Below are positions 1-64,000 of a DNA stretch of 64,000 nt, piece by piece. The stretch's first letter is position 1. The number at the start of each line of letters is the position of its first letter. The notes under the pieces are model-generated. The model was not told where the DNA came from. It searched no databases and saw nothing but the letters and a program-made list of their open reading frames with translations. A program made the translations under genes and the position numbers. Source of the DNA: Dermatophagoides farinae (lineage: Eukaryota; Arthropoda; Arachnida; Sarcoptiformes; Pyroglyphidae); the NCBI RefSeq assembly GCF_024713945.1, contig NC_134685.1, positions 992,001-1,056,000 of the forward strand, in the 5' to 3' direction.

Positions 1-22
1 ATAGATAGATAGATAGATAGAT
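1..22 (+). repeat. (ATAG)n microsatellite at window edge
   Basis: More than five perfect ATAG units start the window and may continue to its left. Positions 23-364 beyond it are intronic, with AAC/GTT and ATC repeats and no exon I can support. Confidence 0.9.
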
Positions 23-364
23 GTTTAGTTTTTTTCCCGTGGAACGGTATTTATTATTATTATTATGAATGAATCAATATTATTATGTTCATCATCATCA
101 TCAATGTTCGATCAAGTATGCATGATTGTTATTAATCGAACACCCACACACACAAAGAATATCAACGTTTTATATACAATACATAATGATAATAATATTG
201 ATTGAAAATCCATAAATATAAAGAATGGAAAGAGAAGAAAAAAAACGATCGAAACAAAATAACAACAACAAAAAACAACGACAACGACAACGACAACAAC
301 AACCAAATTGATAATAAACAGAAACAAACATAAAAAAACGATCAATTAATCAATATTGACTTAC

Positions 365-3300
365 TTGGCCATTATAATACCAGAAAATATAATCCGGTGG
401 TTCGGGCGTATCTTTTACCATACAAGTTAGATTCAATGTTGAACCACTGCTCAGGTATAAGGTTGGACCTTCAACAATTTTTGCTCGACTTACTGTTGTT
501 GATGATCATCATCAATAATCATAGAAAATCGGATCAGGAAAAAAAATGATGATGACAAAAAAAAAATAGAGATAAAAAGCCATGAAAAATTGAAAATGAA
601 AGAAAAAAAGAAAAAGTTTCATTATTATTTCTGGTTCGATCCGGAATCGATGACGAAAATGTAAAGAACAAAAAACCAACAAAAAAAACAAGGCAAAGCC
701 ACTTACCGACAACATTAAGTTGAATGAATAGACTCATTTTTGGCATTGTAGAAATCTGTATTATGATCAAAAATAGAAAGGAGAAACAAAAAAAAAATCC
801 GTACGGAAATGGGATTATTGATATGTACACAAACACCAACACCAACACGCACACCCACACACCAACACACACACACATCATCATCATCATCATTATTCAA
901 TCAACGGATACCGGATAAAGTAGTGATTCATTATTCCGTATATATATATAATGTGAATAATCAGAATTTTTTATATATATAAATAAATAAAATATTATAT
1001 AAATATACCTGACATTCATAGATGCCAGCATCTTTTTTTCTTGGATAACTTATCTGCAAAGACCAATCATCTGAATTTTCACGATGTATGGCCTGAAATC
1101 TTTGATCAGATGTATAGGTAAATGTTCCAACTGGTAATATTCCCATGCAACAAAAAAAAAGAAATTTATAAATGAAAATTCAATAAAGTTTTTTTTTTGA
1201 TAAATGGATTGTAATATTTACCAGTCAATATTTGAAAATCTTGACGTCGAATCCAAGATAACTAGAAAAAAAAAATTTAAAACAGAAAACAAACAAACAA
1301 AATGAAAAAGTTTGAAGAAGAATAAAGAAAAAAACATTCACATTTACATAATTGCAATCAATCGATTACGAAAAAAAAACTTACAGTACGATCGCCTAAT
1401 TGTTTAACACGACATGGTAAATGTACAAATGATGAACCTTCAGATATTGTTACATTTGTTGATATTGATTCTGTATCAAAATATGGTGATATACGTTTCT
1501 GTGCCGATGATGTTGATGATTGTAATGACGATGATGATGATAATAATGTTGTCGATGATGAAAGTGCAACCGATGAACCACCGGCTGATGTACCGCCAAA
1601 AAATTGTAGACCACGTTCACGTTCTTCAGATGATGACATAAATTCTTCTGAATATGAACGTACAAAACGTATTGTTGCCAATTTATTATCAGTTATAATT
1701 GGATGATTAATATTATCGTCATTTATTCTATGATTATCGGATAATGATGATGATGATGATGGTGAACAATTACCTAGAAAATTAACAAAAGACCAAACAA
1801 AATAAGAATTATTATCATTCAAATAAAAGAAAAGAGAGAAAAAAAAATAGATTCTTGTTCCCATGTGAATGTGTGTCTGTGTCTGTAAATGCAGAATTAA
1901 ATTTATTGATTTCAACTTGACATTTTGATAATGTATTCTCTCTGATGACAAGAATTTTTTTTTTTGCCCTATTTCAACCCACTGTCTGGATCCAAAAAAA
2001 AAGAAAAACAACAAACAAAAACAACCAACCAAAAGCAAACAAATGGGGGAAAAAAATCAATGTCAAAAATCTTTGGTTGAAAAATTGATTTTTATTTTTC
2101 AACAAAAAAAAATGAGACGCCACACACAAAAAAAATGAATCTAAAACCAATCAGATACAGTTGTAGACAATTGAGAAATGGACGCACACACACAGACGCA
2201 AACAAACACACAGAATCAAAAACTGTGTCCATTGTATTCGTGGCCATCTCCTATAAATAAATAATCCATCACACGGGCCACCATCACCAACAAAACCTTT
2301 TATTTTTTCCTTTCTTTTTCATCCCATTATTATTTAATCTAAACAAATGAAATGGGGTATATCTATTTTTTTGTTGCTTCATTCATTTCGATTCAATTCT
2401 ATTTGATTGGTAACGAAAATGAAATTCAATTCATATATGAATGAATAAATGAATGAATCGATGAGAAGTAAAAAAAAAAGAATTTCATGATTCACAATTC
2501 AATTTGAACGAAAAAAATGAAATAGGAACAAAACAAAAAAAAGTTAGAAAGAGAAACAAAAAAAAAACGGACTGAAACCTTTTTTGATAATAATAATAAC
2601 CATTTCATGAATATAATATGATATTGGACAGAGTCTACATCCATATGGTGTGTGTGTGTTATTAAATCGACAATAAATTAAATTATATATATATTGGCAT
2701 CGGTACCATCATCATCATCAATTGTTCCAAAAGAGCCACTAGCTAGGGCCTTTTTGAATAGTTACGAAACAATATTTAATGTCAATGGTGTAATGAAATA
2801 GACGAAAAAAAAATCGAGAATGAAAAAAAAATATATAAAGTTCAGATTCGGGTCGTTTTTTTAACCAGATTTTTTTTTTGTTTTTTTAATACAAGGGTCC
2901 ACTATAGTAGTAGTAGTAGTAGTAGTAGACTATCGTTATTTGGCCATTTGATCACGCAATAGTTGTTGTTGCCTACTTGTTTTTTTTCCCTTTTAACGAA
3001 TATATAAAATGAAACGATAAAAAAAAGAGAAAATTGAAAGTGGATTCTATTTTGGACATGAGAGTATTATAAAGATAACCAACACACACACACCAGAAAC
3101 AACAACAACAAAAATAACAAGGATCCATGAATTTGGATCATTCTCTGTCACACCCGTTATTATAAATTTATTGTTCATTTCACTATGTATTTTTTTTTAT
3201 TCTTATTGCCCACGCTTTGAACAATTTATCAGAAGGTTATTTGACCATTCATCCAATTCATTCACAATCAAATCAGAACAGCCATACTTTTTTAAAAAAA

Positions 3301-6300
3301 ATGGTGTTCAAATCGATTGTCGAATTCATTATTACGAGGAACAAAAAATTATCATGGAATAAAAAAAAACCATGTCGATTATTTATCCGTTCATTCGCTG
3401 ATCAATGTTTTTTTTCCTGTGAATTTTTTTTTTTTTTTTTTTGACAATAACCAAGTGAACGTAGGTTAAGTCCAAAATGAATCCAGGAACAACAAAAGAA
3501 GCACAGGATAGAAATCCCAAAAAAACAGCACCAGCAACAGTACCAGCAAAAATAGAATCAGCCAATTGATTTTCAAAGAAGCCAACGAACCTGAACGACA
3601 GATTTTTCTGATAGGCATACATAGACACACACACACACACATACAGAATATTATAATAAATGACTTTTGGAACAAAAACAACAACAACAACCACCATCAC
3701 CATCATCAACAACAAAATGAAATGGGAAAAAAATGAAAATTCCTCATATCATCATCATCATCATCTCAGTCATTTTTTTTTCTCTCTCTGTTGGTTCGTA
3801 ATATATGGCCTTAACTCAAATCAATTGGTTATTTTCAATCATGTGATGATGATGATGATGATTAAAATATACTCAATATGGATCATCATCATCATCATTA
3901 TGAAATCGAATACGAATTAATTTCAAAAAGTAGAAAAAAAACCTCGAATAATCGTTTCTACACATCATCATCATCATCATCATCATCATCAATATGAAGC
4001 GTTTTAATGAAAATGAAGATTTTGTGTGTGTGTGTCAAACCAATAATCTCAAATAAATGAGTGTTGCAAATTAACTGAAAAATGAACCGAAAAAAAGCAA
4101 AAAAATCGTTGACCAAACAGCAATTCAATTCGGTACTACAAAAATAACCAGCCAGACTATGTATGAAGCAGGCAAGAATTCTCTTTCGTTTTTTTTTGTC
4201 AGATGAAAATTTTTTGGAAAATAAAGAATAGCAAATACCGAGAGAGAGAGATAGAGAAAAAAAATTCTCACAGAATTCATCATAATAAAATAATAATAAT
4301 CGAAGAATATAAATAAATACCGTCATTGTCGAATACTAAATTCCATGTATTCTTCTCATGTGTGTGTGACTCAAAAGTTTATTACTTCCTGCAACAACAA
4401 CAACAACAACAACAACAAAAAGCTGAAAATAAAAAATTCAAGAAAAAAAAATTCGATAAATGAATAATGAATGGCAAGTGAATGGAAAAATTTCAATAAT
4501 AATGAGGGAAAAATGGTGAAAATTAAAATAAAAAGAAAAAAAAACGAAAAGAATTCATCGAAATCCAACAACAACAACAAAGAATTGAGAGAATAAAAAA
4601 AAATTATGGGAAAAAAGATAATTGAAATTTTTTTCTTTTTCTTCTTCTTCTTCTTTTTTTTAGTTGTTCATCGACTTTTTTTTAGTTGTTCATCAAATGA
4701 TGAAATTGAGTGAAAGAGAATAAAAAAAAAAGAAATTAAACCTACACATGTGGTGTGTGTGTGTGTGTGTGTGTGAATGCAGCTAGAACAATAATTTGTT
4801 CAATTATCGAAATAATTTATTGCACAACACACCAAACCACCACCACCAACAACAACAACAACAACATCGATTAATCCATAATTCTATATTGTTGTTGTTG
4901 TTGTTGCTGTTTTTTTCATTCAAATTTGCCACCACCACCACCACCAACCACCATTATCATTATGATGTGATTTAGTTGAAATAATATGTTCATTCAAATG
5001 AAAAAAATGATGATGATGATGATTATGATGATAATTTGAATTCAAAAAAAAAAAAAAAGTTAAAGGGGTGGATTTTATTTTTCCAATTTATTCATTCATA
5101 ATGAACACATATGATGGTTGTGTTTTTATTACTATTGAGCACCATCATCATCATCATCATCATTTTATTCAGATTTTCATTCTTATATAATGATTATTAC
5201 ATTCACACACACACACATACAGAATGAACATAAATTGGCGGAAAAGAATTAAAATCATTATTATAAAATAAATGGAAATGGAACATTTACATAATGACAA
5301 CAACAACAAACTACAAACTACAACCACCACCACCATCACTGCTACCACTGCTAATATTTAGCCACAAGAGAACAAAAAAATATGGAAATTTGAAAATGAA
5401 AAAAAAGAAAAAAATTTTTTTTTGCAAACCAGAAAAACAACAAAATTTTTAATTATTATCACCACCATCATCATCATGATAATCACATAGCTGTCATCAA
5501 ATGAAAATTCTATTATAATGATAAACATTTTCATTCATAGTTTTGTTTTGTTTTCCGGCTTTTTTTTTGTTTTTGGATCGTTGATGTCATTAATGAATGT
5601 TTGTTGCTCAGATTTTTTTTTTCAACATTGCACCCCATTCAAACGCATACACACACACACACACACGCCTTTCTTTCATCATCCTCCTACTTTATTCATT
5701 TATATGAACAATAGGAATTTGGTGAAAAATTTTTTCATTTTCATTTCCATATTTGGCACACTAAAGCTAGTCCCTTGATGATGATGATGATGATGATGAT
5801 CATCATCATCATTGTTTGTGTCTGTCTGTCTGTTGTCATTGTGTCATAAACAATAATAATAATTCTAAAGGTCGAAACAAATGCACATATGGTGGCCGGA
5901 ATTGTGAAAAGAAAAATGAATTCTACAACAAAAGCGTCAAGCAACAACAACAACAACAAAAAATGAAAAAAAAAATAAAATTCAAAACCGATTATATAAG
6001 CCAGAATTTTTTTTGTTTGTTGTTGTTGTTTCATTATCATTACCATCATCATCTAATATAATTGACAAAGCATATAAAAAAAAGACCATTTTTATTCATG
6101 TTAAATGAATAATAAAAATCATGCACACAAACACACGAATAACAAATGTGATTAAAACTTGTCATTTTTGGGGGATAGATAGTTAGAGGAAAAAAATCAC
6201 CAGAAACAACCAGAAAACTGAATATATAAAATAAAAGTGATGAAAATTCACCACATATATATGTGTGTATATATTTGACATAAAAATATGGTCCAAAATG

Positions 6301-7611
6301 GAACAAAATGATTACATAATTTGTATGAATTTTTTTTCTGGTTTTATCTTTGGTTGTTGTTATACACAATAATAACAACACAAATAACCGACGCTACCGA
6401 TGATGATGATGATGATAAATGAATTTTTCATTCATTCATCCATTATTTGTTACATAATTTTTCTTTTTTGTAATTTTTTTTTCACTCTTTTTTTTAATAA
6501 ATAGAAATTCTGATTTTCTGGTATTTTTCTAGCGTGATCATCATCATCATGAGGATAATCGTTGGTTTTTTCTTCTCATTGCATTCACTAACACCCACAC
6601 GGACACACACACAGACACAGACACAGACACAGACACCAAATTTCATACAAATGCAACAAAAAAAACCAGAAAAGAAAACATTCTATTCAAAAAGAATACA
6701 GGAATGGAGAAAAAATCTGGTTAGATTTTTCTTCTTTTTTTTAATATTCATTTATTATTCTGTTCCATCATTATCATTCTCATCATCATCATCATCATTT
6801 TGATTATAGTGTTTTATTTTCAGAATATAAAAAAGTAAAGTATCAGGTAGAAGAAACCTGCAATATTTACAACAAAAAAAAAGTTCATCATCAAAATTAA
6901 CAACAACAACAACAACAAGATCGTGCCCAAAAAAAAGACACTTGATCTCATATGATCCACACATATGAATGACGTAAGTGTGTGGGATATATACATTGAG
7001 CGGCAAGATTATTATTTCCTTGAACAAAAGTATGAAAAAAAATACAGTGTTAATTAGTCACATGTACTATATTTATATATATATGGGTATATGTAATATA
7101 TACACCAGGATGATTGGAATTCAGACAACAACAACCAGAACGAAACAGGAACCAAAAAAAAAAAATCTGGATATATCCAGGAACAAAAACAGAAAAAATT
7201 ACTAATTAATACTTTTTTTCCGCTGTTTTCATTATTATATTGTTATTAATATACTTTCGATCAGAAATAGTTTTCAACAAAAAATACACACACACACACC
7301 TTAATACATGGATTTTTTTTTTGGTGCATGTTTTTTGTTGTTGTTGTTTTTGTTCCGATGACAACAACAACAACAACAAAAAACGGCGACGATGACGACG
7401 ACGAAAACAGGTAAAAACAAAATAATAACATTGAACCGAAAAAAAAGAATCTAAATAGGGTGATGTGATGACATTATTATGTAACAAACAGGGATAGAGA
7501 ATCCCAAAAGAATTTTGTTGTTGTTGTTGTTTTTTTTTTGTTGATAAAATCTCAACATATACAAATGGAATGAAAAAAAACAAGGAAGAACAACTGAAGA
7601 ATTTGGAAACC

Positions 7612-7643
<32 letters not shown>

Positions 7644-10600
7644 AGGTTCTTTACGGCCGCAGGGACAAGAGCTTGTGATTTTTATTTTGATTCGAATTTT
7701 TGTTTTCTACTGTGTTTGTATACTGTAATAGGATCATTTATTATTATTTTCTTTTTTTTTCACTGGTAATTTTGATATTTGACATCAGTGAAAAAATATT
7801 CTCTTTCTCTCAGTGTAGGTATGTATGTGACGAGTGTACATCGATTAACCCATCGACTACCGCCATAGACAGAAAAAAGGTCGCAAAATAGACCAACTTT
7901 TCGAATTTTCATGTGTTTTTGGCGCATATATGAGCCGCTGGTCTATTGTGGAAAATTTGAGTGGCACACATATGTGCCGCTTGGTAGTCAATGGGTTAAC
8001 TAACTGTGTGTAACTGAGAAGAATATTTCAACAACAACAAAAAAATGATGTCAATAAAAAAAGGGGTTCTGGTTTTAATTTTCTATATATGAACTATGAT
8101 AATAATATTAAACTTTACACACACACACACACATACACGTATGAAAAAAAATTCATAAGATTCACATGGGAAATGTAAAAGAATATTCATTTCATTCACT
8201 TTTTTCTTTTCTTTTCACATGAAAAACATATTATGTGTGCATGATGAGAGAAACATTTTTCTCTCTCTCTCTCTTTCTCATAATACCACTGGATACCATT
8301 GTATTCTTGTATATTCTTATTATTATTATTATTCTTGTCATACCAGTGGTCGTTTCTCATGGAAACAATCAAAGAATGACGAAAAAAAAATGTCAAAAAA
8401 AGTGCATAGGTATGGGTGTTATTTAGGTTATATATTGGAATTCATGTTGCAATTTTTCTTTCTTTCATCATCATCATCATGTGACATCAAGAAAAGGCGT
8501 TATTTCTATACTGTTGAATAGATCATCATCATCGTCATCATCATCATTCAAGAAAATAAAATAAGGTAATAATGGGCGTCAAAGAGGATAAAGAGAATTT
8601 TTTCCATTCATTCATTCATTCATTCATCTTGTTTTTCTGTTTGTTTGTTGTTAATAATAAAACCAAAAAAAAAATGGTGATTGGTTGAATGAGTTATTAT
8701 TACAACAACAAGCCATGTCTCTAAAGTTTATCTTCTATCCACGCCTTATATTCAATGAATTTTGATTTCTTTTTAACTTTTATCATTCTCTTTCTCTCTG
8801 TATATGTGTGTTGACAACAATATGATCAAATTCAATGATTATTTTCAATGTGCAGTAAAATAAACATTTTGAAATTGGAATTCTGGATAAATTCTTTCAT
8901 CATCAAATCGTTATCCAAACAGAGAGAAAAACAATGTCCATGTTGTAATTAAAAAAAATAATGATAATATATTGCTATTGCTTTTATCAATATTCTATAT
9001 TTTCATTTTTTTTCCAATTCTCAACATCATCATGAATGAATGAAATATGAACCAGAAAAAAATGATTCTGAAAATCAAAAACTATGGCCCATCTCTTACA
9101 GTAGTTGGTATATATATTAGCATCATCATCATCTGGGCCATGTCCTGTGTGTATACTTTAATGATGAAAAAAAATTTTTTTTTTTTTTTGGTCCAGAATT
9201 TTGGCAGCAGCAGCAACAGCAGCAAAAACAAATTATTCCACATGATTTAAAACGAAACAAACAAACAAACAAAAAAAACGATTAGATGATGATGATCATC
9301 ATCATAATGATGATAATAATAGGAGAGTCATCATCATATGACTAGATTTCATTTTTTTTGTATATGGAACAAAAAAAAAATTATAATTTCCGTTATAAAT
9401 TCCAACCATTTTATATGGATTATATTTTTTTTTGTTTGTTTGTTTGAAACTTTGAATCAATGATGATGATAACAAAAAAAAAACACCATTGATATTAATG
9501 TAAATCGAATGGACGAAATAGAAAAAAAAATTGCAATGGTCAGAATTTGGGATATCGAAATAATTTGGTATACACACACACACGAATATACAGAATTCAT
9601 TTATGAATTCGAGTTATTCGTGCGTGCATTTTTGTTGAAAAAAAAACATAAAGCAAGAATGAAATGAAAAAAAAAATTACTGAAAAAAAATGTGGGGAAA
9701 AAAGAATCGAAATGATGATGATGATGATGATGATGAACCAGAACGGCTAAAAATGAAAATGAACCATAGCTAAAATGGAATTACAATGGACATAAGCGTT
9801 TATATATCGAAAAAAAAGATGGAAAAAAACAAAATAAAAAAAAAATTCTAGAACAAAGAATATATAGAGGTGTATATGAATTCTGTATACGAAAAAAAAA
9901 CGTCCCGAGAGATAGATAGATAGATAGAGTGAAAAAGGAAGAAAGAAGCAAGAAGCAAGAAGCCAAACAAAGAGAAAAAAAATTGTGAACAAACCATCTA
10001 TCTATCTATCTATCTATTCATCTATCTAGCCAATACATACACAAACATACAAAGTATTCAGAGCGAGAAAAAAAAACCTAATTGCCAACAACAATATTAT
10101 CATTAGGGTCCAGAATCAGTCATCCAAACACCAGAGGAAGAGAGAGAGAGAAAGAGGAAAAAAATGGACAACGAAAATATATCGCACTCTTCTTATGGTT
10201 TTTTTTCTCTCATTCTTTCTTTTTATATTTTGTTTCGTTTCATTTAGTTTCACACTATTTCATCTCTCTTTCTCTCTCTGTTTAACAATATCTACTTTAT
10301 TCTGGACCAAACAACGATGATGATGATGATGACGGCAATAGGATACATGTTTTAAAAAAAGGCGACGAGTCAATCGTTTTGTCGTCGCCCAGAACAAAAA
10401 TCATCATCATCATCATCATCAAATTCGTTGGCACCCGTATATTTCACTGAAAATGAATCTAGAATAATGATAGCCGAAGCGAAAAAAAAAAGAAATGACA
10501 AAATTGGCATAAATAAGTTGAACAAGAAGAAAAAGGAGGAGATAGGTTGGTTGGTTAGTTGGTTGTTAGAAGAAAAAAAATCATATGAAATTGACAAAAA

Positions 10601-13600
10601 AAAGAACGAAAAAAATCCAATCCAAAAAAAGAGAAAAAAAAATAAATCATCAATATGGATTGGCCAAATAAAAAAAAACTTAACGAGAAGAAATTTCCGA
10701 TTGATGGCTAGCGGGCAGAATAATATTATTAATGAATAACTAAAAAAAAAATTTGTCCACATTTTATCAAAGAATATTCTTTATTCTCCCCTAGCAGTGG
10801 TTGTGGGGTTCGTAATACATGTATATCATGGATATCATTGCGACAGAATTTGTCTGTTTCAAGGGAATTTATTATTTCTGGGATTTTTTATTGTTGTTGT
10901 TGTTATTGCTGTTGCTGTTGTTGTCGTTCGTCAAACCCAGACGCGCGTAATCATTTACACCAATTTTTTTTTTGCTTTTTCCCTTTTCACTGATATGTAG
11001 AAATGGTTGGATGGGTAATAGAAAGAAAGCGCTTAATTATTCATCATCATCATCATGATTATATGAATGTATGAATGGTCCATAGAATTTGTCACACATT
11101 TATTCATTCATTTAGTTTAGCATATCATCACCATGGCACCATTTTTTGTTTGATTGTTTGAAAAGGGATAATTCAAACAACAAAACAAAACAAAAAAAAA
11201 ATTTTTTTTTTCTCTTGACAAACCTAATATGATGAAAAACAAAATATTATATGGAACAAATCAGTGAAACAGAAAAACAATGAAAGGGAATCATTACAAA
11301 ATCATAAATGCAATTGGCCAAACTAGAAAACAAAAAACAAAACAAACAAACAAACAAAAAAATTCAAACCCAATTCATAATTCGTATGAATCTTGAGCTC
11401 ATTCTATCACTATTTGTATCTATAACAGTATTATCACCATTCATTCATATCATCAACCAAAATAACCAAAAAAAAAAAAATTTGAATTCTATAAATATAA
11501 TAAACATGGCTATAGCCATATACAGAATAATCAGAATATATTCGAATGTATAAAAATATATAGATGGATGAATAATTCAAATAATACAAATGAATATGAA
11601 CAAACAAATCAAATGATTAAAATAACAAAACAAAAAACAATAGCCATATTCATTCATCCATCCATTCATTCATCTATCGAAAACAGTAACCAAAGAGAAA
11701 AAAAATATGGTCCAAAAGTAAAAAAGACAATATATAAACCAGACAATCGAGAAAGAAAAAAAAAGGATAAAACGCACTTGAAATCAAAATGACAGTTACT
11801 CTCTCTCTCTCTCTCTCTCTATGGTTGGGTTGGGTTCTCTATGCGACAAATTCTCTGTCTGTCTATTTGTGTGTATGTTTATTTATTATTTATATATACT
11901 GATTCATTGTATTATTGAATGGGAATGATGGAGAAAAAAACCACACCACAGAATAAAATGATTTCAAATGAATCCGATTGGAAAAGAATAAAATGATGAT
12001 CCATAGAATCCATATGTGAGGATTTGGTATCCAGACAGACACACACACACATTCTTCCATGGAATAGATTCATTTTTTTCCGGTATTCAGTAGTAACCAA
12101 TCATTGTGTCAACATTATTCGTAGCAATGATAAAAAAAAGTTTTCATTTCAAATAGAAAAAAAAATAAATTTAACAAAATGAAAAATTACATATGTGGAC
12201 GACAGTGATTAAGTGGACTGGCAACTCTTTTTTTTCATTTGTTTTGTTTGTTTGTTTGTTTGTTTGTCCAATTCAAAATAAATCCACATTATCAACAATG
12301 AAATTACAAATGGTCATAATAATATAGTGATAGTGGTGAAAGAAACAAAAATCTAATTAATCTTACATCATTAATCAAATTGGAATAGAATGAAAAAAAA
12401 TAAACATCTGATTAACCATTTTGTTATAAAGATGACAGCTACACATCACACACACACACTAACACACACACATGGTTACGATTCTTGATAAATTCTTACA
12501 TTTCAAAATTCAATCAAATTTGATTTGGTTGACTTGTTTTAATAACTTGTTTTTTGTTGTTGTTGTTGTTTTCATTTATCTATCATAATAATAAAAAAAT
12601 GACACCTTCACATTTATACCTTCACATACAGTGAAAAAAAATATATATGGGTCAATTGAGTGGTTCGAATTTCAAATTTTTTGTTTTCTAGATTCACTAA
12701 GAAGAAAAAAAATATATGACAATTCGACAATCAATAAAAAAATGAAATGAAATGAAATGAAACGAAACCTTAGTAGAAGAAAATGAATGAATCAAATCAA
12801 TGGGAAATGGTTTTTTTCTTTCTTTTCACTTTTCCATTGGAAACATTGAAACATAGGGGCCATTTTTTATGTTTCAAACGAGAAAAAAAAAATGGAATAG
12901 AAAAAAAAATCAAAATAATGGCATTCGAATTATTATGATAATAATGGAAAATGATTGAAAAAAAAGAAAAAGAAGAAAACATATAAATATACACGGTGGT
13001 GAATGAAAAAAAAAAGAAAAAAGAAAAGAAAAAAGAATGGAATCGACACAATTTGAAACAATTGTAACGACCATCACCACATAGAAAGAATATACAAGTA
13101 TATTTGGACTTTATTTTTTTTATATTCTATATTCTTCGTGTTTTGGAATATGGAATTCAATTTTTTTTTGTTCTTTCTATCATATTTCATAATATGGTTT
13201 TTCACTCTGTCTCTCTCTCTCTGTGTGTGTGTGTGTGTGTAAGAAATGATCTAAGAATAAGAAAAAAAACAAAAAAAGCATATCATTATAGAATTTCTAT
13301 AAAGAGAGTAAATGATGATGATAATAATAATAATAATGGATTGGATCGATACAAATATATCCATAGTACATACACACACACACATAGATAGATAGATACA
13401 TGGATATAGAATTGTAGAAAACGCATATTTTGGTTCAATTTTTTTTTTCAAAGCAATATCTATGTATATTTATTGTTATTTCTAGCCCATCATTATTTAT
13501 CATCTATTTCTATCAGTTATTATTCAATGCAATTTGAAATCATCATCATCATCATCATATATTTATATTGTTAGATAGATAGATAGATAGATATATTTCC

Positions 13601-14615
13601 TATATTGATTGAATCGAATAACAATAACGATGATGATGAAAATTTCAGGAGAAAACAAAAATGAAAAACAAACAAACACGCTACCGAATGAACATTGTTT
13701 CGGTGATAGAAAAAAGCAAAGATTTTTTTTTTCATTTCCTAGAAATTCCTAACAATTAAGTAACAATAAGGTGCACGCTGCTATATATTAATAAGATTTG
13801 AAGTGTTGAAAATCGATTCTTGTTGTTTCACGAGAAAAAAAAGTAATTCTTGATGGAATTCAATTTGAATTCCAAAATGTATCAACAACAAAAAAGTTTT
13901 TTGAATATCAAAAAAAAAACTTACAAGAATCGATATGATGATGGATGAGTAATATATTTAGAATGAATATGATCGACATTGCAATACGATATTGTCCACA
14001 GTTTATTGATTGTAATGTTGATGATGATGATGAATTTGTTGATGGTAACGGTAATGGTAATGGTGATTGAAATTGTAATTTCGTTTGACAATTTGTCGAT
14101 GATGATGATGATGATGATGGAAATGTTGAAACTGTCAACAACTTTTTTGTGGCCATTATTGCTCGAGGACTTGTTGTTGTTGTTGTTTGAAGATTTGTTT
14201 TATTTTCAATGCTTTCATTGTCGTCGTCGTTGTAGTTGACTTTATGAATGAAAAACTTTTTCATATGAAAATCACCATTACAATTGTATCCACTGTTTTT
14301 ATCTACAATTTCATTATCACCATTTTTTGTTGCTGTTGATGAAATATTCACATTATCAACTGAAGATGAAGCATGAAAATTTTGATTCAATAAAAATGAA
14401 TTCAAAGATTTTGTTGTTGTTGTTGCTGTGGTCATTGTTGTTGATTGAATTTTCGTATCATCAATCGATAACAACGATGATGGTGATGGTGATGAAAAAA
14501 TCTGCTGCTGCTGCTGTTGTTGTCGTTTTCCATACAATTCTATTGATGGTAAATGAATTTGTTGATCATCATGATAATCAACAATATTGATTCGTTGTCG
14601 ATATTTAGAAGACAT
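365..14615 (-). CDS. dpr: Dpr-like two-Ig-domain neuronal cell-surface protein (3' end outside window)
   Basis: Defective proboscis extension response (Dpr) family: secreted or membrane-anchored neuronal Ig proteins that in insects bind DIP partners for synaptic matching. Exons seen, in transcript order: 13925-14615, 1385-1773, 1222-1261, 1009-1130, 707-755, 365-492; the first ATG is uncertain. All joins are phase-compatible with GT/AG sites. Ig1 carries the first Cys in HLPCRVKQLGDRT, then SWIRRQDFQILTVGTFTYT, SDQRFQAIHRENSDDWSLQI and DAGIYECQ, which are hallmarks of Dpr Ig1. The linker is STMPKMSLFIQLNVVVSRAK. Ig2 begins at IVEGPTLYLSSGSTLNLTC and continues to PPDYIFWYYNGQ, ending on a GTAAGT donor at 359-364, so the remaining Ig2 exon(s) and C-terminus lie left of position 1. 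Residues ahead of Ig1 are Ser/Thr-rich low complexity. Which Dpr paralogue this is cannot be decided here. Confidence 0.9.
3961..3991 (+). repeat. (ATC)n microsatellite
   Basis: Perfect ATC trinucleotide run inside the Dpr intron, typical of the many such tracts in this window. In one antisense frame it encodes poly-Asp, which creates a spurious open frame. Confidence 0.9.
7845..7999. mobile_element. piggyBac-like non-autonomous element (MITE), 155 bp including flanking TTAA
   Basis: The element is bounded by TTAA on both sides (7845-7848 and 7996-7999). The left end reads TTAACCCATCGACTACC and the right end is its reverse complement with one mismatch (GGTAGTCAATGGGTTAA). TTAA target duplication with termini starting CCC is the piggyBac superfamily signature. 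Inside, two related palindromic blocks (GGCGCATATATGAGCCGC near 7921 and GGCACACATATGTGCCGC near 7963) add further secondary structure. There is no transposase, so it would depend on one elsewhere. It is GC-richer than its surroundings and sits in the Dpr intron. Confidence 0.75.
9909..10018. repeat. Inverted pair of GATA and CTAT microsatellites
   Basis: A GATA run (about 9909-9928) is followed about 70 bp later by a CTAT run (about 9996-10018), which is its reverse complement. The two could pair into a stem. Both are simple tetranucleotide arrays with a few interruptions. Confidence 0.75.
13925..14615 (-). CDS. dpr: N-terminal exon of the Dpr-like gene: long low-complexity region ending in a signal sequence
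   Basis: This open frame ends in a hydrophobic stretch (MSIIFILNILLI) followed by His residues and IDSC, then a GTAAGT donor at 13919-13924. The donor leaves phase 1 (one T), which completes a Cys codon with the GT that opens the exon at 1773, giving IDSC-NCSP. That phase match across a 12.1-kb intron is why I assign it to the Dpr gene. Upstream of the hydrophobic stretch are about 210 residues rich in Gln, Ser, Thr, Asn and Asp. The start is uncertain: candidate ATGs are 14723, 14627, 14615 and 13979. The last would give a conventional N-terminal signal peptide and make everything upstream 5' UTR. Confidence 0.65.
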
Positions 14616-17600
14616 TTTTTTGGTCATATTTTTTTTTATTTCAAAAGTAAAAAAGAAAAACTTTTGTCTCGTTTTGCCTGTCAATATATTAGATGACGTA
14701 TCACGCGATAACAACAACAACATCAGACTTTTTATTATCCGAATCTAAAAAGTAGACTTTGTCGTCGTTGTTGTACTTTTTTTTTATCAAGCGATGATTA
14801 TGGACCAAGTGTGAACACTAAACTTGGATTTTGGACCATATTGACACACACACACACTCACAAACCTAATGAAAGAAAAAAAAGTGATGAATAATGAATA
14901 ATAAATCAGAGGAAAAAAAAAGAAATGCCAAAAGCAACAAAAAAAAATTATTAATCATTTGATCTAAATAAAATGAACTGATTGAAATGTGTGTGTGTGT
15001 GTAAACAAAACAAAAAAAAAGGAAAGAATTGATGATCTATATGGATGAATCGATCGATATTGATTCGTTTGATGAATGAATGAAAATGAATATACAAAGA
15101 ATTTTTGGCAAATGCAAACAACATATAGAATCAGAAACCATAAACTCAACAAGCAAATTGATAATAAAGATCAAGACATTTCAAGTCCACAAAAAAAAGT
15201 AGTACTACGTAGTAGTAGTCATTAACAACGTTAAAGAATTTTTCGGTTTGTTTGTTTGAGCAAATGGGAAAAAAAGGGTTCCAGAATCGGATTGTTTGTT
15301 TTATTTCCTATTCTTTTTGTTTTATTCTTACAATCTCTAAGTGTGTGTGTATGTCTCTCTCTCTATCTTTCGCTCTATTTAATTCTTTATTGGGTTGTTA
15401 TTTGATTTTTGTTTTTTTTTTTCTCTCTCTCTCTCATTCGCACTCATTTCTTATTATTCATTCATTTAAAATTATTCTTGTTTTTTTTCCTTATTTTGTC
15501 TGGTTTTTTTCAAGAATTTCAGATTCTTAGAACTCTAAACACATAAAAAAAAGTTGAACATGATAAAAACCAGAGAAAGAGAGAGAGAGAAAGAGAAAAC
15601 CAAATGATTAGATTATATAACTGTATTGATTGCATATTCATCATCATCATCATCATAATGAACATCCAAGATAAACTATAGTTAGTCAACATAGAGAATC
15701 AGTCCAAAAAAAAAAACAAATACGAAACATAAAACTATTTGGTAATCATTTTGGGTTTGATCTTTGTTGGATACCATATAATAATATGATGATAATCATA
15801 TGATATGACCTATATCTAATCATTAATATGTTCCGGAAATGAAATCAATTTCCCTCAAGAGTAAAAAAATGCTATGTGTGTGTAGGCGAATGTTTGTTTG
15901 TTTTTTTCACTGTTATATGAAGAAATGTTGTCAATAAATATTAGTCCATCCGTCCGAAACGGATAAACAATAATAACAACAACAACGAACAAACAATATT
16001 GATTGATTGATTGGTTGGTGGATGAAGATTCGCCATACACATAAACATTGCATTGAATATTCGTAGAGGATGATGATCATATGAATGAGAAAAACAGAAT
16101 CGCCATCCACGAGAGAGAGAAAAAAAACAAAAAGAAATTTTTCTTTGATGAACCGCAAACATTATGAGAATCGGAAACAAAACAAAACAAAAAAAAAAAC
16201 TTTGCGAATATTCTTCACTATCATCATCCATTCATTCATTTTCATTTTTTCTATTGAATAATTTTTTTCCATGAAATACAGATTGCCAGAAACGATGTCC
16301 ATTTTTTTTCTTGCTGATGTAGTTTCATTACAATAATTCGGTCAAACAAACAAACAAAAAAAAAGGCATAAAAGGGAAATAAAATAAAAGTTTCTGGAAC
16401 ACAAAACAATAATTGGAACAAATGAAAATACAGATACAGACCGTGTTGTTGTTGTTTTTGTTGCAGTCGCAGCAGTTGCAGTGGTTCCGTATCAATGTGT
16501 TGAGCAATGAATCCAGTTTTGAATGTTGTCATTCACAAAAAGAAAAAAAATTTCAAATCAAGAAATTTCATCATATGGAATATGACACACACACACACAC
16601 ACAAATACAAACGTGGACACGGGGAAAAGATGATGATGATGATGATGATCAACTTTGGATTGGATAAAATTCGAATTGAAATGAAAATTTGTGTTCAAAA
16701 AATATGTTCAATGTGTGCCAGTTGCAGTAGACGAAAAAAAATGGGCCAAAATGAACGAATTTCGATTTCGATGAAATCAAAAAAAAAAAACTTGAAATCT
16801 GAACAACAACAACGACAACAACAAAAACAGTTTTTCAAATCATTCAAGTTGAGCTATTTGATGATGATGATGATGAAATCGACACACACACACGCACATA
16901 AACTATGAAATTTCAAAAATTTTCAAAAACGAATCATTTGGATTCTTTACACACACACACACTCACATACATACAAACATACAGAATGTATGATTTCGAA
17001 TTGAATTAAACACTGAATTGAATTGAACTGAATAGTAAAGAAATAAGAAAACACCAATCAAGATGAAATTATTGTAGTTGGCCCAAACACTCATGGCATG
17101 TTTGAACATTGGACTAAGAATAAGAATCTAGTACCCAAAAAGGAACCAGATGATGATGATGATGGTGATGATGACATACACCCACATGTAATACAGACAC
17201 ATAGACACAAACAATGCGCGTTAAAAAAAACAGGCGCTTTTTTTTATTTCTTTCATCTCATCTCAAACGTTTTTCGTTTGTTGAACAGATTCAGAACAGT
17301 GCAAAAAAAAACGAGTCTATAGAATTCAGAATCGGGTTTCAAAAAAAGATGATTCTTCCATTCGAATACAGAATACACATATACACACACACAAGGAGAA
17401 GACACTGGAATTCGATTCTATTTTGACATGTACTGCCACTGCTGCTGTCAACAATAAATGTATGTGTGTGTGAGTTTGCTTGGCTCAATACATCAACACT
17501 TCTGGTCATGCGTGATTCGATTGATTCGAATTTTTTTTTTGTCGTCGTTGTTTAGGTTGCTGTTATTGTTGTTGTTGTTGTTGGTTAGAATTTTAAGCTA

Positions 17601-20600
17601 AAGCTAATACAGCGGATTCTTATTCTCATTTTTTTTTCTTCAACAAACCAACGAACGAACTAACGAACGAGAAAAAATTATTCTTGAAGCCGAAAAAAAA
17701 ATTTGGGAGCCTATTATTGACTGTATATATGAAGAATGACTACAACGACGACTCCAAATGGAAACAAAAAGTGTTCCACACACACAATGAAAACAATGCC
17801 CATGTCGAAAAATGATGATCCAGAATGAATCCAAAACCTAGTCCTACTATGTTGATTGGTGGCCTGAAATGAGAATGAATGTTTTTTCGTCGTCGTCGTT
17901 GTCGTTGTTGTTGTTGCTGTTGCTGCTGCAATCGAGTTCAAATGATGCCTACATTTTATCGTCACCAATAGTGTTTTATGGTGGATGTAAAAGTTGAAAC
18001 AAACTTTAACCGACTCACACACACACACACCGACAGAAGAAAAAATGGGCTTCTGAAATTATTTTTGATACAAAAAAAAAGAAAAAGAAAAACCTCTTTG
18101 AGATATCTACCCAGATATCGAAATCTACTTACGTTGTTCACCCCTTCCCCCCCCCCACCACCACCAAAAAAAAAGTCACACACACTTTTATTCTACAAGC
18201 TTCTTCTGTGATTTCAAATTCGAATCAAAGTGAAACTTTTGAAAAACTTTGAAAAATGTTAAATTCTGAAACAAACCAAAAAAAGAGAGAAAGGAAAAAG
18301 TTTTTCAAAATCAAACGAAGAATTTCAAGAAAAAAAAATTGTCTTGAAATTTAATTTACAAAACAAAACAAAAAGGGAGCGAGAAATGAAAAAATTAAAT
18401 CCACCCAAATCGTGCTTTGCACGCACACACACCGAACACACACACACACACATCACCGATTCTTGATTCTTGTTTCATTCTGTTTTTTTTTGTTAAAGAA
18501 TAATAAAAAAAACGCGAGAAAAAAACTTTTTTTTTTTTTTTAATTCATCAAACACAAATCGACCACGTTGAGTCGAAATGGGCATTGATGGCAAAAAAAA
18601 AACCGACAACACACACACCCCATTTAAAACACAAACACACGCCCCGTTTGGTGTAAAACAACAGAACAAAAATGATGATGATGACAACGAACAATGAAAA
18701 TGGCGAAAAAAAAAATAAAATTTTCGGGTTTTTTTCAAAAAGAAAAAAAAAGTTAAATTGGCTGAAAAAAATACCCGGCCCGATTCAAAATGAAGAATAA
18801 GAAAAAAAAACGGGAACCAGGAAACACTATACCAGGAATCATGTCAAAAACAAACAAACAAACAAACAGCAACAGAAATGAACATTGAAAGGAAACGAAT
18901 GAATTGAAGACGTACGAATCGTTTTTTTTTCTCTTCTTCTTCTTCTTCTTAATGGTTTGCCTGGGCCATCATCTTCATCATCATCATCGTCAGCAGCAGC
19001 AGCAATTGCTATCATCATCATCTGAAATTGATCTAAAGTTTTTAAAAGTTTTCATGACTACAAAAGTCTCACTAAATATAAATGATGATGATGATGATGA
19101 TTACCGCTTATAGTTGGTTAGATTCACCATCATTGATTGTTGTTGAAAAAAAATTTTCATTCGAATTGTAGAAATAAAAGTCAAAAAAACAAAACATCTG
19201 CGGATGATGATGAGTGGTGGGTTGTTCATATATGACGAATATAATGAAGAAAATATAATGATGACAGCCAATCACATCACGATTGTATCCCCTGAAGATT
19301 ATCATCTTCGTTTTTGCTTTCTTTTTTTCTTTTGTGAAACAAAATACAAAAATGATGACATTTATGGATGAGAATCAATGTTGTTAGTACAATTACAATG
19401 TGCAATCATCCATTTCCACATATACTAACAGGGGGTACACTCAGATTTTTTTTCTTTTTTTTAAGTGTTAAATGCAACCGGGAATATATGATATATATTC
19501 ATTTGATGAAAAAAAAAATTTTTGGCTATACAAAAGTTCGTTAACACTTCATCATTGATCATTGTCGAATGAATTGCTTTTGTTTTTTTTTGTCATCGCA
19601 CGCACAATGGTCACGATGGATGGAATGTCATCATTCGGATATTTGATGACTTTTTGTGTATAGATTACAATAAGTCTACTATAATCGAATCGAAAAAAAT
19701 AATGATAACTAATCGAAAAATTGGCCTTTTTTTTGCCATCCAGTGGTCATTTTTTTCTCTCTGTCCATCTCTGGTAGCCATATCAATAATTGTCGTTGTC
19801 GTTGTCGTTTTTTTTGTATCAAATGGTCACTCACTCACTTTCGATTTTTTTTTTGCTTATTATTTGATTCTATATGTGTGTGTGTGTTTGGGATAATATC
19901 ACAATGGATATTCTTTACACATATCTAATAACCTTCTAGCGAGTATATATATCACAGATGATGAGAATTTGAACAAAAAAAAAGAAAAAAAAAATGCCAT
20001 AAGCTTCAAATAATGCCTCATAGAATAAAGTGAAAGAATAAGATGGGAAAAAAAACTAATGAAATTAGTGTCCATTTCATTCATTAGGATCATCACTTTG
20101 ACTGCTGCTGCTGCTGCTTCCGCTGCCACTGCTGTTTTTTATATGGCCAATCATAACGAATTATGAATGATGATAATGTGAAAGAAAATTTCTCTTAGGC
20201 TACCATTTGTCGTCGTAGTCGTCGTACACAAAAGAATTATCAATTATCAAACTGTATCGCTCTTTGCAAATGTCAATGACATACAGACATAATGGGTATA
20301 TATTTTGAAACAAAAAATCAAACCTGAACATCATCATGCAACATAAACAACTGCGAACAAAAACAGCCATGTATTAATGGATAAAGATTTAAGAATATGC
20401 ACACGTTATCTATGAACGTGATCATCATTTAAAAGAATCGAATCAAATGTTTAAATGTTGGCTTCACCACCTTAATTTATTTGTATGTGCAAGAATGTGT
20501 TAATGTATGATGATGATGATGATCAAATTCTGTTAAAACTAATCAACAAGAATATATAAATCGATGAATGGTAAAAGAGAGAGAGGATCAAATTCTGAAT

Positions 20601-23600
20601 TCTTTTCATTTCATTTTCATTTTTTTCAGGAAAAAGAATATTATTATTATTATTATTATTCATCTAGGGATTTCATTCCACACGATTGGCGATTCTTGTT
20701 TTGTACATTTTCTAAAAATGATATGAATTTTTCATTTTTCTCTCTCTCTCTCCGTATTTCAAGGTGTTGAACCATATGAAAACAAAAATTCAATTGAACA
20801 TGAAAAGTTTTTTTTTCTGTTTGTCTCAGAATATATATCAAAGGTGCGATAATCAAATTCCGTAAATGTTGTTGTTGTTGTTGAACAGCAGCAGCAACAA
20901 CAACAACAAAGTGATGATACAAATGATAATGATGATTGTAAAACGTTATGTGTATGAATACAATTTACATTTTTATACAAATGGCCGAAACAACAAACAG
21001 ATGAAAAGTTTACACTGAAAAAAATGAACATTTTTTTTTCATTTTCAACAAAAATTTTTTCACTGTTTCTTCGCACACAAGAAACTTTTTCGTTTCTTTT
21101 TTCAAATTTAATCTGGCCATATTATGACCAAAAAAAAAGAAAATGAAAAACAAGAGAATGAATAAATTGTGAATTGAATTTCTAATCTCAATGCTGATGA
21201 AAAACGGAAACGGATTAGTTGGAAACAAATGAATGAATGAATGAACGAATCGATTGTTACATTCGATGTTTGATATTAATCAAACGATACTATCGATGTT
21301 CTATGATGATGATGATGATGACAATAGAAATTGATTCATATATTCCAATCACATCCGCGTGCCATGTGTGTGTGTGAATGAAATTTTCATATATATTATT
21401 CATTTATTTCGCTTGGATCACATAATATTCCTGGGTAAATAAATAAAAATAAAAATTCCGTTTCCCGGAAACTTTTCTCATTGTTTCTATTATAAAGAAT
21501 AAAGAAAATGACGGATGTAGAAATCAGGTGTCTCTTCAAAATGGCAAGAAAACACTAACTAAACTAAATACACATTCGAAATTGGATTGGAATTTTCGAC
21601 AACATTTCATGCATCAAATAATAATCGCAATCTGTGTGTGTGTGCATGTTCGTGTCCGTGTTTTTTTCCATTGAATTAATTTTCAGTTTCGCTTTAACCC
21701 CGTTGTCGTCATTGATTGATTTTTTCTAGGCCCTTGAAACACAAACAACGAAAAAAAAAAAATAATTCAAATTGTTTCAATTCAAAGCCGGATTCCTTCC
21801 TCTCTTGCGAATGATCATAAAACTTGACTCGTTGTACACTATATTAAAATAAAGCCAATTATAATTGACTTTTGAAACGAAGAAAAAAAAATGAAATGAA
21901 AAAGAAAAACCGAGACAAACATGAAAGAAAATGCGAAAATTATTTTCACACACACACGCAATATGGCCTAGATTCGGTCTTCGATTGCTGCTGGTGGTGC
22001 TGGTGCTGCCGTAGAATTTTTTTTTGTTTTCATTTTATTTTCAGCTTATAAGCTCATGTTTTTAATATTCTTTCATTTCATATGAATTTTTTTCTTTCTA
22101 TGTATGTAGAAATCTTAAGAAGCGAAATTCACAACCAGTTTCTAGTAACTGGTAATTTTTTTTTGGCCGGGACTCTGTATGTATAAGGAAAATAAAAGAT
22201 GAATAAATTCTGGATTCTAGATCTTTTTTTTCCCTAAGTATCACATTACATTATCCGACAGACAGACCGACCGACTGACAACTACAACAACCATAAATTG
22301 CCTGAAACCATGTTTTTGAAAAATAACGTTGTATTTTTCTCTCATTCTCTCTATTGCTCAATGTTTTTTTTTTTTTTTGGATCGTTTCCCGGATCACTTG
22401 TGTCATATCAGATACATTTTTTTTCTGGTGTATATATATGTCTCGAGTACAAGAAAAAAAACAAATTAAAAAAAAATACTGAGTATTCCGTATTCCGTAA
22501 TCTGATCATCATCATCAACTGAACCATCATGCATCATGCATCACACCACCACTTGAACAACGATGACAATCATTTCGAGCATTTGAACTCGAATGAATTA
22601 AAAAAAAAATTGAAAAAAAAATGAAACGAGATTCTCAAGTCAAGTGAATTTTATATAAAAAAAAACTTTGTTGAGTGTGTCAATTCAATTAAACATGACT
22701 TTTTGAAGGAAAAAAATTTTTTTTGTTTCCTCTTTTGTCATTTAAATTCATTCAATTGAAAATGGAGACCAGATTGAAATGGAAAAAAAAAATAAATTAA
22801 TTGACTAAAACACACAGTGTCTTAGTGTTGAACAACAACAACAACAACAACAACAAAATACAGAATGTTTTCCATCATCATCATCATATGTTTGGAATGT
22901 ATGTATTCCAAAGTTTCTCTAATTCCATATATTCTTCTAGATCTGGATCTATTCAATAATATAATGTATTATTAGTCATTTGAGTTCATATAGTGATTGT
23001 TTTTTGTTTTTTTTTTTTGCTTGCTTGATTCTTTGTCATTCTATATTTCGATTCATTTCTTCATCATCATCAACTTCATTTTTATTCTTGCATTCCTTCA
23101 CCATACCAAAACAGAATTTCAATACATCTAATTCGTTTCTCTATCTTTTGGTGTGTTTTCAAGAAACAAAAAAAGAAAAAAAAATGGGCAGACAAGAACG
23201 AAACAAAAAAAAATCCAAAAAAAAAATTCCCATTTTTTTCCATTCCATTCCATACTCTATAACTCTGATTCCAATGAATTTTCTAGGCTAGATTTTTCTT
23301 CTTTTTTCTTACTCTTTTTTTTGGCCGTATAGAATGCAAAAACAAAACAAAAAAGGAAAAGAAAAAGAGATTTTGGATGATGAAAAAAAAACACACACAG
23401 GCAATGAAATAAGTAATGTACGTTATATGATCCTGATGATGATTACAATGAATCTTGTACTTTTATCCAGCATTTTTCTTCTTTTTTTTTTGGTTCACTT
23501 TCTTTCAAGCTTCCAACACTAATGCAACTAATAATAATTCTATAAGGATGATTATTTTAATAATGATGATGATGATGATGATGATTTTTATTTGTATATC

Positions 23601-25600
23601 TCTGAATTAAAGAAAAACAAATCTCAGTGTGTGTGGGTGGATGTGTGGGTGTGTTTTTCATTTGTAGTAGTAGCAGTAGTAGTAGTAACACTAATTTATC
23701 CATTCATAAACAATGTATATAACAGGAAAAGGCAATATACACGTGTTCATAAATTCTGTGTGTGTATAAGCAGATATATCGATGACATTCTTTTTCATCC
23801 ATTTTTTAGTGTGTGTGTGCTGAATCTTGGATTGTTTGAAATTCTCTTTTTTGTTTGATGATGATGATGAATAAAAGATGTTGTTACATGTTTCATTGGA
23901 TTTGTTTTCTTTCCATATTGTCATGTATTAGTAGCAAACAACAACAACAAACAAACAAACAGACAGACAGACAAACAGACAACAAATTCTACAAATTCAA
24001 ACTTGCAACAAGAAATAGTCAATTTTCATGAAGCATAAAAAAAAAGTTTAAACAGTTGAAACGAAACAAAATAAATGAATGAATGAATGAATGAATGAAA
24101 AAAAATTACAATTCAACCAACCATTGAAACAACCAGATCGACCAAATTCAATCCAAATCGAATCGAATCGAATAAACAAGTGAATAAAGAGAATGAAAAA
24201 GAATATTCAGGCAAACAAACAAACAAAAAAAAACAACCTGAATAAAGAATGAAAATGAAAACGAAAAAAAAAAATTTACATTTCCCATCCAAATCTCCGG
24301 TAAAATTCTATTGTTGTCGATTGTTGTTGTTGTTGTTGTCGATTGTAATGTTATGTTTATTTTACAAACAAAATGTTTTATTGACATTGAAATTGCATTA
24401 CATTTGATTGTAATTTTGATGATGATGATGACGATTCTTTTTTTTCTCTCCAATGTCGATTTTTGTTCGGGAAAAAAAATTTTGTTTCATTTCTGATATC
24501 AAACCAAATTCTATTTCAAATCACAGAACATACCAAAAAAAAGATTGATCTATTTTTTTGTTGTGTTTTCCATCTTCATCATCATCATCATCACTGTTTA
24601 TTTGTGGTGGAAATAAAGAAGAAGAAGACGAAGAAGAAAAATGATGAAAATGGATACATTTTCATCATTACTTATAATCGTTATTTATTGAGATATAAAC
24701 CATGAACAACAAGATTGATTGGAAATTTTTTTTTTTTTTGGAAAGAAAAACCAAACACAAACAAAAAATTTTTTTTTTCTAGATCATAATCTCAGCAGAA
24801 AAATATAAAAAATAAAGATCAATCTCAAAACTACTGGACCAAAGATTTGAATTTTTGTTTTTTTTTTTTTTTGGTTCTGAAATAAAAAAAAATACATCGA
24901 AACATTTGACCTTTTATCAAATTCATCCAATATTTATTGATTCAGAGAATCGATGGACAAACAATTTTTTTGTTTTCTCCACAACTGTATACTACATACA
25001 CATTGTTTTGTTTAATAGCTGAGCATAAAACAAAGCAACCAAGAATTTTTATTCAAAAAAAAAACCGATGATGATGATGATTGGATCCAGATTCTGCTTT
25101 GATTCATGACACACACACACAAATAAAGAGAATATTAATGATGCATCCACACACACTCACACACACAAGAATCGTAGGACAAAGAAAAAAAAATGTTTCC
25201 CAAGCGAACAATCTCTTTGGATCCTGAATCTCTCGCTCTCTCTCTCAGTGTCTGTGTGTGTGTGTATATTTGTTTGTTTCTCTAAACTGAACTCTTCAAT
25301 AACTAAAGTTTTATACCCAGGGCATAAAAGTGAACAAGAAGAAAAAGATTGGTATATCCAAAAACAAAATCATTGTGTGTGTCTGTCGCTTGCTTCTTAC
25401 TCTATGCATGTGTGTGTGTGGGTGTTTGAATCAAAAATCAATCAATTATCAAATTGTCTACCAAACATCCTCTCATCGTTACATAAACGGCTACTCTCTC
25501 ACCCTTCTTAGACACACACACACAACTTTGGCCCTGGATAAAATTTTGAATTTTTTACGTTTTCGTACGTAAAAAAACAATAAAATCCAAATTGAGCCAT

Positions 25601-25601
<1 letters not shown>

Positions 25602-25640
<39 letters not shown>
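25602..25640 (+). repeat. (ATG)n microsatellite
   Basis: Thirteen uninterrupted ATG units, among the longest trinucleotide arrays in the window. Confidence 0.9.
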
Positions 25641-25641
<1 letters not shown>

Positions 25642-26954
25642 AAAAGTTTCAACGATGATGAACGAAGAAAAATCTTTTTTTATAGATATAGCTCATTCGT
25701 TGTAATCATCATCATCATCATATATAATCATCAAAGCTATTATTCAATATCCAAAGCCAATAATTCATCATCATCATCATCATCATCATTAGGATTGAAT
25801 GAATGAATGAATAAATGATTGCTTTGCATTTGATTTTCATTCATTCATTCATTCATTCATTCATTTATTCACAGAACAGAAACAATGAGAAAAAAAAAGA
25901 AACCAAAAAGACAAAAAAGGGCAAGTAATCATCATCATCATCATCAAGTTAATCAATTGCCGCCAACAACAACAACAACAACAAAAACAAAAACAGGAAA
26001 TAAATTACAGAATCAGGATTTGCATAAAATTGATTTTTTCTTCTTCTTTTTCTTTTTCTTCTTCTCATTCCGCTTAAAACCATATGATGATGATAACTTT
26101 ATATTAGCCACACATATATGCAAAATGAATTGAATATATATAAACAAACAAACACATACACAGTGAACAGAAAAAAAAACCGGAATTTTTTTTTTTTTTA
26201 TTTGCACTTTGTACACTGTCAAGAATCTGTTGTTGTTGTTCAAAAAAAAAAAATATTCTCATCATCATTATCGACACAAACAGAGAAAAAGAAAACAAAA
26301 TAGCAAAAAAAAAAAAAAAAAAAAAACAAAAACAAATAACGACCATTATCATTATCATCGAGCCAACTAAGGTCGAAATTGCCAGTAAAAAAAAATGAAA
26401 TTTTTTTTTCATACATAACCATGACAGCTACTGATTTTTTTTTTTTTTGAAATGAAAATGGAAATGATAAACTCACAAATGTAAAAAATTTTTTCACATT
26501 TTTTTTTCTTCTTCTTCTCTTCACCCTCCACATCTTACCGAAATGTTGTTTGTATTATATTTCCGATAAAGATGTTATTATTATTGTCACCGACAACAAC
26601 AACATTGATACTGGTCGTCTCTAGCCCCTTTTCCTACCACTACAACAACATCCGACATCAAATGAATGTGAAAACTAAGTAATAAATCACTGGGGACACA
26701 TATGCACACACACACACACACACACCAAGAGAAATATTAAGTGAATACATATTTTATTCTCGGGCAGAAAAAAAACCCTGCATTCTTCATCTTCTTCTAT
26801 TCATATATTGATGGAATCACCAAAAAAAAAAACTGTAGGTTTTCTTTCTTTCTTTACCCGACGACGTTCCAGGAACATGAAGGAAAGAAGGAAAAAAACG
26901 ATGAAAAATTTCTCCATAACGGATGAATGATTTGTGTTTGTATTTTGTCCGGGT

Positions 26955-26956
<2 letters not shown>

Positions 26957-26997
<41 letters not shown>
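26957..26997 (+). repeat. (GT)n microsatellite
   Basis: About 20 perfect GT dinucleotides, probably length-polymorphic. Confidence 0.95.
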
Positions 26998-26998
<1 letters not shown>

Positions 26999-27675
26999 TT
27001 GTGAACGGTGGTAAATGTATTCATGATGCAATACACACACAGCCAACCAAAACCATTTTCATTTTTCATTTTCAAGTATTTAATAAATGAAAAAATCTTT
27101 TTTTTTCGCTGTCGACTAGAATTCTAGAATTTTTTTTCTCAAACAAGGCCGGTACAATGAAAAAAAATTGAATTAAAAAAAATGGAATTCACTGATGAAT
27201 ATTTTCCACGATTCTGATGATGATGAAATTCGATTTTAATTTCTCATTGCCTCATTGTTTGGTTGGCAACATACCATAGACGTTCATCATTGGAAAAAAA
27301 GGGAAAAGTTTCAAGAATGAGAAAAAAGAAAACTTTTATCATTCATTTTGGAAACAATTTTTTATTCTCTGGCCAAAAAAAAAAAAAAATGATTGTTCAA
27401 TTTCGTTATCGATTCTTGGTTTGGTAATGCAATCCAAACACACAAATTCTGGCAAAGAAAATCGAGAAAAAAAATTTTCAAGAAAAAGAATTCAAATCTC
27501 TCCATGTTTTTTGGATGTGTGTGTATTATGAGCGAGAAACAAAAAAAATTTTTCTCAATTTGCTCAATTCAATTCCACTATGTTATCGATCGATTTTCTC
27601 TCTATTTCTATCTGTGTTTGTATATCTCTCATCTATGAACATTTATTTCAAGAATCTTGATTGTCGTCTTTATCA

Positions 27676-27676
<1 letters not shown>

Positions 27677-27707
<31 letters not shown>

Positions 27708-27740
27708 GTTGTTATTGTTGATGATGATGATGATGATTAT
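27677..27740 (+). repeat. Compound (TTG)n-(ATG)n microsatellite
   Basis: A TTG array with a few TCG/TTA interruptions passes directly into an ATG array. It generates poly-Leu and poly-Met open frames that are not genes. Confidence 0.85.
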
Positions 27741-28184
27741 GGTCGTAATCGAAAATGATCATCAAAGAAAGAGAAAAATCATCATCATCATCATCATTGT
27801 CTGTTACTATTTATTTTGTTTGTTTCTCTCTCTCTGTGTGTGTGTGTGTTTTTTTCTATTATTTCTCTCTTTTCAGATTCTTTTGATTCTCGATATAATG
27901 ATGACGATGTTGATGATGATGATGATGAAATGGACAAGAATCCGATTCAATTCCGGGTTCACAATTCTTACACATACAGAGATTTAACAAAATAAAATAA
28001 AAAAAAACAAGAGAAAAAAAAATCAAAAACAACACACAATTTAGACAACAATGAAGATATTAAAGAAAAAATGAAAACAAAAAAACATCGACGATTGTTT
28101 CATGTTTTTTTTCTCTCTGTGTTTTTCAATTTTTCAATGATAATTGAAAATTCTTTCTTTTGTTTTTTCTGTTTAGTTTCAGCC

Positions 28185-28208
28185 AAAAAAAAAAAAAAAA
28201 AAAAAAAA
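28185..28208 (+). repeat. Poly-A tract
   Basis: Twenty-four A in a row, followed by an interrupted AAAAAT run. No target-site duplication or retroposed coding sequence is visible beside it. Confidence 0.9.
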
Positions 28209-31200
28209 TAAAAATAAAAATAAAATTCCGTTTTCTCCATTCCATTTCAATGAATTCTTTGAAATTTCAGTTTTTCACACTTTTTTTTCCAACAATTTTT
28301 GAATTCTGCTTACTCAGCCACAAGTTAATTTGGCCATTCGAATCCGAAAAAAAAAATTCCCGTTTCAAATTAGAAAGCGGATGGCGTGAAAAGTTAAAGT
28401 TTTTTATTTTTCATTTTGGCTTTTTCCGGTCAATACGTTGTGATGATCAATATAATGATTGATAATTGAAATTGGACGAGCGAAAAAAAAAATTGTTTGT
28501 TGTTGTTGTTCGATATTGATTTTCACACCAAACAATGAATAATAATAAGCAAAAAAAAAAAAAATTCCGGGCAACAATCAATGACCAAATTCACACAACA
28601 AAAAAAAACCCATAAAGAATAATAGAAAATTGAAGATTCATTTTGGCTTTTCTCATATCCACCATTATATATCACTAGTTTTCTAATCTGATTAAATCTT
28701 TGAAAACGAAAAACCAACGATTCCTTTGCCCAGATATTCTCAATTTATTTCCATATGGATCGAATTCTTGTACACACACACATGCATGATCAATATGTTT
28801 GTGAAATTCTTGGAATCGACAAAATAAAGAGAGAGAGAGAGAGAAAAAAAAATTCCAACAACAACAACCATGATAATAATGGCAAGAATGAATTTTTCAT
28901 TTGAATTTCTATTTTTGTTGACGCAATTCATCCGTCTACAACAAAAACAGCAAATAAAGTTGGTCCACAAAAAAAAAAAAAAATAAACTTGATATGATAT
29001 GATATGATAATCGAAGAATTCACGGTAAAAGGCCAGCGATTCATAAATTGGAATTTTTTTTTTTGTTCACCAACCAAATATTTAAACTTCAATAACACAC
29101 AGACACAATGGCCAAAAAATTCGATAATAAGATTCTACAATAAACAATCAAATTGACAATAAATCATATATATAGAATAAACGATGGCAAAGAGGATATT
29201 GGACAAATTGAAAAAAAATTCTCTTCACTAACTACAAAATAGAATTTGGAATTTTCATTCTCTCTCATTCTCTTTTTTTGCAAGTCGATAGCGCGGCATT
29301 CATACCGGAAAAAATGATGGACCAAAAAACTTTTTTTTTTCTTTTCTGTTTTCTTGTTCCACAAGACGGAAAACATGGATTGAAAAAAAAGAAGAAGAAA
29401 GTTCTTCCATATTAATTCTTTCTTCGTTCTAGGTTTTTCGGTTCGTTTGATTTCAATACAAACGAAAAACAACAACAGAATTGAATTGAATTTTTCAGGA
29501 ATTGATTGAAATTGGTTGTCATCGTTGTTGTTGGTGGCGGTGGTGTTGTTTCTTTCGGATAATTGAATTTTTATTGTATTCAAAATGAAAAAAAAAGAAA
29601 AATCAAAAACAACAACATGAAAGATGAACAGAAAAAAAATATTGGCCTTTTTTGCACTCCCAAACAGTGGATAAATCAATCTTGTTGTTGTTGTCGAAAT
29701 TCTAGAAACAAGTTTTGTTTCATTATTTCCGGAAGTTTCTCATCATAATTTAAATGAAAAATTCATTTCAAAAAAAAAGAAAATTTCCGACAATATTCGA
29801 ATATTTTCAATGGAAATTTTTCCAGAAAATGTTTGAAAATTCGAATGACTCTTAAATATAACTGTCACCAATCATCATCAGAAAATGTCGAACTTCTACA
29901 ATATATAGTGTTGTTTTCAAATTTGGAAATCTCGGCAAAAATGAAAAAAAAAGTTTGAAAATTATCAATCAGCCAGACGCACCCACCCACCCACACATAC
30001 GAATGATGGAAAAAAATTATCATCATCATCATCAATGGCAAAAAAAAAACAAAATCGATTCATTTAAAGTTTCAATTCATAAATTTCAAGTTCTTTTTTC
30101 TCGTCAAAAATAAACTTTTTTTTCACCCGAAACAAAAACAAAAGACAAAAAAAAACAAAACAGATCCATTTCGAAATAGTGAAGAGAAAAAAATGCAATG
30201 TTTATGTTTGAAAGGTTGGAGAGAGAAAGAAAATAAACTTTCGAAATCGAACCAGATCCAGCAAAATAAAATAAGAAAGAAACTTTCAAATTCTCAAACC
30301 GACAATGAACCAAACCAGAAGAAGATTCTTAAGCATTTTTTTTCAAGCCATTGATTAACAGAATCTGTTTTTTTCTGTTCATAAAAATTTTAACAATTGC
30401 AAAATATATCTGAGGTCGTTGTTCTTGGAATAATTTGGCCATTGAATGAATGAATGAATGAATGAAAAAAAAACATTCGGATTCGATACACAGAATCTTG
30501 CATAATGAAAACCAGATGAAAAACAGAGAAAAAAAATTCTTTAAACAAAACAAAAAAAAAGAATCACGGGTTTTTTTTTTTTTGTTATTCTGGTTCGAAT
30601 TTTCATTGCTTTTTTTATCATCATCATCATTCACACATTTTTTTTTCATTTTAATGACCATAAATCTTGTTCATCATTGTCATTCAATGTTTTATATTCA
30701 CATTTTCTTTTTTTTTTTTGGAAAACAAAACGAACCAAACGAAACAAAAGTAGCAGGCAGTATTCTTTGATCTTATCAATATGATCATCATCATCAACCC
30801 AAAAAAAAGATGATCATTTTGAAAGTTTTCAACTTTATATTTTCAGTTATCACAGACAATATAATATTCGAAACTTGAACAAAAAATGACAACTATTACT
30901 ACTTATCTTGAGACCAAATGAAGTTCATTTAGTCTCTCTCTCTCTCAGTATATACTTGATAAAGTGACATTTTCTACTTTCAGAAAAACTTTTTTTCCAT
31001 TTCATCTTCTTTGTTGGAAAAAAAACAATGACATTCATACTTTCGATTCAATTCAATTCATTCGTAATTGATCGTAGTCGATGATTTTGGTTTTTCTTTT
31101 CTTTTCTTTTCATTTCTCTATTTCATTCATCACAATAACAACAACAACAGACAAACAAAATAAACAAAAAAAATGAAAAAATGCTTTCAACATTGCCTTT

Positions 31201-31217
31201 TCCATTCATTCAATTCA

Positions 31218-31219
<2 letters not shown>

Positions 31220-31250
<31 letters not shown>
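31220..31250 (+). repeat. (AC)n microsatellite
   Basis: About 15 perfect AC dinucleotides. Confidence 0.95.
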
Positions 31251-31251
<1 letters not shown>

Positions 31252-32652
31252 TCACATGTTATTTTGAATGGATGGATCAGACGAATGGATCAGAAATAGA
31301 AATTGATCACGAAATCCTATAGGCCCTAAAACGGCGACAAAGACGACGACGACGATAGATGAATGAATGAATTGAATAGAAAAAAAAAATGAAAATGAAT
31401 TCAATTTATCGGATAAATGATGGTTATATTAGATAGATAGATAGATAGATCCATTGATAATGATGATGATGATGATGACAAATAATGGAAAGATAAACAA
31501 AAACCGGAAATAGCTTTCAACACACACACACACACATAGACACATCATCGTTGTTGAAATCATCCATCAAATGATGATGAGAGAAAAAAAAAATGTTTCG
31601 CAAACAAAAAAAAATCAATAATCGAAACTCAGTCCCGATATAGTTGTGTAGAAAACAAACAAACAATGAATGTCAAAAAAAAAAAAAAAAAAATGAAAGA
31701 ATCGTCATCATCAGAATCACTCGAAAAAAAAATCATTAACATCTTCACCATAGTGATCGATTTTATTTCACATTTGAATTTGACCCAATTTATTCATCAC
31801 ATCTAAAAAGAATCTGATTTGTAATAAATTTTTTTTGTTTACAAACAAATTATGATGATGATGATGATAATGATAGTTCTCTCTCTCATTCTCAAGTGAA
31901 GCAGAATCTCCAAGACAAACGAATCAGAATTCTAATATTTCTACTGCAAAATGTCAAAATTGTCGTTTAGTTTAGCTTCTTTCTGTTTTTTTTGAAAAAA
32001 AAGTTTGTTTTTTTTCCTATTTGTTCATTCAAAGAATAATTTCTCTTTTCTGCTTCGTAGAATATTCTTCTTTGTACAATTATATATCTTTGTTTTTATA
32101 CTTGATGCGGCATTTTTTTTTTCACTTATTCGAATCATCATCATCATCGAGAATTTTTTGTCATATTCATAAGATTCTGAATATGAATATCTGCGAGAAT
32201 ATGAAAAAAAATAAATTCCATTTCAGTCTGTTTGTTTGTTTATTCGCGATTCATTCATCCATTCAATTCGATTTGACTTATGATGATGATGATGATGATG
32301 ATGCAAGTTCAGCATAAAAAAAAGACTCAACATTAAACATTGTCCCAAACACACATACACACACACAATCGATTTTGATAAACGAGATCTCATATAGCCG
32401 GAACCGAATGAAAAAAAATAAATAAAATATGGTCATCATCATCATCATCATCGTCCGGGGTATAAATAAATATCAATATCAATCCGGAGAAGAAGAAGAA
32501 GAAATAAAAAATGAAAATCAATGAATTCAACCCCGAAAAGAATTTATTCGAATTTTTCGTTTATTTTTTTTTTTTTTTTTTTCGGCCACCCCGTCATGGT
32601 GTTTGTTTGTTTGTTTGTTAAGATTGTGTGACAACTACCATGTCGATGTTCT

Positions 32653-32680
32653 ACCACCACCACCACCACCACCACCACCA
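32653..32680 (+). repeat. (ACC)n microsatellite
   Basis: About nine ACC units, GC-richer than most arrays here. Confidence 0.9.
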
Positions 32681-35435
32681 TTACATCAGAAACGTTCGAT
32701 TTTTAGAATCAAAAGAATAATAATAAACGAAGCGAAATGAAAAAAAAATGACCAAATTTTTCTCCAAATTGCAAATAATGCGCTTGAACATTATTCAACT
32801 ATATATATACGGAAATTATTATGAACGATGATGATGATGATGATGATAATATGGCCATATTGATCGAAAAATGGAAAAACTGGATATATTGAAATCTAAA
32901 TCCGAGTATGTTGTGTGTAAATAGTACACACACACACACAGCCGGCATTTTATAATTCATTTCCAGCACTTATATTGATTCAATTTTCTGTTTATTGGGT
33001 TAAACCGGAGGGATGTAAATGCTGCTACTGATTCTGTTTCCCCATTCCCCATTCTTTCATCTTAGCATTCTGATTTGGTTCAGAAACAAAACACAAACGA
33101 ACAAACGAACGAACGAAAAAATTCATTCGCGGTCGATTGCTATCAGGATTTTGGACGTCAATTGAAACAACAACAGCAGCAGCAACAGAAGCCGATATAC
33201 AGCATTGAACCAGTTTGGTCTTATTTTCTTTCCATCATTGCGTTCAATCTTCATCCAACGATCATCATCATCATCATCATCATGATCAATGAAACGATGG
33301 AAAGTTTTTCTTCTTCATTTATTGGAAATGAAAATGAAACTGGCACAACATTTTTTTCTTTCTTTTTTCTCCATTTTGGATTTTTGTTTCGATCCATTGG
33401 ATCTTATGTGAAACGAAGAAAAACAGAAAAAAAATCCGCGGATCATTGAATCTCAAGATTTGAATAATAAAAAAAAAAAAATAGCCAAAGTCGGTTATTA
33501 AACAATAATAAAAAAAAAAGTTTGACAGTGTTTTTTTTCAATGGAGAAAATAAAACGACAACGACAAAACATGTGACATGTTTTCAACAACAACAACAAC
33601 AACAACAAGAATATTCTGGAGAACGAGCGGAACAAAAAAAATTTTTTTTTTTAATGAACCGAATAAAGAAAAAAAAATGAAAATGAAAACAAAAAAAAAA
33701 CAATAGAATGGCAGCAGCTTTTTTTCATTTTTTTGAGAAAAAACTTTCATCATCACCATCTTTGAATGAAAATGAAATTGGATGACGATGATGATGATGA
33801 TGAAAAAAATCGATGAAGATGATGGTGGTGAAAAAAAATTTATTCTCATTTAATCGATCTATTCGATATAATCAAAGTTTGCCCAAAATACAAATTTCAA
33901 TTTTTCTTACTTCAATCATTGGGCATAATGGTTGACAAATCAAATTGGTTCAGAACAAGAAAAAAAAACTACCACCCAGGATCCAAAAAAAAAAAAAAAA
34001 ATTTTGACGGATGAGTTTTTTTTTTGGGGGGTGGAAAATAATGGCTCTGTTCTATAGCCATAGGAACACATAGTGTTTGATGGATCATTTAGTTTCAATT
34101 TTTTCTACCCCTCCCCCCAGGAATACAAGAATCATCATCATCAGGAATTTTTATTTTTAATTTCTCAATTCTGTATTCTTTGTCATCGACAATGACACGA
34201 ATCATACAGGGGGAAAAGAAAAGTTTCAGAATAAATTCTAGGGAAAAAAAATTTTATTTTAAATCAGAAAATCTTTTGAAATTGTAAAGAATAGAAAAAA
34301 AAATACCAAACGCAAACACACACGCACACAATAATCATTATGATCATCATTGTCAATGAATCAAATTCCTGGGAATCGGTGAGAATGAAAAATATGAAAA
34401 TTTTCAACAACAACAACAACAAAAAAAATTCATAATGATATTTATCATAACCACAAAGAAGAACGAAATCAACCTAAAGGCTATTATTTATGAAAATTGA
34501 ATTTTCATCATTCAAAATACAACGACAATTGATGTGTATATAGAATCATCATAGAATCACATAGAACGTAGGTGGAAATAGAATCAAATTCAACACACAA
34601 CAGAATAATTCGAATTCGAATGAAATTTTTTTTTCTTCAAATTTGAATTTGATTCAATTCATTCGTATTCATTTTTTATTCATCTTTTTATTTTCTTTTC
34701 TCCAAATGATTATCATGTTCGTGATATGATCTCTGCGTGTGTGTGTGTGTGTGTGTGTGGGTATATATTTACCCATCATTTCATCTAAAAATATACCAAA
34801 CACACACACACACACACAGACACAGAATAAATGTGACAAGAAAATTCTTTCTCATCATCCATTTGGTCTTGGAATTTTGATTTTGATTTTGATTTGATTT
34901 TATTTGCACGTCTAATTTTAATTTTCTTTCATCATTATTATTCATCGCTGTCTGTAGTAATTGTGTGTGTGTGTGTGTGTGTGTGTTGCGTCTTGAATAA
35001 ACAACTTTTTCAATTCATGGATGATGATGATAACATATCATTATCATTACATAAGATGGCCACCACCACCACCAACGTCATTATGTAAGATGATAATGAC
35101 AATGAAACCATTCAACATTGACAAACATTTGTAAAGCTAAACATCATCCATACATGATCCACAAATTTAATTCTTCATATCTTGTGTGTTGTGTAAATCA
35201 GTCATCATAGATTCACCATCTCTGAAAAAAAAGTTTTCAAAATGAAATTATAGAAACATATAAAATGATGACCAAATGAGAAAAAAAAAATGAAAAAAAT
35301 ATTGCCATGAAATGAGAATAATAATTCTCATCGATGAAACATGTTTGGCATGCAAACAACAACAACAACAACAACAACAAAAAACAGCAAGAAATCTTCA
35401 TTTCATTTCATTTTATGGTTAAAAGTTTCAATGTT

Positions 35436-35473
35436 GTGGAAATGAAAAAAAAAAGTTTTTTTTTCATTTCCAC
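35436..35473. repeat. 38-nt near-perfect hairpin
   Basis: GTGGAAATG followed by ten A, one G, nine T and CATTTCCAC. The arms pair over about 18 bp with a minimal loop. It could form a cruciform or RNA stem-loop; no family recognised. Confidence 0.8.
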
Positions 35474-35885
35474 AAAAAAATATATAAATCGTTTATTGTT
35501 GTATTGTACAACTGTGTCGTGTGTGTGTGTGTGTTTGTTTGTTCACTAACCACTACCAAAAAAAAAAAAAAAAAAACATTTTGCTAAACTTGTAATATGA
35601 TGATTATGATGAAAATATTTATTTGTGTTAAAATAGCTTGATGATTCTTGGAATACAGAATCCAGTTTACCACACACACACACACACACACAACAAAGTA
35701 ATCAAGAAAAACTTTGTCGTCAAAAATGTGGATCGGGTTGTTGTTGTTCGGTTGTTGTCGTCGTTATCGAATTGATTTCTCAATTAGTAAAATTTTCCCA
35801 AAATTCAAATACTACCGGCATCATTAGTGTCACAAAATTTTCTTCATGAGAAAATGGATAAATGTGGTAAACAACGACGAGAAGC

Positions 35886-35910
35886 AAAAAAAAAAAAAAA
35901 AAAAAAAAAA
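35886..35910 (+). repeat. Poly-A tract
   Basis: Twenty-five A in a row; a second run of about 20 A lies near 36070. Confidence 0.9.
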
Positions 35911-38900
35911 CAAAACCAAATCACCCATTCACCGCAATCGGAATTTTTTTTTATTTTGGATAGAAAAAAATCGATCGTCAATCGGTAAAAAAAAAAGAAA
36001 AATCGAAACATGGAAAAAAAACGCCGGAAATTTTTCATGTTCCGACTTGGAGCATGAATCGTTGATAACCAAAAAAAAAAAAAAAAAAAATCCAAATGTT
36101 GATGATATCCAAATCCAAACATTTATTATTCATCTATTTCCTGCACAAAGGCAAACATTTGGGTCAAAATGGTCGAATGTGGTGAAAAAGAGAAAAAAAA
36201 ATTTCAAAAAAATTTTTCCATGGAAATTTTTTTTCCATTTCCACACACAATATGGTGTTTGTCGTTGTTGTTGTTCAAAAAAATCCATTAAATAATAATA
36301 GAAATGACCATTTATAACAACAACGACAACGACAACGACAACAACAACAACAACAAAAATAACCAGGAAACCAAGAACCAGAGAGATAGAGAGAGAGAGA
36401 GAGAAATAAATGAATGTCTGACCATGATTCAGTGACCATCAAAATGATGATGATGATCGTTGGTCATTTGATGATATAATCAAAAATTATACATTTAAAA
36501 TAGATTTATTATGCAAATTAAGCGCATAAACACACACACACACACAAAACCATCTGTGGTTTCTTTTTTTAAAAAAATAGAAAAAATTATTATGTAAAGG
36601 CCACTGGTCATCAAAGTTACACAGTAATGAACAAAAGGGGTGGATGGAAAGCAATTTTGGTTTGCACCAAAAAAAAAAATAAAAAAAAATTTTTATTCAT
36701 AACAGAATAATGATTAGGTGTGATCACAGCGTGTGTGTGTGTGCAACATTAATGCAAATTTTTTTTCAAAAAAAAAAAAATCAATTCAATTTACCCCTTT
36801 TTCCCACTCGTTCAAACAGAAAAAAATGATAATGCAAAAAAGATCGATATCGCCAAATGTGGTAGTATGGGTGGTGGTTATATTCAATGAACCATAATAA
36901 TAGAATACCGGAACATTCGTCATAACATAAACACCACCACCGGCACACACACGAATAGTGACACCATTGTGTGTGTGTGTGTGTGTCTATGTGTGTGATA
37001 TAAATAATTATTTTAGCCGAAAGGCAAGAATAAAAAAAACTAACCAACCAAAGTCAACTCTATTGAACCATAGTGAATATATTGCTGCTGCAAGAATCTT
37101 GGAATATAGATGAATAGAGGGAAAAAAACCATATTGATGGCAAGATAAAATATTTGGCCATCAATTTCTATAATGATGATGATGATGATGATGATCGCAA
37201 ACACTAAAAGCATCGGGAAAATTTATTCGTTTTTGTTGCTGTCATTGCTACCATTTTATCATCATCATCATCATCGTCATCATCAAAATTTATGGCAACT
37301 TTATCATCGACCATCATCATAGCCACAATGACGAACAATTAGATTCGTGAGCCATCACCATCACCATCACCATTATCATCATCATCATCATCATCATCAA
37401 GAAATAAATGAGAGTAAATTGTGACAAATTAAAATGCCAGTCTCGATTTTGTTGTTTCACATTTGTTGTTGTCGTTATCATTGTTGTTGTTGTTGTTGTT
37501 GTTGAATTATTCTTGTTTCATGATCATGATAATAATCATAAGGGGTCATACATTCATTCATTTATTGATTCATTGTCTACGCGTTTAGAATCAATTCTTC
37601 ACCGTTATGTATGTGTGTGTGTGTGTGTGAAACATTTCACAAATAATTCTGGTTCTAGTTATTTTGATGGCAATTTGTTTGCTTGTCATGATCTCAATGA
37701 ACGACAACAATAATGACAAAAATAGAATTTTCAAACAAACCTAAAGATTAGACACACAAAATTTGATTCCGGCAATTTTTTTTGTGTTTTGTTTTGTGAA
37801 ACCCTATCCTAGGAAAAAAATTCTCTTATTCTTCATTCATAACCATTCATAGAAAGAAGAAGAAAAAAAACCTCGATCTTTTCTTATTCTTATTGTTGTT
37901 GTTACTACTGTTGGTAAGATAAGAAACAACAACAACAAAAGCTAAAGAGATTCTTTATTTTTCTATTCGCAACAACAGTAAATCAGGCTTAACAGACATA
38001 AATAGATGGACATAACGAGAAAGAATCAGAGAGAGATCAGGAATGTACATCATATTTTTATTTTCATCATCATCATCATTCATTCATTCATGGTTGGCAT
38101 TATATATTTTTTTCGGAATTCAATCCGGAATCGGTTTTATTTAGTATTCTATTCATGTTCATTTTACCATCAATATATTTCATCAGTATGGTCATGTTAT
38201 ATTCTTCATCATCATCATCATCATCACTTTTTCCTGTTTTCTGCATTATTACAATAGTTTCTTATAGTGAAAAATAAAACTTTTATACACACACAGACAC
38301 ATACATTCAATTCAAAAAATTCATTGTTTTTTTCTGTTTTTACCCAATTCTATGATTCGATTCTATGACCGAATTCATTGTTGACGAATCCCACACACAC
38401 ACACACAAACTTCATGAGAAGAAAAATTATGTCTCGATATATGAAGAAAAAAATGAAAAGAAATAAAAATTCTAACTATACCTTGGAGACTATTTCTGGT
38501 TTGGATATTTTCTTCGTCTGGATGGAAAAAAAAAACAAAAACAAAACCACAATCATAACAATAAAGTGATGATGATCGGTGATGGTGGTGGTGGTGGTGG
38601 TTGTGGCGGTGGTTAAAGAATTTCATGATCAGCATAAATACACAAACAACAGAGTGAAGAATAGAAATAGATGATGTTCATAGATAATGTGACCATTTTG
38701 TTTGTATCAAAGAAAAATTTTTCAACAAAAAAAAGATGATGATAATATTCGCGAATAGATATGTAGTAGTTGTTGTTGTTGAAAAAAAACTGCAAAACAA
38801 TCATTTTTCTTTTGGATTCTTGATCATATTCTATTTGCTTCTTTTCTTTCTCTATGTTTGTATTCTGTTTGAAATTTGTGAATATCGGTTGTTCATTCAT

Positions 38901-40193
38901 TCATTCATTCCATTTGACAATAAAGGAGTGAAAAAAAAGATGATAAAGTGATGTCGTAATACCTCTGTTTGTGTGTGTGTGTGTATGTGTCATGGAGCCA
39001 TGAATTTTCATTGTTTTCTTCTTCTATCGCAATTGAATTCCAAAGAATTGTCCTAAGGAATTGGAAACAAGAAAAAAAATGAAAAAAATATATAAGGAAG
39101 ACAAATATTAGAAAAACCAAACAGAAGAAAAAAAAACCAGAAAAAGAATGGCTCTATTATTCATCTATTGATGATCATGAACAGGCACAGAGAGAACTAT
39201 CGTCATCATCATCATTACCATTCATTGAAACATTCATTTTTTTTCATGTGCACATAGTGGATACTTGATCCATTTTCAAACATTGTTGTTGTTGTTGGTG
39301 ATGTAAAAAGAAAGAAAGAAAAAAAATGAAAATTTCCCATTGTAAACATTGTATGTATACATTATGCACATGTGGATGTAAATTACACACACACACACAC
39401 TATACATTCATTTATCAATGAAAAAGAAATCTTTCAAGACAATTATTGAGATTGGTTATTGTTGTTGTTGTTGTTGTTGTTATATGAAGCTGTTTTCATT
39501 GAAGAAAAAAAGAAAAAAAAATCGATTAAGTTTTGTGTGTAAAGAATTTCTGTTTTTTTTCCATACCATGAGAGAAATATCCAGAGAGTCAGCAACAGCA
39601 GCAACAACAACAACAAAAAAAACGGAATATCAAATTCTTCGTGCTAGAATATGAAAAAAAATAAAATAAAAAAAAAATTTTACATTCTTCTGTTACTATT
39701 TGTTTGTTCAGATCAATATGGAATGTTTGGGGATTTTTTTTGGTGCCTGAACATCAGCAACAACTAGTCCCAATTCTCATCCATCTAATCAGTGTTTGTT
39801 TGTGTGTGTTTTTACAAACCTTGAGCAAAATGAAGACCATGAAGAAAAAAAAAGATTGACGTTCCAATTTGCAAGTAAAAGAATGGTTCCCGTTAACCAC
39901 ATACACACCGAAATGTGGAATGGCCATAGAAACAGAATGCATCCATGCGAAAATATTTAGACAGCCCCCGAACAACAACAACAAATAGAATAGAAACCTG
40001 CAGATGAAAAGAAAATAATGATGGGCTAAATAAAAAGAATCGAAACGAAACGAAAAAAATGAAAATGAAAATCCAATCAATCAAAAATACCAGACACAAC
40101 GAAAACAGAAATCCGAAACTTACCCCCACCTCCAAACAAAAAAAAAAAATTTTGACAAATGTGAAAACTTAATCACAAGAATCATAAAGAAAT

Positions 40194-40225
<32 letters not shown>

Positions 40226-40939
40226 TTCGAAACATCATCATCATCGTCAAACGTCATTCAAAAAAGACGTACAACATTCGAAATTCTTTATCCTTGTGAA
40301 CGGAATATTACAAAAACAAAAACAAAAAATTCATTTGAAAATTCCGAATAAAAAGTCAATTTAAAGACAATCATCATCATCATCATCATTAAATTTGTAC
40401 CATTCTTGATAAACATCATCATCATCATCATTATCATTGATGAGGATCATCCTTTTATTCGAATAACAACAAATCAAAAGAAACAGAAAAACTATTCAAA
40501 AGCTCATCATCAATGATTCTATCTACTAATCGGTTGTTTGTTGTTGTTATTGTCTCGTTTGAACAACAAATTAATGCAAAGAAAACAAAAAACAAATGAA
40601 ACGAAACCAATTTGAAAATGAATGAAAGGATAAGAATAAGAATAAGAATATTCTATTCAACGAAAATTGGATTATATTGGCGGAAAATTTTTTTCTTTCA
40701 TTGAATGAAATTTGGAAATTTTTTTTCTTTCATCATGATTCTACTGCTTTTATCTCCTCGTCGTCGTCGTCGTCCGATAACTCGATTTCAGTTTATCTCC
40801 ATATTCTTCGATTGATTTTTTATTGGACAAAACATACACACACACACACACACGTCATCATCATTGTCAATTGTACGACAAAAAAGAAAAAGAAAAAATC
40901 CATTTTAGAAATTGGAAATTTTCAAATCGAACATATATG

Positions 40940-40945
<6 letters not shown>

Positions 40946-41001
<56 letters not shown>
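40946..41001 (+). repeat. (GT)n microsatellite
   Basis: About 28 perfect GT units, the longest dinucleotide array in the window. Confidence 0.95.
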
Positions 41002-41004
<3 letters not shown>

Positions 41005-42577
41005 TTTTATTTTTTTCCATCGTAACTTGAAAAAGAAAAAAAAATTTATTCAAACTTTATTATCGAATTTCAAATCCCAATCGAATGATCTCTCTGTCTC
41101 TCTGTCTCTCTCTATATATAAAATGTGTGTTTGTGTTCCATTTTTTTTCCCCACATCGACAATGATGATGATGATGATGGGCGTTCGAAGGAAAATTGGA
41201 ACGATATTATATATTCACCGACAGATACAGAGATAGAGAGAGAGAGAGATTTGAATCTGAATTCTTCATTGAACCAATCAACCTTTTTTTTTATTCAACA
41301 AATAAAATCTGATGATGATTTCAGACATTCGAACCCATATAAATAAAACTTGAATATTCCACCAAGAAAACAAAAAAATATCAAATAAACAACCAGAAGC
41401 GCCATCTTCATTGTCTAATCGGTATTATTAATATTCAGGATATATTTTTTTTTTTCGCGCTGCTTGTTGGAATATTTTGCGGATAATAACCAGAAAAAAA
41501 ACATTCAGTAAAACGAAAGAAATCCATTCAAAATAGGTGTGTATACCAGTACCACTACCACCATCAGTGAACCAAATGAAAAAAAAATCACCTAAACCCG
41601 ATTCAAATTTAATTCGTGTTTGTCGGGGGTAATTCAGAGAGCGAGAGAGAGAGAGAGAGAGAAACTGGTCCCCAAACTGGTGTTCATTGTGTTTTTTTTT
41701 GTTGCCCACACATTATTGTTATATATGTGAATGGTGATGATGAGCATCTAGGTTTATATTATGATTGTCTTGAAAGAAAGATGGCGCACAGAATTTCATT
41801 CCATTCCATTTGTCCAGTTTGGCTCAATTTTTACAGCACACTGTTCAATTTGTGAATTTTTTTCCCATATAATTTGGTGGGAATTTGATTTTTTTCCATC
41901 AAATAAACAAACGAAGCGAAATACAGAATCAACCATTGTTGCGATAATAATCCTTGGAAATGAATGAAATTCATTTTTTCGTTTGTTTTTGTTTTTAAAA
42001 TTCAAAATTCATCAACGGAAATGTATATGAAATATGTGCAACTTTGATTCGTCATTCATTCAATCAGTGAAATATGAATTCCTCAAATTAAAAAAAAAAA
42101 AATCCCACCGGTTGACCATAATTGATTGATTGGTTGATTGATTTTTAAAATTTCCTCATTTATATATAGATAGTTTTGGACATGAATGTACAGAAAAAAA
42201 ACACTTCTGTTTGAAAAACAAAACAAACATCTGCATCTGCATCATCATCATCATCAACAACAACAACAATTGAATTTTGAATTCGTCAAGGTTTTTCCCT
42301 TTCTCTCTCTCTCACTCTGTTATTCAATTTATAAACTGAAATTGCATCACTTTTGTGTTGCAGCATTATTTTGTTGGCAGTGTTTGTGGTGGTGGTGGTG
42401 GTGGTCATCGTCATCATTTCAGATGTTGGTGCGGTTTTAATTTTTCATCATTTTTTTTTTGTCATTTCATGTTTGTTTGTGTCTTGTAATCATCATCATC
42501 ATCGACTTTAAATTTCATTCATATAACGACTTTAAAATTCATATAATCCATAATCATCAACATTCAAACAAACAAAC

Positions 42578-45047
42578 ATGGCTAGAACATTATTATCAAG
42601 ATTTGGTTCGAAAAAAGATCTATCATCAAATCAATTAGAATTTCAATGTGCCATAAGGCTATTGGATGATGAAGAAGTATTGCAGACTAGTTTTCAGGTA
42701 ACAAGAATTCAAATCTCAAATTTCAAAATTAAAAATTCAATTTTTATTCCACCCATTTAGCGTGAACAAAAAGGTCAATTTCTGTTGGATTATGCATTTA
42801 AAACATTAAATCTTTTGGAAAAAGATTACTTTGGTTTACGTTTTGTTGATGCCAATAATCTAAGGGTATGTATATACGAGATATATACGTTTGTTCATGT
42901 TTTGATAATATGAAATTCTACCTCTCTCTCTCTCTCCCAAAACAAAACAAAAAGGTATGGCTAGATCCAACACGTTCGATATTGAAACAAGTTAAAAATC
43001 TAAATCCAATCATATTCTGTTTTCGTGTCAAATTTTATCCGGCTAATCCGATATTATTGAAAGATGAGCTAACACGTTATTATCTTTATCTACAATTACG
43101 ACGTGATTTATTGAATCGTCGTCTTTATTGTCTTCCTGCCGATGCAATCTATTTGATGGCTTGTGTTGTACAATGTATGTGTTTATTTATTCATTACAAT
43201 TGGAATTTTTTTTTCGAAATTCTCTAATTCTGTTGATAATATATTTATAGCTGAATTAGGTGATTATAATGATGCTGAACATAAAGAAAATTATGTATCA
43301 ACATTCAAAATTATACCGAATCAGAATGAAAAAATTGAACTGGAAACCATCGAGATACATATGAATGAAATGAAATCATTAACACCTGCAGATGCTGAAC
43401 TACAATTTCTTGAACGTGCATCCAAATTAGAAACATATGGTATTGATCCATATCCAGTGAAAGATCATAAAAAAATCCAATACTTAATTGGTATTAATCA
43501 TTCCGGTATATTAAGTTTTCAAGGCAACAAAAAAGTATATCATTTTAAATGGAATGAATTGCAAAAAATTACCTATGAAGGTAAAATGTTCATTCTTCAT
43601 CATTATTCTGGCGGTGTAAGTAGTAATGCAATTTCCATTCATTTTCATTTTAAATCAATTTTCACTTTTTTTTTCTCTTATAAAGAAAAAGAATCTTGTC
43701 GGATTTAAATGTCCAAATGTTTCTGCATGTCAGAATTTATGGCGTTCAGCCGTTGAACAACGATATTTTTTCACAATGAATTCATCCGATGATATTCCAA
43801 CCATAACGACTGGTGGTGGTTTATTTTCGAAACAATGTAAACTTCGTTATAGGTAGGTTTTTTTTATTGCAAATTTCCGTTTTTTATTCGTTTTTTTTTA
43901 TCAATTTCAAAGTGGCCGTGTTGAAAGAGAAATTATTGAAGATATGAAAAAACTACCTGCAACAACAACAACAACAACGGCAACGGCAACATCGACAATA
44001 AATCGTCGTCATTCAATGAATACGATGCCAATGTCTATGCGTTCATTTGGCCGTTCAAATACGGCACCATTACCGGATGATGGATCACCAAATAAATTTC
44101 AATCAAGTTTTAATGATGATAAAAGTAATTGTTTTGTGATGAATTTATAATAATTTATATTTATTGCATCTGTTTTGTTTTTATTTTTTATTTACAAATT
44201 TTAGATCCTTATCTAAATTATTCAATAGTATCGGAACCAGAAAATTATGGTAGCCATAAAGATGGTACATTTCAACCAAATTGTTCAATGATTGTTGAAC
44301 CAATTGAATGAAGATTATGAAAATAATCATCCATCATTACAACAACGTATTATTGGATTATCATCAACAACAAATCCATGTTTACCAACTGAATTTGATA
44401 TGCGGCCAGATGTAACGCCAACTGGTGATGAACCAAATACAATATCATTTGAAACACCAATGGTACGATCATCACCATCACAATTATCAACATCCATACA
44501 TCAACAACTACAACAACAACAACAACAGAAAAGTTCTGAAGAAGAAACAACAACAAATGATTCAGATGAAACATTAGAACAAGTAAGCGAAATTGTTGAT
44601 CAAACACCATCAACATATCAACAGCCATATATGACTACTGCTACTGGTAAACATATGAAACATTTAAATAAAAATGATGATGAATCGAAAAATAACAATA
44701 TCATCATCAATAATAATAATAATAATAACAGTAGTAGCATCAGCAACAACAACAACAACAACAACAACAACATGAAAAATATGGATAAATTAAATCAATT
44801 GACAAAACGACAAAAAACATCAAAAATATCATGTGGCAAAAAACTATGCATAATGTTATTCACATCATTATTAAGTGCATTGATTATATTCATATTGATT
44901 ACCGGATTTTTAATCATCATACTTGAAACCGATACAGAAATGTTTATTGGTTTACGTAAACTGCCTGAAATGGTGATATTTCAACGAGATTATTATCAAC
45001 CAATCAAAGAGAATATCATACAATCAATTAATTCAATGAATTTATGA
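42578..45047 (+). CDS. FRMD5: FERM-domain protein with C-terminal membrane segment, FRMD3/FRMD5-like
   Basis: Likely a cortical adaptor linking membrane and cytoskeleton. Exons: 42578-42697, 42761-42865, 42955-43174, 43251-43615, 43686-43852, 43913-44124, 44205-45047 (the last possibly split, see below). It starts [15 protein letters not shown]. The FERM F1 lobe follows ([32 protein letters not shown]), then F2 ([39 protein letters not shown]), F3 ([37 protein letters not shown]) and the FERM-adjacent KLRYSGRVERE. A poly-Asn/Gln region leads to one transmembrane helix ([20 protein letters not shown]) and the FRMD3/5-type tail [17 protein letters not shown]. The frame changes by +1 in exon 7: either a 49-nt intron 44256-44304 or a one-base indel near 44307. 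FRMD3 and FRMD5 cannot be separated by eye. Protein about 660-676 residues. Confidence 0.88.
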
Positions 45048-45435
45048 ATGAATGAACATTGTCGATCATAATCAAATTATTATATCGATCCTCAATGTTG
45101 ATTATTATTAAACAAATAATACCCGATAATAATAGCACAACGACAACACAACAAACACACACACACACACACATTCCCCCAAAAGTATTAAAGAGAACAG
45201 AAAAACCGATTTTTTAAAATTCCCGGTAAAATTTTAATCTTAATCATCATCATCATCATCATTATTATTTTGACTGAAACAGACAAAAACTTTGATTTCA
45301 TCATACATTTATTTATCATACTTCTTCAAATTGATTCTTCAGACTATTTTTTTATTATATAAATTTTCAATTATTTCATACACACCTTTTATTTTTAAAA
45401 AAATTAAATTAAATTAAATTACAATTACAATTCAT
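45048..45435. other. Convergent 3' region between the FRMD3/5-like and PGPEP1 genes
   Basis: Short tail-to-tail spacer with an AC array, an ATC run and AT-rich sequence. TTTATT at 45388-45393 is an AATAAA poly(A) signal on the minus strand, about 43 nt past the PGPEP1 stop. No clear AATAAA for the plus-strand gene. Confidence 0.6.
45388..45393 (-). terminator. Poly(A) signal AATAAA for PGPEP1
   Basis: Canonical hexamer on the minus strand, 43 nt downstream of the pyroglutamyl-peptidase stop codon. Confidence 0.5.
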
Positions 45436-46204
45436 TCATCGATCAATTGCATTCGATTGAATTCTTGGTTGTTTGTTGCTTTTGGATGAATAGAATCCAG
45501 AAGATCCAGAATCCAATTGTTTCAATGCTAAATGAATAATCAATTCTAAACATTTTGCAATATCTTCAATCGATAAATCTCGATTAATATCTGGTACATG
45601 AATGAATAATGTTCTATGGCAATCATATTGTAATGAACAACGGTAAATAAATTCACAAAGAAATTCACCAGCAAAATCGGATATTTTAGCCGGAATCATT
45701 ATGTGGCCATCATAATAATGTTTATTGATTTCATCACGTATTGATTCTAGATGCATTTCAGTACAAACATAATCCAATGGTTTTGGTGATGGATCCACAT
45801 GATCATTTGGACAACATTTTGGCAAACATGACATAATATCTGGTTGACAATAACGTTCCTTATTGATTACGGCACGTTTTTCTAAATGTAAACAATTCCT
45901 TGCCATACTTGATACACCACAATGGATCACTAATTTTGGTTGATATTTTTTCCATATTTCTTTTACACATTTTTCAACTTCATCATATGCAACAGGAATT
46001 TGTATTTTGACCAATTCAATATTTGAACAATCAAATTTTCGTTCATCAATCAATCGAACAGCCTCCCACGATGGATTCATTGTATATGTACGAAATAGAC
46101 CGAATCCTTGATCAATGAAGAAAAAAATTTATTTAAAAATTCAATTTTCATTCCAATTTTTTTTTACCTGTAAGAACGACGTTTTCTTTTTTCTTGGAAT
46201 CCAT
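45436..46204 (-). CDS. PGPEP1: Pyroglutamyl-peptidase I (pyrrolidone-carboxylate peptidase)
   Basis: Cytosolic cysteine peptidase of family C15 that removes N-terminal pyroglutamate from peptides. Two exons: 46168-46204 (MDSKKKENVVLT plus one base) and 45436-46106, joined in phase to give the family N-terminus VVLTGFGLFRTYTMNPSWEA. Visible motifs are IHCGVSSMARNCLHLEKRAV around the catalytic Glu, SDFAGEFLCEFIYRCSLQ with the nucleophile Cys, and LFIHVP with the catalytic His, so the triad is complete. Length about 235 residues, slightly longer than the usual 209 because of a Ser-rich C-terminal tail. Short intron (61 nt). Converges with the FRMD3/5-like gene and is divergent from the TBC gene, with about 1.6 kb between starts. 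Confidence 0.93.
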
Positions 46205-47840
46205 TTTTTCGTTTATTTATATATAAATGATGATCTCAGACCAAACAGAAAAAAAAATCGATGATGAGCAAAAGTTTCAATTTGACAAAAAAAAAACAAA
46301 AACAAAAACATAAAGATAAGACCAAGTTTTTTTTGCCTTTTTTCAAATGATGATGGTGGTGGTGGTGGTTGCTCACGATAATGATGTCATGTCATGTTTG
46401 AAAAAAAAAAAAATTTTCTTCCTCCAGCATCAACAATATCAATCCATTAATCAATTCGATTGATTAGCAACAAACAACAAAACAACGTCATGTTTTTTTT
46501 CGAACGAAAAAAAAATGAATAAAATTCTCACGAATGTAAAAAAAAAAATGGGAACAGAAAAACTTTTTGTTCACCCAAAAATTATCCAATGGATCCATCT
46601 ACAATCTAATTCAGGAAACTTTACGGGAAACAAAATCGAATGTATTCATTTGTGTGTGTATATGTGTGTATGTTTTGTGTGTTTGTTACACGCACATCTA
46701 TCATCTCCAGAAAAGCCATCACAAACAAACAAACAAACAAAATCCCAATTTATCGATTTGGATATTTTGATTTCGTTTCTTGTTGTTGTTGTTGTTGTCG
46801 ATGTTGTCGATGATTATTATGATTTAACTAACCAACTGATGTTGTTATTTTGGATGTGATGCGGATTGTTTGTGTGTGTGTTAATGATATTTTGTTGCAA
46901 AAATCTCTGCTCTCGATGTGTTTTTGTCTCTCTCTTGCTCTCTCTCACTACTAAATACAACAATATCCCATTTCTTTTGCTATCGTTATTTACTATCATC
47001 CTACTACAATTTTTTTCTTCTCTCTTTCTCTCTGATTGCAATCATTTCATTGTGTAGTTTGTGTGTGTATGATTTATATTTTTTATAGTTGGTGAATACA
47101 TACATCAATTCAGTAGGTGTATCTCTCAATAATAATCATCATCATCATCGAATAAAAACGGTTTGATATATACATGATTTAGATTGAAAAAAAAATTTTT
47201 ACATATATTAAATGAATTCTGTTCAACCAACAACAACGACGACGACGACAATGATGATGATGATGATTTCGAATTTATTGTTTCATCATTCATTTTTCTG
47301 TCAAAATTAGGAATTGTGTGTAAAATACACATGCATGCATAGTGAGATTTTCCATCGAAATTGATTCGAAATTTTCAAGAAATAAACAAATTGTTGAAAC
47401 AAATTATCATTCATATCAAAAAAAACTTAACCGGCTGCTGCTGCTGTTGCTACTGCTGCTCATTGCAACAAAAAAAAAAAAAAATTGTCAACAATCAAAC
47501 AAAACAAAACAAAACATTCGATTTTGATTTGTTAAATGTCGTTGTCATCATCATTGTGTTTATTTTTTACATTCCAGAATTTGTCGATTTGTTATTATCA
47601 CATCAAAATCAAATCATTGCCCATCATCTGATCATCATCATTTGGATAATGTGTTTGTAGTGTAATTTTTTTTCATATCACCACCATCAGAAAAATCACA
47701 CACCCACACACATTAAATCCTTTTGTGTCATTATATTGTTTGTTTGTTTATTTTTGTTTTGTGGCGTTTATTTTTGTAGCAAACAAAATTTTTTTTTCTA
47801 ATTATAAATTACACAACAACAACAACAACAACGCTATAAG
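46205..47840. other. Divergent intergenic region between PGPEP1 and the USP6NL-like gene
   Basis: About 1.6 kb of AT-rich simple sequence (TTG, CAA, GT, CT and ATC tracts) with no coding segment I can support. It should contain the promoters of both flanking genes and probably the 5' UTR of the TBC gene, which is preceded by a CAA repeat just before its ATG. No specific promoter motif could be assigned. Confidence 0.55.
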
Positions 47841-50800
47841 ATGATGGATGATAAAGATGAACGTGAAATTATAATCGAAAAATATCGTAAAGGTCGTGAT
47901 AAATTAGATAAAGATGAAATTAATGCATGGGAAGATCCAGATTATGATATTTATCATGCAACTGATCGTTATGGTTTTATACAGTAAGTGATTTGATCAA
48001 TGACCATCATTTTGATTATTCATTCATTCATTTTTGCCATTACCAGTGCCGAACGACTTCCAGATCGATTACCTGAATATGAAACCAAAGTAAGTGGCCT
48101 TGTGTCTGTGTTTGAATTTTTGACTAATCCAACAATTTATTCTTTTCAAAAAAAAAGCTCAAACTACAAGAAAATAGTCGTTTAAATAAATGGCTTAAAA
48201 TGCTCAAACAATGGGACCAGTATTATCCAGATTCAGAGAAAATTAAATCACGTACATATAAAGGAATTCCAAATGCATTACGTGGTGAAGTATGGGGACG
48301 TTTATTAAACATACAACAATTGAAACAAGAACAATCAGGTACACAATTTCACAATTTATTATCTAATGAAATTTGATTGATGTTTTCTGTCATTTTGGTC
48401 CAATTGTAAAATTTAGGAAAATATGAAGAAATGTTAGATTGTGGTTTTCAATACTCAAAAGATATTCGTCAAATTGACCTCGATGTTAATCGAACGTATC
48501 GTAAACATATTATGTTTCGTGAACGTTATAATACAAAACAACAAATGTTGTTCAAAGTATTGGTCGCTTATAGTGTTTATAATTCTGTATGTATAATAAC
48601 ACTAGTTTAATAATAATGATTTTTAAAGTTAACCAAAAAAAAAAAACAAATTTCTTTTTATAGGAAATTGGCTATTGTCAAGGAATGTCACAAATTGCCG
48701 CACTATTATTAATGTACATGGATGAGGAGGTAGAATGTTTTTTTGTTGTTGTTGTTGCCCTTTCAATTTAATTGATTTTTTCCTGTTTTAATTAAGGATG
48801 CATTCTGGTCATTATCAGCTTTGATGTCAAACGAAAGACATGCTATGCATGGATTTTTTATACCGGGCTTTCCAAAATTATTACGTTTCGCTAAACATCA
48901 TGATAAAATTATCAATAAATTTTTACCAAAAGTTTGGAAACATTTCAAGGTTTGTGGTAGCAAGATTTTTTTTTTCATTTTTTATTCCATTTTTTTTTTG
49001 TTTCCTATCTTTGTGAACCATAGAAGTATGACATTGATTCGACTTTATATACGTTAAAGTGGTTTTTTCAATGCTTCCTTGATCGTGTACCATTTTCATT
49101 GACATTAAGGTATTTTATCGAAAAAGATTTTGCCCAAAAAAACTGCATTTTTTTATCTCTTCTCTTCTCACTCCTTCACCAGGCTATGGGATGTATTTTT
49201 ACTTGATGGTGAAATCATTTTAACCGGTATGAGCTATACATTGCTCAAATTACATAAAAGTATGTCATCATATATATAATTTGTAATTTGATTAATTATT
49301 TATGAGCCCAATTGATTGATAATTTTGACCATAATGATTTTCAAAATGAATGAATAGGATCTATATTGAGAAAATCAATGGAAGAAACGATTGAATTTTT
49401 ACAAATTGAATTGGAAAAAGATTTTGGTTATCATGATGATTCAGCTATACAGGCATTACAACAATCAGTGCAAGAATTAAAGTAAATATATAAATCGATT
49501 CAAATTGGGATTTTATTTTTTTTTGTTTCAATTATTGATTATCTCTTTATCATTTTAAAATATAGGAAATATAAAATGCTTTCACCTGAAAGACCATCGG
49601 ATAGTGAATTTCCATCACGGCCATTCGGCATAATTGCCACTGAACGTATGGGTTTCGATGATCAAAGCATTGCCGGTAGTGTACGATTGAAAGGTAATGA
49701 TGTTTCATCGGTTTGTACTAGCCGTACCAGTGGTAGCCGTGAAGATGTTGGGTAAGTGTGTCAAGTTTTTTTTCCATGTGAATTGATCGAATTCATGATT
49801 TTTTTTTATATAGATCAATTTCACTATACGATAATGTATCCATCAATGAAAGTATTGAAGCAGCTAAACTTTCCAGTCGTATGTCGAATCATTCAACATC
49901 AACACAACCACATCGACAATCGAACAAATCATTATCCAATATATCGCCTGATTTAAATCGACCTAATTCATCGAATCGTTCATTAAATGATGAACAAAAT
50001 AATCATAGACAATCACCATCACAATCATCATCGTTATCGTCAAGAGAAAAATCCATAGATGAAATTGAAAATGAAATCAATCATTTGAGTGCCGATCTAG
50101 ATGAAAAATTGAATAGTGCAAATTTATTCATTTCATCTATTAATCAAAGAAATCGTGAAAATATTAAAAAAATTATCATCAATGATAATAATGGAACCAT
50201 ACCGACATTCAAGAATAATTCATCAACATATAAACGTATAATAACATCAACTACTCGTCAAAATATTCAACATTCATCATCACCATTGCGAACAAATTGT
50301 GATATGAAAATTCATTCAACAATGCCATCTAGTACAGAAGAGGCGATTAAAATATTGAAAAATTTTAACATAAATGAATCATCATCGAATGAAAAAATGA
50401 CAACAACCAAAGTGATTATCGATAATGATGATAATCATAATAATAGTAGTAGTGGCCATACGGTGACCACCACAACATCACAGTATTTACGTAGTCATTC
50501 AACACCATCACCCATAATGAATTCTCATATTCATCATCATCCTCATCATCATCATCACCACCAACATCATCACCATCATAAACATCATAATCAAAATGAT
50601 GATAAATCAATAACAATGATTGAAACATCAAAAATGACCAAAATTAGCATACCAGTTGGTGAACAACAACAACATCATCATCATCATCAAATAAATAATG
50701 ATTCAATGATGGAATCTACAATAGTAACAACAACAACAACAACAGCAACAAACAATGGCAATCATATCAGTCCAAATAATACTAATAAACCACCATCATT

Positions 50801-50981
50801 ATCATCACCGAAAAAACAATCACCATCAAAGATAAGAATATTCGTTCCATATACTAGTAGTAGCAATAATCAATCAGAAATTCATAATAATAATGATGAC
50901 AATCATGGATCATCATCAACACAGCAACAATCACCAACAAAAAAACCATCATCAATAAATATGCCTACTGTTGAAACTTGA
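47841..50981 (+). CDS. USP6NL: TBC-domain Rab GTPase-activating protein, USP6NL/RN-tre-like
   Basis: Predicted RabGAP; the vertebrate relative RN-tre acts on Rab5-class GTPases in endocytic trafficking. Eleven phase-consistent exons: 47841-47983, 48047-48089, 48158-48338, 48417-48586, 48664-48729, 48797-48949, 49024-49109, 49183-49259, 49358-49481, 49566-49751, 49814-50981 (about 798 residues). The N-terminus [34 protein letters not shown] and [17 protein letters not shown] matches the USP6NL group. The TBC core has the arginine-finger motif [19 protein letters not shown] and the glutamine-finger motif [18 protein letters not shown], so it should be active. Later blocks are [27 protein letters not shown] and [20 protein letters not shown]. 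The last exon encodes a long Ser/Asn/His/Thr-rich tail including poly-His. It ends before 52.6 kb with no ubiquitin-protease domain, as expected for USP6NL. Confidence 0.93.
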
Positions 50982-52666
50982 TTTAGATGAAACAAACACG
51001 TATTTGTGAACAAATCTTCCTATATTTATACACAAACATGTCAAACAACAACAACAACAAAAAAAACACATAAATCATCTGCCAGGTATTTTCATATTTT
51101 CATATTAATCAATTACTATTTATTTACATAGAAAACACACAAAAAAATCTATAGATTCTAGAACAACAATTTGTTTGTAAATAATAACAATTTCAATTCT
51201 TTTTTATCCAGGAATATCTTTGTTGTTGTTGTTTTGGTTGTGTGTGTGTGTGTGTGTGTGATGGTTGCTTCTTCCTTTCAAAAAAAATTTTTTTTTAGCC
51301 CAATTTCTTTGATTATTTGATTTTAAACAGAACTTTTTTTTTCACCCATAAATAGTGCAAATTCTTGTTTCATTCTTTGATTCATGTTCTGTGTGTGTGT
51401 GTGTGTGCATGTGTGTATGTAAATATTTTGTGTTTCATTCAATTTCACTTTTCCACACCCACACACACACAAACAAACAAGCAAAAGAAAAACAAACTTA
51501 ATAAACATTAATTGACCCATCATCATTGTCTTCATTACGTTCTTCCGTTATATTTTTTTATCATTTATTATCAAAAAAAAAACTAAATAAATAAATAGTG
51601 ATGATCATGATTTCGTAATTTATTCATTTATAGTGGTATACCATCATCATCATAATCATCATCATCATTACCATTACCAGCATCAAAGGTTCAATGACAA
51701 GTTTTTTTTTCTTTGAATAAAAAACGAATCTGGTTTTTTTTTGCTGCTGCTGCTGTTTTGATCGGGGCAACAAAAAAAAACATTGAGGAAATGGATAATT
51801 TATCATGGTCGTTGTGGCTGCTGCTGGTTTTTTTTCATCTTTTTTACTTCAAAAGAAAACATACATTGGCCAGATGTGTCATTTATTTATTGACTAATTC
51901 AGTAATAAATATATATAGTGAAATGAATCTTAATTGATTCAAATCAAGTTTGTTTTTCTTACTTCTTCGTCGGCTTTTCATCATTGATGTGTGTGTGTAT
52001 TTGGTGTGATTGGCACCGAATGACTAGATTTTTTTCTTGATTTAGATCTAGATTTTGGTTATTTTGCGTAAATGAATTCATCCAATCATATGATGGCGAT
52101 GATGATGATGATGATGATGTTTATGTGCACAAATGAAATAGAATAGAATTGAAACCATTATCCAGAAGGCCGTGGTCAAATAGACCAATCCCAATTTTTC
52201 TGATTTTTTTTCTAGTTTGGATATAAATACATCTTGTCAAAGTCGCGTGATTGTTGTTGTTGTTGTTAGACAAAAAAACACTGGTTGTGTTTGTTTGAAG
52301 ATTTTCATCATCATCTTTGTTTTGTTTTGTTTATTTATTCGGTCGGATGTGCACCACTCTCTTCAAAGTTTTTTTTTCTGTTTGGCCATCCCAATCTACA
52401 TACACACACTCTCTCTCTATATATATATACACACACAACATATAGTGTGAGACATTCGAATATTTCATTTTTTTTTCGGCATTTTTGATTATTTTGAAAA
52501 ATTTGACATGACCACCATTTTACGATGATGATAATCATTGGTTGCCATTTTTAGTTTTACTATCATCTATCCAACATCGTTGTTGTGTATCCTCGTTGTT
52601 GTTGTTGTTGTTGTTGTCGTCGTCGTCGTTTTTTTCATTTTTTTCCAAGAAAAAACAAAATCCAAA
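50982..52666. other. Intergenic / UTR region between the USP6NL-like and midkine-like genes
   Basis: Contains the presumed 3' UTR of the TBC gene (CAA and GT arrays, AATAAA at 51500), ATC/ATG runs near 51640 and 52096, and a TTG/TCG array (52579-52630) just upstream of the next start codon. No supported coding sequence on either strand. Confidence 0.55.
51500..51505 (+). terminator. Possible poly(A) signal of the USP6NL-like gene
   Basis: AATAAA about 520 nt after the stop, the clearest hexamer found in the 3' flank; in AT-rich DNA this can occur by chance. Confidence 0.3.
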
Positions 52667-53636
52667 ATGAAAACAACATTGATGATTTACGTATTATGTT
52701 TGGTGGCACAGATTCTATTGTCGTTATCGATTCAAATTGTTTCAAGCCATAAAGGTAAGTTGATGATTTGTTGATCCGATGATTTCTGTAGATAGAAATT
52801 AAAAGATAATTAATTTTATTTTCGTTTCAGATTGCAAATATGAAAAAGGCCGTTGGTTAGATTGTGATCCGGATACTGGTAAGTAGATTATCATCATCAT
52901 CATCATCATAATCATGGTTCATTGAACAATTTTCTAAATAAATTTTAAGGAATACAAAAACGAATATTACGGCTAAAAACATATAAAGCTCATTTACCTG
53001 ATTGTATAAAAGAAAAACATATGGAACGACCATGTAAAAAACGTATGTGTTTTTTTTTTTGTTTTCATGACATTGATTTCCGGTTTTGTTCATGAAATTC
53101 GAGGTTAAAATTGATCATTGTCGATATTTTAACATTTCGATTTTTTTCTCTTGATTTATTTTCCAAATACACGTGTATATGTGTGTTTAGAATGTAGATA
53201 TATTAAAGGTGCATGGTCAGATTGTGTCAATGGTATGAGAGAACGTATCGATATAATTCGAACGGATATATCATCATCGCATTGTAAAGCGGAAAAAGTC
53301 GTAAATAAATCATGTCGAAAACGTAAGTGTGCCATTGTCCTGTTTTTTTTTTTTTTGTCAAACTTTATATTGATTTTTTTTCAATTAGAATGTACCTATA
53401 ATAAAACCGAATGGTCAACATGTGAAAAAGGATTGAAAAATAAAACACTTACATTGGCTACGAATCCAGAAACACCAAATAGTCATGATTGTGAACCGGT
53501 AAAAAATGTTGTTAAACCTTGTTCGAATAACAGTGGCAACAATAACAACAACATCAATAAAAACAACAAGAATAATGTGAATAAAGTGAAGAAAAATTCT
53601 AACAAAAAGAATGGTAATAAAATCACACCGGAATAA
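52667..53636 (+). CDS. Secreted midkine/pleiotrophin-like heparin-binding factor (miple-like) with three cysteine modules
   Basis: Predicted extracellular heparin-binding growth factor. Exons: 52667-52754, 52831-52878, 52950-53042, 53191-53322, 53389-53636, all phase-consistent, 202 residues. A signal peptide (LMIYVLCLVAQILLSLSI) occupies roughly residues 5-25. Three related modules follow: CKYEKGRWLDCDPDTG ... RPCKK, CRYIKGAWSDCVNGMRERID ... SCRK, and CTYNKTEWSTCEKGLKNKT ... KPC. The C-x-Y/K-x(4)-W-x-x-C pattern and basic residues are typical of the PTN/midkine family and Drosophila miple. The tail is Asn/Lys-rich and basic. Vertebrate members have two such domains, so three modules, one per exon group, is unusual. 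It lies head-to-tail with TM2D3, whose start is 378 bp past this stop. Confidence 0.85.
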
Positions 53637-53822
53637 TAACCCAAATGTATTTTCTGGTCATTTAAACAAAAAAAAAACACAAACACACACAATTTTATCC
53701 ATTATATTCATCCATAATTTTTACACACATAAATATGAGATGAATTCATCATATAAACCACCACCACCACCAAAGATGAATTCATCATTATTATCATCAT
53801 CATTTAATAATTCATATATAAA

Positions 53823-53828
53823 AATAAA
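53823..53828 (+). terminator. Possible poly(A) signal of the midkine-like gene
   Basis: AATAAA about 190 nt after the stop in the 378-bp gap before TM2D3; the gap otherwise holds CCA, ATC and AT-rich sequence and presumably the TM2D3 promoter. Confidence 0.35.
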
Positions 53829-54014
53829 ATTGAAAAAAAAATTTCAAGTTTTACAAGATTTTTGTTTTTTTTTGTTTCGAATTCAATTATACACATTGTA
53901 TATGAATGGTCTTTGCTTTTGAGAAAAGAAAATTTTTTATCAAATTGTTTTGATTGATTCGAATTTTTCATTTTTATTTTCATTTCATTTTCATTTTTTT
54001 TTTGATTAATCAAT

Positions 54015-54738
54015 ATGAAATTCATTTATAGATTATTAATTAATTTAATTTTTTGTCTTTTAATTGCTTTAATTCGTGTACATACCAATGGTGATGATGA
54101 TATTTCTGCCATGAATATGCTTGCTATTGATGAAAAAGAATCAATGAAATGCTCAACACCACAATGTTCGGATCTGAAACCCGATTGTTTTAAATGTCAT
54201 TTTAATTATTCTTGTGTTTATGGTACCCAACAGAACACTACCTGTATAGTGTTGAATGATTCAAATTGTTTGGTAAGAGATTTATGATTTTTGGTTCATT
54301 TTTTTTTGTTTCAATTTTTTTTTGTTTACTCAATTCACATACAAGGATTATGATAAACCATTTACGAAAACATACCATTGTTCATTTTGTTATCAATTAC
54401 CACCGGATCTTTATCAATGTCGGCCACAATTTCCATGTCAATTGAATACACGTATAAAAACAATGTGTACAGTTCGTGATGATGTACTTTGTTTAGGTCA
54501 TAGAAAATTTTATAAATTCACTAGATGTGAATATCAATCTGGCTATAAATGGTCAACTGCATTAATGTTAAGCATTACACTTGGTGGCTTTGGTGTGGAT
54601 CGTTTCTATCTTGGTAATTGGCAAGAAGGCATTGGTAAATTGTTTAGTTTTGGTGGCCTCGGCATATGGACATTGATCGATGTTATTCTTATTGCCACTG
54701 GTTATCTTAAACCAAATGATGGTTCAATCTATGTATGA
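54015..54738 (+). CDS. TM2D3: TM2 domain-containing protein 3 (almondex)
   Basis: Two-pass membrane protein; Drosophila almondex is needed for Notch signalling. Exons 54015-54272 and 54346-54738, 216 residues, split by a 73-nt intron at a codon boundary. Signal peptide MKFIYRLLINLIFCLLIALI, then a Cys-rich lumenal region (CFKCHFNYSCVYG; CSFCYQLPPDLYQC; TMCTVRDDVLCLG) as in TM2D3. The TM2 domain follows: GYKWSTALMLSITLGGFGVD, then RFYLGNWQEGIGKLFSFGGL and GIWTLIDVILIATGYL. The DRF motif between the two helices is present, and the C-terminus PNDGSIYV matches the family ending. Length is within family range. Its 3' end converges with GTPBP3, with only 108 bp between stop codons, so their 3' UTRs probably overlap. 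Confidence 0.95.
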
Positions 54739-54818
54739 ACAAAAAACAAAACAAAACAAAATCAGTCTTTCAGTTTTTAACACAAATGTTTTCTGTAAAT
54801 ATCAATCAATCAATTGTA

Positions 54819-54824
54819 TTTATT
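54819..54824 (-). terminator. Poly(A) signal AATAAA for GTPBP3
   Basis: Minus-strand AATAAA about 23 nt after the GTPBP3 stop, inside the presumed 3' UTR of the convergent TM2D3 gene. Confidence 0.5.
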
Positions 54825-54846
54825 ATTAATATACAAGCCAATAACA

Positions 54847-56425
54847 TTATTTTCCAATACAAAAATCTTTGAATAATACATCGAGTACATGTTCAGTGGT
54901 AATATCACCAGTCAAACATCCAATATGATATGATGCTTGACGAATATGAAATGATGAGATGGCCAAATCTTTATCAAGATTTTTCATTGTTATTGCCAAT
55001 TCTTTAGATGTTTCTGTTAAATGCATTACATGTCTTTCATTGCTGAATGCAATCAAATCTTCATTCGTGCCGACATTATGTTCAATTTTTTGTTTGAATT
55101 GTTGAATAAAATCATCGAATCCTTCGCTGTTTATACAACTCACATAGATTGGCTTTGACATTTGATTTTTGGCCAAAATTGATGCCAATTCTTGACGTTT
55201 ATCACTATTGGCTACCAGATCTATTTTGTTTACCAGAAATAATAATTCCGATTCAGATTTCTTTTCAATAATTTTCTTCAAATGATCACTTATAATTAAT
55301 TTTTTATGACGATAAACTTGGTCAGCATCCACTACCATAATAATTAGATGACATTCTTTGGCTCTTTGAATGGCTTTCTGAATTCCTTGTCGTTCGATTG
55401 GATCAACATTAGAATGATCAGCATCTTTTATACCGGCCGTATCAGCTATACAAACACAATTTCCATCAATATCCATCCATGTTTCAACCACATCTCTAGT
55501 GGTTCCACTAATTGGCGAGATTATTGAAACATCTTTTTCGGCTGCAAAAAAATCATTAGCGTGAATATAACAGATTGCATAAATCTTACAGACTTAATTT
55601 ATTGATGAGACTACTTTTGCCAACATTAGCCTGACCAATGATGGCCACATGTAATCCATCTTTGATGAAATCACTTTTCAATTTAGTATTGGCAACATGT
55701 TGATCGATTTCTTTTTTTAAATTACAGATATTTACATTCAATTCTTTCATTACATCATCGCCGATCATTTCCTCTTCGCCGAAATCAATAAACGCTTCCA
55801 TATGAGCCATTAATTTAATTATTTGTTCACGCCATTGATTAAATTTCAAATGTAACATTCCGGACAGGCCACTAAGTGCACGTCGTCGTTGATTTTCTGT
55901 ACGTGCATTAATTAGATCACGAATACCTTCCGCTTGTATTAGTTGTAGTTTTCCATTCATCAAAGCACGGCGAGTAAATTCACCTTCTTTTGCTGAACGA
56001 CAGCCACGAATATTGCCAATGACTGTAAGCATTTTACTTATGACAGCCATTGATCCATGTATATGAAATTCACAAAGATCTTCACCGGTATAACTTTTTG
56101 GCCGTGGAAACCATAATGTCATTCCTTTATCAATTAGTTCATTGGTATTCGGATCAACATAATCATTGAGACAAGCTTGACGAGGTTTAGCACGTATATG
56201 ATTGGCTTTACCATTGGTAATTGAATCGATCACATTTAATGTCTCATCACCAGATACTCGTATGACAGCAATAGCACTGCCAGAATTTCTAATATTTGTA
56301 GATAATGCAAATATCGTTGAAGCTGATGATTCGAATGAACATTTTTGTATTAATTCAATTGTTTTGATAACGGTTTTATTGTGAATTTTTAAATTTCGTA
56401 ACATTTCAACGTATACGTTCGGCAT
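54847..56425 (-). CDS. GTPBP3: Mitochondrial tRNA modification GTPase GTPBP3 (MnmE)
   Basis: With MTO1/MnmG it installs the xm5 modification on wobble uridine of mitochondrial tRNAs. Exons 55594-56425 and 54847-55541, about 508 residues (human 492). I start at ATG 56425 (alternative 56404); the frame stays open upstream to 56533 without an ATG. The basic N-terminus suits a mitochondrial presequence. The MnmE N-domain opens STIFALSTNIRNSGSAIAVI; SYTGEDLCEFHIHG and EGEFTRRALMNGKLQLIQAE follow. G-domain: G1 GQANVGKSS, G2 GTTRD, G3 DTAG, G4 NKID. The C-terminal DFCIGK retains the conserved Cys of the C-[ILV]-G-K motif. The exon join is odd: the consensus donor GTAAGA at 55584-55589 is out of phase, while an in-phase GTCTGT lies 4 nt upstream (intron 55542-55593, 52 nt). 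Confidence 0.93.
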
Positions 56426-56656
56426 GCATGCAAACACAAGATAACTTGGTCTGATCTTTTGCACATGTTTCCACTTTATACCTTGTTGGTTGTTTTCATT
56501 GTAATAACTGGCTTTATTTTGAACTTCGGACAAATATAAGCTGGCGAAACCATTGCCAGCAATAATCGAGGAAAGCCAACTATGGGCATCAAATGAAATT
56601 GTCAGCTTATGAGATTAGCATACCTAGACATGTCAATCATCTGTTGACCGGAAGCA

Positions 56657-57043
56657 ATGCACTCCCAATATTTGGGCACGGTGAAAAGTATCATCAATCG
56701 CTGGATAGATGATGATTTGGTTACAAAAAGATGGTTTCAAGCAATGACAAGTGAAGAAAAAAATGAATTAAAAGCATCGAAATTAAACAAAACACAATTG
56801 AGTATTTGGGATCAACGTCTTTCTTCGATTAAATTTCCAGAAGATGTTCTTAAAGCGATGCCACAATTATCTCAAAACAGAAGTATGAAAAGTCTAGACT
56901 TTGAATTTCTTTTATTTTTTGATTTTGGATGTTTTGAAGGGATGGTTGAAAGAGGAAGATACGAAAATTTCAAACAACTGGCATTCATTATTTCGAAATT
57001 ATCATCACGAATGATTTCAAAAATGACTGGTATCATTTTATGA
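56657..57043 (+). CDS. Short unrecognised gene (hypothetical protein)
   Basis: Divergent from GTPBP3, with about 230 bp between starts. Open from ATG 56657 (an in-frame TGA lies just upstream). A likely 57-nt intron 56883-56939 (GTATGA...TTTTGAAG) joins exon 56657-56882 to 56940-57043 in phase, giving about 109 residues. The alternative is to read straight through for 128 residues. The first part, IINRWIDDDLVTKRWFQAM and KLNKTQLSIWDQRLSSIKF, has normal composition rather than repeat-derived sequence, and a good AATAAA follows at 57131-57136. No domain, signal peptide or membrane helix recognised; a small mitochondrial or nuclear protein is possible but not shown. Upstream exons cannot be excluded. 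Confidence 0.5.
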   Translation: MHSQYLGTVKSIINRWIDDDLVTKRWFQAMTSEEKNELKASKLNKTQLSIWDQRLSSIKFPEDVLKAMPQLSQNRSMKSLDFEFLLFFDFGCFEGMVERGRYENFKQLAFIISKLSSRMISKMTGIIL

Positions 57044-57130
57044 TCATCCATCTTGTAACATCATTACATCATTTCTTTTACACATTTGTTTTACACACAC
57101 AATACACTTTTATTCCCAATGAAAAGTTTA

Positions 57131-57136
57131 AATAAA
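57131..57136 (+). terminator. Poly(A) signal AATAAA of the unrecognised gene
   Basis: Lies 88 nt after the stop at 57043 and is followed by a T-rich stretch, as expected for a cleavage site. Confidence 0.5.
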
Positions 57137-57221
57137 GTCTCTTTTTGTTTAATTAAAATGTTTTAATTTGTTTAATCAGAGATAGCCATAAATTTTCATT
57201 AACGAACATCAAAACATTTTC

Positions 57222-57281
57222 CTGCTTAATAATTTGTCTGACACAATAATTGGTTCTGCTTAATAATTTGTCTGACACAAT
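57222..57281. repeat. Tandem duplication with 34-bp period
   Basis: The 26-nt string beginning CTGCTTAATAATTTG occurs at 57222-57247 and again, identically, at 57256-57281. This is a two-copy direct repeat in the degraded intergenic region. Confidence 0.85.
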
Positions 57282-58162
57282 TTTTTCAGATCTTCTCGAG
57301 TATTAGGTTTGGAATGCGCAACCAGACTTAGTATTCAAGAAATATTATATTCATTTTTCATGCATCAAAACATTTTCCAAGATTTCTGCGATGAGCGGGG
57401 GTCAACTATTTATTTGACATTTTCAACAAACATTTGTAAATACCCGAATTGTGATATTTCAGCTTTTAATCAATTATTATGAACATGTCATATCGGCTCA
57501 TGAAATAATCAATTCTGGTTCTCGATTACCCACGTAGCCAATATCAACAAACAATTACCTAATTTGTTACAAACTATCATCAGAATTTAACGTAAGGGTA
57601 TTCAACAAATCATATTTTCAAACAAATCTAATGAAATATATTTATTCTCATTTCTATATTCCAGTAACAATTCTTATATCATTTTAAACAACGAAAATGA
57701 AAAAACAGAAAGAAATCCCGTTCGAAAAAAATATAATCATCATCATCACCTTTTTCGTGTTGTTTTACCATATGTTTATATCTATGATTATTAAAATTAT
57801 TATTCAACACATAAATAATATTGTTTTTATATCAGTATCCGGTTTTTTCAATTGTTTGGTAAATAATCATCAATCAATCAATCAATCAATCAATTTTAAT
57901 TCACTAATTGAATACACAACCAAAACATATATGATATATTTAATTTATTCTCAAGATAATTTGCAACATTATAATTAATAAAAAAAAATAATAATTATAA
58001 TTAATTGTATACAAAGTGTGTTCAGATTTTTTAAGCCATAATAAAGGATTTTCATAATTATTTGAACCGATTTTCAGATTCAGACGTCCTCAGACATTTT
58101 CAGATCCAAAAAAAATGTCTTTCCGAATGATTTTCAAACTTTCAGACTTTTCTTTTCGTAAA
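57282..58162. other. Gene-free degraded DNA
   Basis: AT-rich sequence with few microsatellites, in contrast to most non-coding DNA in the window. Motifs around TTCAGA recur between 58020 and 58150. I see no conserved coding segment; the texture is that of old transposon-derived sequence. Confidence 0.4.
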
Positions 58163-58378
58163 TTTACACCAACGTTGTTCACATTGAACATCGGAACGAT
58201 CGGAAAAATGTGTCGCAACTTGATACTAATCTTCATTATATTTTTCCACTAATCGTTTCAATTTATTATCCTCTTCTTTTTACCATTGTCCACGATTAAC
58301 AGATTTTTTTAGACAAATTAAGCCAATATTACTTTTCGATATTTGAATTGTATTCAATTTTCGTTCCAATAATTTATC
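58163..58378 (-). pseudogene. Decayed Myb R1 repeat (pseudogene fragment)
   Basis: Minus-strand translation gives NRGQW-stop-KEEDNKLKRLVEKYNED-stop-YQVATHFSDRSDVQCEQRWCK. This follows the Myb R1 repeat closely: first Trp, acidic EED, helix 1, the position of the second Trp (now TAG), and the recognition-helix motif RSDVQCEQRW including the conserved Cys and last Trp. Two in-frame stops replace a Thr position after the first Trp and the second Trp. An upstream open part (from DKLLERK at 58378) lacks recognisable similarity. Homology ends after RWCK where VLNP would be expected. The intact Myb gene at 60.1-63.3 kb on the same strand lacks exactly this repeat, so this may be its displaced R1 or part of a dead paralogue. 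Confidence 0.75.
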
Positions 58379-58419
58379 TTAGAACATACTTGGATTCCTT
58401 TACCCTTCAAGGAAAATTC

Positions 58420-58666
58420 CTATTTGACTTTGACGGGACAGTTGATCCAGTTGATCTGTTTCATTTTATTTTTGATTTGTGTTCTAGACACAGATGCTGA
58501 TTTCAGCAATTTATATGAAATTTTGGGCCTAAACCCTTCCACGATATCATGGAAAATAGGTCTGGTGGTGAAATTTGAAATATGTTCACACCATGATTTT
58601 CGCTTCATGCCATACGGGCTTTTATATTTTTTTTTCTTTGATAGTTTGGCCAATTCTTCTTTGTAG
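58420..58666 (-). pseudogene. Possible fragment of a non-LTR retrotransposon
   Basis: Minus-strand frame reads YKEELAKLSKKKKYKSPYG then KRKSWCEHISNFTTRPIF and HDIVEGFRPKI. The Lys-rich helix, a SW-x-x-x-I motif and a following aromatic/Ile pattern recall the linker between endonuclease and reverse transcriptase in R1/I-type elements. There are no catalytic motifs, so the assignment is weak. It lies directly upstream of the decayed Myb R1 repeat on the same strand. Confidence 0.3.
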
Positions 58667-59340
58667 AGGCTAAAGAAATTAATATTTTGTAAAGTTTATA
58701 TATTGGTAGCAAAAATTATTATTTATAAAAGTATTCTTTAAAACTTTTTTTCAAGTATTTTTAATCAAACCATTGTCACAATCATCATAAGAATGAGGTA
58801 GAAATATTGTTGAAACCTATGAACAAACACAAAAAAATGGAATATAATAATTCACAATCATTATTAACTAAAATAAAAATAAAAAAGGATATATTGAATA
58901 TATCAAACATTGTACATTTCATTTAACATGCCTGGTTTTTATGAAGTCCAGTGCCTGAAATTCTTGATGGGAATTTGCTATCGAATAAGCAATATTCATG
59001 TAATTATTTGACATTCTGATTGATTGGTAAAGAATGTACTCCGGATGATTGAAAAAAATTTATTGACATATTTAAACAATGAAAATCAACCGAGTTGATC
59101 GAAAGAGAGAACACGAGTGTGGATTCTTGGTGTGTGTGTGTTGTTTTAAATGTGGAAGTAAATTTTTTCGTGGTTTTTGTGTCATTCATAAACTTTGTTC
59201 CCATATATATTTTGCTGCAGCATGCATGCACATCATCGTCATCATCATCATCAGTGGATTTGTATGGTAACGCTGTTTATTGACTGGATATTGAGTAAAT
59301 CATTTTTGATTATTTCCTATTTTTCCCAAATGGGTAGAAT
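58667..59340. other. Gene-free stretch between retroelement remnants
   Basis: AT-rich with few microsatellites (a short ATC run near 59230). Short open frames here show no domain. Part of it may be upstream copia sequence too degraded to recognise. Confidence 0.4.
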
Positions 59341-59640
59341 TTCTATAGACCAGATATTCTATTTCTGGAAAAGCCCAATAGTACAACAATCAAAATTGTC
59401 AAACGTATTTAAAAGGTACTATTGATTATAAGCTAAAATTTGGTGGTTCTTCATCTTTATCGTTCAGTGCTTATTCCGATGCTGATCTTGGTGGTGATCG
59501 AGAAAATCGTAACTCTACAACTGGCTATTTGGTTTGGTTAAATTGACCAATTATTTGGAAATCTAAACAACAACGATGTGTTGTAGATAACACACGTGAA
59601 AGTGAATTTATTGCTGCTCAAAATTGTTTAATTATTAATA
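59341..59640 (+). pseudogene. Ty1/copia retrotransposon remnant (reverse transcriptase end and RNase H)
   Basis: Broken copia-type pol. One frame gives FYRPDILF and IKIVKRI (end of the reverse transcriptase region). After a frameshift the next gives YLKGTIDYKLKFGG, SAYSDADLGGDRENRNSTTG, YLVWLN-stop-PIIWKSKQQR and ESEFIAAQN, which is the copia RNase H layout (YSDAD, STTG, WKSKKQ, ExEF/Y-A). At least one frameshift and one TGA stop make it non-functional. No long terminal repeat is identified nearby. It lies between the decayed R1 repeat and the 3' end of Myb. Confidence 0.85.
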
Positions 59641-60098
59641 ATCACAATAGAAATCGTTGCTTCTAAAAATAACTTCAAATTCCATATTTTAGTTTTCGTG
59701 TATACAATATATATTTTGATTTGATTAATTTCATCAAAATAAAAAAAAAATTTCATTTGTTTTTTTCAATCAGCAAAACAATGTTTAGAATTACTAACTG
59801 CGTGCATTCATATGATGGTTGAATAACTTTCACCATATGAACCAGGATTTTATCGAAAATTTGAAAAGAATTTCGTTTTTATTAAAGGTAAAGAATGTTT
59901 AAAAAAATGGGCAAGAAAAAAATATGAAAACAATATATAATGAAAAAAACAAGAGAAAAATATTCTTCAAAGTTTGTTTGATGTGTGATTAATTCAAAGT
60001 AAAAAAATCGATTCGAGTGATTCATTTGAAAATTTCAAATGTATTTCGTCAGTTGATAATTATTATCGAATGATTTTACTGTTTTTTGTTGTGACAGT
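59641..60098. other. 3' flank of Myb / degraded DNA
   Basis: AT-rich sequence downstream of the Myb stop on the minus strand. TTTATT near 59877 is a possible minus-strand AATAAA for Myb, about 220 nt past its stop. No supported coding sequence. Confidence 0.4.
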
Positions 60099-63000
60099 TC
60101 ATACGAAGAAGGGAGCGATCGGTGTACGTCGTTGTTCCGGTAAACAATGAAGAGGAACATTGTTTTTCGATTGAAGAAAAATTCGCGCTTGTTTCGTCAC
60201 CTCTTTCTGTGCGGCTGTTTGTCCGGTTGCCAATAAAAACCATTGGTTGTTGTTGGCCACAATATTGCTGGAATGTTTCAGTTCCATGTTCGATTCGTTG
60301 TCCGATGTGATCGGACTGATTGCCATGGTTGTTTCTGATTCCGAATTGACTTGGTTCGAGGAAAAAAGACGCATTCGAGATCTTGTCGTACGAAGTTTTC
60401 GTCGACGACGAACTCTGCTCGGTAATGTTCTTGTGAATGTTGCTGCTGTTTCGCTGCTGGTAGTATTGGTCATCTTTGGTAAGATGTACAATGGCTTCTT
60501 TGGTCGAGGTTCGGTTGTTGTGTCCGATTCTGGTATTGCTGCAGTTTGAAATGGGATTTCCGGTCCCATATTGACCAATTGTATGGGGTAATAAGCTGTT
60601 GTGTCCACTGACGATGATGGCATTGTCAATGTAATTATTGTCGATGTATTTGGTTCCACTGATTGATTCACGTTTTGCGTCTATTTAATGATGAGAATAG
60701 ATCAATAGTTAGAATCATCTCTAATTGAACATACAGGTGAGACATGCAGTGCAAAAAAGCAAGACACTTATGGTGAAGGAAATGAAACTTTTTTGTCTGG
60801 ATACATAGTGTTGAGGAAAGGAATCATCATCAAGTTTGCTTGAAAACCGATCAAAAATTAGAATGTGCAACCCTTGTGTGCATTGAAAGGACAATTCAAT
60901 GTGTGTGATTGTGCAAAAATAAAAACAAAACTGATATATATTGCTGGTGCCGAAACAAAACAAAAACAAGAAAAAACCAAAACTTACAATCAATGGATTG
61001 TCCATTCAATGATGTCGTTGTAGATTTGATTAATCTAATTTGATCATGGTTTTGATTGGTCAATAGGGTTGTTGTATTATTATTATTATAATGGATTGTA
61101 TTGAAACTATCTGTATTTATGTTATTATTGGCTGTTGTCATTATTGCTACTATCATCATCAGATATTACATAATTATAATTATAGTCATTATTAAATGAA
61201 TCATTATCGTTTGTCAATGGCAATGACATTGGAACATTATTATGATGTTCCAATAATTGTTTGGCTGCTAACCCTTCCCCAACACTATGCATTTGATTAT
61301 TTATATATGACTAAAGTGTTTGTTGTATAATAAAATTGAGAAAAAAATTAAAAGCATAACGTTTAAAATAAATCAAAGATTTGAATCGAAAAATGGTTAA
61401 TTATTGATGAAATGATGAATGTGTTGATACTTACAATATCTTGATTATTGGATTCGAATGGATTGGATATCACAGAAATATTAGACATTGGTGTCAATGG
61501 TATATAACCATCATTATGTCCATTGTCCATTATCGATGCATTATTGTTATCGATAGCCATCGAGTATGGTGTACTACTGTTCAATTGACCTTCTGTTTTA
61601 TTGCCAATCAATGATGATGATGGTGGTGGTCCCATTTGACTAATAATACCATTGTTATTATTATTGGCTACTGTTGGTGATGTATGGAGGATATTCTTGT
61701 TGACTGTTAATACTGCTGGTTGCTTTTTCAAGAATGTTCCCACACCGGGTGACATACATTTATTGGGTGATATTGTCGATATGACGAATGATGATTGTGG
61801 CGAGAATAATTGATCATCCTGAATGAATGATTTACTCTGAACAAATGGTGGTCATGTCAATCAGAATTAGAATATATTATTATGGAAAAATCTTACCGGT
61901 GTTTCAAATAAAATTTCCTCGCTATTCGATTCGATTTGTATTTTTTCATTCGTTTCTGTGGTCGGCGAACGAACACCTGAATTGATGAATGGGTTGCTAC
62001 TGTTACTTAGCATTACATCCATCATTGCATACTGTTTATTTCGATTTAATCGACCATGATTCATCGTTGTTTTTAAAGGTGAAACATTCTAAAATAATTA
62101 CAGAATTAAACAAGAAAATGGAACCACACACATGAAGGTTACCTCTTTATTTTTCGATTTAATCATCATAATCGAATGATCCGATTGTGATGGTGGTGTA
62201 TAGAGGTATGGTGTTGATATTGAATTCGTAATAACTTTAGATGATATGGGCGTATCAAATTGTAACGGAGTGAATGGTTTTTTTCCTGACGATTGATGTT
62301 CACCATTATCAGTCATATTCATTTTGATTGGCGAAATGAATGATGAAACATTCGACATGTCTGGCTGTGTTTGATATCCACTACTGAATGCATCAATATA
62401 GCAGCTAGCATCAGTGTTGATTCGTTGTTGATGATCATCTTCATTGATCAGGGTTGAATTTTTAGTGGGTGAAATCATCAAACTACGTAATGGTGATGAT
62501 TTGATGGCTGAAACAAGATCATTAACATCCTGTATTTCGGATAGTTCACATTCAAGCATTTCTCTTTGGCTCGAATCGAAAAGATCGCTAAAATCATTTA
62601 AATCGTCGTCGGTATTTGACGTACTATTTACAGCGTTTGTTTCATTATTGTTGTTGTTATTCGGCACATTTGTGATCGAATAAATCAACGTTGATGTGAC
62701 GACTTTTTTCTGCCGAAAAAATAAACAGCTGATTAGTTTTTATCGATTTAAGAATAGTGTTTATTACCATAGGACTAGTTGTTGTTGTTGTTGTTAAAGT
62801 TGAAGTCTTTTTCTTTTTAATACGTTTCTTGAATTCGGCAAATGGGATACCTTCTTTCATAGCTTGAGCTTTACGTTTCAATGTAGAATTCCAATGATTT
62901 TTGATTGCATTATCAGTTCGACCGGGTAATAGCTTGGCAATCTTTGCCCATTGATTGCCATGTATAGTATGTGCTTGTATGATCGTTCGTTCTTCCTGAT

Positions 63001-63291
63001 CAGTCCATGCAGATTTCACAATATCGGGATTCAGATGATTATGCCACCTTTCACGACATTGTTTACCGATTCGACCGTCCAAATATTTCGCTATGATTGT
63101 CCATTTTTTTGGGCCATATTTTTTGACCAATTCCACGATTTTTTCATCCTCCTACAAAACACAATTAAATTATTGAAATAAGTAAAATTTGTGATTATTA
63201 CTTTTGGTGTCCAAGGTCCTTTAATTAGTCTAGGACAGAGGTCGGCAACCTGCGGCTCTTTGGATGTGAAGATGCGGCTCTTTAGTTCCAT
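60099..63291 (-). CDS. MYB: Animal Myb transcription factor with R2 and R3 repeats; N-terminus derived from a transposon end
   Basis: DNA-binding regulator of the c-/B-Myb family, related to Drosophila Myb. Exons: 63202-63291, 62768-63151, 62143-62709, 61897-62088, 61435-61836, 61151-61310, 60988-61110, 60099-60658; about 825 residues. R2: [40 protein letters not shown] and [11 protein letters not shown]3: [40 protein letters not shown] and HWNSTLKRK; the structural Trp residues and the R2 Cys are present. Low-complexity linkers follow, with NVSPLKTT and SP/TP sites. The last exon has [15 protein letters not shown] and TKQARIFL, matching the conserved Myb C-terminal block. R1 is absent. The ATG and the first ~19 codons lie in a hAT terminus; alternatively a short exon starts at 63229 behind an AG. 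Two joins are uncertain: a 40-nt intron at 61111-61150, and the last acceptor at 60658. Confidence 0.88.
63202..63291 (-). CDS. MYB: First visible Myb exon: chimera of hAT terminus and R1-R2 linker
   Basis: Thirty codons open from ATG 63291-63289: [19 protein letters not shown] from the transposon end, then [11 protein letters not shown], the normal R1-R2 linker and start of R2, ending on a GTAATA donor. PRLIKGPWT aligns with the NPELVKGPWT-type linker of other Mybs, and the similarity stops exactly at the 8-bp sequence beside the hAT terminus. Whether translation starts here or the region is spliced from a more distant first exon (AG at 63230-63231) is unresolved. Confidence 0.5.
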
Positions 63292-63300
63292 ACGAAAATA
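63236..63300 (+). mobile_element. hAT-type transposon terminus (solo left end)
   Basis: Begins CAGAGGTCGGCAACCTGCGG, a typical hAT terminal inverted repeat, and carries GCGGCTCTTT twice, the kind of subterminal repeat hAT transposases bind. It is GC-richer than its surroundings. The neighbouring 8 bp GTCTAGGA (63228-63235) would be the target duplication, but no matching right terminus or second copy is seen before 64000, so the element is truncated. It abuts the Myb coding sequence. Confidence 0.65.
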
Positions 63301-63439
63301 TTATTTTTTTTATCAAAAAAAAACATTTAAAAATCGTTATGACTGATAATCGTTCTGATATATTGTTGGATATTACCGCGAGTATTTTTATATTAAAATA
63401 TAGTATGTGCCAACCATCGCGTACACATACCACTCAAGT

Positions 63440-63560
63440 ACAGTTAAACCCCGTTTAGTGCTGATTCGATATAACGCTGTTTTTTTAACAATGTTACATT
63501 CTATATTAAGGGCTAAAAACTCGCTTAACGCTGTATGATTCGCTATAACACTTTTCGTGT
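63440..63560 (+). mobile_element. pogo/Tigger-like transposon end, degraded
   Basis: Starts CAGTTAAACCCCGTTTAGTG after TA and continues with ATTCGATATAACGCTG, then TCGCTTAACGCTG and ATTCGCTATAACACT. Repeated TTCG-x-TATAACGCT units after a CAGT-x-AAACC start are the pattern of Tigger/pogo terminal sequence. No matching opposite end, so truncated. Confidence 0.45.
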
Positions 63561-63596
63561 TTTTTTTTGAATTTTGAATGATCATCATATTTATCA

Positions 63597-63786
63597 TCAT
63601 ACTATATATAAAAGAGTAAGCCAATTAGTGTCTGTATGTATACATCCAACAGTAGGAAATGCCTTTGAGCAGTGCTTTTTGAGAATGCTTTCAGCGCCAT
63701 CTGTCGGTGAAAGGTTTTTGAAGTGAGTGAAAATATGTGTCTGTGCATGAAACGATATATATTATAGCGAAAATTGGATTAACTAG
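63597..63786 (+). mobile_element. Possible short non-autonomous Helitron
   Basis: Starts TCATACTATATATAAAAGAG with a TGTCTGTATGTAT run behind it, contains GCGCCATCTGTCGG, and ends AACTAG. A TC start, TATATATAAAA and a CTAG end recall arthropod Helitron termini. No clear terminal hairpin was confirmed, so this is tentative. Confidence 0.3.
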
Positions 63787-63829
63787 TAATTTTTTTTTTA
63801 TTTAATTACAAACAAATATTTTTTTTTTC

Positions 63830-64000
63830 TCAATCAATTTTTTCAAATTTAGGCATAGTAAGATGTGTTTGTTGACGATTTTTTCGTATCAAATCCATAT
63901 AACGTTCATATCTTTGTTGTTTTGTTTCGGCCTGTGGAACATTATCGATTGTATACAAAATATTCTGTACATATGATTGTGGATCAAATTCTTCGGCTTC
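63830..64000 (-). CDS. Last exon of an unrecognised gene, cut by the window edge
   Basis: Minus-strand frame open from 64000 to a TGA at 63830-63832, 56 residues: FDPQSYVQNILYTIDNVPQ, AETKQQRYERYMDLIRKNR and TMPKFEKID. The sequence is balanced and charged, with no repeat-derived composition, which supports real coding, probably a coiled or helical C-terminus. No family recognised. It sits just upstream of the transposon debris and Myb on the same strand. Confidence 0.55.
   Translation of the reverse strand, partial: EAEEFDPQSYVQNILYTIDNVPQAETKQQRYERYMDLIRKNRQQTHLTMPKFEKID

Follow-up and report, generated by a model that had tools for sequence, protein, structure and literature searches.

A permuted, R1-less duplicate of Myb at a putative transposon end in Dermatophagoides farinae, with signs of selection, past or present

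The Myb gene in the window

We analysed a stretch of 64,000 nucleotides from the Dermatophagoides farinae genome, hereafter the window (C9:992001-1056000; the assembly comprises 62.4 Mb in 22 contigs). Its minus strand carries a Myb gene with the repeats R2 and R3, modelled in seven exons. The first exon (63202..63291) is a candidate, its ATG lying within a transposon end. Exon 2 (62768..63151) encodes most of R2 together with R3, and is followed in the gene model by exon 3 (62143..62709), exon 4 (61897..62088) and exon 5 (61435..61836). Exons 2-5 are open throughout, and the splice dinucleotides of the six modelled introns are intact (12/12, the acceptor of intron 6 having been picked to fit the frame). 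Upstream, the 3' end of a neighbouring gene on the same strand (63830..64000, with a frame open to C9:1056609) lies 594 bp from the Myb copy. By eye, this neighbour resembles mS38/AURKAIP1, with a match to COX24_C that stayed below the cut-off (E 0.051).

The reading frame breaks in exon 6 (60988..61310, minus strand). Relative to a second Myb gene on contig C10, exon 6 has an 8-bp deletion after 61144, which creates a stop at 61125-61127, and the product predicted by the gene model from the ATG at 63291 would thus be 606 aa long. The same deletion is predicted to take away the C-terminus as well, unless exon 6 is skipped. Exon 7 (60099..60658, minus strand), which covers the C-terminal region and a putative MuvB-binding motif, is out of frame with exons 1-6 and has a further 1-bp deletion near its end; it is followed by a 3' UTR or flank that aligns with C10 (59620..60098, minus strand). 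In both copies, exon 7 has two possible acceptors 22 nt apart (window 60658-60680, C10 local 8091-8113). CAG fits the inclusion of exon 6, while the upstream TAG (TAG|ACG) fits a join of exon 5 to exon 7 with exon 6 skipped. Exon 7 also has a second long frame, of 202 aa in the window, which we considered and rejected; the CAG|TGG acceptor joins exon 6 to the W...Q frame, and is preferred because the C10 model is then uninterrupted over 973 aa.

An intact parent gene on contig C10

Contig C10 contains an intact Myb with a seven-exon model of 973 aa, including R1, R2 and R3. Three stretches of it match PF00249, and a single exon holds both R1 and the start of R2. The protein encoded by exon 2 (R2R3) is 98% identical between the window copy and C10, with the same modelled splice sites in both. 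Searching the genome with the R1R2R3 protein gave seven matches, of which two are exons on C10, two fall in the window and the other three are distant Myb-like loci with 34% identity. The window gene is a dispersed, intron-bearing, DNA-level duplicate of the intact C10 gene. The first-pass annotation of this locus, made from the letters of the window, had proposed that the animal's normal Myb lost R1, but the normal gene is the one on C10. A processed retrocopy was also considered and rejected, as the window copy keeps all six modelled introns.

A search of genome contigs for an outgroup Myb gave two loci of 28 stretches; both are catalogued as belonging to bacterial MAGs, and neither is labelled a mite. 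One of these, DYPS01000047.1 (L009, positions 1946-2259), is assigned to a Desulfosporosinus MAG; it encodes an R2R3 Myb with 67% identity, and is probably eukaryotic contamination.

Circular permutation and the displaced R1 repeat

Aligning the two loci with blastn gave three blocks, all plus/plus. C10 local 7028-10739, from the 3' flank to R2, matches window 59620-63235 (92%); 10745-10958, containing R1, matches 58160-58373; and 11157-11301, from the 5' flank, matches 58737-58862. The pieces in the window are hence ordered R1, 5' flank, 3' flank and R2, in one orientation. This is the arrangement expected of an eccDNA-type permuted duplicate, with C10 10745-11301 followed by 7028-10739. The copy is circularly permuted: its sequence is opened between R1 and R2, and R1 together with a piece of the 5' flank stands after its 3' end.

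The displaced R1 relic (58160..58373, minus strand) lies past the 3' end of the Myb copy in the same orientation as the gene. It is 95.8% identical to C10 and has two in-frame stops. Further along, a relic of the 5' UTR or flank (58737..58862, minus strand) is 81% identical to the C10 sequence just upstream of the Myb ATG. Through the permutation, the rest of the gene lost its connection to R1 and to its original start and 5' flank. The genome search with the R1R2R3 protein matched R1 only at C10 and at window 58145-58378; as the first-pass annotation had claimed, no R1 was found between the gene and the neighbour's stop at 63830. We further looked for a hidden R1 exon both at 63236-63830 and in the 20 kb flanking the window on the right, and rejected this candidate after neither blastn of the 30-kb region against C10 nor the protein search of the genome detected one.

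Repeats adjoin the permuted pieces and occupy much of the gaps between them. A repeat stands where the N-terminal coding part stood (58374..58736; 58357-58744 matches C3:4332595 with 87% identity), another (57799..58152) ends 7 bases left of the R1 relic, and a repeat fragment that is Copia RNase H-like by eye (59361..59618, plus strand) abuts the 3' flank. Other repeats are found at 58868-59014 and 59252-59329, as well as beyond 63236.

A circle cut at the R1/R2 boundary and then reintegrated elsewhere would leave this permuted order, and we infer that a reintegrated circle is the simplest mechanism. The copy resembles the eccDNA-mediated duplications described in PMC7188851 in its circular permutation, the pattern left when a circle is opened and inserted at a new site. 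Unlike those duplications, the copy described here has a hAT end at the cut, and the circle's own junction holds other sequence, partly repeats. The same order could arise from a tandem duplication with later deletions, for which hAT alternative transposition is a possible route (PMC3744419, in excerpt), but not from a hAT insertion on its own.

The transposon terminus and a candidate start codon

A terminus with the first bases CAGAGGTCGG occupies 63236..63342 (plus strand), with one end only present. It begins at 63236 with CAGAGGTCGGCAACCTGCGGCTC, and the homology of the Myb copy to C10 stops one base earlier, at 63235. The first-pass annotation was thus correct that a transposon end directly abuts the Myb coding sequence, and the cut of the permuted copy coincides with this end. 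The terminus has two relatives elsewhere in the genome (C6:1128495 and C8:4424382), aligned over 63245 to 63342, whose starts we read by eye as CAGGGGTCGGCAACCTGCGGCTC / CAGGGGTCGG, compared with CAGAGGTCGG in the window. The terminal sequence is common to these two copies with one base changed (CAGRGGTCGG), which we take to be a hAT motif; the family name hAT for the terminus at 63236 is likewise our assumption.

Insertions of this type are expected to be flanked on both sides by an 8-bp target duplication. The candidate target site, the 8-mer GTCTAGGA (63228..63235), is also present and uninterrupted in the C10 copy. Exact matching on both strands of the 30 kb examined found GTCTAGGA once, with no second copy, and likewise no far hAT end. 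Of the other copies and the right end proposed as a genome-wide check, two relatives were thus recovered and the far end was not found within 30 kb. Duplications produced by alternative transposition of maize hAT elements (PMC3744419, in excerpt) share with this locus a hAT end at the breakpoint and a rearranged gene copy, but differ in that here neither a second hAT end nor a second target copy was found within the 30 kb examined.

The terminus was earlier suggested to supply the gene with an ATG and an open frame. An in-frame ATG is indeed present at 63289-63291, opening a frame of 19 residues that is joined in frame to 11 Myb residues; of these codons, the terminus contributes 18 in full and two bases of the next. 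To judge this, we counted how often an in-frame ATG precedes any stop in control sequences, which was the case in 359/2000 dinucleotide shuffles of the 107-base hAT end (18%) and 565/2000 random 107-mers from the window (28%). The hAT-borne ATG and open frame are not more than expected by chance. The junction also creates a pyrimidine-rich CCTAG|A, a possible acceptor for an upstream exon, in which the last base of the AG is 63230 and the exon would begin at 63229. The first-pass annotation had named an AG near 63230 as a conceivable acceptor for an upstream R1 exon; the C10 model has no splice site at this AG, R1 and R2 sharing an exon there, although its new use in the window copy is possible. 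With a narrow donor filter, a raw count gave eight upstream ATG-donor combinations that fit the phase, of which four meet a stop at the join.

These results bear on the proposal that the animal's normal Myb had its R1 replaced by an inserting hAT element, which also supplied a transposon-derived N-terminus. The copy does lack R1 and does sit at a transposon junction, with a hAT-type terminus and an in-frame ATG, as that proposal would have it. However, the R1R2R3 gene on C10 is intact, only one hAT end turned up within the 30 kb examined, and the open frame does not exceed chance. In addition, the R1 piece lies beyond the opposite end of the gene together with part of the 5' flank (58160-58862), so a larger rearrangement took place. 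We therefore regard a simple insertion as a very improbable cause of the R1 loss.

Selection and decay

To investigate whether the copy has been evolving as a pseudogene, we compared it with neutral expectations for the window (C9) branch since the duplication. These counts come from a single C9-C10 alignment, in which changes are not polarised by an outgroup. The noncoding parts have diverged by 5.9%, and 15/18 of their indels are not a multiple of three; the corresponding values for exons 2-7 are 2.8% and 2/11. Exons 2-5 (1539 bp) contain no frameshift indels, against 10.4 expected on a neutral branch (P=3e-5); depending on the choice of reference region, the expectation ranges from 8.7 to 11.5 (P 2e-4 to 1e-5). 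They also have 17.5 nonsynonymous changes counted over both lineages, compared with 34.7 expected on the neutral C9 branch alone (P 7e-4 for 17 changes, 1.4e-3 for 18), and no stops, compared with 2.9 expected (P 0.053). Overall omega is 0.27 (bootstrap 0.16-0.45), with exon 2 at 0.05 relative to C10.

Within R2R3, two residues differ between the copies (I/V and S/A). Polarised by alignment with c-Myb and B-Myb, I/V is derived in the window copy and S/A in C10, leaving one change on the window branch, where 6.6 would be expected if it were neutral (P 0.01). Counted across both lineages, P is 0.10 for R2R3 and 0.03 for exon 2.

Gene conversion, as an alternative source of the exon similarity, is disfavoured because the synonymous divergence of the exons (0.16 for exon 2, 0.047-0.081 for exons 3-5) is near the noncoding value of 0.059.

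The R1 relic gives a different picture. Its 71 codons, the last of which sits at the breakpoint and may be non-homologous, have nine substitutions: three synonymous and six nonsynonymous (including the two stops), against a neutral expectation for one branch of 5.3 changes that are nonsynonymous or create stops. The relic decays about neutrally. Expressed as the neutral share of the copy's time, the 95% bounds are at most 26-34% for exons 2-5 and at least 37-49% for R1, the latter with every R1 change attributed to the window copy. By these bounds, the window copy was probably constrained for part of its life while R1 was unconstrained, although contrasting R1 directly with exon 2 or exons 2-5 gives a marginal result (P 0.06-0.15). 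For exons 6-7, neutral evolution and weak constraint both fit the data: there are two frameshifts, where 6.1 are expected (P 0.06), and omega is 0.85 in exon 7 and 0.42 in the portion of exon 6 that precedes the deletion.

Most duplicates that lose their 5' flank and first exon die, and it could be argued that this one never had a function after the duplication and kept its frame by luck. Its known 5' flank and most of its first exon are lost, and R1 decays at the neutral rate. Such a duplicate should nevertheless have gathered 8.7-11.5 frameshifts in 1539 bp, where there are none (P 1e-5 to 2e-4), and should not show the deficit of nonsynonymous changes in exons 2-5, making this explanation improbable. 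The copy does not look like a plain pseudogene.

A second possibility is that the copy worked until lately, with or without R1, then lost its C-terminal frame and is now decaying. The 8-bp frameshift in exon 6, which may mark a dying gene, the 1-bp frameshift late in exon 7, the stops in R1 and the detached 5' flank would all fit. This sits less well with exons 2-5 being wholly open and their splice sites kept, and with bounds that permit neutrality for about one third of the time at most; we consider it possible, though not the explanation we favour.

We instead lean towards an R1-less, v-Myb-shaped Myb paralogue, a permuted duplicate whose exons 2-5 have been under selection for most of the copy's life. 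Purifying selection would have acted on R2R3 and the centre of the protein during most of this period, and, judging from counts made without an outgroup, probably overlapped in part with the neutral decay of R1.

Comparison with known Myb proteins

The junction at 63235/63236 is real and the normal gene is intact elsewhere; the window holds a Myb duplicate that is permuted, lacks R1 and carries a signal of selection, whether past or present. Three features go beyond the first-pass annotation: the frameshifting 8-bp deletion in exon 6, the intact C10 gene and the R1 relic at 58160-58373. The annotation's likening of the copy to v-Myb agrees with what we find: R2R3 are kept, and R1 and, in the predicted 606-aa product, the C-terminal part are gone.

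Animal-type Myb proteins are defined by three tandem Myb repeats, a central proline-rich hinge and a C-terminal MuvB-binding domain (PMC7225089, in excerpt). The window copy matches the intact C10 gene, which is of this B-Myb/Drosophila Myb type, in exon 2 (R2R3, 98% protein identity) and in its modelled splice sites. It departs from this type in having only R2R3 in tandem, with the R1 relic detached and interrupted by stops, in its detached N-terminus and in the C-terminal frame broken in exon 6. In Drosophila, according to the same source, Myb requires its C-terminus to bind MuvB and to rescue adult lethality, and the C-terminus by itself suffices for both. In the modelled protein, exon 7 has by eye a W and a Q spaced as W607 and Q618 of Drosophila, while K606 and D617 are absent; searching this C-terminal region returned no Pfam match and no relevant PDB match.

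The specific contacts of Myb with DNA come from R2 and R3, and R1 does not contact DNA (PMC533864, in excerpt). The same paper also states that c-Myb cut to the end of R1 as in v-Myb is sufficient to transform chicken bone marrow cells, and that v-Myb additionally lacks a C-terminal part. Like the v-Myb proteins of AMV and E26, the window copy has no R1-bearing N-terminus, retains R2R3 and is predicted to have lost a C-terminal part; however, v-Myb is viral and lacks most but not all of R1, whereas the window copy is a host duplicate beside a transposon end (PMC533864, in excerpt).

The copy most likely yielded an R1-less Myb that would bind Myb sites through R2R3. Its translation may have started at the hAT-borne ATG or in an exon spliced to CCTAG|A at the junction. 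Lacking both R1 and the tail, such a product would occupy Myb sites but not bring MuvB to them. In the simplest case it would compete there with full-length Myb; otherwise it would act independently at the same sites. That it is a natural, selected v-Myb-shaped paralogue beside full-length Myb, with a transposon-borne start and serving as a built-in competitor or constitutive Myb, is a more speculative proposal that we hold to be rather unlikely.

Most invertebrate genomes are said to have a single three-repeat Myb (PMC8854648, in excerpt), and the role of R1 was called elusive in 2004 (PMC533864, in excerpt). Among the papers listed by our literature searches, there was neither a mite Myb duplicate nor an R1-less animal Myb. 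If a second, R1-less copy was indeed kept by selection, it would be a natural test of R1's role, the question raised by v-Myb. It would also illustrate that one rearrangement at a transposon end can sever a regulatory repeat from a transcription factor and leave the DNA-binding core usable.

Other genes in and near the window

Beyond the mS38-like neighbour, a DNA topoisomerase gene lies divergently on the opposite strand, with a Topoisom_bac exon at L014:1621-2982. At 56648-57043 (plus strand), an open frame starting PEAMHSQYLGTVKSIINRW is transposase-like by eye, with nothing above the Pfam cut-off. A TrmE/MnmE-type GTPase (GTPBP3-like) is encoded at 55586-56614 (minus strand), with TrmE_N, MnmE_helical and MMR_HSR1 all above the cut-off. 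The window also encodes a group 2 allergen-like protein, with Der p 2/Der f 2 as its best matches (E 3e-30).
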